64,000 nt of DNA from Chthoniobacteraceae bacterium (GTDB lineage: Bacteria > Verrucomicrobiota > Verrucomicrobiia > Chthoniobacterales > Chthoniobacteraceae): contig JAQGOL010000029.1 in assembly GCA_028293625.1 (NCBI GenBank), forward strand, positions 62,001 to 126,000, in the 5' to 3' direction. Made by a program: the position numbers and the translations under genes. The notes beneath the pieces are model-generated. The model worked only from the letters and a program-made list of their open reading frames with translations, ran no database searches and was not told the DNA's origin. Below are positions 1 to 64,000 of this stretch, piece by piece. The first letter of the stretch is position 1. Every line of letters begins with the position of its first letter.

Positions 1-1
1 G

Positions 2-301
2 GAGGCGGAGGTGAAGTTTTATGGCGTCCAGGCGAAGGTGCTTGCTGACTGCGATCGCGCGGTGGCCTCGCTCAAAGCCGCGCGGGCCAAGGTGGCTGTC
101 ACTGAGACCCTGCTCGCCGAGCAGGCTCGCCAGATTTCTTCGGAAGAGCGCATGGTGGCCGCGGGCGAAGGCGACAAGCTCGCCCTGTTAAGCGCCCAAG
201 TGGAACGCGCGACAACTTTAACTTCACGCCTCGATGCCCTTGTTGAACTTCAGTCCGCTTTGGGCGCGCTGGAAGAAGCAACGCAAACACCCCTTAAATG
301 A
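2..301 (+). CDS. TolC-family outer-membrane efflux protein, C-terminal fragment
   Basis: The reading frame is open to the left edge, so only about 99 C-terminal residues are present. They form a long amphipathic, alanine-rich helix pattern and end in LEEATQTPLK, like the close of outer-membrane efflux (TolC/CusC-type) proteins, whose last helix often ends with a short LEDALQ-like stretch. The GTG at 11 is simply a valine in frame. The next gene starts inside its stop codon (ATGA overlap) and encodes an adaptor, followed by an RND pump, so the three form a tripartite efflux operon. The family call rests on the C-terminal pattern and on context; the fragment alone is not diagnostic. Confidence 0.7.
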   Translation, partial: EAEVKFYGVQAKVLADCDRAVASLKAARAKVAVTETLLAEQARQISSEERMVAAGEGDKLALLSAQVERATTLTSRLDALVELQSALGALEEATQTPLK

Positions 302-1326
302 AGAAAATCGCTCATTTTTTACTCACGTTTTGTGTCCTGGCCGCACTTGGCTGGACGCTTTGGGTGGGCGTGAGAAAACAAAAGGAAAAACCCGGAATCG
401 AAGAAGTCGCGCCCGAAGAGGCGGGCAAGGAGGAGGAAAAACCGGAGGATTTTGTTGTTAAGCTTGAAAAGGAAAAATGGGTGGCGCTCGATATCGATAA
501 GGCCGAGCCCGAGAAGGCCATGCTCAGACCGCAACGCATCGCATTTGGGCGCGTGCTCGATCCCTCGCCGATTGTCACCCTTGACGGCGAACTGGCTGCC
601 GCCGACGCCGCGCTTGCCGCCTCCAAATCTGAATTTGAGCGCACGCAGGGACTCTTTAAAACCGGGGAAAATGTTGCCCGCAAGGTCCTGGAAACCGCGC
701 AGGCGCAGTTCCGCGCGGATGAAATCAAGGTAAGCGGTCTGCGGCGTAGCGCCCTGATGACATGGGGTCCCGATTTTGCGGCCTTCGACGCCGCGGCTCG
801 ACATGAGTATGTGGAACGATTTGTGCGGGGTGAACGGGCTTTGGTTCGCGTCGATATTCTTCCGGGCGATGTGCTCGCCGAACAGCCAAAAAGCGCGCGA
901 CTGGTAGTGCTGGGACGCGAGGATCAACCCATTGAGACCAAGGCAATTACCACGGCCTCCGACGTCGATATCAAAACACAGGCGCAAGGCTTTATTCTTG
1001 AGGTCGACAAACCGCCCTTTCCTTTACGACCCGGCATGGCGCTTACCGCCTGGCTTGAACTCGCCGAGGAGCCGCATCCGGGCTTTGCCATTCCGCGTTC
1101 GGCCATTCTCCGCCACGATGGCCGCGCCTGGGTATATGTGCAGGAAGAGGAGGAGAAATTTGTGCGCAAGCCGGTCACGCTTGGCTCTCCGTTGGACGGA
1201 GAAAAAGGATGGTTTGTCGCCGAAAAAGGAGGCGGGATCAAACCAGACGACTTGATTGTCGTTACAGGATCGCAATCGCTTTTATCGGAAGAATTGAAAG
1301 CGCAGGGCGGAGGGGAACCGGACTGA
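298..1326 (+). CDS. RND efflux periplasmic adaptor subunit (HlyD/MFP family), reduced form
   Basis: This 342-residue adaptor should bridge the inner-membrane RND pump and the TolC-like channel. Residues 1-25 form an uncleaved anchor or signal (KKIAHFLLTFCVLAALGW), followed by a Glu/Lys/Pro-rich linker to about residue 55. A short helical hairpin (about 100-145) and a C-terminal beta-barrel and membrane-proximal part follow (PLRPGMALTAWLEL, then PRSAILRHDGRAWVYV). The usual first half of the lipoyl domain, with its G-x-V ... G-x-V-x-K-G-Q pattern, cannot be seen. Start and stop overlap the neighbours (ATGA with the TolC-like gene, TGATG with the pump), indicating translational coupling. Family confidence is high from context; the substrate is unknown. 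Confidence 0.8.
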   Translation: MKKIAHFLLTFCVLAALGWTLWVGVRKQKEKPGIEEVAPEEAGKEEEKPEDFVVKLEKEKWVALDIDKAEPEKAMLRPQRIAFGRVLDPSPIVTLDGELAAADAALAASKSEFERTQGLFKTGENVARKVLETAQAQFRADEIKVSGLRRSALMTWGPDFAAFDAAARHEYVERFVRGERALVRVDILPGDVLAEQPKSARLVVLGREDQPIETKAITTASDVDIKTQAQGFILEVDKPPFPLRPGMALTAWLELAEEPHPGFAIPRSAILRHDGRAWVYVQEEEEKFVRKPVTLGSPLDGEKGWFVAEKGGGIKPDDLIVVTGSQSLLSEELKAQGGGEPD

Positions 1327-4300
1327 TGCTCTCCTCGATTGTCAGAGTATCCTTGAGGCACCGCGGGATAGTGATGGTGCTGGCCGTTGCGTTGCTGGTT
1401 TGGGGCAGTTACGTCGCTTCGCGTGCGCCGCTCGATGTATTTCCGGAATTTGTCCAGCCGCAGGTAACCATCCAGACCGAGGCCCCTGGTCTCTCTGCGG
1501 AGCAAGTCGAAGTGCTCGTCACGCGACCCGTGGAAAGCTCAATCAACGGCGCGGCGGCCCTTGATTCAGTCCGCTCGGAGAGCATTCAGGGACTTAGCGT
1601 CGTGACAGCGGTTTTTAAAGAAAACACCAATATTTATACGGCCCGCCAGGCGATGGCTGAAAAGCTCGGCACCCTGACGCGCCAGCTCCCCGACGGAGTA
1701 CGCGCACCGACTCTTTCCCCATTAACCTCGTCCACGATGGATCTCCTCAAGATCGGCCTGGTCTCAAAAACGATGTCTGGCCGCGACTTGCGCACGTTTG
1801 TTGATTGGACGCTCAAGCCGCGTTTGCTGGCGGTGTCGGGAGTGGCGCATGCCAATGTATTTGGAGGTGAAATTGAACAACTCCAGGTGCAGGTGAGTCC
1901 TGAAAAACTCGCCGCGTTCGACCTGACGCTGACCGATATTCTTGAGTCGGCCAAGGCGGCAACCGGTGTGCGCGGAGCCGGGTTTATTGACACGCCCGCC
2001 CAGCGGATTGTCATCCAAAGTCAGGGCCAGATGTTCACGCCGGAGGAGTTGGGGGAAGTGGTGGTGAGAAAAGGGGAGCCTGTGGTTCGGATGCGTGACG
2101 TGGCAACCGTAAAGCTTGGAAGCGAACCGAAGTTTGGCGATACGCTGATCATGGGCGGTCCGGGGGTGTTGATTACCATGAGCAGCCAGTATGGCGCCAA
2201 TACGCTCACTGTTACCCACGCCCTGGAAGAGGCACTTGCGGAATTGAACCCCATTTTTCAGAGCCGTGGAATCAAGCTCTACCCACGATTGCATCGGCCT
2301 GCGACGTTTATTGAAACCGCGCTCGGCAACGTGCAGAGCTCGTTGATCATCGGCGGGGCGCTGGTTGGCATTGTGCTTTTGCTCTTCCTCCTCGATCTGC
2401 GGATCGCCTTTATTTCGTTTGTCTCAATCCCGCTTTCTTTGCTGACCGCGGTGCTGATTCTCGATTGGTGGGGCGTCTCTTTAAATACGATGACGCTGGG
2501 CGGCTTCGCGGTGGCAATCGGGGTCGTGGTGGACGACGCGATTATCGACGTGGAAAATATCCTGCGTCGGCTCCGGGAAAATGCCGCGATGGCAGCGCCG
2601 CGTCCGCTCTGGCGGGTCGTGTTGGAAGCTTCCGTGGAGGTGCGCACGGCGGTCGTCTACGCGACACTCATTGTGGCGGTGGTTTTCATGCCGGTGCTCA
2701 CCATGTCCGGATTGCAGGGGCGCTTCTTCGGGCCGCTTGGCGTGGCGTTCATCCTTTCCATCCTCGCTTCGCTTGGGGTGGCATTGACGGTGACCCCGGC
2801 GATGTGCCTGGTTTTTCTGGGCCACGCAAAAGCGCACGAGGAACCGGGCTGGATTCGCGCCCTTAAGGTGATCCACCGAGACTGGCTCCTTTTTTTTGTG
2901 CGCTGGCCAATCGCGACGGCGCTTGGAGCGGTTTTGCTGGTGGCCGGTTCCTGTGCCCTGACGCCCTTTTTTGGAGGCGAACTTCTGCCTGAATTTCGCG
3001 AGGGCCACTTTGTGATCGGAGTCAAAGCACGGCCGGGAATGTCGATTGAGGAATCGCTGCGCGTGGGCAAACAGCTTTCAAAACTGATGCTTGCCAATGA
3101 GCACATTGCCACGGTCGAGCAGCAGGTGGGAAGGGCGGAATCCGGCGAGGACACATGGGGCCCCAACCAGAGTGAATTTCACGTTGAACTCAAGCGCGGC
3201 ACCACCCCAGCGGAAGAGGTCGAGGTGCAGGAATTCCTGCGCGACATGCTGAAGGATTTTCCCGGAATCCAGAGTGAAGTGCTTACCTTCTTGGGCGATC
3301 GAATTGGGGAGACCATCTCCGGGGAGACAGCTTCGGTGGTTGTCAGTGTTTTTGGCGAAAACCTCGATCAACTCGACGCCACGGCGCGGCTGGTTTCAAA
3401 AGAGCTCTCCGCGGTTCCAGGCAACGCCGATGTGCAGGTCAAGGCTCCGCCCGGCGCGCCGGTTCTTTCGGTGAACCTGCGTCCTGAGCGGCTCACTCAA
3501 TTTGGATTTCGCCCGCTTGAAGTGCTCGATGCAATCGAAACCGCGTTCCAGGGGACCGATGTGGCCCAGATGGTCAGCGGTAATCGGATCCACGAATTGG
3601 CGGTCGTTCTGGTTGATGAAGCGCGACGCGATCCGGAAACGGTTGGCGATCTGCTGCTTTCCAATGGAGACGGACTTCGGATGCCGCTGCGTCAGCTCGC
3701 GGATGTGGAGCTCACCAACGGACGCCCCATTATCGAACACGACGGGGCGCGCCGGCGGCAGACAGTCACCTGCAATGTGGAAAAGCGCGATGTTACAAGT
3801 TTTGTCGCCGAGGCGCGCAAGCGGGTGACTGAAAAAGTAAAGATTCCCGGCGGCGTTTATCTGGAATGGACCGGCGCCGCCGAGGAGCAGAAAAAGGCGC
3901 GCGGAGAGCTGGCGATCCATTTTTCCCTCGCAGTGCTCGGAATCATCCTTTTGCTCTCACTGGTTTTTAACAAAATGAACCACGTCGCCCTCGTGCTGGC
4001 GAATATTCCCTTTGCATTGGTAGGCGGCGTCTTGGCAGTTTTCGCGAGCGGCGGTTCGACTTCAATCGGCTCGTGGGTTGGGTTTGTGACGCTCTTTGGC
4101 ATCAGTACTCGCAACAGCATCATGCTCATTTCCCATTACGAGCATCTTGTCGGGGTTGAAGGCGCGCCGTGGTCGCTGGAAACGGTCGCGCGCGGCGCCG
4201 GCGAGCGGCTCGTGCCGATTTTGATGACGGCACTGGTGACGGCGCTGGGAGTGCTTCCCCTGGCGATGGGCAGCGGCGAGGCCGGACGCGAAATTGAAGG

Positions 4301-4427
4301 GCCGATGGCCATTGTCATTCTCGGCGGCCTGATTACTTCCACCGCGCTCAATCTCATTGTCCTCCCAGCGCTCGCGTGGCGGTGGGGCCGTTTTGACGCC
4401 TCGCAGGCCGACGAAAATCAGCCATAG
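1326..4427 (+). CDS. RND efflux permease, CusA/CzcA-like
   Basis: This 1033-residue proton-driven inner-membrane pump has the normal length and two-fold RND layout: TM1 near 15-35, a large periplasmic loop, TMs 2-6 near 335-535, TM7, a second loop, and TMs 8-12 to the end. The segment DVFPEFVQPQVTIQTEAPGL resembles the heavy-metal (HME) branch, while the TM4 relay reads VDDAIIDVEN (about residue 400) with two adjacent aspartates, as in HAE pumps, so metal versus organic substrate is undecided. An in-frame start exists further upstream, but ATG 1326 sits in a TGATG junction with the adaptor and gives a normal N-terminus. The gene runs convergently into the barrel gene with only 9 bases between. 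Confidence 0.92.
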   Translation: MLSSIVRVSLRHRGIVMVLAVALLVWGSYVASRAPLDVFPEFVQPQVTIQTEAPGLSAEQVEVLVTRPVESSINGAAALDSVRSESIQGLSVVTAVFKENTNIYTARQAMAEKLGTLTRQLPDGVRAPTLSPLTSSTMDLLKIGLVSKTMSGRDLRTFVDWTLKPRLLAVSGVAHANVFGGEIEQLQVQVSPEKLAAFDLTLTDILESAKAATGVRGAGFIDTPAQRIVIQSQGQMFTPEELGEVVVRKGEPVVRMRDVATVKLGSEPKFGDTLIMGGPGVLITMSSQYGANTLTVTHALEEALAELNPIFQSRGIKLYPRLHRPATFIETALGNVQSSLIIGGALVGIVLLLFLLDLRIAFISFVSIPLSLLTAVLILDWWGVSLNTMTLGGFAVAIGVVVDDAIIDVENILRRLRENAAMAAPRPLWRVVLEASVEVRTAVVYATLIVAVVFMPVLTMSGLQGRFFGPLGVAFILSILASLGVALTVTPAMCLVFLGHAKAHEEPGWIRALKVIHRDWLLFFVRWPIATALGAVLLVAGSCALTPFFGGELLPEFREGHFVIGVKARPGMSIEESLRVGKQLSKLMLANEHIATVEQQVGRAESGEDTWGPNQSEFHVELKRGTTPAEEVEVQEFLRDMLKDFPGIQSEVLTFLGDRIGETISGETASVVVSVFGENLDQLDATARLVSKELSAVPGNADVQVKAPPGAPVLSVNLRPERLTQFGFRPLEVLDAIETAFQGTDVAQMVSGNRIHELAVVLVDEARRDPETVGDLLLSNGDGLRMPLRQLADVELTNGRPIIEHDGARRRQTVTCNVEKRDVTSFVAEARKRVTEKVKIPGGVYLEWTGAAEEQKKARGELAIHFSLAVLGIILLLSLVFNKMNHVALVLANIPFALVGGVLAVFASGGSTSIGSWVGFVTLFGISTRNSIMLISHYEHLVGVEGAPWSLETVARGAGERLVPILMTALVTALGVLPLAMGSGEAGREIEGPMAIVILGGLITSTALNLIVLPALAWRWGRFDASQADENQP

Positions 4428-4436
4428 CGGCGGGCG

Positions 4437-5336
4437 TTAAAACTTTGCTTCAATCGCGACGCGGACAAATGGCGCGCCTTCGGTTTTAAACTCCTCGCCA
4501 ACCCGGTGAAAATCGAAGTTGCGTTCAAAATTGTATCCCGCCCCGATGACGAGGTCGAACGGCTTGAAATGCGAGTAAGTGGCCTGGGCACCGACGCGGA
4601 ATTCCTCGTATTGGACAACCGCATCGCGAAGGCGCGGATCGGTAGCCGGGGTTCGATCAACGCGAAAGCCGCCACCGTAGGCTTCCCCAACGATGCGGAA
4701 CTCCCAGTCGTCGCTCTGGTTATAGACAAGGCTCGCCTTGGGGAAGACGGCCTCCAGGCGCACCTTATCGCTGATCAGCCAGATCGCGCCAAAGATCGGG
4801 ATCACCGGGTAACTGTAAAAGGCGGCGCCGGCGGCTCCGACGACACCGTAAAGTTTTTTTGTAATGGGGATGGTGACAAAAAGATCCCACGGAATGTCGA
4901 AGCTTCTCCCTCGGATCTCGTTTTCAAAATAGAAGCCCGGATGAAGTTCAAGGGCTGCCCCGGCGTAGTCATACATCACGTATTCGACGGCGAGCGTTCC
5001 CGAGAAAGCCTGCAGTTTGGTTGGCACGGGCGCCCGGGAAGCGCCGAAATCGGTCCGTTCGTATCCGATGCCGGTGCGCAAGAACCATTGTCCTGCGATG
5101 CGGAACCGGTGCCCATAAGCGAACGAAGTGGAAAAAGCATCCTGTTCGCCGAGCCCGCCGCGTTCAAAGTTGCTGCCGCCGGTATATTTCGATTCGAATA
5201 AAAAAAGATCGCGCGACGCTTTCTCCGCATCGCCTGAAACCATTGTTTTTCCCGGCTCAACCGATTCGCCCGCAAAGGCGCACGGTATGAAGGGAATCAA
5301 CGTATAAAAAACCGCGCACAACATTCGACGTTTCAT
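4437..5336 (-). CDS. Outer-membrane beta-barrel protein (DUF6268-like)
   Basis: The 299-residue product begins with a Sec signal peptide (KRRMLCAVFYTLIPFIPCAFA) and then shows alternating, aromatic-rich beta strands. It ends with VRVAIEAKF, the terminal-phenylalanine signature recognised by the BAM machinery. The pattern resembles DUF6268-type barrels that I associate with Verrucomicrobiota; function is unknown. ATG 5336 was chosen over an in-frame GTG 12 bases upstream because it starts the signal peptide directly. It is convergent with the RND pump, so it is probably not part of that operon. Confidence 0.65.
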   Translation of the reverse strand: MKRRMLCAVFYTLIPFIPCAFAGESVEPGKTMVSGDAEKASRDLFLFESKYTGGSNFERGGLGEQDAFSTSFAYGHRFRIAGQWFLRTGIGYERTDFGASRAPVPTKLQAFSGTLAVEYVMYDYAGAALELHPGFYFENEIRGRSFDIPWDLFVTIPITKKLYGVVGAAGAAFYSYPVIPIFGAIWLISDKVRLEAVFPKASLVYNQSDDWEFRIVGEAYGGGFRVDRTPATDPRLRDAVVQYEEFRVGAQATYSHFKPFDLVIGAGYNFERNFDFHRVGEEFKTEGAPFVRVAIEAKF

Positions 5337-5522
5337 GGTGGCGGGCACGCTAGGGCACCGTTTTCAAACCGGCAAGATGGAGCAGGTATGAGATGCAGGT
5401 TTCAGGGACAACGACGGTTCTTTGCCTGCGCTTTTTTAAATCTTCGCTTCGTATCGATTTGCCCCTCTGTTTCGCGTTGACCTCAGGGCCGGGCCGCCGG
5501 TTGTATCAACGCCTCTTTCCCC

Positions 5523-6611
5523 ATGAATATTCCTTTGCTGCCACGTCGCGCATTTCTCAAAACCGTTGCCGGAGCCGCCGCCACCGCGGCCCTTGGCGCA
5601 CCGTTCCGTTCCGAGGCGGCCGCTGGAAAAATCAAGCTCGGCATGGATAATTTTTCCGTGCGCGCCCTCGGCTGGAAAGCTTCGCAGCTCCTTGATTACG
5701 CCGACTCGCTTAAACTCGACACACTCTTCATCTCGGACCTCGAAGCATTTGACTCCCTTGAAGAGGGTTATCTGCGCGATGTGAAAGCCAAAGCCGACGC
5801 CCTGAAGATTGAACTTTATACCGGTTCCTGGAGCATCTGCCCAAGTTCGACCCGGTTCAGAAAAGATTGGGGAACCGCCGAGGAACATCTCACCACCGGC
5901 ATCCGGGTCTCAAAAACGCTCGGCTCGCCTGTTTTCCGCGTGGTCCTCGGTTCGGCCGAGGATCGCAAGACGCCCGGCGGCATCCGCGCTCGGATTGCCG
6001 ACACGGTCAAGGTTTTGAAAGCGTGCGAGGGGAAGGCCAAGGACGCGAATGTGAAAATCTCCATCGAGAATCATGCCGGCGACATGCACAGCTGGGAGCT
6101 GGTCGATTTGGTGGAGGAAGCGGGCAAGGATTTCGTCGGCGTCAATATCGACTCGGGCAATGCGGCCTGGACGCTTGAGGATCCGCTCGATCTGCTTGAG
6201 CGCCTCGGCCCTTACACCAATTGCTCAAGCCTGCGCGACGATATGATCTGGGAAACGTCCGAGGGCGCCTCCATTGCCTGGACCGCCGCCGGCGAGGGGC
6301 TTCTTGACTGGAAACAGTGGGTTGCCCGCTGGAGTCTGCTTTGTCCCTCCGTGCCGATCCAAATCGAGACCATCTCCGGGTTCTCCCGCGGGTTTTCGTA
6401 TAAAAAGGCGGAGTTCTGGAAAGACTATGACAAGCGTCCCGAGGTGCTTGCCAAATTTGAAGCGCTGGCGAAAAAAGGTCACGCCATCCCGGGTTTCAAG
6501 GCGCCCGAGGGCGTCGATAAAAAAGTGGCCGAGCAGGATTATCAGAAGGCGGAACTGGCCCGCTCCATCAAGTATCTGCGCGAGGTGATTGGGCTTGGAT
6601 TAAAGAGCTAA
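5523..6611 (+). CDS. Tat-exported sugar phosphate isomerase/epimerase-like TIM barrel
   Basis: The protein has 362 residues. The N-terminus carries a twin-arginine signal ([20 protein letters not shown]), implying folded export to the periplasm. The rest is a xylose-isomerase-like TIM barrel (PF01261 type): a first strand with [13 protein letters not shown], a metal-site glutamate region [14 protein letters not shown], and NIDSGNAAW followed by a later QIETISGF strand. In this family Glu, Asp, His and Glu bind a divalent metal for aldose-ketose isomerisation or epimerisation; the E, D and E positions can be picked out here. The substrate is unknown. It lies 94 bases before a nucleotidyltransferase gene, but periplasmic targeting makes a shared pathway doubtful. 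Confidence 0.8.
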
Positions 6612-6664
6612 GCGCTTCTTTTTCTGCGGGCGCGTCCCGTTGAAAAAAAGTTTTCTTTTCAGCG

Positions 6665-6692
6665 TCGAAATGGAATTTCGAGCCGCTATAAG
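6665..6692 (+). promoter_or_regulatory. Possible promoter with an internal dyad operator
   Basis: A -10-like TATAAG at 6687-6692 lies 16 bases after TCGAAA (6665-6670). Between them is a perfect 15-bp dyad, CGAAAT-gga-ATTTCG (6666-6680), placed where a repressor could block polymerase. The start codon is at 6706, so the leader would be only a few bases long. This is inference from sequence pattern; the -35 is poor. Confidence 0.25.
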
Positions 6693-6705
6693 TCCGCCTC
6701 TCGCA

Positions 6706-7554
6706 ATGGACATCAACAAGGCTCTCATCACTGCTGCCGGAAAATCGCAACGCACGCTCCCCCTTCAGACGCTCGTCGACCGTGACGGCGTCACCAAGAC
6801 CGCGCTTGCGATTATTGTGGAGGAAATCCTGAGGGCAGGCATTGAGACGATTGGCATTGTCATCGCGCCGGGCGATCAGGAGGCGTATCGGGCCGCTGCG
6901 GGCAAACATGCTTCCCGGCTGACTTTTATCGAACAAAACGAGCCGTTGGGCTACGCGCATGCCATCCATTGCGCGGCTGGTTTTTGCGATGGCGACGCGT
7001 TTCTGCTGCTGGTTGGCGATCACCTTTATCTGAGCGCCACGGAGAAAGGGTGCGCCCAACAGCTCGTCGACATCGCGCGCATGGAAAATTGCGTGGTCTC
7101 CGCCGTCCAATCGACCCACGAAAGCAAGCTTCCGTATTATGGCGCCGTCGGAGGCCGGCTCGTCAATGCGGCCCAGCATCTTTACCAGATCGATACGGTG
7201 CTCGAAAAGCCGACACCGACCGAGGCCGAGCAGAAGATCGACGTGCCGGGATTGCGGGCCGGCTATTATCTTGGATTTTTTGGGATGCACGTCCTTACCC
7301 CGGCGGTGCAGCGGATCCTGGGCGAACTTTTTGCCAACGCAAAAGGCCGGGAAAGCTCCGTGCATTTCCGCGCGGCGCTGGCGCGGGTCGCCGATCATGA
7401 ACGTTACCTTGCGTGCGAACTGGGCGGGCGCCGTTACGATTTCGGCGTCAAATACGGGTTGCTGACCGCGCAGCTTGCCCTGGCCATTTCCGGCACCGAT
7501 CGTGAGGAAGTGCTCAGCGGGTTGGTTGAGCTGCTCGCCAACAAGATCAAATAA
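6706..7554 (+). CDS. GalU-like sugar nucleotidyltransferase with altered signature
   Basis: This 282-residue protein belongs to the sugar-1-phosphate nucleotidyltransferase fold (NTP plus sugar-1-phosphate to NDP-sugar). It starts [19 protein letters not shown], matching the nucleotide loop AAG-x4-R-x-LP of GalU, but the usual PKE after it is replaced by [17 protein letters not shown] corresponds to the GalU G-x-G-HAV motif, LLVGDHLYL holds the metal-binding Asp, and VLEKPTP is the sugar-binding strand. ATG 6706 was chosen; a TTG at 6640 would add a non-conserved tail across a possible promoter. The next gene starts 5 bases after the stop, so the two should be co-expressed. Substrate is not known, and the altered signature argues against a plain GalU call. 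Confidence 0.75.
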
Positions 7555-7559
7555 AGGCC

Positions 7560-10500
7560 ATGATCTCCCGTCTCATCGCCATCATCACAGCTGCCGACGC
7601 GGCCACCCGCAACCGGTCGCTTGAGGAAATCTGCACGGCGGCATCTTTTGAAGAGTTGCTGGCCGAATGTGATGCGCTCGAAGAATTCCGCCATCGCAGT
7701 GAGAATCTGTATGAACGCGTCCGTGCGATTTTTTTCCTCCATGCGATCCACCGTTTCCATTTGCCTGCCCGCGCGCAGCTGAGTCTGAACGGATTGGTGC
7801 CATTCGAGGGGCATGAGCATTTGCTGCAGAGGCGTTTTGAGGAAGCCATCGAGCTTTTCCTTTCCACCCAGCGCGCGGCTGGTCCAAGTGATGCGCTGAG
7901 CAGTGCGCTGGCCGCGGCTTATTACCGGCTCGCATTTCAAACCCTGGCCAATCAGGTCCGGCGCAGCGTGCGTTCGGTGCGCGGCAACCAATGGATGTTC
8001 CGCATGGGGCATCCCAAGGATCAGCCATTGCGGATCCGGCGTGAACTCCTTGCCGCCCATCCCATTGACGGCTCGTATCCGGTGCTTCGGGAAAAGACGC
8101 CGGTCCGCATGGATCTAACGCACTCGGGCTGGAGCGACATTTTCTTTTTGGGAATGGATTATCCCGAAGGCGCCCGGGTGCTTAACGTTTCAATCGACCT
8201 TGCCGTTCATGGCCGGGATGCGGCGCCTCAACCGCCGGTATCCGCCTGGTTGCGAGTGATTGAAGAGCCTGTGCTGCGGCTTGTCAGCGTCGATCTCGGT
8301 GCGCGTGCGGACATTTCCAACCTGGCCGAAGTGTTCGACTTCGCAAAAGATTACCTGGGGCTGCTCAAGGCGGCGGTCATCGCCTCGGGGCTTGTGCCGC
8401 CCGGCATCGAAGGCTCGGGCAAATCGTTGGGCGATCTGCTTGAACAAATGCTTGGACCAGGCCGCGGCCTTGAGCTGGTCAGTTCCGTGAACGATATCCC
8501 AAAAGGATCGCGCCTGGCTGTTTCCACGAATCTTCTCGCCGCGTTGATCAGCGTCCTGATGCGGGCGACCGGCCAGGCCGAATCGTTGACGGGATCGTTG
8601 CGGGAAGAAGAACGGCGCCTTGTCCTTGCACGGGCACTTTTGGGGGAATGGCTTGGGGGATCGGGTGGCGGCTGGCAGGATTCGGGCGGGGTCTGGCCGG
8701 GCATTAAATTGATTGAAGGAGTGGCTGCGCAACCCGGCGACGTGGAGGTCAGCCGCGGACGTCTGATGCCGGCGCATCATGTGTTTACGCGCTCGGAAAT
8801 TTCGGAGGACTCGCGCCGCAAACTTCAGGATTCCCTCGTGCTCGTCCACGGCGGCATGGCGCAAAACGTCGGGCCGATCCTGGAGATGGTGACCGAAAAG
8901 TATCTGCTGCGCTGCAAGGCCGAATGGGAAGGACGCCAGGAAGCGCTCGGGATTCTGGACCGGATTCTCGATGCCCTTCGCGACGGCGACATTCCCAAGG
9001 TCGGCGCCGTGACGACGCGCAACTTCGAAGGGCCCATCCAGACCATCATTCCCTGGGCATCCACTTATTATACCGAACAGCTCATTGAAAAGGTGCGCGC
9101 TGAATTCGGCACCGACTTCTGGGGATTCTGGATGCTGGGCGGCATGTCGGGCGGCGGCATGGGTTTTATTTTCGCCCCGGATCGCAAGGCCGAGGCGCAG
9201 CAACGCCTTCAAGCAATCATGAGCGCCACCAAACGGGAGTTGCAACACGCGCTTCCTTTCGCGATGGAGCCGGTCGTCTACGACTTTGCCATCAACGAAA
9301 ACGGCACATTTGCCGATTTGCTTGAAGGCGCCGAATCGCTGATGCCGCCCGCCTATTACACCCTGACCGTGCCCGATTTGTTGCGCCAGGAGTTGCGCAC
9401 CCTTTCCCCGTTGCGCCGGGCGGAACTTGATAAATTCGGAGCCGCCTGCCGCACAAAACCCGAGTTGCGGGGAATGGTGCAGACGCTCTTTGATGTCATG
9501 CTGCCGAAAGGAAAAGCGGAGTCGGGCGATCAGCAGACCTTGGGCGCGCTTTTGGAGTCCCACGGATTTGATCCAAAACTCCATGACCAGATCCGGGGGC
9601 AATTAAGAGAAGGCCGAATCGGGCTGGCGCAAAACCGGCTTCCGGCAAACGCGGTGATTGAAGATGTCCGCCCCGAGGATGTGGTTCATCACGCTTATCC
9701 AGCCGACTCGGGTCCATACAGCGACATTGGCCTGGCGGCACTTCGTGATGGTGAGGTGGCGGTCATTTCGCTCGCGGCCGGAGCCGGTTCGCGCTGGACC
9801 CAAGGGGCTGGGGTGGTCAAGGCGCTTCATCCCTTCTCCAAGCTGAGCGGACGCCACCGCACTTTCATCGAGACGCATCTGGCTAAAAGCCGGCGCATTT
9901 CGCGCATGGCGGGAACCGCGGTGCCGCATATTTTCACCACCAGTTACCTGACCCACGAGCCAACCGCCGAGTTTCTCGCCCGGCAGAAGAACTATGGATA
10001 TGAAGGGCCTCTGATTCTTTCGCCCGGTAAATCGGTTGGATTACGGATGGTGCCGACCGAGCGCGATCTGCGGTTTGCGTGGGAGGAAATCTCGCAGCAA
10101 TTGCTCGATGAACAGCAACAAAAAGTCCGGGAAAGTCTTCGAGCTGCGCTGATCAACTGGGCGCGTTCGGCCGGGGAAGCGAGTGATTACACAGACAATC
10201 TGCCGCTCCAGTGCCTCCACCCGGTTGGACACTGGTATGAAGTGGCAAATCTCTTCCGCAACGGCGTGCTGGCGAACCTGCTTGCCGAGCGGCCGCAGAC
10301 CCGCTGGTTGCTGTTGCATAATATCGACACGCTTGGCGCGAATCTCGATCCGTCCCTTCTAGGCCGGCACATTCAAAGCGGCGCGGGCCTGACTTTTGAA
10401 ATGATTGGCCGCAGGTTGGAAGATCGCGGCGGCGGCCTGGCCCGGGTCAATGGCCAGGTCCGGCTCGTGGAAGGACTCGCGATGCCCAATGAACATGCCG

Positions 10501-10883
10501 AGTTTGACCTGAGCTATTACAACACATTGACGACCTGGATCGATCTGGATGCGTTGTTTGCCGCTTTCGCACTGACCCGCGCTGATCTGGGTGACTCAGA
10601 AAAAGTCGCCACCGCCATCCGCGCGCTGGCCGCCAAGATGCCAACCTATATCACGCTCAAAGAAGTGAAAAAGCGGTGGGGCCATGGCCAGGAAGATATC
10701 TTTCCCGTCACCCAATTTGAAAAGCTATGGGGCGACATGTCGGCTCTGAGCGAAATTGATTCGCGTTTTGTGGTGGTTCCTCGATTGCGCGGGCAACAGT
10801 TAAAAGATCAGGCGCAGCTCGACGGCTGGCTGCGCGATGGATCGGCCGCGTATGTCGAGTCGCTCTGCGAATGGGGCGGTTGA
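7560..10883 (+). CDS. Fusion protein: FKP-type GHMP sugar kinase plus UDPGP-family pyrophosphorylase
   Basis: In this 1107-residue cytoplasmic protein, residues 1-170 are a helical region I do not recognise. About 180-590 matches the kinase half of L-fucokinase/[16 protein letters not shown] (181-193), [11 protein letters not shown], a degenerate phosphate loop [12 protein letters not shown] (313-324, normally GSGLGTSS), [15 protein letters not shown] (370-384) and [10 protein letters not shown] (527-536, normally GAGGGG). About 730-1060 resembles eukaryotic-type UDP-sugar pyrophosphorylases: [14 protein letters not shown], then [14 protein letters not shown] and [13 protein letters not shown] (918-930), equivalent to the UGP PPGHGD and NIDNLGA blocks. 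A kinase and a pyrophosphorylase in one chain would turn a free sugar into an NDP-sugar. The degenerate phosphate loop leaves kinase activity uncertain. It directly follows the GalU-like gene. Confidence 0.75.
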
Positions 10884-10930
10884 TCTCGGCGGATCAATTC
10901 GCTCGGAGGATAAATCGTGGCGCCGGGGCG

Positions 10931-12649
10931 TCACTTCTCGCCCTGAGGTTTTCGATCCATCGCCTTCGCTTTTTCAAGGTTCTGTCGCGCCAGGGTATCC
11001 GTTGGATCGAGCTTCAGCGCTATCTCCAGATGCTTGATCGCAGCCTCGCTGTCGCCGGCCGTGATCAGCAGCCAGCCGAGGTTATTCTGCAATTGTGCGT
11101 TTTCAGGATCCAGTTCCACCGCTTGTTTGGTCGCTTCCAACGCCTTTGGTAAATCGTTTTGGCGCAGGAACATTTCGGCAAGAGTCGTGTATGCACGCGG
11201 GATTTTCGGGTTGTCCGAGATCGCTTGCTTTAAGTGTTGCCGCGCTTCAACCACACGTCCGGACATGAGGAGGGCAACCGCCAGTTCAGTGCGGACTTCG
11301 GCATCACTGGGATCGGCTTTAAGCAACGCCTTATTAAGCGCGATCTTATCAGCCAGCGCCCAGGTTTGGAAATAATCCTTGGATAACAGATCGAAGTCAG
11401 CCGGGTTGCGCGGCAATAACTGGAGCCATAGCTCACCCATCTCATCCGAACTCTGGAGTCCATAAATGACACGCTTGGGCACTGGATTTGGATTTCGCAC
11501 ATTGCCGGCTGAGTTGTCGTAAGTGTAGCGCATCCGCAATGTGCTCCCTTTTGGAAGAACCAGGGGAGTCGCGTAACGGTAGTCGCCTTGCCAGTTGAAA
11601 TCCCATTGCCTGATGGAAATCAGCTCCTGCTTTGTGCCGTCGGGAAGTTCGGCCCAGCCATGCACTTCCTTGCCAAGGTAATGAAGGTGCGGAAGGAGGC
11701 CCAGTAACTCAACTTCAACCGGCAGTTTATAGGACGATTCGATCGCGTAATCGGTCGTTCCTGCCGGGATGTCGATCTCAACGGAACGAAGCAATAGCCG
11801 GAACGCCTTTCGCGTCGGGGGTTGATCAGTAAAATAAAGCGCGACGCTGGCCTGGATTTTTTCCGGTTTGCCAGTCGGGCGCATGTGAAGTTGCAAAACA
11901 ATGTCCGTGCTCTTTCGAAGCACCTCCGTCAGGCCGGCGGGCGCTTCCAAAGTCCGTTTGCCTGGCTGCCAGCTAAAAAACATCCCATCCGGCGTCCTCG
12001 CGCCCTGGCCCGCGTTCATCCCTGGGAATCCCGGCTCGTCCTGGCGGGCCGCACGCCGGCGGGCCTCTCCGGTATCGTCAAACAGGATGAATGCATGATG
12101 GACGGCACCTCTTACGTTGGGTCGAAACTCGACCGCGCGTAAGTATCGATTTCCCGGGACAACCTGGGGGATCACGAAGTTGCGATAGACGTCCTTGCCG
12201 CCAGCGGGGAGGGTATACGGCTCAGGCATGGCGAGCAGCAGATCCGGCTCGCCTAGCTGCCAGTCATCGCTCCACTGCGGCTTTACCTTTAACTCCGAAG
12301 CGATGCCTTCCGGGGCACCTCCTTTGCGCCAATTTTCGATCAGATCAATTTGCGCGGCGGTGAGGCGGCGTTCGCCAACAAACGCGCCATGGCCGGCTTC
12401 CGGCGGCCAGGGCGGCATATAACGACTCGCCGTCACATGAGCCAGCAGCTTCGCCCGCTTTTTCACCTCCTCATACGTTGCGAGGCTAAACGGAGCGTCT
12501 CCTCCCGGATGATGGCATACCACACATTCCTCGAAAATGATCGGCGCGATATCACGGTTGAATGTCGGCGATTTCCCCGGCGGCGGGCTTTTTGCATGGA
12601 CGGCAATTTCGAAGAACATCCATGCAACCAAAGCAAGCCGCCAACTCAT
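10931..12649 (-). CDS. Cytochrome c / PHM-like copper monooxygenase / TPR fusion, secreted
   Basis: In this 572-residue exported protein, a signal peptide (1-19) is followed by a single c-haem motif CVVCHH (42-47) in a cytochrome-like domain. Residues 150-415 carry both copper sites of peptidylglycine alpha-hydroxylating monooxygenase: HH 184-185 and H255 (CuH type), then HLH 321-323 and Met404 in SSDEMGELW (CuM type; PHM has HTH and SSDEM). Residues 430-560 contain three TPR units (for example LDPENAQLQNNLGWLLITAG). PHM-type enzymes use O2 and two coppers to hydroxylate a C-H bond; the substrate here is unknown. ATG 12649 was chosen because it overlaps the upstream redoxin stop (ATGA) and has GAGGAA just before it; a start seven codons earlier lies inside the redoxin gene. 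Confidence 0.8.
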   Translation of the reverse strand: MSWRLALVAWMFFEIAVHAKSPPPGKSPTFNRDIAPIIFEECVVCHHPGGDAPFSLATYEEVKKRAKLLAHVTASRYMPPWPPEAGHGAFVGERRLTAAQIDLIENWRKGGAPEGIASELKVKPQWSDDWQLGEPDLLLAMPEPYTLPAGGKDVYRNFVIPQVVPGNRYLRAVEFRPNVRGAVHHAFILFDDTGEARRRAARQDEPGFPGMNAGQGARTPDGMFFSWQPGKRTLEAPAGLTEVLRKSTDIVLQLHMRPTGKPEKIQASVALYFTDQPPTRKAFRLLLRSVEIDIPAGTTDYAIESSYKLPVEVELLGLLPHLHYLGKEVHGWAELPDGTKQELISIRQWDFNWQGDYRYATPLVLPKGSTLRMRYTYDNSAGNVRNPNPVPKRVIYGLQSSDEMGELWLQLLPRNPADFDLLSKDYFQTWALADKIALNKALLKADPSDAEVRTELAVALLMSGRVVEARQHLKQAISDNPKIPRAYTTLAEMFLRQNDLPKALEATKQAVELDPENAQLQNNLGWLLITAGDSEAAIKHLEIALKLDPTDTLARQNLEKAKAMDRKPQGEK

Positions 12650-13293
12650 TTCACTTCCTCGATAAAACATCCGAGTGCGGGCTCTGAAGCGGGTGTCACC
12701 GGTTGTCCCGCGAGCGCCTGCTTTAACGCTGTTTGAAGATCGTATACTGTTGGTTCCGGCCTCGCTTTTCCAAAATCGACATACCGATTATCGAGGCGTC
12801 CGTGATAGAGCAGTTTGCCGTTTGGCCTGAAAACCGCCGCTTCCGGCGTCACACAAACGCGCGATTTCTTTGAGAAGATATGTTGAGGATCGCAAAACGC
12901 CTCCAATGGATAATTGAATCTGTTGAGATGCTCGCGGATTGCGGCGGCCGATTCGTCGGCGCCGGGATAGACAAGGTAAAAAACAACGCCAAGCGGCGCG
13001 AATTTCTCGGACAAACTCCGGATCTCCGGGGCGTAGGTATTGGAAATAGGGCAATCTGTCCGGGTGAAAACAAAAGCCAGCAATTTCGCGGTCGAATCAC
13101 GGAAGGGGTCTGCCGGCTGCCCGTTTAGATCGAGCAGGATCGGCACTTTTAACGGAGGCCGCTTTTGGCCGGCCTCGCCCTGAAAGGAGGTCAGCAGCAA
13201 AGCGCAAACAACGCCGAGTAAAGACGATATCCGCGGATGGTTCTTCTGGAGGCGGTAAGAGAAAGGCAAGGGGTCGGAAATGTTAAATTGCAA
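12646..13293 (-). CDS. Exported redoxin-domain (AhpC/TSA-like) protein
   Basis: The 215-residue thioredoxin-fold protein has an N-terminal hydrophobic segment (SSLLGVVCALLLTSF) that should export it. The core has FTRTDCPISNTYAPEI, where a single active Cys is followed by PIS instead of the CxxC of disulfide reductases. A second Cys (EAFCDPQHIFSKKSRVCV) might resolve it. No ATG is available at the 5' end: TTG 13293 and TTG 13269 are both possible, so the start is uncertain. The stop overlaps the copper monooxygenase start (ATGA), so the two proteins are translationally coupled and probably act together, for example in thiol, peroxide or copper redox chemistry. That role is inference. Confidence 0.75.
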   Translation of the reverse strand: MQFNISDPLPFSYRLQKNHPRISSLLGVVCALLLTSFQGEAGQKRPPLKVPILLDLNGQPADPFRDSTAKLLAFVFTRTDCPISNTYAPEIRSLSEKFAPLGVVFYLVYPGADESAAAIREHLNRFNYPLEAFCDPQHIFSKKSRVCVTPEAAVFRPNGKLLYHGRLDNRYVDFGKARPEPTVYDLQTALKQALAGQPVTPASEPALGCFIEEVK

Positions 13294-13487
13294 TATAGGG
13301 CGCGCGACGGCTCCGAGCCCGGTCGACGTCGCCGCGACTAGGCAGATTCCGGCTTCCCTCAGACGATTGATCGCCTGCTTGATTTAAAGCGCATTAAGTT
13401 TCAGGCGAAAACTTGTTTTTGCTGGTCCGGAAAGCTTTTGCGAATCGACAAACAGCTCTCGTCTTTCCGGAGTTTCGCGATTTTTAC

Positions 13488-13523
13488 AAAAAAGCCCGCC
13501 GCATGGGATCCCATGCGGCGGGC
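13488..13523 (-). terminator. Rho-independent terminator of the porin gene
   Basis: A perfect 30-nt palindrome (13494-13523, arms built on GCCCGCCGCATGGG) lies 30 bases past the porin stop. It is followed, on the reverse strand, by six T residues (A tract 13488-13493 on the plus strand). This is a strong intrinsic terminator. Confidence 0.9.
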
Positions 13524-13553
13524 CTGATATAACCTAACCGTGATCGGTGCGCG

Positions 13554-15026
13554 CTAGAAGTTGATGGTTGCCTGGAGGTAACCAAAGTCGGCGTCGTCGG
13601 ACGGACCGGTATCGGCAAGATAGCTGCCGGCGAAGAAATGGCTGTAGCCCGCTTGAACCTGGAGCCATTTTGTCGCATTCCAGGTGACGACGAAATCGAC
13701 TTCCTGTCCGGCGAAGTTGCTTGCATTGCGAGCCGCTGGGGTAAGCGGACGGACCGGGGTAAGGCCATTGGCGCGGTACCAAAAGTCGTCGGTGCTGGCC
13801 AGCCAAAATGCATGGTAGTCGAGCTGGGCGGTCACCGATTTTACCGGAGAAACGCGCAGGCTGATCATCGGGTTGTGCATGTTCTGCCACGAAAACAGAT
13901 CCATAATTCCATAGAACTTGTGGTTGGTCGGAAAGAGGTTCTGGAAAGTCTCGCTATCGTTGTCCGCGGGATCCTTGTCTCCGGTGGCGAAGTTGTATTC
14001 GGCCCACAGCCGCGGTTTCCAGGCCGAATCAAAGTTGTAACCCGCGCCGGCATGAACGGCAAACGCGCTAAGTGCCTGATCAAACACCTCGCCGTTTTGA
14101 TAAGCGCCTTCAACTTCGAACTCGAACCCGTGAAGCTTCTTCGGATTTCCTTTAACCCGGCCGCCATAAGTGCCGAAACTGGAGTGCTGGGCAAGGAGAC
14201 CGGCTCCTTTGGGCTGGATAGTCGGGACGGCGCCTTGAAGGCTCGCCGTGGTGCCGTTGGCCTGGCTAAGCCAGAGGGCGTAAAGCTCGAGCGATCCAAA
14301 GGCCAGATCGCCCATCGTAAAGTAAGCGCCGCTGAAGATCTGCTCGCGATCGTTTTCGTTCCCATTAAACAAGTCAGACTTGTTGAACTCATCGCGTCTG
14401 ATCACCACAACGGAAGAGGCAAAAAGGTCGAGTTGCCAGGTAGGCGCTTTCCAGGAAAGTTTCGCGGCATCAAAGGTGCGTCCGAAGTTATTCCAGTCAA
14501 AGCCGCCAATGAGCCGTTCATCTCCATAGCTCAGAAGCTGGCGGCCGGCTTTCAATGTGAGCGGAAACGATTTCGGATTGCCAATTTCAATGTAAGCCTG
14601 GCGTAAATCGAAGTTATCGTCACCTTCCGCGGCCAGCGCGCCCGGGATGTTCGGGCGATCGGACTCAAACTCACGGGAGTCCTGGCCTTGGGCGTAAATC
14701 CTAAGCCACGGAGTCGCTTTGACCAGGACGCCTACGCGGAACCGCTGAAGCAGCCATGTGTCATCGGTAAACGAGTTGAGGCTGTCGTCAAAATCGAAGT
14801 TGTTATTGCGCACTTCAATCCGCAGGCGTTCCTGCACATCGAAGCAGATTCTGCCGTCCAGGAAACAGAGCGGGTTCGCTTCGGGCGCTTTTTCAATGAT
14901 GGCTTTTGTTTCTTTGCCATCGGCGGGTTTAACAATGTCGCCGGCCACTCCGGCTAGCGCGCTGCCTGCAAGGAGCGCGGCAGCCAGGGTATTTCGATGA
15001 GGAACAGGGTGGTATTTTGGAAGCAT
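13554..15026 (-). CDS. Outer-membrane porin, alginate-export (AlgE) family
   Basis: The 490-residue barrel has an N-terminal signal peptide (NTLAAALLAGSALAGVAG), then the family hallmarks: ICFDVQERLRIEVRNNNFDF, a WLRIYAQGQDSREF strand, and AGRQLLSYGDERLIGGFDWN with its conserved RQ...GDxRL block. The C-terminus is YLQATINF, a BAM-type final strand ending in Phe. The family (PF13372) includes AlgE but also many porins of other or unknown substrate. It lies downstream of the nitrate-type ABC genes on the same strand with a 158-base gap and ends in a strong terminator, so it could be the last gene of that transcript and serve as its outer-membrane entry route. That link is inference. Confidence 0.8.
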   Translation of the reverse strand: MLPKYHPVPHRNTLAAALLAGSALAGVAGDIVKPADGKETKAIIEKAPEANPLCFLDGRICFDVQERLRIEVRNNNFDFDDSLNSFTDDTWLLQRFRVGVLVKATPWLRIYAQGQDSREFESDRPNIPGALAAEGDDNFDLRQAYIEIGNPKSFPLTLKAGRQLLSYGDERLIGGFDWNNFGRTFDAAKLSWKAPTWQLDLFASSVVVIRRDEFNKSDLFNGNENDREQIFSGAYFTMGDLAFGSLELYALWLSQANGTTASLQGAVPTIQPKGAGLLAQHSSFGTYGGRVKGNPKKLHGFEFEVEGAYQNGEVFDQALSAFAVHAGAGYNFDSAWKPRLWAEYNFATGDKDPADNDSETFQNLFPTNHKFYGIMDLFSWQNMHNPMISLRVSPVKSVTAQLDYHAFWLASTDDFWYRANGLTPVRPLTPAARNASNFAGQEVDFVVTWNATKWLQVQAGYSHFFAGSYLADTGPSDDADFGYLQATINF

Positions 15027-15184
15027 GGGTGGTTGTTGGTTGGAAATAGCCCCGGAATAATTTGCCTGGTGCCGATTGACAGGCAGCCCAATCAGGGCGC
15101 GGAGTAGCGCGGCGCTGAGTGGACAGCGTCGGAGAGCAAGTGATCCTGCCGTTAGGTTTAAACCGGGAAAACGGCGCCTCTCGA

Positions 15185-16042
15185 TCAGACCGAAATCGAG
15201 GCACTCTTTGGAGCGGGCGGCGGCGCGGGTGCAACCGGCGCGCTTACTTGCTGAACCGGCTTTTTCTTGTGGGCGTGGATCTCAAGAAACTCGATAAGAT
15301 GTTCCCGGAGCCGGTAGTAGTCCGGATGTTCCATGACAGCCTGGCGTTCGCGAGGGCGGGGGAAGTTGATTTCGAGAATATCGCCTACTTCAGCCTCCGG
15401 ACCGTCAGTCATCATGACGATGCGATCGGATAAAAAGAGAGCTTCATCGACATCATGAGTAACCATAACGGCGGTCTTTTTGTCCCTGCGCCAGAGTTCA
15501 ATCAGGACTTGCTGAAGTTCGAACCGGGTCAGTGAATCGAGCATCCCAAAAGGTTCATCGAGCAACAACATCTTGGGCGAGAGTGCAAAGGCGCGCGCGA
15601 TGCCAACCCGCTGGCGCATTCCGCCGGAAAGTTCAGCTGGCCTTTTATGCATGGAGTCACCAAGCCCGACGATTGTCAGGTAATACTCGGCGATTTGTTC
15701 CCGCTCCTGGCGTGATGCCGTGTAGAAGACCTGGTTGATTCCCAGCATGACGTTTTCAAACGCAGTCATCCATGGCAACAGGCAGGGCGATTGAAAGACC
15801 ACTCCACGGTCGGGGCCGGGGCCGGTGATTTCCTTGCCTGCCAGGACAATGACTCCTTCGGTGACTTCACTAAGGCCAGCGATCATGGAAAGCACGGTCG
15901 ATTTGCCACAGCCCGAATGTCCAATCAGGCAGATGAATTCGCCCTGGCTTACTTTGAGGTTGAAGTCCTTTACAATAATGGCGGGCCCCTTGGGCGTGGA
16001 ATAGCTTTTACTAAGCTTGGAAAGTTCGAGATAATGGCTCAT
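15185..16042 (-). CDS. Nitrate/nitrite-type ABC transporter ATPase (NrtD-like)
   Basis: The 285-residue ABC ATPase energises uptake with the permease encoded upstream. Visible motifs are Walker [11 protein letters not shown]-loop region [11 protein letters not shown], signature LSGGMRQR, Walker [13 protein letters not shown] and switch His in [12 protein letters not shown]. The element [11 protein letters not shown] and the extra C-terminal section are typical of the nitrate/sulfonate/taurine group. The tail after about residue 260 is Pro/Ala-rich ([12 protein letters not shown]) and probably disordered. A second ATPase gene ends 24 bases upstream, so the transporter probably uses a heterodimer of ATPases, as in cyanobacterial NrtCD, but here without the extra substrate-binding domain of NrtC. 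Confidence 0.88.
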
Positions 16043-16066
16043 CGGGAATGCGGATATTGAAGGCGC

Positions 16067-16981
16067 TTAGCCCAGTTCAATCGTTTCGCGTTTTTCTTCG
16101 GCGCGACGTTTCGGAGCGCGCCTTGCGAACATCGGAGGCCGGGCGACGTTCAGGTCTTCGGGAATGAGATCCGGGAGGACAAGCTTGCGTGAAATAACCA
16201 GCTTCGGTTTGCCGCCCTCGCCAAGAAGGTAACCAATGACTTTGCGCCTGATCTCTTTGTAGCGAGGATCGTGATTGATCGCTTTGCGATCGCGCGGACG
16301 CGGAATGTCGACGGCAACTGAGGGCCCCAGTGTCGCGCCGGGGCCCGCGCTCAGCGGGATGATGCGATCGGCCAAAAGAATGCCTTCATCCACATCGTTG
16401 GTAATGAGAACGACCGTCCGTTTTTCCTGCTCCCATATCCGCACAATCTCATCCTGAAGCGTGGCGCGTGTAAGTGCGTCGAGCGCGCCGAGCGGCTCAT
16501 CCAGAAGAAGGATCTGCGGTTCGGCGGCCAGCGCCCGCGCCACTGATACCCGCTGCCGCATGCCTCCGCTTAGTTCACCCGGCTTCTTGTCGCGTGCCGG
16601 CGTGAGGTTGACCATCGCTATATATTTCTCGGTGTGCGCCCGCTTCTTCTCTTTCACCCAGTTCGGGAATATCTGGTCTACGGCGAGATAGATGTTTTCA
16701 AAGACCGTAAGCCACGGCAGCAGTGAATAGTTCTGAAATACCACGCCCCGGTCCGGTCCTGGCTCAGTAATTGGCACGTCTTTCAGTTTGACCGTGCCGC
16801 TGTCAGCCTGGAGGAGCCCGGCAATCAACGAAATCAGTGTCGTTTTGCCCGCACCGGAATAACCGACAATGGCGACAAACTCGCCTTGGGCGATTTCAAG
16901 ATTGATGTCGCGGAGCACATTGGTGCGTTTGTCACGGGGGCCGAAGCCTTTGTTGACGTTCTTTAATTGCAGGAATGGCAT
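16067..16981 (-). CDS. Second nitrate/nitrite-type ABC transporter ATPase (NrtC/NrtD-like)
   Basis: This 304-residue ATPase is paralogous to its downstream neighbour. Motifs are GYSGAGKTT (Walker A; Ala and Gly replace the usual GC), [26 protein letters not shown] and LLLDEPLGALD. The switch region reads LITNDVDEGILLADR: the conserved H-loop histidine is Asn here, so this subunit may be the catalytically weaker member of a heterodimer whose partner keeps His. The last 50 residues are basic (FARRAPKRRAEEKRE). ATG 16981 was taken because it begins 4 bases after the permease stop; an in-frame start ten codons upstream would overlap the permease. Confidence 0.87.
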   Translation of the reverse strand: MPFLQLKNVNKGFGPRDKRTNVLRDINLEIAQGEFVAIVGYSGAGKTTLISLIAGLLQADSGTVKLKDVPITEPGPDRGVVFQNYSLLPWLTVFENIYLAVDQIFPNWVKEKKRAHTEKYIAMVNLTPARDKKPGELSGGMRQRVSVARALAAEPQILLLDEPLGALDALTRATLQDEIVRIWEQEKRTVVLITNDVDEGILLADRIIPLSAGPGATLGPSVAVDIPRPRDRKAINHDPRYKEIRRKVIGYLLGEGGKPKLVISRKLVLPDLIPEDLNVARPPMFARRAPKRRAEEKRETIELG

Positions 16982-16985
16982 GGGA

Positions 16986-17879
16986 TCAGATCGTTTTGAA
17001 GCGGGCTTCAACCATGCTCATGAGCCGGTCCAGCGCGTAACCGATGATGCCGATTGTCAGGATGCAAAGGATGATGTGGGCGTAACTCAGCGCGTTGTAT
17101 TGCTGCCAGAGAAAGCCTCCGATGCCGGGCCGGCCCGTGAGCATCTCGGCGGCGACAATGACTAGCCACGCTATGCCGAGCGAGAGTCTGAAGCCGGTGA
17201 ACATGTAGGGGAGCGTGGCGGGCACCAATACTTTAAAGAGTGTCTTGGAACGCGAGAGCTTAAGCACCCGGGCCACGTTAATGTAATCCTGTGGAATGGC
17301 ACGGACCCCGACCGCGGTATTCAAAACCGTGGGCCACATCGAGCAGATCGCGATGGTAAAGATGGCGGCCAGTTCCGAGGCCGTATAGGTGACGTTTTCT
17401 GCAAACGGGATGTGAACGGTAAACTTGGCGCTCAGAAAAAGCACCATGCCAAGAGGGAGCCATGCCAGCGGCGACACGGGCCGCAGGATCTGGATGATCG
17501 GGTCGAAGATTTTGGTAAACGTCTTGGAAAGACCAAGGCAGAACCCGATCGGCGTGCCTAACAGGAGCGCGATGAAGTAACCCTGCGCCACGAGCTTCAG
17601 AGAAAGCCAGGTAAAACGCAGCATCCCCTGGTCGAGTTCGCCCCGTTTTTCAAATGGCTTGATTACATACGGCTTGCTGGCGGCCCATGTCTCAGCGGGC
17701 GTGGGGAGATCTTCCGAGAGCCCGACGCGCTTGGTCACCGTGACCATGTCGCCAAAGTCATCTTTGACCGTGCTGCTGATTTCCCTGCCCGAGATGCAAT
17801 ACCAGATGAGGACGCAGAGTCCGATGCCGATCAGCGGGAAGACAAAGGTGTCGATGCGGAAACGTTTAATCCAGTCCAT
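16986..17879 (-). CDS. Nitrate/nitrite-type ABC transporter permease (NrtB-like)
   Basis: This 297-residue inner-membrane protein is of the binding-protein-dependent permease family (BPD_transp_1). It has one N-terminal helix (FPLIGIGLCVLIWYCIS), a periplasmic stretch of about 60 residues, then five or so helices including KLVAQGYFIALLLGTPIGF and AAIFTIAICSMWPTVLNTA. The cytoplasmic coupling loop contains VARVLKLSRSKTLFKVLVPATLPYMF, cut here into its recognisable EAA-like pattern (ARVL...G-like turn...LPATLP). The gene lies between the binding-protein gene and the two ATPase genes with 4-6 base gaps, the normal order for an nrtABCD-like operon. Confidence 0.87.
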   Translation of the reverse strand: MDWIKRFRIDTFVFPLIGIGLCVLIWYCISGREISSTVKDDFGDMVTVTKRVGLSEDLPTPAETWAASKPYVIKPFEKRGELDQGMLRFTWLSLKLVAQGYFIALLLGTPIGFCLGLSKTFTKIFDPIIQILRPVSPLAWLPLGMVLFLSAKFTVHIPFAENVTYTASELAAIFTIAICSMWPTVLNTAVGVRAIPQDYINVARVLKLSRSKTLFKVLVPATLPYMFTGFRLSLGIAWLVIVAAEMLTGRPGIGGFLWQQYNALSYAHIILCILTIGIIGYALDRLMSMVEARFKTI

Positions 17880-17884
17880 ATCAG

Positions 17885-19189
17885 TTAACCTTTCAATGTG
17901 TTGACTTCGAAGCTCTTCGCGTAGGCTTCACAGTCGGCTTTGGGATCGAATATTTTGCCGTCAAAAAAAGTTTCCGGTTTATCATCCAGGCCGCCGTGTT
18001 TGAATCCGATCTCTTTCATCGCTTCCTCGTAGATGTCGGCGCGCAGGACTTGTTTGGCGACCTTCTCGTATTCGGGTGCGCCCTCGACAAAACCCCAGCG
18101 GCGAAACTGCGTCAGCCACCATTTGCCGAACTTGGGCTGCGGATAGTTGGTGCCGCGATCGCTGAAGATCATGTAGTTGGGATCCTTGATCTTGCGGCCA
18201 TCGCCCATGTCGTACTTTCCTTGCAACCGAGGAAGCAGGATGTCGGGCGGACAGTTGATATAGGTCGGGGCGCTGACGATTTTGGCTTGCTCGGCGCGAT
18301 TCTCCATCTTGTCGAGCCAGAGGCTCGCTTCATGCAGCGCTTTAAGGACTGCCTTCACGGACTTGGGATTTTGTTCAGCGAACTCAGCTGTAAAAGCGCA
18401 CACTTTCTCGGGATGATCTTTCCAGATGTTCTGTGTATTGATCGCCGTGTATCCGCTGCCATCGGCGATGGCGCGCGCATTCCACGGTTCGCCCACACAG
18501 AAGCCATCCATCTTGCCGACCTTCATATTCGCCACCATTTGCGGAGGGGGAATGGTAATCAGCGAAATATCCGCATTGCCGCCTTGCGCATCACCCGGGT
18601 TGATTCCGCCGGCGGCGAGATAATAGCGCATCCACATTGCGTGGGTGCCTGTGGGGAAAGTCATCGCGAAGGTCATTGGCGTGCCGGCGGCCTTGGCGGC
18701 ATCGGCATAGGCTTTTAGCGCCTTGGGATCTTCCTTCACTTTGCCTGCAAGCTCCTTCTTCAAGGTAATTGCCTGGCCGTTGCGATTAAGTATCCACGGC
18801 GCAATCATCGGTTTTTTAGGTGAACCAGCCAGACCCATACTCGATGCGAGCGGCATGCCTAACAACATGTGCGTGGCCTGGTTGTCGCCGGTGGAAAGGG
18901 AGTCACGGATCGCCGCCCAGTTGGCGCCTTTGGCAACCGTGGAATCGATGCCGTATTTTTTAAACAACCCTTTTTCGTGGGCGATGATGATCGGCGAACA
19001 ATCGGTCAGCGCGATGATGCCGAATTTCATGGTGGCCGTCTCCGGCGCGTCGCTCGCATAGAGACTGCCAACCCAGCCTTGCGGCAATCCGCCAAGCAGC
19101 CCGGTGGCGCCGAGCGCCTTGACGGTGTTGGAGAGAAAACGCCGGCGGTTCAGGCAGGAAGCCGGTGCGGAATCAAAAGGGTTATTCAT
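17885..19189 (-). CDS. Nitrate-type ABC transporter substrate-binding protein (NrtA-like), Tat-exported
   Basis: The 434-residue binding protein has a twin-arginine signal (NRRRFLSNTVKALGATGLLGG). The mature part follows the NrtA/CmpA pattern: FGIIALTDCSPIIIAHEKGLF at the start, HMLLGMPLASS, AMTFPTGTHAMWMRYYLA and MKVGKMDGFCVGEPW. In cyanobacterial NrtA/CmpA these blocks line the nitrate or bicarbonate pocket, so nitrate or nitrite is most likely, with bicarbonate the alternative. It is the first gene of the transporter operon; about 70 bases upstream there is a sigma-54-like element. No nitrate or nitrite reductase is in the window. Confidence 0.85.
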   Translation of the reverse strand: MNNPFDSAPASCLNRRRFLSNTVKALGATGLLGGLPQGWVGSLYASDAPETATMKFGIIALTDCSPIIIAHEKGLFKKYGIDSTVAKGANWAAIRDSLSTGDNQATHMLLGMPLASSMGLAGSPKKPMIAPWILNRNGQAITLKKELAGKVKEDPKALKAYADAAKAAGTPMTFAMTFPTGTHAMWMRYYLAAGGINPGDAQGGNADISLITIPPPQMVANMKVGKMDGFCVGEPWNARAIADGSGYTAINTQNIWKDHPEKVCAFTAEFAEQNPKSVKAVLKALHEASLWLDKMENRAEQAKIVSAPTYINCPPDILLPRLQGKYDMGDGRKIKDPNYMIFSDRGTNYPQPKFGKWWLTQFRRWGFVEGAPEYEKVAKQVLRADIYEEAMKEIGFKHGGLDDKPETFFDGKIFDPKADCEAYAKSFEVNTLKG

Positions 19190-19689
19190 AAAAGTGGCGG
19201 CTGATGTGGAGAGCGTGCGCGCAGGAGTGGCGACAAATGGGTTGCGGGAGCGGCTTTAGCTACCGATGTGCCATGCCTGCCGGAAGTGGCGCATAAACGA
19301 ACTCCGAGTTTTTGATGCGGACGATGAATCTAATTCATGCATGCCTCCTCTACCTAGCAGCAGACAACTCCGCGCTCTCTGAATGAATCCGCGGGAAACG
19401 TTATTCACGCGCGGCACTCATGAATTAAAATCCGTGCCAGTTAGCTTTCAGTGGCTTCAAGCAAGGTTCGCCGCTGTCGGCTTTTAGGCAGGCTGCGCAA
19501 AAGCAATGGCTCCAATGGCGTCCGCAAGTTGCTTCCTATGCAGCCCGGACGGATGAGGATGCCGCGCCAAGCGGGGCGCTTAGGGAAAAGATTAGTGCCA
19601 CGAATGCCAGCCGGGCACTTCGTTCTTCCTTTGCTTTGCTATCAATCCGTCGTTGTAACGGAGTCACGATTTTCTATGCTCCGCCGCCT
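19190..19689. other. 500-base divergent intergenic region with TGAAT/ATTCA half-site cluster
   Basis: This gap separates the nitrate-type operon from the autotransporter gene. No convincing coding sequence is seen; an 88-codon frame inside it has no recognisable features. Between 19324 and 19425 there are six copies of the 5-mer TGAAT or its complement (19325-19329, 19333-19337, 19380-19384, 19384-19388, 19403-19407, 19421-19425), two of which form a dyad ATGAAT-cta-ATTCAT (19324-19338). Random expectation for 100 bases is about 0.2. The cluster lies 50-150 bases upstream of the sigma-54-like element, where an activator would bind. Confidence 0.45.
19257..19273 (-). promoter_or_regulatory. 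Candidate sigma-54 promoter of the nitrate-type transporter operon
   Basis: On the reverse strand the sequence reads TGGCAC-N5-TAGC, with the invariant GG and GC exactly 10 bases apart; the consensus is TGGCAC-N5-TTGC. It would start transcription about 57 bases before the binding-protein ATG. Sigma-54 control of nitrate uptake is well known in other bacteria. The one-base mismatch in the -12 box and the lack of a known activator gene nearby keep this tentative. Confidence 0.35.
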
Positions 19690-22600
19690 ATGCGAGAAAA
19701 GAGAGGGGTGTGGTTAAATCAAATGATTCTGGCGGTGGCAGTTACGTTGAATGCTTCTGATGAATTGCGCGCAGCCACATGGTTGACTCAGCCGGCTTCC
19801 GGAGAATGGGCAACGGCCACGAATTGGTCTTCCGGCAATGTGCCGGATACCGCAGGTGAGGTTGCGGAGTTTGGCGAATCTTCCATTCATGCAATTTCGC
19901 TCTCTTCGTTCGCAGGAATCAGCCGGCTTACTTTTAATGACTCAGCCACGCCATACGAGATAACCGTCTCCGGAGGCGGCGTTTTGCAGCTGCTTGAAGC
20001 GGGCATCCTATCGAAGGCTACCAGCGGGATTACGGTAACCGGTCAGGCAAGCGCCCTGAGCTTTTTCGGGAATGCCGGCGCTTCGCACACCCGGCTTGCG
20101 GCCGGCCAAAATGGACAAATTGTCTTCCTGGAATCCGCGCATGCAGAAGATGCTCAGATCGCAGTCGGGGCCACGGGATTTGTTGGTTTTCACAACCAAT
20201 CAAGCGCCGGTAACGCCCATCTGCAGGTAGACGGTTTGGCCCAGTTTATCGGCGAGGCGAGTGGCGGGGCGATGACGGCGGCGGTAACCGGTGAGATGAC
20301 GTTTTTTAATGATTCCAGCGCCGCGAAAGCAACGCTGGTGATTGCTTCCGGAGGACGTCTTGGATTTGTGGATCGCAGTTCGGCAAGCGAAGCGGCGATC
20401 GTGAACAGCGGTGTGATCTTCTTTATGGGCGCGGCCTCGGGTGGGACTGCGGAACTAACGGGAACGCCGGGATCCCGTTTGGATATCCGGAGCCTGGAGA
20501 CTGCCGGGATAACGCTCGGTGCGCTTAACGGAAGCGGCGAGGTGGATCTTGGTGATAAAACGCTCTCAGTCGGTGCTGGCGGAGCGGACAGCGTGTTTTC
20601 CGGCCGGATCACAGGAGTTGGCGGAAGTCTGGTGAAATTGGGTGCCGGCACCGTTGCACTGCTTGGTGCAAATGATTTTTCCGGGAGTGCGACGCTCGAA
20701 TCCGGAGTGCTGGCAATCGGGGCGGCGCAAGCTTCAGGACTCGGTCCGCTGGTGCTCCGGGGCGGCGAATTACGCGGGATAAACTCAGTTGAAGTAGCGA
20801 ATCCAGCCCTGGTTCTTGGAGCGGACGCGACCACTGTTATTTCCTCGGTTTCCGGGCAACTCACCTTGCTTCCACTCACGCTCACGCGAGAGGCGGGCAA
20901 CCATTTGATTTTTAAATCGGGCTCCGGGTCGATTGAATTGCGGGCAGCTTCCGCCATCTCACTTGGTGTAGCTGGCCCGATCACCGTGCTTAGCGGTTCT
21001 GTTTCAGCAGGATCAGACGCCTTGGGTGAATTGACCGCTGCGGCATCGGTGACCACGGTAAACAGAGAAGCGGCCATCGACTTTCAACATGGCCTGGCTT
21101 CGATTAAAAATCTGGAGGGAGGAGGCCGTGTTCATTCCTTCAAAGACCTGACTGTCGAGGAAGGCACTTTCTCCGGAGAACTTTTCACCTCCAACATTTT
21201 CGTCAAGGAAGGGGAAGGAACATTCACCCTCAATGGCCGCGCCAAACTCGTTGCCGCTAACGCCGAGGTGCGTGGTGGAACGCTCAATTTGGAAACCAGC
21301 GTTGCGGACGGTGTTCCCCAAATCACGGTGCGATCCGGTGCGGCAATCCGCGTTGGCAGCGAGGGGATTTCTCCCGTGAAGCTGAGCATCGAAGCGGGCG
21401 GCGATGGGCTTTTTGAAAATGGCGGATCGCTTGGCTTTCATTCGATTGATAATGCCGGCTCGCTTGTTTTTCGGGATGGAGGGAACGGCGACGGCACGAT
21501 CTTAACCCGCTCCGGAGCCACGACGCGTTTTGAAGGCACCGCATATCCCAGGACTTCCAATTTGCGCAGCGAACCTGGCGGGCTTGTCGCAATTGATGGC
21601 CTGGAAAGTGCAACCTTTACCGTCAATGCGATCGATGCCGCCGGGAGATTCTTTTTGGGTGACAGGACGCTTGCCGTGGCTGCCGGGACGATTTCGGGCG
21701 CACTCTCGGGAAAAGGCGGTGCGCTCACCAAAATCGGCGTCGGAATGGTGACTTTAAGCGGCAAAAATTCGTTTGATGGGGGCACAACCATTGAAGCGGG
21801 AATCCTGGCCATCCACAGCGATGCAAACCTTGGTGCGGCAGGCGAGCCCCTCTGGATGTCGGGCGGCGTGTTAAAGACCTTGGAATCTGTTGATCTGGCG
21901 CGTCCGGTCGTGATCACAGGCGCTTCGACGCTCGATACAGGCAGCAGGACATTGCGAATCACCGGCAGGCTTTCAGGCATCAGCCCCGCTGTCATCCCCC
22001 CCGGCGGGATCATCCTCCCTGCCACCAAAGCAAATGTACTTTTACGCAAGATCGGTTCCGGTCTTCTCACGCTGAGCGCTGACAACCCATTTGCCGGCAC
22101 GTTGCAGGTGGAGGAAGGGGGAGTGGAACTCGCCGGTTCCATTGCGGGAAATCTTACACTGCTTGCCGGCCGGCTCACAGGCCACGGAATCGTCGGCGGC
22201 AATTTGCGCAATAATGGCATGATCAGCCCCGGGAATTCTCCCGGAACACTGACCGTTCATGGCGATTATACGCAGACCTCGGAGGGCCGTCTCCGGCTTG
22301 AACTCGATGGCGCCGAACAATCCGACCAGTTGGCAATCGGTGGCCGCGCACATCTCAATGGAACGCTGGAAATCGTTGCGGGCTCTCGTTTGAAGCCGGG
22401 ATCGCAACTTGCCGTAATTACGGCGGCTGGCGGAATTGATGGACGCTTCAGCCGTGTGATTCAATCAAGCTTGCTTGGTGGCGAAATTGTTTACGCCAGG
22501 AACGAAGTGATTTTCAAATATCTGACGAGCGCTTTTGGCCGGCTTGAATCGCTCTCAGATCTGCATCTGAGCCATAACCAACGCGAAATCGCCGCTGCCC

Positions 22601-23688
22601 TCGATCGTGCTTCCGACGCCCAGCCTGGCCTCGTGCAATCGTTGCAGGCGTATCCATTTGCCGCGCTGCCCAAAGCTTTTGATCAAATTGCGCCGGAAGA
22701 GTTTGGCGCACTCTTTGAGATTGGCTTAAACAGCGCCAACATTCAGGCGGCCAATCTGGATCGCCATCTTAGTGAAGTCCGGGCCGGGGCGGCCGGCTTT
22801 AGTGCCAGCGGGTTAAATCTTCAGGATGCAGACGGCACTCATTCCAATGCCCCCGATGGAAAAGAGGCGTCCGGACCGGGTGAGTGCTGGACTGTTTTCC
22901 TCAACGGGACCGGCGAATGGCTCGATATTAACGGTGATGGAAATGCCCGCGGCTTTAATCTGGAGACGGGCGGCTTTACCCTGGGCGCGGATTACCGGGT
23001 CACAAGCAATTTTGCATTGGGCGTGCTCGCCGGTTATGTGGGAACCTCCGTGGATCTCGCAGACGCGGGACGGGTCCGGGTTGACGGGGGAAAGCTTGGC
23101 CTTTATGCGACGATCTTCGGCCCCAAAGCTTATCTGAACGGGTTGATAAGCGGCGGCGCCAATTCTTACGATCTTCGCCGGGGCGGACTGGGAGGCCACG
23201 CCCATGGCGATACCGAGGGCGGCGAGTTCCATGCCTTGCTTAGCGGTGGATACGATTGCCACGCCGACCCCTGGGAGTTTGGTCCGACTGCGGCCATACA
23301 ATACGGTTACGAAAGCATTGATGGCTTTCAGGAACGCGGTTCACTGGCACCCCTCGCTCTTTTCGAAAACAAGACATCCTCGTTGCGCAGTCAGCTTGGT
23401 GGGCGGCTGGGAGTTAATATTCGCCGGTTTGGAATTCGGCCCGAGATTCGAGCTCTCTGGCAGCATGAATACCTTGAGGCGTCCCGCTCCATTGAAGCGG
23501 GTTTTCCAACGGGCGGCGGCTTTCAGGTTGAAGGGCCGCGCACGGGCCGCGACAGCATTCTTCTTGGCGGCAGTGTGAACTTCATTTGGAGCCCAACTCT
23601 GGGAACCTTTGCCGCCTATGATGCGGAACTTGGCAGGAGAAATTATCGTTCGCAGACGATTAGTGCCGGATTGCGTTGGAGTTTTTGA
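19690..23688 (+). CDS. Large autotransporter with beta-strand repeats
   Basis: The 1332-residue type V secretion protein starts with a signal peptide, a basic n-region (REKRG) and then MILAVAVTLNASDELRA. The passenger (about 30-1020) begins WLTQPASGEWATATNW, typical of autotransporter-associated beta-strand proteins. Repeats include LVKLGAGTVALLGANDFSGS, LTKIGVGMVTLSGKNSFDGG and LLRKIGSGLLTLSADNPFAG, which predict a right-handed beta-helix. The C-terminal 260 residues are a PF03797-like barrel (FTLGADYRVTSNFALGVLAG, SSLRSQLGGRLGVN) ending ISAGLRWSF. No protease or lipase motif is visible in the passenger, suggesting an adhesin or surface-layer role. ATG 19690 was chosen; ATG 19723 is an alternative, and the TTG further upstream is unlikely. 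Confidence 0.88.
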   Translation: MREKRGVWLNQMILAVAVTLNASDELRAATWLTQPASGEWATATNWSSGNVPDTAGEVAEFGESSIHAISLSSFAGISRLTFNDSATPYEITVSGGGVLQLLEAGILSKATSGITVTGQASALSFFGNAGASHTRLAAGQNGQIVFLESAHAEDAQIAVGATGFVGFHNQSSAGNAHLQVDGLAQFIGEASGGAMTAAVTGEMTFFNDSSAAKATLVIASGGRLGFVDRSSASEAAIVNSGVIFFMGAASGGTAELTGTPGSRLDIRSLETAGITLGALNGSGEVDLGDKTLSVGAGGADSVFSGRITGVGGSLVKLGAGTVALLGANDFSGSATLESGVLAIGAAQASGLGPLVLRGGELRGINSVEVANPALVLGADATTVISSVSGQLTLLPLTLTREAGNHLIFKSGSGSIELRAASAISLGVAGPITVLSGSVSAGSDALGELTAAASVTTVNREAAIDFQHGLASIKNLEGGGRVHSFKDLTVEEGTFSGELFTSNIFVKEGEGTFTLNGRAKLVAANAEVRGGTLNLETSVADGVPQITVRSGAAIRVGSEGISPVKLSIEAGGDGLFENGGSLGFHSIDNAGSLVFRDGGNGDGTILTRSGATTRFEGTAYPRTSNLRSEPGGLVAIDGLESATFTVNAIDAAGRFFLGDRTLAVAAGTISGALSGKGGALTKIGVGMVTLSGKNSFDGGTTIEAGILAIHSDANLGAAGEPLWMSGGVLKTLESVDLARPVVITGASTLDTGSRTLRITGRLSGISPAVIPPGGIILPATKANVLLRKIGSGLLTLSADNPFAGTLQVEEGGVELAGSIAGNLTLLAGRLTGHGIVGGNLRNNGMISPGNSPGTLTVHGDYTQTSEGRLRLELDGAEQSDQLAIGGRAHLNGTLEIVAGSRLKPGSQLAVITAAGGIDGRFSRVIQSSLLGGEIVYARNEVIFKYLTSAFGRLESLSDLHLSHNQREIAAALDRASDAQPGLVQSLQAYPFAALPKAFDQIAPEEFGALFEIGLNSANIQAANLDRHLSEVRAGAAGFSASGLNLQDADGTHSNAPDGKEASGPGECWTVFLNGTGEWLDINGDGNARGFNLETGGFTLGADYRVTSNFALGVLAGYVGTSVDLADAGRVRVDGGKLGLYATIFGPKAYLNGLISGGANSYDLRRGGLGGHAHGDTEGGEFHALLSGGYDCHADPWEFGPTAAIQYGYESIDGFQERGSLAPLALFENKTSSLRSQLGGRLGVNIRRFGIRPEIRALWQHEYLEASRSIEAGFPTGGGFQVEGPRTGRDSILLGGSVNFIWSPTLGTFAAYDAELGRRNYRSQTISAGLRWSF

Positions 23689-23863
23689 CTCGCGGGAATA
23701 GTGCGCCGTTTCGCTTGATGAAGGCGGACCCTTTGCCGATCCCGGAACAAACGGTCCCGCCTTTCCGAATTCACTGGGAAAGCGTGCAGCGGTTGCGCGG
23801 GGCTGCCAATCCTGAGCGTGTCCAAGAACGCGCTTGACGCGCGCGGATGCGTGCCGCACGAAT

Positions 23864-23875
23864 GCAAGTGCTTGC
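23864..23875. promoter_or_regulatory. Possible operator dyad upstream of the second RND operon
   Basis: A perfect dyad, GCAAG-tg-CTTGC, lies 30 bases before the adaptor start codon, with another TTGC copy adjacent. It could bind a dimeric repressor of the efflux pair; no regulator gene is next to it. Pattern evidence only. Confidence 0.22.
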
Positions 23876-23904
23876 TTGCATAACACCCCTTTCACCCCTG
23901 CGTC

Positions 23905-24981
23905 ATGAAAAAGCTCACCCAGCTTTTGGGTCTCATACTCCTGCTTCCGGCCTGTTCACGCCCTGCGGCGAGCCTTCCCGCGCCAGGCGGTAAAGAAGAA
24001 CAGGCGCTGATCAATGTCATGACGAGCCTGGCAGAGGACCGGCCGATTCCGCGTTACCTGCCGGTCACGGGGGAACTCAGGGCGGCGAAGCAAGCGATGC
24101 TGGCACCGGATACATCGGGAAAAGTGGTGGCTGCCCCCATTGAGCGCGGCTCGATGGTGCGTGAAGGCGACGTGATCCTGAAACTTGATGACCGCGCGGC
24201 AACAAATGCGCTCCAGGAATCCGAGGCGAGCCTCGCGGATGCGCGGCTCAAGCTCAATTGGGCGCGGAGCGAGAGCGCACGTAGCGAACCGATGGCGAAA
24301 TCCCACGGGATTTCCGCCGCGGAATTTGAGCGCCTGACCCTTAACCAGGCGACTGCCGAAACCGCGCTGGCCGCCGCCACGGCGCGTCGCGACCAATCGA
24401 AAAAGGCGCTCGACGACACGGTTCTGCGAGCGCCCTTTGCCGGCACAGTGGCGGAGCGGCTTACCGATGTCGGCGCGTTTGTGAGCAGCACCATGGGAGT
24501 GGCCCAGCTTGTTGCCACGGAGCAGTTGCGACTGATGCTCAATGTCCCGGAAACCGCCGTGGGCTCCGTTAGTGAAGGACAGCGTGTCAGCTTCGTGGTG
24601 CCTGCTTTTCCGCGCGCGGAGTTCATAGGCACGGTGAAGTTTATTGGCGCCGCATTGCGGGAATCCGCGCGTGATCTCATCGTGGAAGCTGAGGTTCACA
24701 ATGCGGACGGCAAACTGAAGCCTGGCATGTTTGCCGAAGGAAGGTTGGTGCTCGGAGAAGAAACCGCCGTGACGGTCCCTTTGAGCGCGCTGCAAACCGT
24801 GGGCTCCACGCACAAGCTGTTTGTCGTGCGGGACGGGCGGGTGGAGGAGCGGATCGTTGAGGTTGGCGAGACCGAAGGCGATATGGTCGAGATTTGCCGG
24901 GGAGTAATCAAAGGGGACGCGGTAATCGTTGCGCCGGGCGCCGCCGCCATTGACGGGGTCAAGGTCGTTTCAAAACCTTAA
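23905..24981 (+). CDS. RND efflux adaptor lipoprotein (HlyD/MFP family)
   Basis: This 358-residue adaptor has a lipoprotein signal (MKKLTQLLGLILLLPACS, lipobox LPAC, acylated Cys17). A complete barrel-sandwich domain is visible: the first half has GKVVAAPIERGSMVREGDVILKL and the second half VLRAPFAGTVAERLTDVGAFV. They flank an alpha-hairpin of about 75 residues. The beta-barrel (LRLMLNVPETAVGSVSEGQR) and membrane-proximal domain follow. It lies 6 bases before the RND permease gene and is its partner. No TolC gene follows, so the outer-membrane channel must be encoded elsewhere, possibly the one at the left edge of the window. Confidence 0.9.
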   Translation: MKKLTQLLGLILLLPACSRPAASLPAPGGKEEQALINVMTSLAEDRPIPRYLPVTGELRAAKQAMLAPDTSGKVVAAPIERGSMVREGDVILKLDDRAATNALQESEASLADARLKLNWARSESARSEPMAKSHGISAAEFERLTLNQATAETALAAATARRDQSKKALDDTVLRAPFAGTVAERLTDVGAFVSSTMGVAQLVATEQLRLMLNVPETAVGSVSEGQRVSFVVPAFPRAEFIGTVKFIGAALRESARDLIVEAEVHNADGKLKPGMFAEGRLVLGEETAVTVPLSALQTVGSTHKLFVVRDGRVEERIVEVGETEGDMVEICRGVIKGDAVIVAPGAAAIDGVKVVSKP

Positions 24982-24987
24982 TTTCCG

Positions 24988-27900
24988 ATGCAATGGCTCG
25001 CTGCAATCTCGGTAAGGCGCCCCGTGTTCGCGACGGTGCTCGTGTTGATCTTCGTTGTCGTCGGGGTGCTCGGCTACACGCGGCTGCCGGTCGATCTTTT
25101 TCCAAAGGTGGACTTTCCCACGGTGGTGATAACCACCTCCATGCCCGGGGCGTCTCCGCAGGAAATGGAGACCGAAATCACCAACAAGATTGAGGAAGCG
25201 GTCAATACCGTCAGCGGAATTGACGAGCTGCACTCCACTTCCAGCGAGGGCATTTCGCAGGTCATCATCGCCTTTCTTCTCGAAAAGGACGGCTCGGTGG
25301 GCGCACAGGAAGTGCGCGATCGCATCAACCGGATTCTCAACGATCTGCCTGAGGAGGCGGATGCGCCGCGCGTGGAGCGGCTCGATGCCGATGCCGCGCC
25401 GGTGCTCAATGTGGCGCTCATCGCCGAGCGTCCGGTGCGCGAGATCACCGAGTATGCGGACAAGGTGTTGCGCCGCCAGTTGGAGAGCAGCGCCGGCGTG
25501 GGCCAGGTGACGCTGTTAGGCGGACGCAAGCGGCAGATCAACGTGTGGCTCGATCCCGTGCGGCTGCGGGCATTCAAGCTCACCGCGCTCGATGTTGAAC
25601 AGGCGCTCAAACGGCAAAATGTGCAGATTCCCGCCGGGACCGTGCAGGGCGAGGCGCGGGAAACGGGGCTGCGCGTGGAAGGGCGGGTGCTGTCCGTGGA
25701 GGCGCTCACCCGTCTTCTGGTGCGCGAGCACGAAGGCGGACTCGTGCGGCTGGGGGACGTGGCGCGCGTGGAGGATGGCGAGGAAGATGCGCAGAGCAGC
25801 GCCCGCCGCAACGGCGTGCCGACCGTTGTCCTCTCCATCCGAAAGCAGTCCGGGGAAAACACCATTGCGGTCGTGGACGCGCTCAAGGAGCGGCTCGACA
25901 CCCTGGGCGCGCGATTGCCGGCCGGTTACAAGATTGAGGTCGTGCGGGACAACTCGCTGGTCATCCGCACGAGCGTTGCCGCGGTGAAGGAGCACCTTAT
26001 GCTTGGCTCAATTCTCGCCGCGCTTGTTGTGCTGTTTTTCCTCGGGAACGGCCGCGCCACGATCATCTCGGCGCTGGCGATTCCCACCTCGATTATCGCC
26101 AGCTTCGGCTTTATGTGGATCGCCAATGTGACGCTGAACATGATCAGCCTCGTGGCGCTCGCGCTCGCCGTGGGAATCGTCATCGACGACGCCATCATCG
26201 TGGTGGAGAACATTTTCAGGCATCTGGAGGAAAAGAAAAAATCGCCCTTTGACGCGGCCATTGACGGGACCCGCGAGATCGGTCTGGCGGTGATGGCCAC
26301 GACGCTTTCGCTGCTGGCGGTGTTTGTTCCCGTTGCGTTTCTGAGCGGCATGGTGGGGCGTTTCATGAGCAGCTTCGGGCTGACGATGTCCTTTGCCATC
26401 GCCGTGTCGTTGCTAGTGAGTTTCACCCTTGCGCCCATGCTCTCGGCTCGGGTGCTCAGGATCACGCGCCCGAACTGGCTCGAACGCGGCATGGCCAGGC
26501 TCGTGAACGTTTTTTACCATCCGCTTGAGCACGGCTACTTGGCGATGCTGCGGTTTTCTATGCGTCATCGCTGGCTCGTCGTGCTTGCCTGTTTCGGCGC
26601 GCTTTTTAGCGTCGGTTTCCTGATGAAACACGTGCAGAAATCGCTTTTGCCAGCCACCGAGGAGGCGCAATTCCAGGTTTCATTGCGCACGCCTGAAGGT
26701 TCCAGCCTCGCCGTGACCGATCTGGCCGCCGAACGTGTCGCGCGCGATATCCGCCGGATGCCCGGCGTGGAATATACACTCCTAACCATCGGCGACAGCG
26801 ATCAGCGCACGCCGAACCTGGCCAGCATTTATGTGCGCCTGGTTGATCCGGCGCGGCGGGCACAGACCCAGGAAGCCGTCATGGACCTCGTCCGCACGGA
26901 GATTGTACCGAAGTATCCGCCTGAATACCGGATGACAGTGATGCTGGTTCCCGCGTTCGCCACCGGCCAGTCGAGCGCGAACGTGCAATACATCATTGCC
27001 GGGCCCGATCTTGCGAAGCTGACCGCCGCGGCGGAAGCGGCCCTTATCGAAGCGAAAAAGATTCCCGGTATCCGCGATGTGGACAGCACATTTATCAGCG
27101 GCAAACCGGAATTGACCGCGGTGGTTGATCGCAGCAAGGCCGGCCAGATGGGAGTCAACATTGCGGATCTCTCGTCCACGCTCCGGCTGCTGGTGGGCGG
27201 CGCCGATGTCTCTTCCTTTAGCGAAAACGGGGAGCAGTATGACATCCACCTGCGTGCCGACCAACGCCACCGCGACCGGGAGGAAGCGCTTGGGCTGCTT
27301 ACGGTTCCTTCGGAAAAAGCGGGTCCGGTGCCGCTCTCGAGTCTTGTGCGCTTTGAGCATCGCAATGGTCCCGCGCAGATCAACCGCGCCAACCGCAGCC
27401 GCGAGATCACCATCACGGCAAACAATGCCCCGGGTGTCGGTGAAAGCGGGATCCTCGCCGCGATCGACGCGGTGGTGAAAAAGCAGAACCTGCCCGCCGA
27501 CTACCTGACCGGCGCGGTAGGCCGTTCCAAGGAAATGAACCGCACCGCCTCCGCATTCATCACTGCGATGCTGATGTCCGCGGTATTTATGTATCTGGTG
27601 CTGGCCGCGCAGTTTGAGTCGTGGATTCATCCTTTTACCATCCTGCTTGCGCTACCGCTTACGCTCCCGTTTGCCCTCCTCTCGCTGCTGATTTTCGGCG
27701 AATCGCTCAACATCTTCTCGATGCTCGGCGTGCTCGTGCTCTTTGGCATGGTCAAGAAGAACGGGATCCTCCAGATCGATCACACCAACCAGCTCCGCGC
27801 CCATGGGCTGCCGCGCCTTGACGCCATCCTTCAGGCAAATAAAGACCGGTTGCGGCCTATCCTTATGACCACGGCCGCTTTCGTCGCCGGGATGATTCCG

Positions 27901-28098
27901 ATGATTTTCGCAAAAGGGATCGGCGCGAGTATGAACACCACCATCGCGGGTGTGATCATCGGCGGCCAGTCGCTTTCGCTCCTGCTGACGCTCCTGGCGA
28001 CGCCGGTCTTTTATTCGCTCTTTGACGACCTCGTGGAGTGGCGGCGCGGACGCGCCCGGAAGCGCGCGGCCGTCGCCGCCGTGCCTGAGATGGCCTGA
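24988..28098 (+). CDS. RND efflux permease, HAE1 (AcrB-like) family
   Basis: The 1036-residue inner-membrane pump shows all RND hallmarks: N-terminal MQWLAAISVRRPVFATVLVL, LPVDLFPKVDFPTVVITTSM in the first periplasmic loop, the TM4 proton relay GIVIDDAIIVVENIF (about residue 400) with paired aspartates, and the second-half block ILQIDHTNQLRAHGL. This pattern is that of HAE1 pumps exporting drugs, detergents or other hydrophobic compounds. Compared with the other pump in the window it lacks the HME-like N-terminal segment, so the two should have different substrates. It is co-transcribed with the adaptor and ends at a hairpin shared with the convergent peptidase gene. Confidence 0.93.
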   Translation: MQWLAAISVRRPVFATVLVLIFVVVGVLGYTRLPVDLFPKVDFPTVVITTSMPGASPQEMETEITNKIEEAVNTVSGIDELHSTSSEGISQVIIAFLLEKDGSVGAQEVRDRINRILNDLPEEADAPRVERLDADAAPVLNVALIAERPVREITEYADKVLRRQLESSAGVGQVTLLGGRKRQINVWLDPVRLRAFKLTALDVEQALKRQNVQIPAGTVQGEARETGLRVEGRVLSVEALTRLLVREHEGGLVRLGDVARVEDGEEDAQSSARRNGVPTVVLSIRKQSGENTIAVVDALKERLDTLGARLPAGYKIEVVRDNSLVIRTSVAAVKEHLMLGSILAALVVLFFLGNGRATIISALAIPTSIIASFGFMWIANVTLNMISLVALALAVGIVIDDAIIVVENIFRHLEEKKKSPFDAAIDGTREIGLAVMATTLSLLAVFVPVAFLSGMVGRFMSSFGLTMSFAIAVSLLVSFTLAPMLSARVLRITRPNWLERGMARLVNVFYHPLEHGYLAMLRFSMRHRWLVVLACFGALFSVGFLMKHVQKSLLPATEEAQFQVSLRTPEGSSLAVTDLAAERVARDIRRMPGVEYTLLTIGDSDQRTPNLASIYVRLVDPARRAQTQEAVMDLVRTEIVPKYPPEYRMTVMLVPAFATGQSSANVQYIIAGPDLAKLTAAAEAALIEAKKIPGIRDVDSTFISGKPELTAVVDRSKAGQMGVNIADLSSTLRLLVGGADVSSFSENGEQYDIHLRADQRHRDREEALGLLTVPSEKAGPVPLSSLVRFEHRNGPAQINRANRSREITITANNAPGVGESGILAAIDAVVKKQNLPADYLTGAVGRSKEMNRTASAFITAMLMSAVFMYLVLAAQFESWIHPFTILLALPLTLPFALLSLLIFGESLNIFSMLGVLVLFGMVKKNGILQIDHTNQLRAHGLPRLDAILQANKDRLRPILMTTAAFVAGMIPMIFAKGIGASMNTTIAGVIIGGQSLSLLLTLLATPVFYSLFDDLVEWRRGRARKRAAVAAVPEMA

Positions 28099-28140
28099 AA
28101 AAAGACTCGGTTCGGCAAACCCGGAGCTTGCCGCGTCTTT
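28098..28140. terminator. Bidirectional terminator hairpin
   Basis: Between two convergent genes the sequence AAAGAC (28101-28106) pairs with GTCTTT (28135-28140), and inside it CGGCAA (28113-28118) pairs with TTGCCG (28128-28133). The A-rich and T-rich flanks allow termination in both directions, although the outer and inner stems are separated by an internal loop and the T tract is short. Confidence 0.55.
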
Positions 28141-28144
28141 CTGC

Positions 28145-30190
28145 TTACCAGATCTGGACTTGCTGGTTGCCGGGACGGAGCATTGGGCTCCCGGCCGGGA
28201 TGCCAAAGGCGGCTTGAAACTCAGGCAGGTTTCCAAGGGGACCGTTGGCGCGGAACTGGCCGGGGGAATGCGGGTCGGTATTCAACCGTAGCCGTAGCGC
28301 CTCGGGGCGGATGTTATTTCGCCAGACCTGCGCCCAACTTAAAAAGAGCCGCTGTTGCGGGGTGAACCCGTCGATTTTCTGTTCGCGCTCCTCGGCCGGC
28401 TTTCTGGCCAGCGCCTTCTCCAATGCGTTGTAGGCGATCTTGAGTCCGCCGAGATCGGCAATGTTTTCGCCCTGGGTGAGGCTGCCGGTCACGTGCTGGT
28501 CGTCAATGGCGACGTAATCGTCGAATTGCTTCACGATCGCTTCGCTACGCTCTTTGAACCGTTTCATATCCTCGTCGGTCCACCAGTTTTTCAAATTCCC
28601 ATCGGCGTCATATTGGCGGCCCTGATCGTCGAAGCCGTGCGTCATTTCGTGCCCGATCACGGCGCCGATTCCGCCGTAGTTGACGGCGTCATCGGCTGCC
28701 GCGTCAAAGAATGGGGGCTGGAGGATGCCCGCCGGAAAGACGATCTCGTTGCGGTTGGGGCTGTAGTATGCGTTCACCGTTGGCGGCGTCATATGCCACT
28801 CGGTCTTGTCGATCGGTTGCCCGATTTTTGCCAATGCCCGGCCCATTTCAAACGCATTGGAGCGCAGGATGTTAATCACGTGGCTGCCACGGGTGATCTC
28901 CAGCTTTGAATAATCGCGCCATTTGTCCGGGTACCCGATCTTTACGGTAAATGCGACGAGCTTTTTAAGCGCGGCGACTTTGGTTTCCGCCCCCATCCAA
29001 TCGAGCTGCCGGATGCGCTCGCCCAGGACGGTTCGCAGATCTTCAACCATGGTCAGGCAGCGTTGCTTTGAATCCGCGGTGAAGGTTTTTTCCACGTAAA
29101 GCTGGCCAAGCGCTTCGCCAAGCGCGCCGTTGGTTTCTTTTAAAATCCGTTTCCAGCGGGGACGCAACTCCTTCGCTCCGGTGAGGGTCTGGCCATAAAA
29201 GCGAAAGTCTTCCTCAACGAAAGGCGCGCTCAGATCGGCGGCGGCGCTGTGGATCAGATGCCAGCGCAGATAGGTTTTCCAATCATCAAGCGGGAGGCCT
29301 TTTTCGGAAGCGAGCTCGCCAACGTGGGTGACAAATTCCGGCTGGCGCACATCGATCTCGACGGGCTGGCCGGCGCCAAGCGCAAGAAAGTAGCCGCTCC
29401 AGGCAAAACCGGCCCCGATCTGGTCGAGCTGCGCGAGCGGCATTTTATGGTAATTGCCTTCCGGATCGCGCAACGCGACGCGGGTTTTGGAAACCTTGGC
29501 CAGTTCGGTCTCAAACTTCATGACCGAGGCGGCGGAAGCGTCCGCTTTTTCAGGCAGTTCACCGAGAAGGGCGAACATCGCTTTAAGATGCGCCTCGTAT
29601 TTGGCGCGAAGATCTTTTGAGCGGGCGTCGTCTTTGAAATAATAGTCGCGATCGGGCAATCCGAGGCCGCCCTGGCCGATCTGCACAATTTGGTTCAGGC
29701 TGTTTTTTTCGTCCTGATCGACATCGAACCGGAAGAGTCCGCCAAGCCCGAGTTGATGGAGCCGTGCAATGGCCACGGGCAGATCGCTGTATTTGCCAAT
29801 TGCCGCAATGGCATTGAGTTCACCTTGCAACGGTTTGATCCCGGCTTCGTTGACGGCGGCTTCATCCATGCCGCTTGCGTAAAAATCGCCGATCTTCTGC
29901 GCGGCGCTTCCTTTGGCGGCTTTGCCGGCGGCGGCTTCATCCAGGATCTCGTGGAGGATCGCGTTGTTGCGTTCGGTTAGTTCGTCAAAAGCGCCCCAGC
30001 GGCTGTACTCGGCCGGGATTGGATTTTTGTCCATCCAGCCGCCGTTGGCGTACCGGTAGAAATCGACGCCCGGTTTGGTTTTTGAATCGAAGTTGCCGGG
30101 ATTGATCGGAGGCGTTTTATCAGCGGCATGGCAGGGGGCCAGCACCAGGGAACAAGCGGCGAAAAGACGTGCCAATGGGAGATTGCGCAT
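28145..30190 (-). CDS. M13 family zinc metallopeptidase (PepO/neprilysin-like)
   Basis: The 681-residue protein has a signal peptide (MRNLPLARLFAACSLVLAPC) and is probably periplasmic; the Cys is not in a clear lipobox. The M13_N domain covers about 35-420 (FYRYANGGWMDKNPIPAEYS). The catalytic M13 domain contains VNAYYSPNRNEIVFPAGIL, the zinc motif GHEMTHGFDDQG (HExxH near 511-515) and ENIADLGGL with the third ligand Glu. The C-terminal NQQVQIW replaces the common CxVW ending. The family cleaves short peptides (under about 40 residues). ATG 30190 was chosen because upstream residues of the open frame overlap the divergent methyltransferase gene and are not family-like. Confidence 0.92.
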   Translation of the reverse strand: MRNLPLARLFAACSLVLAPCHAADKTPPINPGNFDSKTKPGVDFYRYANGGWMDKNPIPAEYSRWGAFDELTERNNAILHEILDEAAAGKAAKGSAAQKIGDFYASGMDEAAVNEAGIKPLQGELNAIAAIGKYSDLPVAIARLHQLGLGGLFRFDVDQDEKNSLNQIVQIGQGGLGLPDRDYYFKDDARSKDLRAKYEAHLKAMFALLGELPEKADASAASVMKFETELAKVSKTRVALRDPEGNYHKMPLAQLDQIGAGFAWSGYFLALGAGQPVEIDVRQPEFVTHVGELASEKGLPLDDWKTYLRWHLIHSAAADLSAPFVEEDFRFYGQTLTGAKELRPRWKRILKETNGALGEALGQLYVEKTFTADSKQRCLTMVEDLRTVLGERIRQLDWMGAETKVAALKKLVAFTVKIGYPDKWRDYSKLEITRGSHVINILRSNAFEMGRALAKIGQPIDKTEWHMTPPTVNAYYSPNRNEIVFPAGILQPPFFDAAADDAVNYGGIGAVIGHEMTHGFDDQGRQYDADGNLKNWWTDEDMKRFKERSEAIVKQFDDYVAIDDQHVTGSLTQGENIADLGGLKIAYNALEKALARKPAEEREQKIDGFTPQQRLFLSWAQVWRNNIRPEALRLRLNTDPHSPGQFRANGPLGNLPEFQAAFGIPAGSPMLRPGNQQVQIW

Positions 30191-30299
30191 GAGGGCGTCT
30201 ATACAAGCGGCTCCCCGGCTGATGGCAACCGCGGAAGCGCGCAAAATTCGATCTTCCCGGGAGTTGGAAAATGCGGGTGCGCTCTGCCACGCTGCCGAA

Positions 30300-31169
30300 A
30301 TGAAGAGACCGCACATCACGGGAGCCGAGCCAGGCGAACCGTTTTTTAAAGGCTGGGCAAAACCCGGACCTGTTCCGCCGGGCGCCGGGCAGCATTGGCA
30401 AGAAGAGCTTGAGTCTGAGGAAACGCTCGATGCCATCAGCGGCCATTTCCGGCTTTATCAGTTGAAAAAAGGGCACCGGTTTTCCACCGATGACGTTTTG
30501 ACCGCGTGGTATGGGACTTCGTGGGCGCCAACGGCTCGCACTGTGCTCGATTTGGGCAGCGGAATTGGTTCAGTCGGGATGATTGCCGCGTGGCGGCTTC
30601 CCGGCGCCCATTTTGTCACCATTGAAGCGCAGCCCGAAAGTGTGCGGCTCGCCAGGAAGTCACGCCGATACAACGGGCTCGAAGAACGGTATGAAATCAG
30701 GGAGGGCGATTTTCGCGATCCGGAGCTCCTGGAACCCGGCCGCACATTTGATCTGGTCCTGGGAAGTCCTCCTTATTTTCCTCTGGGAAGCGGGATTGAA
30801 GGGGATCATCCGCAAAAAGTAGCGTGCCGGTTTGAGGTGCGCGGCAACATTGCCCATTACTGCGCGACGGCGGCGGCGCATTTGGGATTGGGCGGCTGGT
30901 TTGCGTGCGTCTTTCCAACCGAACAACTGGCGCGTGTCGAAACCGCCGCGCGCGAGAGCGGGCTGGTAATCGTGCGGCGCCGGCCCATTGTATTGAGGGA
31001 AGGCGAGCCGCCGCTTCTGACGCTTTTTGCCATGGTGCGTGCCGGGGATTTGCCCGAGGCAATGCGGCAGCGGACCTGGGTGGAGCCGGCTTTGATTATC
31101 CGGCAGATCAACGGCCACGTGCATCCCGAATACGCCGCGGTGAAGCTCTCTTTCGGCTTCCCCCCGTGA
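30300..31169 (+). CDS. TrmN6/YfiC-like adenine N6-methyltransferase family protein
   Basis: This 289-residue Rossmann-fold SAM methyltransferase shows the TrmN6 layout: TLDAISGHFRLYQLKKGHRF near the N-terminus (YfiC-type proteins have a similar RFSTDDVLTA region, present here), the SAM loop VLDLGSGIGSVGM, the acidic end of strand 2 in VTIEAQPESV, and the catalytic-region motif LGSPPYFPLG. Canonical TrmN6 has NPPY; Ser in place of Asn makes the target base uncertain. ATG 30300 is placed before MKRPHITG; other in-frame starts upstream run over the divergent peptidase gene. The E. coli enzyme methylates A37 of tRNA-Val; here the tRNA link is by family only. Confidence 0.75.
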   Translation: MKRPHITGAEPGEPFFKGWAKPGPVPPGAGQHWQEELESEETLDAISGHFRLYQLKKGHRFSTDDVLTAWYGTSWAPTARTVLDLGSGIGSVGMIAAWRLPGAHFVTIEAQPESVRLARKSRRYNGLEERYEIREGDFRDPELLEPGRTFDLVLGSPPYFPLGSGIEGDHPQKVACRFEVRGNIAHYCATAAAHLGLGGWFACVFPTEQLARVETAARESGLVIVRRRPIVLREGEPPLLTLFAMVRAGDLPEAMRQRTWVEPALIIRQINGHVHPEYAAVKLSFGFPP

Positions 31170-31172
31170 GGA

Positions 31173-31805
31173 TCAATAGTAACTGCGCACCCTGGAGATA
31201 AACGCGGCCCATTTCGGGCCAAGTTGCCCGCGATCGAGCAGGATCGACGGGCATTTTTTGTAACCGAGATCTTTATGGTCGTCGTGCCGGATCTGGCGCC
31301 AATGCATGTGCGGCACGACATGATTAAGCGGGATGCGGTGCTTGCGCATGAGCCATGCCGTCAGCCGGGCGGTGCGATCGATGGTGGCCTGCCGGTTGCC
31401 GTCCCGGTTGACGCACATCTCAATGCCGATGGAAGTTTGGTTGCCGGGTCCGTCGTAGTCGGCGTGTTCACCCCGCTCGTTGGTTGGCAGGCTTTGGTAG
31501 GTCGAATGGTCATCGACGGTAAAATGCCACGCCACGTAACCGATGATGTTATGGCGGCCCTTTGATTTGCCCGATTTTTGATAGACCGCATGACTGTGCG
31601 CATCGGCCCCGCGGCTAGTGTTATCGGTGGAATGGATGGTGATGTAAGTCGGCCTGAAAGGGCGATAGATTCGGCGTCCGTATCGGCCCGAGGGAATCAG
31701 TTCCTGAATGACATCGGGCGTGGACCACGCGGCTTGTATTTCGGAGTGGAAAAGCAGGCAGGCGGCAAGGAGAAGCGGGACGCGGAAATGCGATTTGATT
31801 TTCAT
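31173..31805 (-). CDS. N-acetylmuramoyl-L-alanine amidase, Amidase_2/PGRP type, secreted
   Basis: The 210-residue cell-wall hydrolase has a signal peptide (1-25, VPLLLAACLLFHSEIQAAW). The Amidase_2 zinc fold has ITIHSTDNTSRGADA with the first His ligand, GYVAWHFTVDD, SIGIEMCVN, and VVPHMHWRQIRHDDHKDLGYKKCPS, where the second His and the KxCP block close the site. It should cut the MurNAc-L-Ala amide bond of peptidoglycan in the periplasm. The gene ends 3 bases after the convergent methyltransferase stop. Its length fits a single catalytic domain without a wall-binding domain. Confidence 0.87.
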   Translation of the reverse strand: MKIKSHFRVPLLLAACLLFHSEIQAAWSTPDVIQELIPSGRYGRRIYRPFRPTYITIHSTDNTSRGADAHSHAVYQKSGKSKGRHNIIGYVAWHFTVDDHSTYQSLPTNERGEHADYDGPGNQTSIGIEMCVNRDGNRQATIDRTARLTAWLMRKHRIPLNHVVPHMHWRQIRHDDHKDLGYKKCPSILLDRGQLGPKWAAFISRVRSYY

Positions 31806-31935
31806 TCAGAAAGCTAAGGAAGAGGGCGCGGAAAGAAGCTGAGGATGCATTCCCACGCAAGTCTTCATTGGAGCCTGCCAGACGCGGAATACTGCTCCAA
31901 AGCATGCCGCCATCTTTCCGGCCTGGAGAGATGAG

Positions 31936-32817
31936 CTATTCCCTGGAAAGCGCCGCTTCGGCCGTGGGAAATTCTTTTGGCAAAGGGATGGTGACCTTGC
32001 CGGTGGCGGCCCATTCGGTGCCACGCTGAAGCGTGCTTTGAAAGCCAACGCATTTGAGCGTGTAATCGGCATGCCCCATCGGGGTATGGAATACGCGGCC
32101 TTTGCCATAATCGATGACCATCATCATCGGTTCATTGCGACCGCTCCTGGGGCTGTGCGCATAGGCCAGCACCTTCACGTTTTCAGCCGGACCGCGCAGT
32201 GAATCGTAGAGTTCATCCTTGGCGTGTTTCCAGTGTGGCGGCATGCCGGCGGTGATCGGATGCTTTTGATCAATGACTTCAACCACAAACTCATGCTGAT
32301 CCCCATGTGAGCCGCCCGCGCCAGGGCTTAGATCGCGAACGGATTCTCCATCTTTAATATAAAGGTAGGGACCGCTCTTTTCGGTTCGCCCGTTCCAGCC
32401 GCCGATGCCGATCATCCGGTTGTATGCGAGCCATTCGGGAAATGAGTTGTCGGCCGCGTGAACGCAAACAAAGCCGCCGCCATTCTCGACGTATTTTTCG
32501 AAGTCAGTGCGGACGGCATCGGGCCAGAGCTGGCCGTTGTAGTTGCTAAGGACCACGTCGTAGCTTGTGAAGACCGGCTTCCATGCAGCCCAGGCATCCG
32601 CCGGGGCGCCCTGCGGGGGAGTGGTTGAAACTTCCACGTTAAACCGGCCGGTGCTATCGAGCGCTTGTTTAAGAAGCGGCGTCGTTGCCTTCCAGGAATG
32701 ATTATTCTGGCCGTCCACCAGCAATACCCGGATCGGTTTGGATTCCTGTCCAAAGGACGTCAGAGAGAAGCCGAGGGTGACGGCGGCGGCGAGCTGAAGG
32801 AATGTGCGTTTGTTCAT
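31936..32817 (-). CDS. ThuA domain protein, exported
   Basis: The 293-residue protein has an N-terminal signal (NKRTFLQLAAAVTLGFSLTSFG) and then a class-I-glutamine-amidotransferase-like ThuA domain: IRVLLVDGQNNHSWKATTPL, YDVVLSNYNGQLWPD, GGGFVCVHAADNSFPEW and GRVFHTPMGHADYT. ThuA was named from a rhizobial trehalose-utilisation operon, but the reaction is not established; in Planctomycetes and Verrucomicrobia many ThuA proteins are secreted and lie with sugar genes. ATG 32817 directly precedes the signal peptide. It sits 130 bases upstream of the amidase gene on the same strand, and 58 bases downstream of the Tgt-fusion stop. Confidence 0.85.
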   Translation of the reverse strand: MNKRTFLQLAAAVTLGFSLTSFGQESKPIRVLLVDGQNNHSWKATTPLLKQALDSTGRFNVEVSTTPPQGAPADAWAAWKPVFTSYDVVLSNYNGQLWPDAVRTDFEKYVENGGGFVCVHAADNSFPEWLAYNRMIGIGGWNGRTEKSGPYLYIKDGESVRDLSPGAGGSHGDQHEFVVEVIDQKHPITAGMPPHWKHAKDELYDSLRGPAENVKVLAYAHSPRSGRNEPMMMVIDYGKGRVFHTPMGHADYTLKCVGFQSTLQRGTEWAATGKVTIPLPKEFPTAEAALSRE

Positions 32818-32875
32818 AGGGATTACGAATTGTAGGCCCGCACGGGTGGAGGATGGCAACTATGTTTGCCGGCAT

Positions 32876-34936
32876 TTAAATCGGCATGGACAACTCGGTC
32901 GGCAAAACGGGCCGGCAGAACTGAGGATGCGTGAGGATTGTTTGTTCAAAGGCGGAATGCTGGCCGGGGGCGAGATCCGAGGGAAACTTGGCGCCTGAAC
33001 GGGACCAGCGTTTCAGCCAGTCGAGACTAAGCATTTCGCGCGGTAATTCGGTTTTAAGGCGCGTGTATTCGGGAGTAACGGCGATGGTGGTCTCGAGTTT
33101 TTCCCCGGCATTGCGGCCTTTGGCTACATGAAAGCCGGCTGCAAGCAGGGCCGCCCGAATGGCGGTTGAACAGGTATAGGTGAAAAGCTCGGCCGGCTCG
33201 CCGCGGCATGCAGCGAGAAGCTTGCGGAACGCCTCGATGGTCCATTGATCGGCCGAGGTTTTGCTTGAAAACATGTCGAAGAAAATCAGGCCGGGCAGGG
33301 CGGGGGCCTCTTCCATCGTGGAAAGGAAGTCGCCTGAAATCAGCTTCCAGTTGAGGCCGGGATGTTGTTTGGACTGCCATTGGCCTTCCTTGAGAATGCC
33401 CGCCGGGCCGCTGTGGCGCAGATACGGGAAGCGGTCGTCATGCAGGAATGCCAAGCGAAGGGAGTTCAGATCGTTCTCAAAGCTAAGGATCCGCATGGGA
33501 CGAACAGGACCTTTCGCTGCCTGCTCTTCATAACAACGGACCGCCGCCATCGCGTTGGCTGCCGCGCCCAGGCCAACATCCCAAATGACCAGTTCCCTGT
33601 CAAGGAGCGCGAGCCGTTCCGCCAGGTTCGATTGCCCGATGTATAAGCTTTGCGCCTCTTCCATTGGCGGGGTGCGCGAATGCATGATCTCGCCCGAAGT
33701 AATCTGGCGGATGCTCGAGAACCCTTCGGGCGCCGTGTGCACCTCGTAATCGCCCAGGGTGAGGGGCCGCTTTTTCTTGGTCCGATGTTTGGGATCGTGA
33801 GTCGGATTGTCGAGGTCGGGTTCGTGTAGAAAAACGCGTTTTTCTTTGTAAAGCTCCATGAAACGATCCGCCAGGATGCTCTCCCGGATCTCGCGCATGA
33901 GCTGATGATAAAAGTGGATGTTATGAAGGCCGAGCAATTGCCAGCCAAGGGTCTCGCCTGTTTTGGTAAGATGATGAAGATAAGCGCGTGAATAGCGGGC
34001 ACAGGTGGCGCAGGTGCAGCCGGGATCGAGTGCTTCGTTTGAGAACTTATAGACGCTGCGGCGCAGCTGAAGAAAACCGCGCGAGGTAAAAGCGCCGCCG
34101 CGTTGAGCGACTTGCGTTGGAATGATGCAATCGAACATGTCGACGCCGCGATGGACCGCTTCGAGAATGTCAATCGGCGTGCCGACTCCCATGAGATAGC
34201 GCGGCTTGTCGTGGGGCAGTAGCGCGGCTGTGAATTCGCACAAATCTTCCCGCTCACTCTTTGCCTCGCCAACAGCCAGTCCTCCGATCGCAAACCCATC
34301 AAATGGTTTGCCACACAGGCAGTCGGCGCTCTCCCTGCGGAGTTCTTTATAAAGGGCGCCTTGCACGATCGCGAACATCGACTGCGGGGAGCCGCCGCGC
34401 GCCGCCAGACTGCGGTCCGCCCAGCGATGCGTGATCCCGAGGGCGGCGCGTGCCGTGGAAAGATCGGCCGTGGAAGGAATGCACTGGTCGAGCACCATCA
34501 TGATGTCGCTGCCGATTGCCTTCTGAGTTTCGATGCTCACCTCCGGGCTCAGCAGGATGGTGCGTCCATCGAGGTAACTTTGAAACGCGGCGCCTTCCTC
34601 GGTCATTGAGCGCGAGTGCGGCAGGGAAAAAATCTGGAACCCGCCGGAGTCGGTGAGCACTGAACGTTTCCACGTCATGAACTCGTGAATGCCGCCCATT
34701 TTGCGGAACACCTCAGGGCCGGGGCGCAGCAAGAGGTGATAGGTATTGGCGAGCAGGATCTGGGAGCCCGAATCCTCAAGCGTTTGGGGGAGCTGCGCCT
34801 TGACGGTGGCTTGCGTGCCAACGGGCATAAAAAGCGGAGTCTGCACCTCGTTATGCAGGGTGGTGAAGGTCGCCGCGCGGGCACGCGAACTTGTGGCCTG
34901 GGCTTCGAGCCGGAAATTTAATCGGGAAGGAGTCAT
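32876..34936 (-). CDS. tgt: tRNA-guanine transglycosylase (Tgt) fused to an MnmC-like methyltransferase
   Basis: The protein has 686 residues; standard Tgt has about 375. Residues 1-390 are a complete bacterial Tgt: base Asp96 in TDSGGFQ, preQ1-pocket LDQC (149-152) and GGLAVGE (218-224), nucleophile Asp269 in MFDCIIPT, and the zinc site CTCATC (307-312) with His338. It exchanges G34 of GUN anticodons for preQ1. Residues 395-630 resemble the DUF752/MnmC2 methyltransferase: TAPEGFSSIRQITSGEIMHS, LYIGQSNLAERL, SAM loop VGLGAAANAM (454-463), FFDMFSSKTSADQW (552-565) and LFTYTCSTAIRAALLAAGF. MnmC2 methylates nm5U34. The linker has TKKKR. ATG 34936 matches the usual Tgt N-terminus; upstream codons of the frame are not family-like. 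Confidence 0.88.
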   Translation of the reverse strand: MTPSRLNFRLEAQATSSRARAATFTTLHNEVQTPLFMPVGTQATVKAQLPQTLEDSGSQILLANTYHLLLRPGPEVFRKMGGIHEFMTWKRSVLTDSGGFQIFSLPHSRSMTEEGAAFQSYLDGRTILLSPEVSIETQKAIGSDIMMVLDQCIPSTADLSTARAALGITHRWADRSLAARGGSPQSMFAIVQGALYKELRRESADCLCGKPFDGFAIGGLAVGEAKSEREDLCEFTAALLPHDKPRYLMGVGTPIDILEAVHRGVDMFDCIIPTQVAQRGGAFTSRGFLQLRRSVYKFSNEALDPGCTCATCARYSRAYLHHLTKTGETLGWQLLGLHNIHFYHQLMREIRESILADRFMELYKEKRVFLHEPDLDNPTHDPKHRTKKKRPLTLGDYEVHTAPEGFSSIRQITSGEIMHSRTPPMEEAQSLYIGQSNLAERLALLDRELVIWDVGLGAAANAMAAVRCYEEQAAKGPVRPMRILSFENDLNSLRLAFLHDDRFPYLRHSGPAGILKEGQWQSKQHPGLNWKLISGDFLSTMEEAPALPGLIFFDMFSSKTSADQWTIEAFRKLLAACRGEPAELFTYTCSTAIRAALLAAGFHVAKGRNAGEKLETTIAVTPEYTRLKTELPREMLSLDWLKRWSRSGAKFPSDLAPGQHSAFEQTILTHPQFCRPVLPTELSMPI

Positions 34937-35058
34937 GGATTCAATGCCGGGAGCGATCGGCACTCCCTTTGCGGGTGGTGCCGCAAGGCGGTTTTTCTCG
35001 GCGCCCTGCTCGATACCCGTCTCTTCCCCCCTCTGCAAGAACTTGAGGAACCGGGGCC

Positions 35059-35673
35059 TCAGGCTTCCAGATAGCGGCGCAGTCTTTCCCTCAGATCGGT
35101 CCGGGCACGGAAAAGCACGCTTTTAACCGCCGGCACGGAGAGCCCGAGAATATCGGCGATTTCCTCGTAAGAAAACTCGTCGTAGCGGCGGAGGACGATC
35201 GCCATGCGCTGCACCTCGGGAAGTTCCTCGATGGCATTCTGAATGGCGGCCTGCATCTCGTCGTCGAGCATGGTGGTGGCAGGCGATTTCGCATTCACAT
35301 CGGCGGTTTGGAGCGGCCGGGCGCCTTCTTCGGCCATCCCCTCGATTGGCCTGGTGGGATGCCGCCTGCGCCTGCGCACCTCATTAAAAACGAGGTTGCG
35401 CATGATTTTATAAAGCCAGGTGGTGAATTTCGCGGTCGGCTCGTAGCGTGGCGCCGATTTCCAGACCCGGATAAAGACCTGTTGGGCGATGTCCTGCGCA
35501 TCGCAATCGTCGCCCAGCATCCGGATCACGGCCCCGACGACCCGTTGTTGATGCGCCTCGATCAGTTCACCGAGCGCCACCGTGTCGCCGGTTTTGATCC
35601 GTGTCATCCAAAGAAGATCGCGCGCCGCCGCGTCGGGCGAAACATCGGTCTGAAAGTGCGATTCTTCGCTCAT
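35059..35673 (-). CDS. ECF-type RNA polymerase sigma factor
   Basis: This 204-residue sigma-70 family factor has region 2 (about 35-100: GAVIRMLGDDCDAQDIAQQVFIRVW, WLYKIMRNLVFNEVRRRR, cut by a few residues) and region 4 (about 145-200: IEELPEVQRMAIVLRRYDE, FSYEEIADILGLSVPAVKS, LFRARTDLRERL). A Pro/Ala-rich linker separates them. No anti-sigma gene or receptor is next to it, so the controlling signal is not visible here. ATG 35673 (MSEESHF) was chosen; the longer frame runs into the region upstream of mqnE. The Tgt fusion gene follows 122 bases downstream on the same strand. Confidence 0.9.
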   Translation of the reverse strand: MSEESHFQTDVSPDAAARDLLWMTRIKTGDTVALGELIEAHQQRVVGAVIRMLGDDCDAQDIAQQVFIRVWKSAPRYEPTAKFTTWLYKIMRNLVFNEVRRRRRHPTRPIEGMAEEGARPLQTADVNAKSPATTMLDDEMQAAIQNAIEELPEVQRMAIVLRRYDEFSYEEIADILGLSVPAVKSVLFRARTDLRERLRRYLEA

Positions 35674-35827
35674 GAAGTCGGGGAAACGGGCGCCGCTCAA
35701 TTTCCAAGCGCGCACGGGGCTGGCCACGATGCAAATTAACACCTGCGGAGGCAATGAGTTTCACGCGCCTTGATGCGCATTGGGTTTCTTGCAATTGAAG
35801 GCGCCGCCATTAGCCTGCGAGCTTCCG

Positions 35828-36976
35828 ATGTCATTTGCCGCCAAGCTCATTCCACTGTCGCTGCGTCCCATTTACGAAAAGGTTCTCGAAGGGGAACGGA
35901 TCACCGATTCGGACGCGGAGCTCCTTTATGCTTCCAACGATTTAAATGCGCTTGGCTCCATTGCTAACATTTTGCGGGAGCGCAAAAATGGCAATGTCGC
36001 CACTTACATTCACAACCAATACATCAACTATTCGAATGTCTGCATCCTCGCCTGCCAGTTCTGCGCGTTTGGCGCCCGCAAACGCGATGCGCATGCCTTT
36101 GAGCTGAGCATTGATGAAGTAGTGGAAAAGGTGCGGGCCGGACTGACGACGGGAATCACGGAGGTGCACATGGTGGGCGGCCTGCATCCCACTTTGCCCG
36201 GAGATTGGTATCTTGAGCTTCTTACAAAACTGCGCGCGCTTGATCCGGCGCTTTTTCTCAAGGCGTTTACGGCAGTCGAAATCCGGCATCTGGCCGAGCG
36301 CGTGTTCAGGAAACCGATTCGCGACACGCTCGTGATGCTGAGAGAAGCGGGGCTCGGCGCGATTACCGGTGGCGGCGCGGAGATTTTTGATCCGGCGGTG
36401 CGCGACAAGATCTGCCGTGGCAAGGAGAGCGCGGAGGAATGGCTGGAAGTTCATCGCATCTGGCACGAACTCGGCATGCGCAGCACGGCGACCATGCTTT
36501 TTGGGCATATTGAAAACCATGCGCAACGGGTCGATCATCTGCGGCGGCTGCGCGGGCTGCAGGATGAAACCAATGGGTTCACCGGTTTTATTCCATTTGC
36601 ATTTGAACCTGAAGGCGCCCGTCCCGAGCTGAAGCATATTCCGTATGCGACAGCTCATGAGGCACTCAAGAATCTGGCCGTGAGCAGGATTTACCTCGAT
36701 AATTTTGATCATATCACGGCGTACTGGGTGAGCCTTGGGCTGCCACTGGCGGCGGTGGCGCTCAATTACGGAGTGGATGATCTTCACGGAACGATCCGGG
36801 AAGAAAAAATCTTTCACATGGCCGGCGCCACCACTCCTCAGGCGCAGACCATTTCGGCCATGGAAAAAGCGATCCGCGAAGCGGGCCGTGAACCGATGCA
36901 GCGCGACACCTGGTATCGGCGGATCAGCTCCACGGCAGTGGTGGCGCAGCCGCCTGAACTCGCCTTAAAATCGTGA
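35828..36976 (+). CDS. mqnE: Aminofutalosine synthase MqnE
   Basis: This 382-residue radical-SAM enzyme of the futalosine route to menaquinone joins the MqnA product (3-[(1-carboxyvinyl)oxy]benzoate) with SAM to give aminofutalosine. The cluster motif CILACQFC (CxxxCxxC) lies near residues 74-81, followed by TEVHMVGGLHPTLPGDWY, FLKAFTAVEIRHLAE and ITGGGAEIF; the GGGAEIF ending supports MqnE, whereas MqnC usually reads GGGAEIL. ATG 35828 gives the family N-terminus. The stop overlaps the mqnA GTG start (GTGA), showing coupled expression. The organism therefore probably makes menaquinone and respires. Confidence 0.92.
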   Translation: MSFAAKLIPLSLRPIYEKVLEGERITDSDAELLYASNDLNALGSIANILRERKNGNVATYIHNQYINYSNVCILACQFCAFGARKRDAHAFELSIDEVVEKVRAGLTTGITEVHMVGGLHPTLPGDWYLELLTKLRALDPALFLKAFTAVEIRHLAERVFRKPIRDTLVMLREAGLGAITGGGAEIFDPAVRDKICRGKESAEEWLEVHRIWHELGMRSTATMLFGHIENHAQRVDHLRRLRGLQDETNGFTGFIPFAFEPEGARPELKHIPYATAHEALKNLAVSRIYLDNFDHITAYWVSLGLPLAAVALNYGVDDLHGTIREEKIFHMAGATTPQAQTISAMEKAIREAGREPMQRDTWYRRISSTAVVAQPPELALKS

Positions 36977-37743
36977 GTCCCTGGGCTGCGCTGAATTCCC
37001 TGAGAATCGGGTGTGTCCAATATCTCAATGCCAGGCCGCTCATTTACGGCTACGACGGCCCGGTGGTTTTTGATCATCCGTCGGCCCTGGCGCGGGATAT
37101 TGCGCGGGGCGGCCTCGATGCGGGGCTGGTGCCGATTTTTGAAGCTCTAAGAGCCCGCGACTACACGGTGGCCGATGGAGTTGCGATCGCGTGTGATGGG
37201 CCTGTTTACAGCGTTTTCCTGGCATACCGCGGTCCATTGGAAAAAATCCGCACTGTCGCGCTCGATCCCGGCTCGCTTACTTCGGTCCACCTGCTTCAGG
37301 TGCTTCTGGCTGAATACCACGGGCTGCGGCCGTTTTATGGTCAAACCGGCGAGGCTGATGCGCTGCTTCTCATAGGAAACCAGGCGATCGATTTCCGGCT
37401 GGCGAATCCCGGCACCCATCAATTTCTCGATCTGGGGGAGGAATGGAAACGCTGCACCGGATTGCCGTTTGTGTTCGCGGTCTGGTTGCTGCGGCCGGAT
37501 TTGGAAAACCTCGGCGCGATCGGCGATGCGTTCCGAGCCCTTCAGCGCCATGGACTTGCGCATATCGCGGAGATCGTCGCGAGTGAAACCTTTCATGACG
37601 CGGAATTCAGGCACCGCTATTTGACGAGTTACATCCGGTTCCAGCTCGGAGCTGCGGAAAAGGAGGCGATTGAAAAATTCCGTGCGCTATTGAGCAAACA
37701 CGGCTTCATAGCGGCTGATATCGACGGTCTTCAATACGTTTAG
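36973..37743 (+). CDS. mqnA: Chorismate dehydratase MqnA
   Basis: The 256-residue enzyme dehydrates chorismate to 3-[(1-carboxyvinyl)oxy]benzoate, the first step of the futalosine menaquinone pathway. It has a periplasmic-binding-protein fold with the family blocks LRIGCVQYLNARPLIYG at the N-terminus, GGLDAGLVPIFEAL, LDPGSLTSVHLLQVLL and IGNQAIDFR. The GTG start overlaps the mqnE stop. mqnB/futalosine hydrolase, mqnC and mqnD are not in the window. Confidence 0.92.
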   Translation: MSPWAALNSLRIGCVQYLNARPLIYGYDGPVVFDHPSALARDIARGGLDAGLVPIFEALRARDYTVADGVAIACDGPVYSVFLAYRGPLEKIRTVALDPGSLTSVHLLQVLLAEYHGLRPFYGQTGEADALLLIGNQAIDFRLANPGTHQFLDLGEEWKRCTGLPFVFAVWLLRPDLENLGAIGDAFRALQRHGLAHIAEIVASETFHDAEFRHRYLTSYIRFQLGAAEKEAIEKFRALLSKHGFIAADIDGLQYV

Positions 37744-37810
37744 GTAAGATTTTCTTTACAAACGTGCTGTTCTCCTTGAATTGAGATTTCCCAGATGACC
37801 GTTCCTTCGC

Positions 37811-38104
37811 ATGATTGAAGCAGAACAGTTCGAGTTCTCTTTTCAACAGACCGCTTCTGACTCCGCACAAGCGGCGTCATGGCGCGCTCAATGGGATCGC
37901 CGTGCCGCGGAATTATGCGGCCGTTTTGGTTTGCCCTTGAATTGCCGCGTGGAGGCACGGCTTTATCGCGGCACGGTGCTTAAAGGTGAACTCTCGGTGG
38001 TTGAAGATCAGCTCTTTTTCGAGGATCAAAACCAGCTGATGCTGATGATCGGCCGCAGGATCCTGCGATTCTGCGAGATCGCTTCAGTAATGCAGGTGAA
38101 TTAA
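37811..38104 (+). CDS. Small conserved-looking protein with possible Sm/SH3-like barrel
   Basis: The product has 97 residues. After a polar N-terminal helix (to about residue 40) come five short predicted strands: CRVEARLYRGTVLKGELSV, DQLFFEDQNQLMLMIGRR and ILRFCEIASVMQVN. This strand-turn spacing (RGxVLKGxL near the middle) is reminiscent of an Sm or SH3-like small barrel, where a G-containing strand 2 is diagnostic, but I do not recognise a family. It lies 67 bases after mqnA on the same strand and ends 7 bases before the convergent pepA stop. It could be nucleic-acid binding; that is inference. Confidence 0.6.
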   Translation: MIEAEQFEFSFQQTASDSAQAASWRAQWDRRAAELCGRFGLPLNCRVEARLYRGTVLKGELSVVEDQLFFEDQNQLMLMIGRRILRFCEIASVMQVN

Positions 38105-38111
38105 GCGGTCG

Positions 38112-39515
38112 TTATTGCCAGCTTTCCACCAGCTCGATCAATGTCCGCACGCCAAATCCGGTGGCGCCGCGAGCCATGTCGGGGCGGTCATTATCGCGAT
38201 GGGCGGTGCATGCGATGTCGAGATGCGCCCACGGCGTTTTTTCAGCAAACGTTTTTAGAAATGCGGCGGCCGTGCAAGCCCCACCGAGACGTCCCGCGGA
38301 GTTTTTGATCAATGCCACGTTGCTTCTGATCTGCTCGTCGTATTCGGGATAAAGCGGCATCGGCCAGAGGCGTTCACCGCTTTTCTCCGAGGCCGAGAGG
38401 ACGCGTTTTCCGAGCGTTTCGTCCGAGCTCCAAAGGCCGGCGGCATGTTCGCCCAGTGCCACGCAACAAGCTCCGGTCAGCGTGGCAAGGTCGACAATCG
38501 CCGCGGCATTGCACGTTTTGCGCGCGTAAGCGATCGCATCGGCAAGCACGACACGTCCTTCGGCGTCGGTATTGATGATCTCGATGTATTTGCCATCGTA
38601 GGCGGTCACAATGTCGCCAGGACGGTAGGCCCCGGCGCCCGGCATGTTTTCCGCACTTGCGATAATCCCAACGACATTGCGCTTAAGCCCGAGCTTCGCG
38701 ATGCCGGCCATCGCTCCGAGCACGGCCATTCCGCCGCACTTGTCGAAGATCATGTTCTCCATGTCGGCGGCCGGCTTGATCGAAATGCCACCCGTATCGA
38801 AGGTGATCGCTTTGCCGACGAGCGCGATCGGCGCCTGATTTTTTGGGCCTTTGCGATGATGAATCACAATGAGCCGCGGTGGGCGCACGCTCCCGGCCCC
38901 AACGGCAAGCAACCCTCCGAATTTGCCCGCACGCAAACGCGCCTCGTTTAAGACGGTGATCGCGAGCCCATTTTCCTTGGCCATTTTTACCGCCCGCGCC
39001 GCCAGGGTTTCAGGGTAAAGAAGGTTGCCAGGCTGGTTGCCAATTTCGCGGGAAAGATTGGCCGCCCCGGCAATGATGGCGCCACGGGGGCCATCGCGTC
39101 GTGCGGCTTTGATATCACCGGCAAGGACAAGCACACGGAGTGTGTCGATGGCGGACGTTTTTCGGCTCGAGAACTGTTCGAACCGGTAATCGGCCAGGAT
39201 CAATCCTTCGACGACTGCGCCTGTGAACTGAGGCCATTCCTCGAGGTGCACGGCAAGCTGTTTGCGACCGATCTTTTTCAGAAACATCGCCGCGGTGCCC
39301 GCCGCGGAGCGTAGCGTTGAAGCCGTCACTTTTTCACGCGAACCAAGCCCGATGTAGAGCGTCTCCTGTTCCCGGAAAAAAAGGATCGAATTCGGCTGGC
39401 CGGAAAACTCCTGCTCGGGAACGGCCGGGACGATTTCGCCCCGCCGATCACTTGTGACGAAACGGATGGCGATTTCCCCGGGCTTAGCCGGCAGCGCGTC
39501 GAAGGAGATCTTCAA
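38112..39515 (-). CDS. pepA: Leucyl aminopeptidase (M17, PepA-like)
   Basis: This 467-residue cytosolic metallo-aminopeptidase is predicted to form the usual hexamer. The C-terminal catalytic half shows GKAITFDTGGISIKPAADM with the metal-binding Lys and Asp, the signature NTDAEGRVVLADA, and LATLTGACCVALG. The start codon is TTG 39515, whose last bases overlap the serA stop (TTGA), so translation is coupled to serA; no Shine-Dalgarno is seen and no later start fits. M17 enzymes remove N-terminal residues in peptide turnover and, in E. coli, PepA also binds DNA. Confidence 0.92.
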   Translation of the reverse strand: MKISFDALPAKPGEIAIRFVTSDRRGEIVPAVPEQEFSGQPNSILFFREQETLYIGLGSREKVTASTLRSAAGTAAMFLKKIGRKQLAVHLEEWPQFTGAVVEGLILADYRFEQFSSRKTSAIDTLRVLVLAGDIKAARRDGPRGAIIAGAANLSREIGNQPGNLLYPETLAARAVKMAKENGLAITVLNEARLRAGKFGGLLAVGAGSVRPPRLIVIHHRKGPKNQAPIALVGKAITFDTGGISIKPAADMENMIFDKCGGMAVLGAMAGIAKLGLKRNVVGIIASAENMPGAGAYRPGDIVTAYDGKYIEIINTDAEGRVVLADAIAYARKTCNAAAIVDLATLTGACCVALGEHAAGLWSSDETLGKRVLSASEKSGERLWPMPLYPEYDEQIRSNVALIKNSAGRLGGACTAAAFLKTFAEKTPWAHLDIACTAHRDNDRPDMARGATGFGVRTLIELVESWQ

Positions 39516-41104
39516 AGCTGGACGACTTGTGCCGATTTGATGTCAGCGATGGCGAGGAGCTCCTTGAGCAGATCTGGGCCCGGGACCGAGTCGAGATTCA
39601 GCACGGTGAGCGCCTGGCCGCCGACTTCGTTTCGGCTGAGCGACATGCCTGCGATATTGATCCCGTGCTTGCCGAACATCGTGCCGACATGGCCGACGAT
39701 TCCGGGGCGATCGCTGTTCTCAAGCAGAAAGAGGACGCCTTCGGGTTTTGCTTCCACGTGCCGTCCATTGATTTTAACAATACGCGGCGTGCTTCCAAAG
39801 AAGGTGCCAGCCACCGAGACCCACCCCGTCTCACCAGCGGCGGTCAGTTCAACCAGTTCGGTGAAATCGCCCAGCGCACTTTCGCGCGACTCGGTGATTT
39901 TCAGCCCGATGGTTTCGGCGAACGCAGGAGCGTTGACCACATTTACATCGCCTCCGCCGGCCTGATGCAAAAACCCTTTTAAAATCGCGCGGGTAATCGC
40001 AGTGGTATCGACTTCGTTGATTTTGCCGCTGAAATTGATGTTCAACCCGTCGCACCGTTTCGCCGAGATTTGTGAAAGGAACCGGCCCAGACGTTCGCCC
40101 AGATCAAGGTGTGGCCCGATGATGGCGAGCGTTTTCGCGTCGATGCTCGGCATGTTGACCGCATTGCGGATCTCGCCTTCAAGGAGCGCCGCGCGAATCT
40201 GCTGGGCAACCTCGATGCCAACGCCTTCCTGCGCTTCCGCTGTCGAGGCTCCAAGGTGCGGAGTGAAGACAAGGTTTGGCGCCCCGCGCAACGGCGAGTC
40301 GGCCGGCAACGGTTCCTTTTCAAATACGTCAAGTGCGGCTGCCGCGATGTGACCACTTTTAAGGAACTCAAGCAGCGCGGTTTCATCAATGAGTCCGCCT
40401 CGGGCGCAATTGACAATGCGTGCCCCTTTTTTGGTGATCGCCAGGCGCGGCGTGTTGAGCATGTGCGTCGTCTCAGCCGTCAGCGGCATGTGCATGGTGA
40501 TGAAATCGGCCTGGGGCAGGATGGCATCGAGAGTTTCCACCAGTTCAACCTGGAGGGAACGCGCGCGGCTGGCAGAGAGGTACGGATCGTAGGCAAGGAC
40601 GCGCATCCCGAAGGCAAGGGCGCGTTTGGCGATTTCGGTGCCGATCCGTCCCATGCCAAGAATGGCGAGGGTCTTGCCGTAAAGCTCAACGCCAAGGAAC
40701 GATTTGCGCTCCCATTTGCCGGCTTTGACCGAGGCATCGGCCTGCGGGATGCTCCGGGCGATGGAGACCATGAGGGAGAAAGCGTGTTCGGCGGTGGAAA
40801 TCGTGTTCCCGCCGGGCGTGTTCATGACGATGATGCCGCGCTTGGTGGCAGCTTCCACATCGACGTTGTCAACGCCGACTCCGGCGCGGCCGACCACTTT
40901 GAGATTGTGCGCCGCTTCAATGACGCGGGCATTAACTTTGGTCTCGCTGCGCACAACCAGCGCGGAATAGTCGCCGATAATCTCCAGCAGTTGCTCTTCT
41001 TTGAGACCGAGCTTAACGGTCACGTCGAGCGCGCCACCGACGGAGAGCTCCTGGATTCCACGCTCAGCGATCGGATCGGCAACGAGAACTTTTGGTTTGG
41101 ACAT
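39512..41104 (-). CDS. serA: D-3-phosphoglycerate dehydrogenase, long form
   Basis: The 530-residue enzyme oxidises 3-phosphoglycerate to 3-phosphohydroxypyruvate with NAD, the first step of serine synthesis. The NAD loop is LAILGMGRIGTEIAKRAL (near 145-162); catalytic regions are VNCARGGLIDETAL (Arg) and FTPHLGAST (His). An intervening domain (about 320-450) is followed by a C-terminal ACT domain (ENSDRPGIVGHVGTMFGKHG) that senses serine in related enzymes. The length matches the type I long form. pepA follows with a 4-base overlap. Confidence 0.95.
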   Translation of the reverse strand: MSKPKVLVADPIAERGIQELSVGGALDVTVKLGLKEEQLLEIIGDYSALVVRSETKVNARVIEAAHNLKVVGRAGVGVDNVDVEAATKRGIIVMNTPGGNTISTAEHAFSLMVSIARSIPQADASVKAGKWERKSFLGVELYGKTLAILGMGRIGTEIAKRALAFGMRVLAYDPYLSASRARSLQVELVETLDAILPQADFITMHMPLTAETTHMLNTPRLAITKKGARIVNCARGGLIDETALLEFLKSGHIAAAALDVFEKEPLPADSPLRGAPNLVFTPHLGASTAEAQEGVGIEVAQQIRAALLEGEIRNAVNMPSIDAKTLAIIGPHLDLGERLGRFLSQISAKRCDGLNINFSGKINEVDTTAITRAILKGFLHQAGGGDVNVVNAPAFAETIGLKITESRESALGDFTELVELTAAGETGWVSVAGTFFGSTPRIVKINGRHVEAKPEGVLFLLENSDRPGIVGHVGTMFGKHGINIAGMSLSRNEVGGQALTVLNLDSVPGPDLLKELLAIADIKSAQVVQL

Positions 41105-41148
41105 AGATTTAGAAAAAGGGACGCGATTCTTTGCACCCTTTGAGAAAG

Positions 41149-41191
41149 CGCAAACCCAAAATCCATAAACGCGATCTGCCTTTGGTTTGCG
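41149..41191 (-). terminator. Possible hairpin between the membrane-protein gene and serA
   Basis: On the reverse strand CGCAAACC-AAA pairs with TTTGGGTTTGCG around a 20-base loop, with one bulged base, and is followed by CTTTCTC. It lies in the 102-base gap upstream of serA. The weak T tract suggests partial termination at best. Confidence 0.35.
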
Positions 41192-41206
41192 GTGAGGCCC
41201 GATTTG

Positions 41207-42691
41207 TTACGGCGAAGTCACCTCGCGCACGTAAATATTCAGTTCTCCATCAGCACCGCGGCGAATATCGCGCACTTCAAACGCCCTCGCTTCATCGCGT
41301 GCAAAACTGGTTCCTTCCGAGGGAGGAACCGATCCGGCCGGATACTCGACAATAATACGGGTGGGAGTGCCGCGTTTCGCGTCGGCCCCGGCTTGCGGCC
41401 GTAGGACCGCCTTCCCTTCACCGGCCGCGGTGACAAGAAATTGGCCGCGCAAATAGACCCGTTCGCCAAGGTCGCCACGGTCGGCGATTGAAGCTGCTTC
41501 CGGCGGAGTGATGTGGCGTCCGGGCGGCTGTTTGCCAGCGCCATACACGCGCCAGCTGCCTCCCCCGACAGACGGAAGCCCGGGAGACGGATTGGCTGCG
41601 AGGAATGGAGTGAGCGGGACCCCCTGCGGCGAGACTTTTGGAAGGGGAGTCGCCACCGGCACCGGCCGCGGCGTGGCGGGCGGCGGAGTGGTATTGAGCA
41701 CCAAACGAGTCGGGGTGGGCGCCGGGGGAACCGGTTTTGGCGTTGCTGCCTTTACAATGATGGGCACCGGAGTTGCCACCGGCATTTCAGGCAGCGCGCC
41801 TGTTTGTGGAATCTCGACGCCATCGGGAACCGAGTCGATCCGGACAAGCTCAGGACCTTTTGCGCTCGGTGGCGCGGGATTGCCGGCGTCGACCACCGTG
41901 ATTGGATGGCCTTTTCGATACTCTGCAAATCTCTTAAAACCTTCCTGAAGCTGAGGCAGCTTGGTGATTGGCACACCGGCCTCGATATTGATATCCTCGG
42001 GCGGTTCCAATCCAAAGGTTCCCTGGCCGCCTTTGAGTGCGTAAGTCCCGTAAAGCAAGGGGACTACGGTAAATAAAAGGCGCCCGTTGTAGACCCGCTC
42101 CACGTGGATGATCGCCGAGAGATCGATCGTGCGCTCCACGCTCATGTCGAGCCCGGTTTGAAGCATCTTTTTCTGGAGCGGCACATCCTTCAAAGCGGCC
42201 GGGTATACATGCTCAATGAGCATTTGTGGAAAATCGGCCGCTTGCGCCAGCGCGACTACACCGGAAGGGAAAATATCGGTCTTTTTAAGTTCGTAAGAAT
42301 CGAGAATGTTGAATTTGCCGCGAATGTAAGGGACCAGCTTGCTCGGTTCCCGGTAATTGGTGATGTAATTGCGCAGCAGCTCGGCGTTTTCGCGTTCGAG
42401 CTCAAGCCGCGTCGATTTCCCGTACTTATCAAAAAGCTTTTGCGCGCTGATAAACTCGCCGGGCGGCGCGGCGGTGACTTTAAAGCGCTCGGGCTTTTCG
42501 ATTTTATGGAGCTTCTTTAAAATCCGATATGCGCGCGGCTGCTCAGGGTGGCCAAAAATGTAAAAACTGCCCAGCCAGCAGGCGAACGCCAGCCCGATGA
42601 GCAGCAGAATGAAGACGGTCCAGATAAAGAGGTTGTCGCGCCCTTTAGGCGGCGCTTCATCATCGTCGTAGCCGTAAAAATCGTTGGCCAT
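41207..42691 (-). CDS. Single-pass membrane protein with Pro-rich linker, unknown function
   Basis: The 494-residue protein is not assigned to a family. Residues 1-20 are acidic and cytoplasmic (YGYDDDEAPPKGRD), 21-46 form one transmembrane helix (LFIWTVFILLLIGLAFACWL), and the rest is periplasmic. Residues 50-270 look globular (FISAQKLFDKYGKSTRLELE; VERVYNGRLLFTVVPLLYG); 300-385 is a Pro/Thr/Ala-rich linker (TPPPATPRPVPVATPLPK); 385-494 is a small beta-rich domain (GERVYLRGQFLVTAAGEGKAV). The layout, a membrane anchor with a wall-spanning linker, suggests an envelope scaffold. It follows the erpA-like gene by 40 bases and precedes serA. Confidence 0.75.
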   Translation of the reverse strand: MANDFYGYDDDEAPPKGRDNLFIWTVFILLLIGLAFACWLGSFYIFGHPEQPRAYRILKKLHKIEKPERFKVTAAPPGEFISAQKLFDKYGKSTRLELERENAELLRNYITNYREPSKLVPYIRGKFNILDSYELKKTDIFPSGVVALAQAADFPQMLIEHVYPAALKDVPLQKKMLQTGLDMSVERTIDLSAIIHVERVYNGRLLFTVVPLLYGTYALKGGQGTFGLEPPEDINIEAGVPITKLPQLQEGFKRFAEYRKGHPITVVDAGNPAPPSAKGPELVRIDSVPDGVEIPQTGALPEMPVATPVPIIVKAATPKPVPPAPTPTRLVLNTTPPPATPRPVPVATPLPKVSPQGVPLTPFLAANPSPGLPSVGGGSWRVYGAGKQPPGRHITPPEAASIADRGDLGERVYLRGQFLVTAAGEGKAVLRPQAGADAKRGTPTRIIVEYPAGSVPPSEGTSFARDEARAFEVRDIRRGADGELNIYVREVTSP

Positions 42692-42731
42692 CTTAAGCGT
42701 GCGGAAATCCGAGCCGGTTTCCGCCTAAAAA

Positions 42732-43097
42732 TTAATGCGCCGCAGTTTCGCTATGCGTGTGGCCTTCGGCGCCCTCGCCGCTTTCAAACGATGTGCCGCA
42801 GCCGCAACTGCGAATAGCGTTCGGGTTTTGAATGCGGAAACCCGACCCGGCCAGATCATCGGCGTAATCAATGGTGGCGCCTTTGAGATACTGGGCGCTG
42901 GCGGGGTCCACGAGCACCTGGACGCCGTCGCGCTCGGCGATTTCGTCTCCCTCCTGAGGATGATCAAGTGTCATCCCGTATTGCATCCCGGCGCAGCCGC
43001 CGCTTTCGACGAAAATACGGAGGCCCTTGGTTTGGTCTTCTTGTCCCTGGACGAGGTTTTGAAGCTGTTTGACGGCAGAATCGGTGAGGCTGATCAT
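42732..43097 (-). CDS. A-type iron-sulfur carrier (HesB/IscA/ErpA family)
   Basis: The 121-residue Fe-S cluster carrier has the three conserved cysteines, in GGCAGMQYGM and SCGCGTSF, plus ISLTDSAVKQLQNLV at the start and a DPASAQYLKGATIDYAD block. The family delivers clusters to apoproteins such as radical-SAM enzymes (mqnE and hemW are in this window). The C-terminus has a His-rich tail (EGHTHSETAAH) beyond the usual CGCG ending, which might bind metal. Whether it is ErpA, IscA or SufA cannot be told from sequence alone. It is divergent from mutL. Confidence 0.88.
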   Translation of the reverse strand: MISLTDSAVKQLQNLVQGQEDQTKGLRIFVESGGCAGMQYGMTLDHPQEGDEIAERDGVQVLVDPASAQYLKGATIDYADDLAGSGFRIQNPNAIRSCGCGTSFESGEGAEGHTHSETAAH

Positions 43098-43223
43098 CGC
43101 GTTGGAAACCTATGGGTGCGGCTCATGGGAGTCAAACTGCCAAAAGGAACGAATTTTCGGGGACGTTTTTCGTTTTGAAAGCTTGGCGGACGGCACTGCG
43201 CATCCGATCTTGGAGCCTCGAAT

Positions 43224-45032
43224 ATGTCCCGTATTGCGTTGCTTGCCGAAGAAGTTGCCAGTCAGGTTGCCGCCGGCGAGGTTGTCGAGCGCCCGGCTTC
43301 CGTCATCAAGGAGCTTGTGGAAAACTCCATCGACGCCGAGGCGACTCGAATCGAGGTGCTGGTGCGGCGTGGCGGCATCTCTTACATGCGCGTGGTCGAC
43401 AACGGAGTCGGAATGGATCGCGACGACGCGCTGCTTTGTTTGGAACGGCACGCCACGAGCAAAATCCGCACAGGCCATGATCTGGCCGCCATTGCCACGC
43501 TCGGCTTTCGCGGCGAAGCATTGCCGAGTATCGCCAGCGTTTCCCGATTTCGGCTTGCCACGCGGGAACGGGAAGCGCTGGCCGGCAGTGAAGTCATCGT
43601 CTCGGGCGGCAAAATCGAGAGCGTTCGCGATGGCGGCGATGCGCCGGGCACCCAGATCGAAGTGCGCTCGCTTTTTTATAATCTGCCCGCGCGCCGCAAA
43701 TTTCTGCGCACCGAGAACACGGAGGCAAGCCACGTCGAACATCAGTTGCATTTGCAGGCGATAGGGCATCCGCGGGTTGGCTTTGTTTTTATCAAGGATG
43801 ACCGTGTTGTTTATCAGTTGCCACCTACCAACAGCTTGCGGGAACGGATCCGGGATCTTTGCGGAGGCGCGTTTGCCACGGAACTGCTCGAAGTGCCCGA
43901 GTTTGTGGGCGAGGGGATCGAGGTCCGCGGTTTTATTGGCAAGGCCGGCATGAGCCGCTCCTCCCGGCAGCAGCAACTTGTTTTTCTGAACGGGCGGGCG
44001 GTGGAAAATAACACGCTGAGTTTCGCGCTTCGCGAGGGATACCATACCGCGCTCATGAAAGGGCAGCACCCGGTCACCTTTCTTTTTATTCAAATGGATC
44101 CGGCGGCGGTCGATGTAAACGTGCATCCCGCCAAACGCGAAGTGCGTTTTCGCGATGCGGCCAACGTGCGCGAGGCGGTGGCGGAGGCGGTCCGGCGCAC
44201 GATCGAAACTGATCGCGCCCAATGGACACAGACTTTCCGTGCGTCGCCAGGAGCTGCCATTGAGCCGCTGATTCCCACACAACCTTTCCAGGCGTCGCTT
44301 CCAATTCCTCAATCCGCGCAAGTCAGTCTGCGGCACGACTGGGCGTCGCAGCCTTTGCCGCCACCGGTCCGTGCCGTGGAAGCGTTGGCCGCCACGCCGG
44401 CTCTGCCGCCCGCACCGATGGCGCCAGCCGCGCCGCAGGAAGCGATTGCCGCGGGTGAATTCCGGATTCTCGGCGTCCTGGGAAAACTTTATCTGCTCAT
44501 GGAAAATGCGAGCGGCCTGGTGCTGGTCGATCAGCACGCGGCCCATGAGCGGATTCTTTTTGAAGAGATGCGCCGGCGCATGGAAGAGCAGGGCGTCCCC
44601 TCCCAGCGGCTTCTCATTCCTTTGACCATGCAGGTGACTCCACGCGACGCCGATTGGTTGCTTCGGCATCTGGAAGTGCTTGAACGCGCGGGAATTGCCC
44701 TTGAGCCATTTGGAAGTTGCACCTTTAAAATCGATACACTGCCGACCTTTTTGCGCGCTTCCGATCCTTCACAGCTGGTGCGCGACATCATTGATGATCT
44801 GCGTGATACAAGCACCCAGACTTCCAAGTTGCGTCTGGGCGAAGAGATGATCGCCAAAACCGTCTGCCGGCATGCGGTCAAGGCCAATGATTATCTGCGC
44901 GAGCCCGAGTTGGTTCGACTGGTACAGGATCTTCTGGCGTGTGAACTGCCGTATTGTTGCCCACACGGCCGGCCAACGATGATACAAATGAGTTACGGCG
45001 AACTTGAGAAAAAATTCGGGCGAAAGGTTTAA
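43224..45032 (+). CDS. mutL: DNA mismatch repair protein MutL with endonuclease motif
   Basis: The 602-residue protein has an N-terminal GHKL ATPase: ELVENSIDAEATRIEV (about 30-45), VDNGVGMDRDD and TLGFRGEALPSIASVSRF. A Pro/Ala-rich linker (about 350-415) leads to the C-terminal dimerisation domain with VLVDQHAAHERILFEEM near residue 433, the metal-dependent endonuclease signature found in MutL of organisms without MutH, and CPHGRPTMIQM at the end, which completes the site. It therefore probably nicks DNA itself. GGAG lies 9 bases before the ATG. E. coli-type MutH dependence is not expected. Confidence 0.95.
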   Translation: MSRIALLAEEVASQVAAGEVVERPASVIKELVENSIDAEATRIEVLVRRGGISYMRVVDNGVGMDRDDALLCLERHATSKIRTGHDLAAIATLGFRGEALPSIASVSRFRLATREREALAGSEVIVSGGKIESVRDGGDAPGTQIEVRSLFYNLPARRKFLRTENTEASHVEHQLHLQAIGHPRVGFVFIKDDRVVYQLPPTNSLRERIRDLCGGAFATELLEVPEFVGEGIEVRGFIGKAGMSRSSRQQQLVFLNGRAVENNTLSFALREGYHTALMKGQHPVTFLFIQMDPAAVDVNVHPAKREVRFRDAANVREAVAEAVRRTIETDRAQWTQTFRASPGAAIEPLIPTQPFQASLPIPQSAQVSLRHDWASQPLPPPVRAVEALAATPALPPAPMAPAAPQEAIAAGEFRILGVLGKLYLLMENASGLVLVDQHAAHERILFEEMRRRMEEQGVPSQRLLIPLTMQVTPRDADWLLRHLEVLERAGIALEPFGSCTFKIDTLPTFLRASDPSQLVRDIIDDLRDTSTQTSKLRLGEEMIAKTVCRHAVKANDYLREPELVRLVQDLLACELPYCCPHGRPTMIQMSYGELEKKFGRKV

Positions 45033-45065
45033 ACGCGGACCTGAGAGTTAAAAAGGTGTGCGGAG

Positions 45066-45125
45066 CACGGGAAAAGGGGATGTTCCCGTGGTTGGACGGC
45101 TTGATTACCGGAGCTAAGCATCCGG
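45066..45125 (+). other. Two consecutive hairpins in the cupin leader
   Basis: Downstream of mutL, CACGGGAA (45066-45073) pairs perfectly with TTCCCGTG (45083-45090) around a 9-base loop, and CCGGA (45108-45112) pairs with TCCGG (45121-45125). Neither is followed by a T run, so they are not simple terminators. They could form a structured leader of the cupin gene at 45178. Confidence 0.35.
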
Positions 45126-45177
45126 CTGGGACCCGATGCGCGATTTATCGAGAACTCGGCTACGAATATCCCCCAAT

Positions 45178-45501
45178 ATGTTCCTTTCCCGGCTCGATTC
45201 GAAAGAGAGATGGTTTCAATCTCTTGAAGCCAACTCTCGCGCTGACAGCTCTGTGATGAATCTCGATCCGGGACAGTTTAGTGCTGAGGAACCTGAATCC
45301 GAGCGATGCGAGGATCAGGTTTTTCTGGTGCTTGAAGGCGAAGTTCTCGCGGAGTTTGGCGAGGAGCGGGCACGGATGCCGGCGGGTCATGTATTGGTGA
45401 TCCCGGCGGGTGTGCCGCATCGTTTTTGCAATCTTGGACATGCGCGGGCGCGGACGATGAGGGTTTATGCGACGGGGGATCATCGGCGCGTTTGTTGGTG
45501 A
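45178..45501 (+). CDS. Small cupin-fold protein with degenerate metal site
   Basis: The 107-residue single-domain cupin has a complete motif 2, GHVLVIPAGVPHRFCN, including its His. Motif 1, normally HxH...E, reads SERCEDQVFLVLEGEV, so both motif-1 histidines and the Glu are replaced (Ser, Arg, Gln). A classical metal-dependent activity is therefore unlikely; a sensor or binding role is possible. ATG 45178 was chosen at the start of the aligned fold; the longer frame from 45136 adds 14 residues with no clear features. Downstream genes encode an acetate permease pair, but no functional link is visible. Confidence 0.65.
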   Translation: MFLSRLDSKERWFQSLEANSRADSSVMNLDPGQFSAEEPESERCEDQVFLVLEGEVLAEFGEERARMPAGHVLVIPAGVPHRFCNLGHARARTMRVYATGDHRRVCW

Positions 45502-45574
45502 TAAAAATTCTTCCTTAAACGCGCGGCGACTCTCTCCTCGACTGGCCCATAAGCAAGGGGTAGCGTCCGCGCCC

Positions 45575-45982
45575 ATGAGCTCCCCAAATGCCAATGATGT
45601 GACGCCGATCGTCAGCGCGGCGGCCAGCGTTTCTCCAGGTGGAAATCAGAGCGCTGCCAATCTGCCCGATGGGCCAATCAATGCGGCGCATTGGGATGCG
45701 ATCGCGGCCAGCGCGGAGTTCAAGGCGTTGCTGCGTGCCAAGGTGCGGTTCATTGTTCCCGCGACTATTTTCTTCGTCGTCTACTACTTTGCGTTGCCGT
45801 ATCTGGTCGGCTATCAGCCGCAATTGATGGAGAAGAAAGTCTGGGGCAGCATCAATATCGCTTATCTTTTTGCCCTCTCGCAATTCTTCATGGCTTGGGG
45901 AATCGCGCTTCTTTATGTCTTTGTCGCCGCAGGTTGGGATCGGACAGCGGCGGAATTGATTCGGCGCTTTGCCGGCCGTTAA
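45575..45982 (+). CDS. DUF485 membrane protein, ActP partner (YjcH-like)
   Basis: The 135-residue protein has an N-terminal 45-residue Ser/Asn/Pro-rich tail, then the DUF485 core: [20 protein letters not shown] leading into a first helix, and [20 protein letters not shown] as the second helix. DUF485 proteins are almost always encoded just before an ActP-type sodium/acetate symporter, as here (46 bases before the symporter ATG), and are thought to assist it; their exact role is not established. ATG 45575 was chosen as the first start giving a normal core. Confidence 0.85.
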
Positions 45983-46028
45983 ACGTTACGGATCGCGAAT
46001 TCTTACTTTTTTTACCTTTCAGCACCCC

Positions 46029-47630
46029 ATGACTCCCGCCCTCGGAATGTTCCTGGCCTTTGTGGCCGCGACCCTGATCATCACTTATTTCAGCGCCCGC
46101 AAGACTTCCGGCGCAAGTTCCTATTTTGCCGCCGGACGCCGGATCACGGGCTGGCAAAACGGATGGGCCGTTGCAGGCGATTACATGAGCGCGGCCAGCT
46201 TTCTTGGCATCAGCGGCATGATCGCCTTTTACGGTTATGACGGGTTTATGTATTCGGTGGGCTGGCTGGTTGCCTACCTCACGGTGCTGCTTGTCGTGGC
46301 CGAACCGTTGCGCAATGCCGGCAAATACACGATGGCCGACGTGCTCGCCTACCGGCTTAGCGCACGGCCCGTGCGGGCGATGGCGGCATTGAGCACGCTG
46401 ACGGTCTCCACATTTTACATGATCGCCCAAATGGTTGGGGCGGGTTCGCTGGTCAAATTACTGCTCCCTACGGTCCCGTTTAATATCGCGATTGTCGGGG
46501 TCGGCGTGCTGATGATTATTTACGTCGTGTTTGGCGGCATGCTCGCGACCACCTGGGTGCAGATCATCAAGGCGGTTCTTCTAATGAGCGGCAGCATTTT
46601 CCTGAGCGTACTCGTGATGAAACATTTTCATTACAGCTTCACCGAATTTTTCGAGGCGATCAGCCACGTGACTTACAAGGACAAGAGCGGCGTGGAAGTG
46701 ACAAAAGACTTCCTTGCACCGGGATTAAAATACGGCGCCGCAGTCACCAAGGGGTATGGGCCGCTCGATTTGATTTCCCTGGGATTGGCGCTGGTTTTTG
46801 GAACGGCCGGTTTGCCGCATGTGCTGGTTCGCTTTTACACCGTGCCTGATGCAAAAACGGCGCGTGCCAGTGTGGTTTGGGCGATGGTGATCATCGGGCT
46901 CTTCTACATCATGACGACCTTCCTTGGTTTTGGTGCTGCGACCATTCTGACTCCCTCGGCGATCCCGAACGATAATATGAGCGCGCCGCTGCTTGCGAAG
47001 GCATTGGGCGGCGAAATTTTCTTCGCATTTATCTGCGCCGTGGCGTTTGCCACAATCCTGGCAGTGGTAGCCGGATTAACGATCAGTGCCAGCACGAGCT
47101 TCGCACACGATTTTTATACGAATGTATTACACCATGGGAAAGAGCACCGGCCCGGGCAGGAGGTCAAAGTGGCCCGGATCACGGCGTTTGTAGTCGGCGC
47201 GGTGGCAATCGTGCTGGCGATCCAGCTGGCGTCGGTCAACGTGGCGTTTCTGGTGGCGCTTGCTTTTGCGGTCGCGGCAAGCGCGAATCTGCCGGTGATT
47301 GTGCTGAGCTTGTTTTGGAAGCGCTTTAACACCAGTGGCGCTGTGATTGGTCTGGGGGTCGGTTTGATCAGCTCAATCGGGCTCATCATCATCAGCCCAA
47401 GCATCATGGGAATTGACGCGGCCACGGTCGATATCGCCAAGCGGCACCTTATTCAACACGACGCGATTTTCCCGCTCACCAATCCCGGCATCATCAGCAT
47501 TCCTCTTGGATTTCTCGGCGCATTCCTTGGCACCTTACTGACACGCGAGCCGAGTGCGGAAGCTCTTTTCACCGAGTTGACCGTGCGTGCGAACACCGGT
47601 TTGGGCGCCGAAAAAGCCAGCGAGCATTGA
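46029..47630 (+). CDS. actP: Sodium:solute symporter, ActP-like acetate permease
   Basis: The 533-residue SSS-family transporter has about 13 transmembrane helices. Typical blocks are [20 protein letters not shown] and [19 protein letters not shown] near the N-terminus, with [18 protein letters not shown] and [20 protein letters not shown] following. The match to ActP (cation/acetate symporter) is supported by the DUF485 gene just upstream. It should import acetate or related short carboxylates using the sodium or proton gradient. ATG 46029 precedes the first helix; the open frame before it overlaps the DUF485 gene. Confidence 0.88.
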
Positions 47631-47700
47631 GGAGCTTGCGGCGTGTGCGCGAGCCGCTAGTTTCCACCGGATCCGCATTCGCGGACTCGTCCATATTCCA

Positions 47701-48807
47701 ATGCCCGCCACGATCCGCCATCTTTACGTCCATATCCCGTTTTGTCCGAAGGTCTGTCCTTATTGCAGTTTTTATAAAGAAGCGAGCGATCGGAACAAGA
47801 CCCAGCGATTCCTCGATTCGGTTCTTGAAGAACTCGATCAGCGGAAGCGCGAGTTTGATTTGCGGCCGGAGACGATTTTTTTTGGCGGCGGCACCCCAAG
47901 CGCGCTGAGCACTCCGCAGCTTGATTATCTATTGAGCGGCTTGAGAGAGCGGCTCGATTTAAGCCGGCTTCGGGAGTGGACGCTGGAGATGAATCCGGCG
48001 ACCGTTTCACTTGAAAAAGCCTCACTCCTGCGTGGTCTTGGTGTCAACCGGATCAGCATGGGCGTCCAATCGTGGGATGAAGGATTGCTGAAGGTGCTCG
48101 GCCGGGTGCATTCCGGGGCGCAGGCAGAGCGGAGTTACGCTATTTTGCGCGAGGCCGGTTTTGATAACATCAATCTCGACCTGATGTTTGCGGTGCCAAC
48201 CCAGACCCGTGAGCAGTGGCAGGCGAGCCTGGAAAAAACCATCGCGCTTCAGCCGGAGCATATCGCCGCGTATTGCCTGACATACGAGGAGGATACCGAT
48301 TTTTTTGCCCGCTTTACCCGTGGCGAACTAACCCAGGATAGTGGCTGGGACGCGGACCTTTTTGAATCAACCATGGACACCCTTTGCGGTGCGGGTTTTG
48401 TCCAATATGAGATTTCCAATTACGCCAAACCCGGGCGCGATTGCCTGCATAACCTCGCTTATTGGCTCGGCTCCGATTATCTCGGGCTTGGCCCCAGCGC
48501 TTTTTCCACGATCGGGGGACGCCGCTGGCAGAACGTTGCCGACACGAGCATCTACTGCGATCGGATCGGCAAGACGGAGTCGGCGGAATCGTTTTCCGAG
48601 GCGCTTTCCGACCAGATCCGGCAAAGTGAGCGGATCGCGTTTGGGCTTCGGACAAATCGGGGGGTTTCGCGCGAAGCGATGGCGTCGTGGAATCGGGAAG
48701 TGGCGCAATTTGAGGCAGGCGGATTCCTGCAGGCTGAAGGGGAAAATCTGGTATTGACGCGCAGTGGCAAGCTGATGGCCGACTCGGTGGGCCAGACGTT
48801 TGTGTAG
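47701..48807 (+). CDS. hemW: Radical-SAM haem chaperone HemW
   Basis: The 368-residue protein contains the radical-SAM cluster motif CPKVCPYCSFYK (CxxxCxxC) near residues 15-25, the GGGTPS motif (FFGGGTPSALS), GVNRISMGVQSWDEGLL and DLMFAVPTQTREQWQ. True coproporphyrinogen oxidase HemN has an extra Cys after the cluster motif (CxxxCxxCxC); here the third cysteine is followed by Ser-Phe, as in HemW, a haem-binding insertion protein. ATG 47701 begins the conserved core (ATIRHLYVHIPFC). Same strand as actP, 70 bases away. Confidence 0.9.
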   Translation: MPATIRHLYVHIPFCPKVCPYCSFYKEASDRNKTQRFLDSVLEELDQRKREFDLRPETIFFGGGTPSALSTPQLDYLLSGLRERLDLSRLREWTLEMNPATVSLEKASLLRGLGVNRISMGVQSWDEGLLKVLGRVHSGAQAERSYAILREAGFDNINLDLMFAVPTQTREQWQASLEKTIALQPEHIAAYCLTYEEDTDFFARFTRGELTQDSGWDADLFESTMDTLCGAGFVQYEISNYAKPGRDCLHNLAYWLGSDYLGLGPSAFSTIGGRRWQNVADTSIYCDRIGKTESAESFSEALSDQIRQSERIAFGLRTNRGVSREAMASWNREVAQFEAGGFLQAEGENLVLTRSGKLMADSVGQTFV

Positions 48808-48822
48808 AGCTGTTTTTGCGGT

Positions 48823-49716
48823 CTAGCTGACCGAAATGCTCGCCGTCATTGAATGGCTTTCGCCGGGGGAGACCGTCACTGCGTTTTCGCCTGAGTTGGC
48901 CGTCTCCACGCAGAGCATTCCCGGCCATTCGTCGTCGCCGAAATCGGCCATGGAGCTGGCTTTGGCGATCCACGGGTTCCAAACAACGGTTGTATCCGAG
49001 CCGCTTTTTTCAACTGTGATCCGGCGTTGCAGCCCGGGATCTTCAATCACGCAGGCCGACTGGCTGGAGGGATAGACCCGGTCGGTCTCCCCGGTGATCC
49101 GGATCGGCGCGGAGTCCTGCACTTTGCGGGCGCCGGCATCGACCTTGTCGACGTATGCGGAATTGGAAAGCCCGCTGATTGAGACATTGCGCGCGTTGCT
49201 GACGACAAAATAAGTGTGAAGCGCTTCTTCGATGTCAAAAGGAGTCGTTGATAGGTTTTGCGTCTCAAGCGTCATTTCAAGCGTGGCGCCAATCGTGATC
49301 CGGTGGCGGAGGACGAAATCGTGAGGCCAGAGTGCCCGGGTCTTGTCTGTGGCGTTCAAGCGCAATATCAGGGTGACGATATCGGCGGCGCATTCTACGG
49401 ATTCCACCTCCCACGCCGTGGTTCTGGCGAACCCGTGTGCAGGCGATTCGGGATGGCCTGCTCGTGGTCCAAACCAGGGGAAACAGATCGGAACTCCGCC
49501 GCGAATCGCTTTGCCGGGCGAGAAATGGCTCGCGGCGCTCATAAAAAGTAGCGGCGAATGGCCCGCCGGCTGGTAGTGGGCAATATGTGCGCCGTGCAGA
49601 TAAACGTGAGCCGAGGCAAGGGGCGTATCGACCGCGATGCGGAGAAGACCACCGGCGCCCTCCTCGAATTTGACACGCTGCGGGATTTCGAAGTGATGAA
49701 ACTCGGCGGTTTGCAT
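48823..49716 (-). CDS. Glucose-6-phosphate 1-epimerase / hexose-6-phosphate mutarotase family
   Basis: The 297-residue beta-sandwich of the aldose-1-epimerase superfamily, YeaD branch, interconverts alpha and beta anomers of hexose-6-phosphates. Visible are AHVYLHGAHIAHYQPAG at the N-terminus, IRGGVPICFPWFGPRAGHPE with the characteristic GGIPICFPWFG block, HGFARTTAWEVESV (catalytic-region His), and VVWNPWIAKASSMADFGDDE near the end. ATG 49716 was chosen over a GTG 51 bases upstream. It is divergent from the phosphatase gene and convergent with hemW. Confidence 0.88.
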   Translation of the reverse strand: MQTAEFHHFEIPQRVKFEEGAGGLLRIAVDTPLASAHVYLHGAHIAHYQPAGHSPLLFMSAASHFSPGKAIRGGVPICFPWFGPRAGHPESPAHGFARTTAWEVESVECAADIVTLILRLNATDKTRALWPHDFVLRHRITIGATLEMTLETQNLSTTPFDIEEALHTYFVVSNARNVSISGLSNSAYVDKVDAGARKVQDSAPIRITGETDRVYPSSQSACVIEDPGLQRRITVEKSGSDTTVVWNPWIAKASSMADFGDDEWPGMLCVETANSGENAVTVSPGESHSMTASISVS

Positions 49717-49908
49717 GTACGCAGGTTGAAAGTTGTTCTTCAAAGGCTCCAGATAAATGAACGGCACGCAGGCGGGAAATTTGTAAAGCTTGCTGGAATT
49801 GCCAACGGGCGTGAACCTCGCGGGGTGCGTTCATTGCAAAGCTTTTATAAACGAAATGTTCCCGAGTTCCGTGATGGCGTATCCTCTAAAACCGTGGCAC
49901 TCGTAGAT

Positions 49909-51576
49909 ATGGCACCGTTGTCGGAAGCGCCGCAGGCATTCATCCGAGTCTTGTTAATTGAAGACAATCCTGGGGACGTATTCCTTTTAAGCGAGATGTT
50001 GCGCGATGCGCCGATCCGTTTTGAGATCGAATCGGTAAGTCGTTTAAGTGAAGCACTTGACCGGCTTGATCGTGGCGGAATTGATGTGGTGCTTAGTGAT
50101 CTCTCCCTTCCTGACAGCCAGGGGATCGGGACATTTCACCGTCTGTTAGTTCATCCGGCACGAGTGCCCATCGTGGTGCTAAGCGGTTTGGATGATGAAT
50201 CACTGGCGCTTCAAACCGTGGAGGAAGGCGCCCAGGATTATCTGGTCAAAGGCCAGCTCGATCAGCCTTTGCTGGTGCGTTCGATCCGGTATGCGATCAA
50301 AAGAGCGGATTCTGAGCGATGCCTGGAGCAGGAACGCGCGCTATTGCGCAATGTGATCGATAACCTGCCCGACTCCATTTACGTCAAGGATCTTGAAGGC
50401 CGTTACCTGCTTGATAACCAGGCTCACATGCGGCAGATCGGGGCCAAATCTCTCGAAGAGGTGATTGGAAAAACGGGCATCGATTTTTTCCCCGCGCACA
50501 CCGCCGCCGCCTTCCAGGCCGATGATGAGCGCGTAATGAGGACTGGCCGGCCAATCATCAACCGGCACGAATGCGTGGATGATGGGAGCCGGTCCAAATT
50601 GTGGCTTTCGACTACGAAAGTGCCGTTGCGCGATGTCGATGGGGAGATTGCGGGAATCATTGGTATCAGTCGCGACATCACGGCACGGAAGGATGCGGAA
50701 GCGCAACTGGCCCTTTACACGGAGGAACTGCGTGAAAAAAACGCGGAGATGGAGGATGACCTCAATATGGCGAGAGAAGTGCAACAAGCCTTCCTGCCCC
50801 AGCAGTTTCCAAGTTTCCCCCGCAAATTGCCTGCTTCGCAGAGCGCTCTCGCATTTGTCAGCAAATATCTGCCAACAACCACCCTGGGCGGCGATTTTTT
50901 CCATATCCTGCCCGTATCCGAAATGCAGGCGGGGATTTTTATTTGCGACGTGATGGGGCACGGTGTGCGGGCTGCCTTGGTAACGGCCATTCAACGCGCG
51001 CTCGTGGAGGAGCTTGTCGAATTCGCCGATCGTCCCGGAGAATTTCTTACCCGGATGAATGCTTCGCTGCTCTCAATTCTGCGACGTACTCGCAGTCCGA
51101 TGTTTGTTTCCGCGTTTTACCTGCTGGTCAACGTGGAAGACGCCACTTTGCAATATGCCAACGCAGGGCACCCACGTCCGTTGCATTTCAAACGCGACGA
51201 GAATTCCGTTGCGTTGCTAACCGGACAAAACGCCCGTCCAGGGCCGGCATTGGGTGTCTTTGAAGATTCGCAGTATCTGACTCATCATGCCGCGATGGCG
51301 GCTCGCGATCTGGTGCTTCTTTATACCGATGGCCTGTATGAAGTCGAAGGAGCGGACGGCGATTATTACGATCAGGGCCGCTTGTTGGAATTTGTGGAAC
51401 GCCGGGTTCAGCACGGCAGTGACTCGATTTTTGAGGAAACGTTGGAAGAAGTGCGCCGCTTTTCTTTCAGCGGGGGATTTGTCGATGACGTCTGCCTTGT
51501 CGGTGTGGAAGTCCAATGGGTTGGCGCACGCGAACCGGCGCACCATGCTCTGAGCGAAGTAGGGCAAATTCATTAG
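49909..51576 (+). CDS. Response regulator with PAS and SpoIIE-type PP2C phosphatase output
   Basis: The 555-residue cytosolic protein has a receiver domain at 12-130 with LLIEDNPGD and phospho-acceptor Asp64, ending LVKGQLD. A PAS domain with PAC end (ISRDITARKDAE) covers about 145-263, and a coiled coil about 264-298 (LREKNAEMEDDLNMAREVQQ). The SpoIIE/PP2C_SIG domain (about 315-535) has GGDFF (Asp329), CDVMGHGVRAAL (Asp347), YANAGHPRP, LYTDGLYE (Asp474) and GFVDDVCL. Such proteins dephosphorylate anti-sigma antagonists (STAS proteins) when the receiver is phosphorylated. No STAS or anti-sigma gene is in view. Upstream residues of the open frame overlap the divergent mutarotase gene. Confidence 0.9.
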   Translation: MAPLSEAPQAFIRVLLIEDNPGDVFLLSEMLRDAPIRFEIESVSRLSEALDRLDRGGIDVVLSDLSLPDSQGIGTFHRLLVHPARVPIVVLSGLDDESLALQTVEEGAQDYLVKGQLDQPLLVRSIRYAIKRADSERCLEQERALLRNVIDNLPDSIYVKDLEGRYLLDNQAHMRQIGAKSLEEVIGKTGIDFFPAHTAAAFQADDERVMRTGRPIINRHECVDDGSRSKLWLSTTKVPLRDVDGEIAGIIGISRDITARKDAEAQLALYTEELREKNAEMEDDLNMAREVQQAFLPQQFPSFPRKLPASQSALAFVSKYLPTTTLGGDFFHILPVSEMQAGIFICDVMGHGVRAALVTAIQRALVEELVEFADRPGEFLTRMNASLLSILRRTRSPMFVSAFYLLVNVEDATLQYANAGHPRPLHFKRDENSVALLTGQNARPGPALGVFEDSQYLTHHAAMAARDLVLLYTDGLYEVEGADGDYYDQGRLLEFVERRVQHGSDSIFEETLEEVRRFSFSGGFVDDVCLVGVEVQWVGAREPAHHALSEVGQIH

Positions 51577-51762
51577 GATGCGGCGTTGCGCGGAAGGGTT
51601 CCTGCTCTCACATGCCGTCTATGGATCTTAATTTGAACGGTTTGCCGGCCAGTGCGGCCAGTGCAATCGCCGCTTATTTGCTTTTGCAAACCTCCGGAGA
51701 TCTTTTGAAGGGCCCCGGTTCAAAGCGGATGTTTATTTTCGCGCAAACAATCGGTTAGAGCT

Positions 51763-53424
51763 ATGACTCACGCGATTGTTGACGTTCTCTTGATTGAGGA
51801 TAATCCTGACCAGGTCGTCTTTCTCCGCCAGTTGCTGGGCAACTCAGATGCGCTGATTGAGTTTCGTTTGCATACGGCTGGAACTCTGGCTGACGGGCTC
51901 GCCCTTTTGGCCGGCCAAGCATTTGAGTTGATCCTGCTTGATTTGAGTTTGCCCGATAGCAGCGGCCTTGAGACGTTTGTGCGCGTCGCCGAGGTTGCCA
52001 CGGAAGTGGCCATCGTCGTCTTGAGCGGCACCGATGATGTGGTGCTCGCGGTGGAGACCGTCCAGCTCGGAGCCCAGGATTACCTAGTCAAGGGACATCT
52101 GGACAATCACCTTTTGATTCGCTCAATGCAGTATGCGGTGGAACGCAAACGTGGCCAGCTCCAGCTCAAGCGGGCTTACGACGAACTTGAAAGCCGCGTC
52201 AAAGAGCGCACGGGAATGTTGCAGCAGGCCAATGCGCGTCTTCAAAAAGAGATCGCCGAGCGCAAACGTGCCGAGGAAGAAACTTTGGAAAGCAATCGCC
52301 AGTTGGCCTCCGCGCTTGGCCAGCTTCACGTCACCCGGCTCCAATCCTCCGAACATTCGCGCATGAACGAACTGGCCTCTTTGGCGGGGGACCTTCTTAA
52401 CGATTTTAACGATGCGTTTCTGCCGGTCCTCGCCTCGTGCGAACTTCTGATGAGCGACTCGCAAATCCTCGCCAATCCGTTGAAGGTGGAGAATTACGTG
52501 CAGCTTATTCAGCGCAGTGCGATGGAGAGCGCGGCAGTGGTTGAAAGGTTACGGGAGTTCCAAAACCGTCAGCCCCAGGAAGAGGAATCCGGGGTCGTTG
52601 CTCTTAACGCGCTGGTGGAACAGGTCATTGCTTCCAATGGGCTACGCGCCGGCCATGATGAGCGAGTCTCCACGCCACGGATCGATGTGAAGACTGAATT
52701 GAGTTCCGTGCCCGCGCTTGCAGGCAGCAAGGCGGAGTGGCGCGATGCGCTGCAAGGATTGCTTTCAAACGCGCTCGAAGCGATCCCAGCTCAAGGCACG
52801 ATTTCCATTCGAACGGGCCTTTGCGCGGATCACCTGCTCCTTTCCTTCACCGATGACGGGATCGGAATGAGCGATGAGTTCAAGGCGCGTCTTTTGGAGC
52901 CAGGCCACGGTTCGGGCCTTGATGGGGTTCATTCCCTGATCGACCGTTACAACGGCGAAATTCACATCGAAAGCGAGCCCGGCAATGGCAGCACCGTGAC
53001 GATTTCCCTGCCGCTGGATGGCAAGGAAAACGCGGAAGTCCTGCCTCAGATCCCGCCGGTGGCGGCCCCGCAGTGCCTCAGGATTCTGGTGGTCGATGAT
53101 GAGCCATTGGTGCGTGAAGTCATCGCGATTTATCTCGGCGAAGATAATCACATCATCACGACCGCCTGCAATGGCCGGGAGGGACTCGAAAAATTCAACG
53201 CCGACAACTTTGATGTCGTGCTGACTGACCGCGCGATGCCTGAGATGAACGGTGAGCAGCTTGCCGTTGAAATAAAGCGAAGGAACCCGAAGCAGCCCGT
53301 TATTTTACTGACCGGCTTTGGGGAAAGCGCGGGCGATGAACCGATGGGCGTTGATCTGATCGTCAGCAAGCCCTTCACAATGAATACATTGCGCAGCGCG
53401 ATCTCCCGATGCCTCGCCGCGTAG
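51763..53424 (+). CDS. REC - degenerate histidine kinase - REC hybrid
   Basis: The 553-residue cytosolic protein has a receiver at 6-125 (Asp60 in LILLDLSLPDSSG, ending LVKGHLD, closely like the receiver of the upstream gene) and a coiled coil at 130-185. The dimerisation helix (about 200-230) reads SLAGDLLNDFNDAFLP: Asn213 stands where the phospho-accepting His of AGxxAHDFNN kinases should be. The HATPase domain keeps the N-box (LLSNALEA, Asn336), G1 box (DDGIGMS) and a modified G2 (GHGSGLDGVHSL). A C-terminal receiver (440-550) has Asp489. The gene is 186 bases downstream of the SpoIIE phosphatase gene on the same strand; they probably share a pathway. Confidence 0.85.
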   Translation: MTHAIVDVLLIEDNPDQVVFLRQLLGNSDALIEFRLHTAGTLADGLALLAGQAFELILLDLSLPDSSGLETFVRVAEVATEVAIVVLSGTDDVVLAVETVQLGAQDYLVKGHLDNHLLIRSMQYAVERKRGQLQLKRAYDELESRVKERTGMLQQANARLQKEIAERKRAEEETLESNRQLASALGQLHVTRLQSSEHSRMNELASLAGDLLNDFNDAFLPVLASCELLMSDSQILANPLKVENYVQLIQRSAMESAAVVERLREFQNRQPQEEESGVVALNALVEQVIASNGLRAGHDERVSTPRIDVKTELSSVPALAGSKAEWRDALQGLLSNALEAIPAQGTISIRTGLCADHLLLSFTDDGIGMSDEFKARLLEPGHGSGLDGVHSLIDRYNGEIHIESEPGNGSTVTISLPLDGKENAEVLPQIPPVAAPQCLRILVVDDEPLVREVIAIYLGEDNHIITTACNGREGLEKFNADNFDVVLTDRAMPEMNGEQLAVEIKRRNPKQPVILLTGFGESAGDEPMGVDLIVSKPFTMNTLRSAISRCLAA

Positions 53425-53446
53425 AGCGGCCGATGAGGAACGCGCT

Positions 53447-54457
53447 TTAGCGGAATCCAAATTCGCTGCCGAGCGCCAGGCATTGATCAAGAGGCTTGAG
53501 GCCGCCGGTGCATGTGGCATCGCTGAGATTGGCTGCAGCCGCGCAGACACCAAAGCGGAGGCATTCCTCAATGGAATTGCCTTCATGCCATCCAAGCAGC
53601 ACACCCGCTGTAAAAGCGTCTCCGGCACCCGCTGCCCCTTTGATGTATCCATCGGGAAGGCGGACGCTGCCGTGTTCGTGCCAGGCGCCATCGACTCCCA
53701 GCGCGCAGGCGCCCTCTGGAAAATGGACCACGACGCGTTCGCGTACCCCGGCGGCGATGAGTTCCGCCATCGCTTCGCGCAATGCCGTCCGGTCGAGCAC
53801 GTCGCCAACGCGGATCTGGCGGCCTGTGACGCGTCCGGCCTCAAATTCATTCATGATGCAAAGGTCAACGTGAGGCAGGGCTGGAAGAACGATTTTTGCG
53901 AACCGATCGCTATCTTCGCTGACCACATCGATCGATGTTTTCAGTCCGGCCAATTGGGCCCGGGAAAGAATCTCAGCCGCCACTGTGCCGTGTGTGGCGC
54001 TTGGGCCATCGAGGCGATCGAGCAGAAGCAAATATCCAAGATGAAAGATTCGGGCGGCCGATTTGGAAAAGTCGAAATGTTCGCTGTCAAGCAACGCATT
54101 CGCGCCGCGCGCATGGAAAAACGTGCGCCGACCGGTACCCTGGATCGACATCACATCGGTGTAACTGGTCGGGGCGGCAGCCGTTTTTTGTAATTGCACC
54201 GTTCCGATGGAGCGCTGGGCGCAATCGGCAAAGATGCTCGCGCCGTCTTCATCATCGCCAACCAGGCCGAGGGCCTCAAGCGGGAAGGGGGTTTGCATTC
54301 GCGCGAGATCGACCAGGATGTTGTAAGGCGAGCCGCCTGTGCCTCGTGAGCGGCTGAAAATGTTGGCCAGTGCGTCTTGGGCGGGCCACGTGTCGATGAC
54401 CTTTACGTGATCGATAATCCAGTTGCCTGCTGCGAGAATGCCTTTGCGGGGAGTCAT
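53447..54457 (-). CDS. PfkB-family carbohydrate kinase
   Basis: This 336-residue ribokinase-fold kinase shows AAGNWIIDHVKVID at the N-terminus, GTGGSPYNILVDLARM (the family's GG motif, sugar site), LGLVGDDEDG, and the catalytic GAAGAGDAFTAGVLLG with its Asp. The sugar substrate cannot be deduced; the family phosphorylates ribose, fructose, adenosine and others with ATP. ATG 54457 was chosen; the longer frame begins in a non-conserved stretch. No sugar transporter is adjacent. Confidence 0.87.
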   Translation of the reverse strand: MTPRKGILAAGNWIIDHVKVIDTWPAQDALANIFSRSRGTGGSPYNILVDLARMQTPFPLEALGLVGDDEDGASIFADCAQRSIGTVQLQKTAAAPTSYTDVMSIQGTGRRTFFHARGANALLDSEHFDFSKSAARIFHLGYLLLLDRLDGPSATHGTVAAEILSRAQLAGLKTSIDVVSEDSDRFAKIVLPALPHVDLCIMNEFEAGRVTGRQIRVGDVLDRTALREAMAELIAAGVRERVVVHFPEGACALGVDGAWHEHGSVRLPDGYIKGAAGAGDAFTAGVLLGWHEGNSIEECLRFGVCAAAANLSDATCTGGLKPLDQCLALGSEFGFR

Positions 54458-54657
54458 AAATTGGGTGCGAACAAAACACAGAATCAGCGGGGAGGGACAA
54501 GCGTTTAGTGAGGCGACCTCCATGAGTCCCATTATAAAAGCGGCGCGAATACGCCCCCATTTGTATCAGGGAAGTTCCGCGCTTGCGGGAAAAGAATGCT
54601 TGCCCGGCACCCGCTGTTAGGTTGAGTTTCGAATTGTCTACCAGACTGCTCTTCGAT

Positions 54658-55461
54658 ATGAACAAACTCTTCCTGCTTGCCCTGGCCGTGGTAACTCCAA
54701 ACGCCTGGGCTGAACCTCCAGCGAAGATTGACGTCAGCCAGCTGCCCAGCCAGGCAAGGATGATTGATGAGGTCATCGTTCCAGTGCCAAGTGAAGTTTT
54801 CGGGGTGCTCGATAAAATTGGGCAGCCGCACTGGGAAGAGATCCTGCGGCGCTCCACCGGAGTGGTGAAACCGTCCGGCGGCGCCGAACAGATCGCGCTC
54901 ATGCTTGGCAGTGTGATTGCCGAAGGTTTTATCGCTGTCGAATCCCAGACAGCGGAGGAAGTTAAAAAAATCGGGAAAAGCGTGCTGAGCCTGTCGGAAG
55001 GCATTGGCGTTAAAAAAGCGGTCCAGCGCCGCAGTCAGAGCATCATTGACGCGGCTGATGAGAAGGATTGGAAGAAAGTGCGGCGTGAGCTCGATGGAGC
55101 GCTTTCTGATGTCAAAGACGCGATGATTGAGCTTAGGAGCGAAGAGCTCTCCCAGCTGGTAAGCTTGGGTGGCTGGCTCCGCGGAACCGAAGCGCTTAGC
55201 ACCGTGGTTAAAAAGAATTTTTCCAAAGACGGCGCGGAACTCCTTCATCAGCCCGTCTTGCTTGATTACTTTGACAAGCGGGTCTCGACCATGAATCCGC
55301 GGCGGCAGACCCCGCTTGTGCTCAAGGTCCGCCAGGGGCTTCTTGAAATCCGGCAGCTCATCGGTACGGGCGAAGGGGGCGAACTTTCGGAAAAAACCGT
55401 CCAAGAGATCGAAGCCATCGCAGGCGGCCTGGTCAAAGCGATCAATTTAAAAGCGAACTAA
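54658..55461 (+). CDS. Exported protein of unknown function
   Basis: The product is 267 residues with a clear signal peptide (MNKLFLLALAVVTPNAWA, cleavage after AWA). The mature part is mostly helical and charged: VIVPVPSEVFGVLDKIGQPH near the front, AADEKDWKKVRRELDGALSD in the middle, and LVLKVRQGLLEIRQLIGTGE at the end. I do not recognise a family. ATG 54658 starts the signal peptide directly. A second small exported protein follows 12 bases after its stop, so the pair is likely co-transcribed. Confidence 0.8.
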   Translation: MNKLFLLALAVVTPNAWAEPPAKIDVSQLPSQARMIDEVIVPVPSEVFGVLDKIGQPHWEEILRRSTGVVKPSGGAEQIALMLGSVIAEGFIAVESQTAEEVKKIGKSVLSLSEGIGVKKAVQRRSQSIIDAADEKDWKKVRRELDGALSDVKDAMIELRSEELSQLVSLGGWLRGTEALSTVVKKNFSKDGAELLHQPVLLDYFDKRVSTMNPRRQTPLVLKVRQGLLEIRQLIGTGEGGELSEKTVQEIEAIAGGLVKAINLKAN

Positions 55462-55473
55462 CTGGATTCTATT

Positions 55474-55905
55474 GTGAAATTTACTTCTGTCATTGCTGCC
55501 CTGCTTTGTGTGCTGCTTAGCACAGCTCCGGTTCATGCGACCATCGACGACTCTCTCTCCTTCGCTCTGGAGGCGGCGGACCCTTATGTGAAAGATGGTT
55601 TCACAGTGCGCGAGGATTATTGGGGGGGCGATCTTCCGGTAAAACAAACCAAAGCAATCGTTCATCAGCTCTTCAAGGGAAACGAATATTGGTTCTGGAT
55701 GGGTTCCGACCAGAAAGTCGCCAAAATCTCGGTGCATGTGTACGATAGCGACGGCAATCTGGCTGAGGTGGAAGCATGGCAAAAACCACATATGGCGGCC
55801 TGCCGTGTTGTTCCAAAGAAAACCGGTTCCTATTATCTGATGGTTGAGATCGAAAAATCCCCCGATGAGCGCACCTACTGGTCGCTCTCCTACGGGTTCC
55901 GTTGA
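55474..55905 (+). CDS. Small exported protein of unknown function
   Basis: The 143-residue protein starts with GTG (KFTSVIAALLCVLLSTAPVHA signal). The mature 120 residues are beta-rich: FTVREDYWGGDLPV, LFKGNEYWFWMGSDQK, VAKISVHVYDSDG and SYYLMVEIEKSPDE, which suggests a C2- or jelly-roll-like sandwich; I cannot name a family. It lies 12 bases after the preceding exported-protein gene and 171 bases before phoH. Confidence 0.75.
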   Translation: MKFTSVIAALLCVLLSTAPVHATIDDSLSFALEAADPYVKDGFTVREDYWGGDLPVKQTKAIVHQLFKGNEYWFWMGSDQKVAKISVHVYDSDGNLAEVEAWQKPHMAACRVVPKKTGSYYLMVEIEKSPDERTYWSLSYGFR

Positions 55906-56076
55906 TCGTAATGCCAGGATGGACCACAAGACAGGGAAGACTTCTTATACAAAGACTCCCGGTTTTGCGGCGATTGCAGAGTCTCTGTCCACCTCTTTTT
56001 TGAGCTTGGCGAAACTTTTTAAGGCGCTGAACATGGTCCTGCTCTTTAGTAGGTCAACTACCATCAGGTCCATTCA

Positions 56077-57048
56077 GTGAGCGAAGCAGAAACCCTTCAA
56101 TTTGAAAATGCGCGCGTGCTCGCTCTGTTACACGCCAACGATCTTCGATTGCTAAAAAATCTCGAAGATGAGCTTGCCGTCAAGGTGACGGCCCGGGATG
56201 GATGGTTGCGCGTGGAGGGTGAGCCATTGGGAATTGAACAAACTCGCCAGCTTTTTGATCAGCTTGAGCGTGCCCGCCAGAGTGGCGTGAGCATTCGTAA
56301 ACACGAATTTTTATACGCCCTTCGCGCACTTCAGGAGCCGGCTGATGGCGGGCTTGATGATTTGATTGCCACGCGGATCTTGTGCTCCCCGAAACGGCCC
56401 CCGATCATTCCCAAGACCGCGGGGCAGCGGGCATATATTCGCGAGATAACTAATAACGACATGGTCTTCGGGATTGGCCCTGCCGGCACCGGCAAGACTT
56501 ATCTGGCCATGGCGATGGCGATCTCGGCGCTAAAGAAAGAACTCGTCACGCGGATCATCCTGACCCGGCCGGCGGTGGAAGCGGGCGAAGCGCTTGGGTT
56601 TTTGCCGGGCGATTTGAAGGAAAAGATCATGCCTTATTTGCGTCCTCTTTATGATGCGCTGCATGACATGCTCGATCCCGAGGAGGTCCAACGCTTGATG
56701 GAACGTGGTGTGATTGAGATTGCGCCGTTGGCTTACATGCGTGGCCGGACATTAAATCACGCCTTCGTTGTCCTGGATGAGGCGCAGAATACCACGACCG
56801 AGCAGATGTTTATGTTTCTGACGCGGCTTGGAGCGGAGTCCAAGTGTGTTGTGACCGGAGACCAAACGCAGATCGATTTACCATCCAATAAACGCTCCGG
56901 CCTCATTGAGGCGCTGCAGGCTTTGCGCGACGTGGAAGGGATCTCCTTTTGCCACTTTGCTGAGCGCGATGTTATCCGGCATGAGTTGGTGCAATCCATC
57001 GTACGTGCTTATCGGCGTTACCGCGGTATTGGGGAGACGGAACCTTAA
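56077..57048 (+). CDS. PhoH-family ATPase (PhoH/YbeZ type)
   Basis: The 323-residue protein has an N-terminal KH-like RNA-binding part (LLKNLEDELAVKVTARDGWL), then the PhoH P-loop domain: KTAGQRAYIREI, Walker A GIGPAGTGKTYLAM, RPAVEAGEALGFLPGDLKEK, Walker B FVVLDEAQNTT and VVTGDQTQIDLP. YbeZ-type PhoH proteins work with the RNase YbeY in rRNA processing in many bacteria. The start codon is GTG 56077, preceded by AGG. The HD-domain membrane protein gene follows 43 bases later; in many genomes ybeY comes next, but it is not here. Confidence 0.9.
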   Translation: MSEAETLQFENARVLALLHANDLRLLKNLEDELAVKVTARDGWLRVEGEPLGIEQTRQLFDQLERARQSGVSIRKHEFLYALRALQEPADGGLDDLIATRILCSPKRPPIIPKTAGQRAYIREITNNDMVFGIGPAGTGKTYLAMAMAISALKKELVTRIILTRPAVEAGEALGFLPGDLKEKIMPYLRPLYDALHDMLDPEEVQRLMERGVIEIAPLAYMRGRTLNHAFVVLDEAQNTTTEQMFMFLTRLGAESKCVVTGDQTQIDLPSNKRSGLIEALQALRDVEGISFCHFAERDVIRHELVQSIVRAYRRYRGIGETEP

Positions 57049-57091
57049 GACGTGCTGGAGTAGCCAGACCGGATAAAATCGCGATTTGTCT

Positions 57092-58723
57092 ATGTTCGAT
57101 TTTCTTGAACGTAAACGGCTGATTAAAAAAGGGCTCGCTTCCTCCAAAACGCGGCGGCGGAGGACCGAGAGCGAGCTTTTCCAAACGCTGGAGTACGGGG
57201 TCGGCGCCAAGGTCGCCATATTCCTTGGATTTATCCTCGGTCTTTGGTTTTTAATTTATTCGGACTCCGCGCCGCAGCCGACGGAACGTGTCCTGATTGG
57301 GCTCCTGATTTTCGTTACGGCTATTGCGCAACTCTGGATCAATCATCCAAATACGTGGCCTCGCAACTCGCGGGTTCTGCTGATGTTCGCAATCTTTCTG
57401 GTGCATCTGGCTGCGGTGAAAATGGTCCTGGCAGCCGCGAATCATCCTGTGCTGCAAGCCGGGACTGTTGACTTCGGCCGTTTAAGCGACCGGCAGCATC
57501 TTTGGCGGCTCGCTCTGCCTTTTGTGCTGGCACCGCTGACGCTCTCGGTTCTGCTTGGCAAAAATCACGGTATTTACGCGGCGATTTTTGTCAGTTTATG
57601 GGGCTCAATCATCTATGGAGAGATCGACGCGAAGTTCCTGGTGATGAGTTTGATTACCGGATTTGTCGCGGTATTTGTGACCATCGAGGTACGCCGCCGC
57701 AGCCGCCTGGTGCGAGCGGGTTTTTTCGTGGGAATTGCCACTTGGATTCTGGCCGTCATTTTTGGATGGATCGGGCCGATTGTCTGGGAATCGGCCAGTG
57801 GCACGCATTGGGGAATGGTCGGCTGGCAAACGTTGGTCGCGGTCGGGAGCCCGATCGTCGTGGCGTTCATTGTAGGCGGCGGCCTGGTTCCGGTGTGTGA
57901 ATGGCTTTTTGGAATCACCACAGATATTTCCTGGCTTGAGCTTGCTGATTTAAATCATCCGCTGCTCAAGCGAATGACCATTGAGGCGCCGGGCACTTAT
58001 CATCACAGCCTTGTGGTCGCCAACCTGGCCGAGGCAGCGGCCGAGGCCATCGGTGCCAATGCCACCATGGCGCGGGTCTGCTCCTATTTTCATGATATCG
58101 GCAAACTGGTGAAGCCGGAATATTTTACCGAGAACAGCCGGCATGATCGCAATCCGCATGACGATCTGGCGCCGACGATGAGCGCTTTGGTGATCATCGC
58201 CCATGTGAAGGAGGGCGTCGATCTTGCCTTAAAACATGGGCTCAACCAGGAGATCATCAACGTCATCCAGCAGCATCACGGCACTTCCCTGGTTTACTAT
58301 TTTTTCAAACGCGCGCTTCAGCAGCAGGAAGATGCACGCGCGGGTGGGAAGATCATGAACATTCGCGACGAGGATATCCCGGAGGTAAGCGAGGAGAGCT
58401 TCCGTTACAGCGGGCCGCGTCCGCAAAGCAGGGAATGCGGAATCATCAGCCTCGCGGATTGCATTGAAAGCGCGTCACGCAGTTTGGAACGTGTTACCCC
58501 GCAGAAAATCGATCAGCTGATTAGCGACTTGATTGAAAAGCGGCTTTTTGATGGGCAGTTGAAGGATTGCGATATCACTCTGCGCGAAATTGAAGTGATC
58601 GCCGAGAGCTTCAAATATACCCTCCAAAGCATGCTTCACAGCCGCGTGGCTTATCCGAGCGAGAAAAACGAGACGCCGCCGCCGCCTTCAAAGTCTGCCA
58701 TCACCCGGATGTCGGCGGCATAA
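57092..58723 (+). CDS. 7TM-HD phosphohydrolase (PgpH/YqfF-like), lacking the extracellular domain
   Basis: The 543-residue protein has a basic N-terminal tail (KTRRRR) and a block of about seven transmembrane helices at 40-270 (VAIFLGFILGLWFLIYS; VRAGFFVGIATWILAVIFGW). A cytoplasmic HD domain of about 230 residues follows: APGTYHHSLVVANLAEAAAE, CSYFHDIGKLVKPEYF (HD dyad), VIIAHVKEGVDLALKHGLNQ, HHGTSLVYYFFKRA and ADCIESASRS. PgpH-type HD proteins hydrolyse c-di-AMP. Typical PgpH has a large extracellular 7TMR-HDED domain before TM2; it is missing here. ATG 57092 was taken, with TTG 57086 the alternative. It is paired with the PhoH gene. Confidence 0.85.
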   Translation: MFDFLERKRLIKKGLASSKTRRRRTESELFQTLEYGVGAKVAIFLGFILGLWFLIYSDSAPQPTERVLIGLLIFVTAIAQLWINHPNTWPRNSRVLLMFAIFLVHLAAVKMVLAAANHPVLQAGTVDFGRLSDRQHLWRLALPFVLAPLTLSVLLGKNHGIYAAIFVSLWGSIIYGEIDAKFLVMSLITGFVAVFVTIEVRRRSRLVRAGFFVGIATWILAVIFGWIGPIVWESASGTHWGMVGWQTLVAVGSPIVVAFIVGGGLVPVCEWLFGITTDISWLELADLNHPLLKRMTIEAPGTYHHSLVVANLAEAAAEAIGANATMARVCSYFHDIGKLVKPEYFTENSRHDRNPHDDLAPTMSALVIIAHVKEGVDLALKHGLNQEIINVIQQHHGTSLVYYFFKRALQQQEDARAGGKIMNIRDEDIPEVSEESFRYSGPRPQSRECGIISLADCIESASRSLERVTPQKIDQLISDLIEKRLFDGQLKDCDITLREIEVIAESFKYTLQSMLHSRVAYPSEKNETPPPPSKSAITRMSAA

Positions 58724-58853
58724 TTTTTTCCGAGCTTACAGGCCGGCGCGCAAGGTTGGCTTCCTGACTCTTCAAATGGGAGGAGGGCGGGTGCGAAATG
58801 ATTGCACTTTCCACTCGTCAGTGTTCAACAGGCACTTTTATAACCTGCTGACA

Positions 58854-59966
58854 ATGTCCACGACGTCTCCCGCTTTTCAGGTCTCCGAGCAACTCCACGA
58901 CGCCCGCGATCGGTTGGCTCGCTCCAGGGTGCTCGTCGGCTTTGACGGATTCGTGGACACCATCCTCCACGTGGTGGCTCAGCGGGAGTCGACAACCCAG
59001 TATTCGCGCATGGACAGGATGGGCGATTTTTCCGGGCGGATCGGCGAGGCGGCCGGCCACAGCGCGAACTTTGAGTTCGTTACACAAATGGTTAAACTTG
59101 GGGGCAACGGGCCGATCATGGCAAATGCCCTGGTCAGCTATGGCACGCCATTGACCTATATCGGCAATCTCGGCTCGCCGAACCCGCACCCGGTTTTTAG
59201 TGATCTAACCAAGCGGGCAAAAGTTTATTCAATTGCCGAACCGGGCTACACCGACGCAATCGAGTTTGATGATGGCAAGCTCATGTTTGGAAAACATGAG
59301 AGCCTCAAGGACGTGAGTTGGGAGACCCTCATCGCGCATGTTCCTGAGGATGAGTTGGTTGCTTTATTTTCCGACTCGACGCTCATCTCGCTCGTCAACT
59401 GGACGATGCTGACGCAGATGACGGCGATCTGGGAAAAAATTCTCAGTCACATTGCCCCAAGGCTCGAAGGTGAACGGCGCTGGCTTTTCATCGATCTGGC
59501 CGATCCGGCAAAGCGTTCGCGTGAAGACATTTCCGCCGCGCTCAAACAGATCGCAAAGTTTGAAGGACATTTCCGCGTCGTGCTGGGATTAAATTTCGCG
59601 GAGAGCCGTCAGATTGGTGAGGTGCTCGGACTTGGCACAGTGGAGGAAACTTACGGCACCGTTACCCATCACGCGTCGCAAATTCGTGATCTGCTCAAGA
59701 TCGACACGGTCGTGATCCATCCGACCCATTTTGCGTCGGCATCCGATGCGAGCGGGTCGGCGCACGTCGTGGGGCCTTTTATTTTAAAACCAAAGATCAC
59801 CACCGGCGCCGGTGATCACTTTAATGCGGGATTTTGTATCGGTCGCATTCTCGGACTCGATATCTCCGCATGCCTGCAGATCGGCGTTGCAACTTCAGGA
59901 TATTACGTGCGCCACGCCGAGAGCCCGGGCCTGGACGACCTCACCAAGTTTCTTCAGACTTTGTGA
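58854..59966 (+). CDS. PfkB-family carbohydrate kinase
   Basis: This 370-residue kinase has LVGFDGFVDTILHVV at the N-terminus (the sugar-site DGFVD), LGGNGPIMANALVSYG (the GG-x-G-N motif), YIGNLGSPNPHPVF, and the catalytic TGAGDHFNAGFCIGRIL. It is distinct from the first PfkB gene of the window, which reads GAGDAF. The substrate is unknown. ATG 58854 gives a normal N-terminus; the earlier frame lies in the 130-base gap after the HD gene. Confidence 0.88.
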   Translation: MSTTSPAFQVSEQLHDARDRLARSRVLVGFDGFVDTILHVVAQRESTTQYSRMDRMGDFSGRIGEAAGHSANFEFVTQMVKLGGNGPIMANALVSYGTPLTYIGNLGSPNPHPVFSDLTKRAKVYSIAEPGYTDAIEFDDGKLMFGKHESLKDVSWETLIAHVPEDELVALFSDSTLISLVNWTMLTQMTAIWEKILSHIAPRLEGERRWLFIDLADPAKRSREDISAALKQIAKFEGHFRVVLGLNFAESRQIGEVLGLGTVEETYGTVTHHASQIRDLLKIDTVVIHPTHFASASDASGSAHVVGPFILKPKITTGAGDHFNAGFCIGRILGLDISACLQIGVATSGYYVRHAESPGLDDLTKFLQTL

Positions 59967-59995
59967 GGCAAGGGGGGGATTCCTTCCTTAATGCG

Positions 59996-61069
59996 TTATT
60001 CGATTCGCGTGGCCATTTGCTGCGCCTGAAGGCAAAGCTCGGCGGCGAGAAATGCGTGCTCCTGGGTCATGGCATGCTCGGTTCGGTTGAGGCAATCAAG
60101 GATAAGCGCTCCGAAAAAAGGGTAGCCAACCTGGCCATGACAGCGCATGTGGTGTTCACCCTTGTGATCGACCAGATAAAGCTGGTCGCCTTCATCTTCA
60201 CGGCCGACATCGGTGTATTTGCGCAGCTCGATGTAGCCTGCCGTGCCGAGGATAAATGTGCGGCCATCGCCCCAGGTGCGAAGTCCGTCCGGATTAAGCC
60301 AGTCGACGCGGATGTAATTGGTCGCGCCGTTTTCGGCCAGGAGGTTTGCATCGCCCCAATCTTCAAATTCCGGAAAGCTCTTGTGATTATAGTTGGCCAC
60401 CTGCGCGTTGATCACGGTTGCCTTCTTTGCGCCGGTGTAATGAAGGAATTGTTCAAACTGATGTGACCCGATATCGCAGAGAATTCCGCCTGTTTTTTCC
60501 TTTGACCAAAACCACGGCGGACGCGTGCTGGGAGAGCTGCGATGCGGTCCAAGGCCTAAAACCTGGATGACGCGCCCAATTGCCCCCTGATCGATGAGTT
60601 GCCCGGCGCGCACGGCGCATTCGACATGCAGACGTTCGCTGAAATAAACCATGTATTTCTTTCCGGTCTCAACCGTTTTCTTCCGTGCGGCTGCCAGTTG
60701 CTCGAGTGTTGTGAAAGGCGTTTTATCTGTGAAATAATCTTTGCCAGCGTCCATTACCCGTAACCCGAGCCGGGCGCGCTCACTTGGGATGGCCGCTGCA
60801 GCCACCAGTTTTATCTCGGACTTTTCAAGGAGCGCTTCAATCGAACCAACTGGTTGGACGCTCGGGAAAGTCTTGCAGAATTTTTCTACTTTCAGGGGAT
60901 CGGGATCAAACACATAACGCAGTTCGCCGCCCGCTTCAGTGAGCCCTTTGCATTGGCCGTAGATATGACCGTGATCAAGCGCCGCGGCTGCAAAAACAAA
61001 CTCGCCGCGATCGACCACCGGGACCGGTTTGCCTTCAGGGGCATAATTCATTCCATCGGATTTCTGCAT
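59996..61069 (-). CDS. Gfo/Idh/MocA-family oxidoreductase
   Basis: The 357-residue NAD(P)-dependent dehydrogenase family protein has a Rossmann part (about 15-140): FAAAALDHGHIYGQCKGLTE takes the place of the usual GxGxxG loop, with only part of the glycine pattern. YFTDKTPFTTLEQLAAARKK holds the Lys of the family EKP motif (here DKTP), and GGILCDIGSHQFEQFLHYTG holds the active-site Asp and His. Substrates in the family are sugars, inositols and related polyols; the one here is unknown. ATG 61069 is placed ahead of QKSDGMNYAPEG. The loop deviation might change cofactor use. Confidence 0.83.
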   Translation of the reverse strand: MQKSDGMNYAPEGKPVPVVDRGEFVFAAAALDHGHIYGQCKGLTEAGGELRYVFDPDPLKVEKFCKTFPSVQPVGSIEALLEKSEIKLVAAAAIPSERARLGLRVMDAGKDYFTDKTPFTTLEQLAAARKKTVETGKKYMVYFSERLHVECAVRAGQLIDQGAIGRVIQVLGLGPHRSSPSTRPPWFWSKEKTGGILCDIGSHQFEQFLHYTGAKKATVINAQVANYNHKSFPEFEDWGDANLLAENGATNYIRVDWLNPDGLRTWGDGRTFILGTAGYIELRKYTDVGREDEGDQLYLVDHKGEHHMRCHGQVGYPFFGALILDCLNRTEHAMTQEHAFLAAELCLQAQQMATRIE

Positions 61070-61170
61070 GAGCAAAACTATCGGGGGGGGCGCGGCCAAG
61101 TCATGTCAAAAAGCGGAAAGGTTGAGCTCGGATTTCGGGCAGGCTTGCTGATCGCCTGTTAAAACGCGCC

Positions 61171-61200
61171 TTTACAAACTGCCATCGGCTCTCCTAGCCT
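61171..61200 (+). promoter_or_regulatory. Possible promoter of the sugar dehydrogenase gene
   Basis: TTTACA (61171-61176) and TAGCCT (61195-61200) are separated by 18 bases, 46 bases upstream of the start codon. The -35 is one mismatch from TTGACA and the -10 keeps the conserved T-A...T ends. Similar TAGNCT elements lie just before mqnE and the cupredoxin gene. Tentative. Confidence 0.3.
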
Positions 61201-61246
61201 TTATTTCCCGAGCGGTCCCCAACCTCACTGCCGGGATCCCCAAACT

Positions 61247-62596
61247 ATGAAGCATCTCGCGTTTTCATTTCTCGCAGCTGCCGTGGCTGCATCGGCTCCT
61301 GTTGTTATCGCTGCCGAAGGCGAAGTTCCCCCGGTTCAACCTGGCGGCAAGCTGCCAGGTAACGTGGCTATCAAACTAGTCAAAGTAGTCGATGGCCTTG
61401 TCGACCCGATTCATGTCACCGCGCCGAAGGACGGTTCCGGCCGGTTGTTTGTCTGCGAACGGCCCGGCGTCATCCGGATAATCAAAGACGGCAAGCTGCT
61501 TGATAAGCCGTTTCTTGATATCAAGGATAAGACGCTAAGTTCTTTTCTTGAAGAGGGACTCTATTGCATCGAGTTCCATCCGAAGTTCAAAGAAAACGGG
61601 ATTGTTTATGTGAGCTACGCCGACCTCTGGTTCAATGGCTCCACGCTTGTCACCGAGTATCACGTCTCCAAGAATAACCCGGACAAACTTGATCCTGATA
61701 GCGCGCGGGTGATCATGCAGATTGATTATCCTTTCTGTAATCATCACGGCGGCAAGGTTGCTTTTGGCCCTGATGGGTACCTCTATGTAGGGGTCGGCGA
61801 TGGTGGCTGGGAAGGGGATGTGATTAGTGCCGGACAGGATCTGCATACATGGCTGGGCAAGATGCTGCGCATTGACGTGAACTCGAGTTCTCCGGATCGC
61901 GCCTATAATATTCCCAAGACCAATCCCTTTATCACACCCTTGCAGCAGATGACGCTTTTTGGCGTCAGTGAACTTCAGTTCTCCAAAATTCATCCCCGCG
62001 CCAAGCCCGAGATCTGGGCGTTCGGCATCCGCAATCCGTGGACCTTTTCGTTTGATAGGAAAACAGGCGATCTGTATATCGCCGACATCGGACAGAACCA
62101 TTGGGAGGAGGTCGATATGCAGCCTGCGGCAAGCAAAGGCGGCGAGAACTACGGATGGAAGTTTATGGGCGGCAGCCATCCGTTCCCGATTGAACTCGAG
62201 AAAGGCGCGCCGCGCATCGGTATTCTTCCGGTTGCCGAATACAGCCATGTCGACCAGGGAATCTGCGTGATCGGACTTGGTGTTTATCGCGGAAAAGAGT
62301 TTCCCTCGCTTGATGGCATCTACTTTGTTTCCGATTGGGGCAGCGGCAAGGTATGGGGAATGAAGCGCGATGATGCCAGCAAATGGCAGATGCAGGAACT
62401 GCTCGATCTCGATACGCCGCTTCGGCCAACAAGCGGCGGGGAGGACGAGGAGGGGAACCTCTATCTCACTCATGCATCCGCCAATTATGGGGGCGCGGTC
62501 GACCCGTATCAAAATGAACGGGGCGCGCTTTGGAAGATCGTTCCCGCTGACAAGGTGCCCGCCGGTGCTGTGACAGCGCCTCTGCAGGCGAAGTAA
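61247..62596 (+). CDS. Secreted PQQ-type glucose/sorbosone dehydrogenase family protein
   Basis: The 449-residue beta-propeller (GSDH family) has a signal peptide (MKHLAFSFLAAAVAASAPVV). Blades contain IHVTAPKDGSGRLFVCERPG, YCIEFHPKFKENGIVYVSYA, CNHHGGKVAFGPDGYLYVGV (the HH-GG block of the PQQ/calcium site in relatives), WAFGIRNPWTFSFDRKTGDL, ENYGWKFMGG and GDLYIADIGQNHWEEVD. Relatives oxidise sugars in the periplasm with PQQ, passing electrons to the respiratory chain; whether PQQ is used here is inference. Transcription ends at a strong intrinsic terminator directly after the stop. Confidence 0.88.
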   Translation: MKHLAFSFLAAAVAASAPVVIAAEGEVPPVQPGGKLPGNVAIKLVKVVDGLVDPIHVTAPKDGSGRLFVCERPGVIRIIKDGKLLDKPFLDIKDKTLSSFLEEGLYCIEFHPKFKENGIVYVSYADLWFNGSTLVTEYHVSKNNPDKLDPDSARVIMQIDYPFCNHHGGKVAFGPDGYLYVGVGDGGWEGDVISAGQDLHTWLGKMLRIDVNSSSPDRAYNIPKTNPFITPLQQMTLFGVSELQFSKIHPRAKPEIWAFGIRNPWTFSFDRKTGDLYIADIGQNHWEEVDMQPAASKGGENYGWKFMGGSHPFPIELEKGAPRIGILPVAEYSHVDQGICVIGLGVYRGKEFPSLDGIYFVSDWGSGKVWGMKRDDASKWQMQELLDLDTPLRPTSGGEDEEGNLYLTHASANYGGAVDPYQNERGALWKIVPADKVPAGAVTAPLQAK

Positions 62597-62611
62597 ACCG
62601 CTGTTTTTTAA

Positions 62612-62645
62612 TCCGGGATTCGGACAGCCGAATCCCGGAGTTTTT
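62612..62645 (+). terminator. Rho-independent terminator after the sugar dehydrogenase gene
   Basis: A perfect 12-bp stem, TCCGGGATTCGG (62612-62623) with CCGAATCCCGGA (62628-62639), closes a 4-base loop (ACAG) and is followed by G and five T residues. It separates the dehydrogenase from the cupredoxin gene 30 bases downstream. Confidence 0.92.
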
Positions 62646-62674
62646 CGCCGCCCGGTTTCTGCTAGACTGCTTTT

Positions 62675-63277
62675 ATGAAACTCACGTTTGTCCGTCCGCT
62701 TTTCTGTTTTTTTGCCGCCGCCAGTCTCCACTCGCCGGCAGTTGCCCAGGAGCCTGCCGCACCGCACGATCCTGCGGTCCATGCCGGGGCCGGATTAAAG
62801 AAGGAGCTGATCGCGGGCATTACTGAGGCGGATTTCTTAAAACTCGGAGCCGGGCCGAAGACGGCGAAGATCACGTTGGTGGCCGCCTTTACCGACGCCA
62901 ACTACGGAATGAATTTCAACGGCTATTCCCATGGTAAAGCGACCTACACGATCCCCGTGGGATGGACGGTTGAAGTCACCTTCATTAATCCCAGCCCGGT
63001 GCCGCATAGCGCGCTTGTCGTGGAGCGGGATATGACAAAAAAGGTGCAACTCGGCGAGCCTGCTTTCAAAGGCGCCGCCGTGCCCAATCCCATTGTCGGC
63101 ATGAGCACGAGCAAGGCGACGTTTACCTTTGTGGCAAGCGAAGCGGGTGACTACGCGCTGGCATGCGGTTTTCCAACCCATGCGGCGGGTGGTCACTGGG
63201 TGGCGCTCGATGTAAGTCCCAGTGCCAAAGCCCCTTCACTTAAGCTCGGCGACGCTCCGGAGAAAGAAGCAAAGTAA
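62675..63277 (+). CDS. Exported sulfocyanin-like cupredoxin with unusual axial ligand
   Basis: The 200-residue protein has a signal peptide (1-24, FFAAASLHSPAVA) and a blue-copper-like beta-sandwich: NGYSHGKATYTIPVGWTVEV, FINPSPVPHSALVVERD (His111), and the C-terminal loop ALACGFPTHAAGGHW (Cys164, His169). In classical sulfocyanin and plastocyanin the loop is C-x4-H-x4-M; here the fourth position is His174 instead of Met. Those four residues would bind the copper. The role should be electron transfer in the periplasm, perhaps to a terminal oxidase or from the sugar dehydrogenase upstream; that is inference. The C-terminus is a short charged tail. Confidence 0.82.
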   Translation: MKLTFVRPLFCFFAAASLHSPAVAQEPAAPHDPAVHAGAGLKKELIAGITEADFLKLGAGPKTAKITLVAAFTDANYGMNFNGYSHGKATYTIPVGWTVEVTFINPSPVPHSALVVERDMTKKVQLGEPAFKGAAVPNPIVGMSTSKATFTFVASEAGDYALACGFPTHAAGGHWVALDVSPSAKAPSLKLGDAPEKEAK

Positions 63278-63290
63278 CGGCACGCGCCGT

Positions 63291-63437
63291 CTATCGCCCG
63301 GAAGCAGCCGCTGGCGGGCTTGCTCGTCCCTTGAAGAGCGGCATCGACTTTTCAACCGACTTATAGACGCCCCATCCAAGGGGAATGCAGACCACCATCC
63401 ACGCCACGCAGAGCTTGATGAGATTGGAATTTTTCAT
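63291..63437 (-). CDS. Small subunit of OFA-type MFS transporter (48 residues)
   Basis: This tiny gene begins ATG at 63437 with MKNSNLIKLCVAWMVVCIPL, continues with GWGVYKSVEKSMPLFK, and ends in TAG. It has one hydrophobic helix followed by an amphipathic W-G-V-x-x-S motif typical of the short proteins encoded immediately after oxalate/formate-antiporter-like MFS genes. It starts 16 bases after the MFS stop on the same strand, as expected for a dedicated partner. The C-terminus is Ala/Pro-rich (SPPAAASGR). Its function in the transporter is unproven; the association is by gene order. Confidence 0.78.
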   Translation of the reverse strand: MKNSNLIKLCVAWMVVCIPLGWGVYKSVEKSMPLFKGRASPPAAASGR

Positions 63438-63453
63438 GTCAAAAAAAGGTCCC

Positions 63454-64000
63454 TTACGGTTGCTTCGGTATGGTGGTTAAAGGGACGGTTGACGTCCCTG
63501 GATGATGATGGCGCGTGTGGACGGCTTTAACCAGATAGTTGCAGAGCGCCCCGGCCAGCAGCAGGCCTACCATAAGATACATGGTGAAGTTGTAGGATTG
63601 CGCCGCTGGAACATGGCGGGCTTTTTGATATTCAGCGATATAGGTGACCAGTTGCGGTCCAAGTACGGCAGCCATTGACCAGGCAGTGATGAGGCGTCCG
63701 TGAATGGCGCCGACCTGCATGGTCCCAAACATGTCCTTTAAGTAAGCCGGTATGGTGGCGAACCCGCCGCCATACATTGAGATGATGACGGCGGTAATGG
63801 CCACAAATAGAGTGACGTTGTTCAGATGTTGCGTGAACGGAATCAGCGAATAGAGCAGTGCCCCCAAAAGGAAATAGATGAAGTAGACGTTCTTGCGTCC
63901 GATATAATCGCTTGTACTCGACCAGAGGAAACGGCCGCCCATGTTGAAGATGCTAAGAAATCCGGCAAATCCGTCTCCGACCGCTTTTGGCACCCCGAAC
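63454..64000 (-). CDS. MFS transporter, oxalate/formate antiporter (OFA) family, 3' part
   Basis: The gene enters from the right edge; about 182 C-terminal residues are present and no start is in view. Helices include VYFIYFLLGALLYSLIPFTQ, VTLFVAITAVIISMYGGGFA and TMYLMVGLLLAGALCNYLV. The blocks FLWSSTSDYIGRKNVYF and AIHGRLITAWSMAAVLGPQL are those of the OFA (OxlT-like) family, which exchanges oxalate/formate or carries other small carboxylates. The visible small subunit gene just downstream supports this family. The substrate is undetermined. Confidence 0.85.
   Translation of the reverse strand, partial: FGVPKAVGDGFAGFLSIFNMGGRFLWSSTSDYIGRKNVYFIYFLLGALLYSLIPFTQHLNNVTLFVAITAVIISMYGGGFATIPAYLKDMFGTMQVGAIHGRLITAWSMAAVLGPQLVTYIAEYQKARHVPAAQSYNFTMYLMVGLLLAGALCNYLVKAVHTRHHHPGTSTVPLTTIPKQP

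Follow-up and report, generated by a model that had tools for sequence, protein, structure and literature searches.

The window analysed here, a stretch of 64,000 nucleotides from a Chthoniobacteraceae bacterium, carries on its (-) strand a pair of overlapping genes (Table 1). The upstream gene encodes a redoxin, and the downstream gene encodes a protein in which a haem c domain, a PHM-like two-copper domain and TPR repeats follow one another. The redoxin ORF ends in ...GTGAAATGA, its TGA stop (12648-12646) running over the ATG at 12649, as the initial annotation had described. A mechanical ORF list sets the start of the monooxygenase gene at 12670, seven codons before 12649; we favour 12649 because relatives show the same stop/start overlap. 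Counted from this start, the residues named in the initial annotation are all correct: CVVCH at 42-46, HH at 184-185, H255, H321/H323, and M404 in the motif SSDEM.

A strong terminator-like hairpin closes the porin gene that lies upstream, so that the redoxin and monooxygenase genes look like a two-gene unit. A consensus search found no sigma-70 type promoter near the pair, no Rfam element was found there, and a plasmid search returned no match. The redoxin gene is preceded on the same strand (13554-19189) by a nitrate/taurine-type ABC transporter set, comprising an NMT1_2 binding protein, a permease and two ATPases, and then by the Alginate_exp porin; since the hairpin intervenes, we rejected transporter and porin as members of the unit. 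Convergent with the PHM gene is a (+) strand gene (7560-10883) whose 1107-aa product contains a UDPGP-like pyrophosphorylase part and weakly resembles the bifunctional fucokinase/fucose-1-phosphate guanylyltransferase. Positions 19636-23688 (+) encode a 1350-aa autotransporter with passenger-associated repeats.

Table 1. Features of the redoxin and monooxygenase gene pair, in window coordinates
Feature	Position	Strand	Basis or remark
Redoxin gene	12646..13293	(-)	215 aa as listed; signal peptide; putative TTG start
Haem c - PHM-like two-copper monooxygenase - TPR gene (predicted)	10931..12649	(-)	572 aa
Redoxin stop / monooxygenase start overlap, ATGA	12646..12649	(-)	Redoxin TGA = 12648-12646
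Probable signal peptide, residues 1-19	12593..12649	(-)	MSWRLALVAWMFFEIAVHA, hydrophobic leader; inference from sequence
Haem c domain, residues 24-121	12287..12580	(-)	Cytochrome_CBB3 in 27/33 members; C42, C45, H46, M78 invariant
CVVCH haem c attachment motif, residues 42-46	12512..12526	(-)	Sequence, alignment
M78 in MPPW, probable axial haem ligand	12416..12418	(-)	Invariant in both clades
PHM-like two-copper domain, residues 122-415	11405..12286	(-)	Rat PHM E 2e-7; Z 21.7 over 265 residues
H184-H185, CuH ligands (rat H107/H108)	12095..12100	(-)	Profile alignment, 112 relatives
H255, CuH ligand (rat H172)	11885..11887	(-)	Profile alignment, 112 relatives
H321-L-H323, CuM ligands (rat H242/H244)	11681..11689	(-)	Profile alignment, 112 relatives
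M404, CuM ligand (rat M314)	11438..11440	(-)	Profile alignment, 112 relatives
TPR repeats, residues 448-566	10952..11308	(-)	Pfam, predicted structure, structure matches
Redoxin C81 codon (TDCPIS)	13051..13053	(-)	Conserved cysteine
Redoxin C209 codon (LGCFI), C-terminal cysteine	12667..12669	(-)	Lost jointly with C81 in two sister proteins
Intrinsic-terminator-like hairpin, strong	13492..13525	(-)	15 pairs, 11 GC, then T run; 3' of porin gene

Domains of the predicted monooxygenase

Textbooks describe PHM and DBM as copper enzymes of animals and algae, PHM being the animal enzyme that finishes peptide hormones. The copper ligands of rat PHM are H107, H108, H172, H242 and H244, with M314 at the CuM site (PMC6123673). 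Searched alone against the PDB and Pfam, the window protein yields TPR matches only and its PHM domain stays hidden. From the PDB, a profile of residues 122-415 retrieves rat PHM and no other credible match; the alignment extends over both subdomains, and all copper ligands line up. The ligands are invariant in an alignment of 33 sequences. We then counted them in a relative set of 112 non-redundant PHM domains, drawn from all loci in Verrucomicrobiota and Planctomycetota: H184 and H255 are kept in 112/112, H185, H321 and H323 in 111/112, and M404 in 108/109. Two other residues of the PHM core are conserved as well, Q354 (rat Q272) in 111/112 and Y357 (rat Y275) in 109/112. Some signal for Pfam Cu2_monoox_C is present in 25 of 33 relatives (best 9.6e-6), and relatives in which the redoxin is fused to the same chain reach the cut-off of the Pfam PHM models Cu2_monooxygen / Cu2_monoox_C, below which the window protein remains; the component domains are thus already known, the family being visible in Pfam for these fused relatives.

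The AlphaFold model of the window protein (pLDDT 91.2, pTM 0.87) has PHM as its best structural match (rmsd 3.0, Foldseek E 2.8e-12), followed by dopamine beta-hydroxylase (Z 20.3). As modelled, the domain has the two-domain fold of PHM and DBM with all six copper ligands. The initial annotation had proposed a PHM-type two-copper domain and had named ligands that fail to converge in a predicted structure as the observation that would count against it; the predicted fold is that of PHM, and the profile match and ligand conservation point the same way. One long-branch member of the family (L077:946-2439) lacks H185, H321, M404 and Q354, and its copper domain is probably dead or repurposed.

The annotation was less apt in the nearness to peptidylglycine chemistry that it implied. 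In rat PHM, R240 engages the carboxylate group of the peptide, and N316 and Y318 contact the substrate. The position equivalent to R240 is L319 in the window protein and holds an arginine in a single relative, being replaced in 111/112. The equivalents of N316 and Y318 are E406 and W408; position 406 is N in 1/112 and position 408 is Y in 37/112. These three contact positions vary widely across the 112 relatives, while the copper ligands stay near-invariant. The conserved disulfides of PHM are also without counterpart: the PHM domain here contains no cysteine, nor does that of 61/112 relatives. Since the R240-type arginine is lost, peptidylglycine is an unlikely substrate, and the substrate is probably something other than a C-terminal glycine peptide held as in PHM. 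The chemistry may well be PHM-like, yet the label peptidylglycine hydroxylase seems unwarranted.

Ahead of the copper domain, C42, C45, H46 and M78 provide the CxxCH motif and probable axial methionine of a mono-haem class I type cytochrome c domain. Both elements (the methionine in MPPW/PPW) are kept without exception in the alignment of each clade of the family. The match to solved cytochromes is weak in a profile search (best E 0.02), and in fold comparisons PHM, TPR and redoxin matches took up the structure-search lists. The haem domain is present in 109/112 relatives, every time N-terminal to PHM, a constancy that supports the earlier suggestion that a haem in the same chain is a plausible electron donor. 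The host genome carries cytochrome c assembly genes, and no ALO-family (ascorbate-forming) enzyme was found in it.

The C-terminal TPRs, already noted in the initial annotation, were recovered by each approach that Table 1 lists for them. They occur in 42/112 relatives and in 1/46 of the fused proteins. The TPR region is a late addition to one branch, outside the core set, and it may dock a partner. Genes for FG-GAP / UnbV_ASPIC proteins recurrently adjoin TPR-type PHM genes (L018:5702-9442, L020:7805-8806, L036:5311-7719; also G247:C16 and G241:C612). Since genomes of this kind commonly hold them, at 11-47 matches per genome, the enrichment is modest, by a rough estimate. Three TPR-type PHM genes have a related protein directly upstream (L018:1839-3830, L044:3808-5799, L031:8-433), and Pfam identifies the copy in L018 as a multihaem cytochrome of c552/c554-like type.

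The redoxin and its linkage to the family

A scan of bacterial genomes yielded 32 loci, nearly all in Verrucomicrobiota. The domain occurs in 25/40 genomes of the same taxonomic family, in 10/195 of a phylum sample and in 58/149 of a Planctomycetota sample; ten genomes reached through the loci have 2 to 7 matches each, and the host genome has four further full-length PHM members. Identity within the family is only about 30-55%. A frame of 115 aa elsewhere in the host genome (locus L053, C28:12275-12376) holds a PHM fragment, 59% identical to the window protein over residues 171-202, that may be the remnant of a gene copy.

Redoxin, haem c and PHM lie in a single chain in 46 of the 105 relatives with enough flanking sequence. 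A same-strand redoxin neighbour accompanies another 25 (18 upstream, 7 downstream), one has a redoxin on the other strand, and 33 have none close by, 28 of these being of the TPR type. The redoxin is therefore not strictly required in cis. Fused or same-strand adjacent redoxins add up to 71/105 assessable relatives, a count whose members are not independent, the fused type being one clade and the sample being weighted toward relatives of the window protein. Wherever upstream-redoxin loci were examined, stop and start overlap (17/17: 13 ATGA, 3 GTGA, 1 TGATG). Strong redoxin relatives number only 7 in the 6.8 Mb of the host genome, and 4 of its 5 full PHM genes lie with one of them. One fused relative there (L004:1441-3549, contig C31) has an EF-hand ahead of the redoxin, haem c and PHM domains.

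A tree of 72 family members shows the evolutionary depth of this association. On it, the fused proteins make up one side of a single fully supported branch, and upstream and downstream redoxins are scattered over the other side, deep branches included. This scatter indicates an old linkage that the TPR branch lost or relocated, as opposed to a single gain near the window protein. The proposed redoxin link is real; the linkage, whose lack in relatives would have spoken against it, holds among them.

By sequence, the redoxin matches Pfam AhpC-TSA (E 3.7e-7) and has a thioredoxin fold. Two cysteines are each found in 69/71 relatives, C81 within DCPIS and C209 within a C-terminal GC. Two fused relatives lack both; they are sisters on the tree and count as one event, and this joint loss suggests that the two cysteines work as a pair. 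Its nearest solved relatives are 2cvb/2ywo, 2ywi and 3u5r; the redoxin of a fused relative matches them at Z about 22. The redoxin-haem c stretch of a fused relative is predicted with pTM 0.89, which hints at a fixed mutual arrangement of the two domains.

Three familiar redoxin classes were considered and set aside on motif grounds, which leaves reloading and protection of the copper site, both raised in the initial annotation, as candidate roles. A classical peroxiredoxin has PxxxT/SxxC; in the LAFVFTRTDC found here, the residue seven before C81 is not Pro and the one three before it is neither Thr nor Ser. The Sco copper chaperones have CxxxC plus a distal His, and the motif here is CPISN, with one Cys. 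The TlpA/ResA thiol-disulfide reductases have CxxC, and the redoxin has CPIS, its second conserved Cys being C-terminal.

Proposed electron supply and role of the redoxin

PHM needs two electrons, which ascorbate delivers one at a time to its two coppers (PMC6123673). The explanation we favour, to which we assign a probability of roughly 0.6, is that the gene pair encodes a periplasmic or exported dicopper C-H hydroxylase unit fed by haem c instead of ascorbate, with the redoxin as dedicated partner. The large protein, with its PHM/DBM fold, would use two coppers and O2 to hydroxylate C-H bonds. Electrons would arrive singly by way of the covalently bound haem c, move on to CuH and from there serve CuM, the presumed site where O2 and substrate react. 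In this way haem c would take over the role that ascorbate has in animal PHM and, to judge from the anatomy of the protein, would draw electrons from a respiratory or periplasmic pool. The redoxin would be the enzyme's dedicated thiol partner, most likely keeping it in working order, either by removing peroxide after uncoupled turnover or by reducing thiols during haem or copper loading. The TPR region, where present, would be a docking module added in one branch.

As the same set recurs in two bacterial phyla, the chemistry is probably a version of that of PHM which is independent of vitamin C. Most members have several paralogues per genome, which would point to several substrates. We advance more tentatively, and with some doubt, the generalisation that Verrucomicrobiota and Planctomycetota hold a bacterial PHM/DBM branch in which covalent haem c replaces ascorbate, a chain leads from thiol redoxin to haem c to two coppers, and the substrates are other than peptidylglycine.

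Other readings concern the haem, the redoxin and the copper domain. The haem c might be an electron exit, a sensor or a relay, the copper domain still acting as a monooxygenase whose coppers are fed by a small-molecule reductant. The multihaem cytochrome ORFs found directly upstream in L018 and L044 fit such a scheme, as the haem may talk to other carriers; however, haem and PHM domains are unseparated in 109/112 relatives and the host genome has no ALO-type ascorbate enzyme, though other reductants could serve, and we consider this arrangement improbable. Somewhat less improbable, but still rather unlikely, is a redoxin that serves maturation rather than catalysis, as a ResA/CcmG-like reductase keeping the CxxCH cysteines reduced for haem attachment. 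ResA is the nearest NCBIfam model in 35/44 fused relatives, although below cut-off, structure comparison also lists ResA and CcmG (Z 16-17), and the PHM domain offers no conserved cysteine as thiol target, 61/112 having no cysteine at all. Against it stand the absence of a CxxC, C81 and C209 being distant in sequence, the closer match to the 2cvb/2ywi/3u5r family, and a one-to-one fusion that would be unusual for a general maturation enzyme. A maturation role is in part compatible with the favoured hydroxylase unit.

The copper domain itself could have lost oxygenase activity and now be a copper-binding or copper-sensing scaffold, for which the wide variation at positions 319, 406 and 408 might be quoted. 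This we judge very unlikely: selection keeps the six ligands together with Q354, Y357, D378, N379 and E403 despite the low identity within the family, and the apparently dead L077 protein differs in precisely such positions. That the ligand pattern arose by chance in an unrelated beta-rich domain has practically no likelihood. The window protein alone does reach Cu2_monoox_C just at E 0.026, its 14.4 bits lying below the cut-off of 23, but chance is refuted by the profile match to rat PHM, the structural Z score and the relatives that exceed the Pfam cut-off.

Relation to known copper enzymes

A 2020 metalloproteome survey assigned PHM and DBM to eukaryotes only (PMC7435645), and PHM has been treated as widespread in eukaryotes in a discussion limited to its fold (PMC8812541). 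Our literature search, which included few subscription papers, turned up no description of haem c - PHM proteins. The closest known system is the PHM domain of PAM (rat 1opm, 1sdw), with which the window protein shares the double-domain fold, the six copper ligands and the equivalents of Q272 and Y275. It differs in being bacterial, in having an added haem c domain and a redoxin partner, in the missing disulfides and R240-type arginine of its family, and in the absence of a PAL lyase domain from the chain. Dopamine beta-hydroxylase (4zel) shares the copper fold and likewise places an additional N-terminal domain before the copper core; that domain is a DOMON in an enzyme that uses ascorbate, whereas here it is a covalent haem c. 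The redoxin resembles the 2cvb/2ywo, 2ywi and 3u5r family over the whole domain, including the C-terminal extension, and in the alignment with 2ywi the CP motif and the C-terminal GC are both shared; what sets it apart is its fusion to, or co-translation with, a protein of the haem c - PHM type. An analogous division of labour exists between cellobiose dehydrogenase, whose haem domain donates electrons, and LPMO, the secreted copper monooxygenase that receives them, although folds and copper centres are different, the haem is of type b, and donor and acceptor are separate proteins rather than one chain.

The family thus represents a large bacterial group with a full predicted copper site and a built-in candidate electron donor. 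The electron path of PHM has long been debated, and if haem feeds copper in these proteins, a haem within the chain itself would allow this path to be followed by optical means and with no ascorbate present. For the abundant soil and water bacteria that carry it, the family marks a set of undescribed putative O2-dependent hydroxylases.
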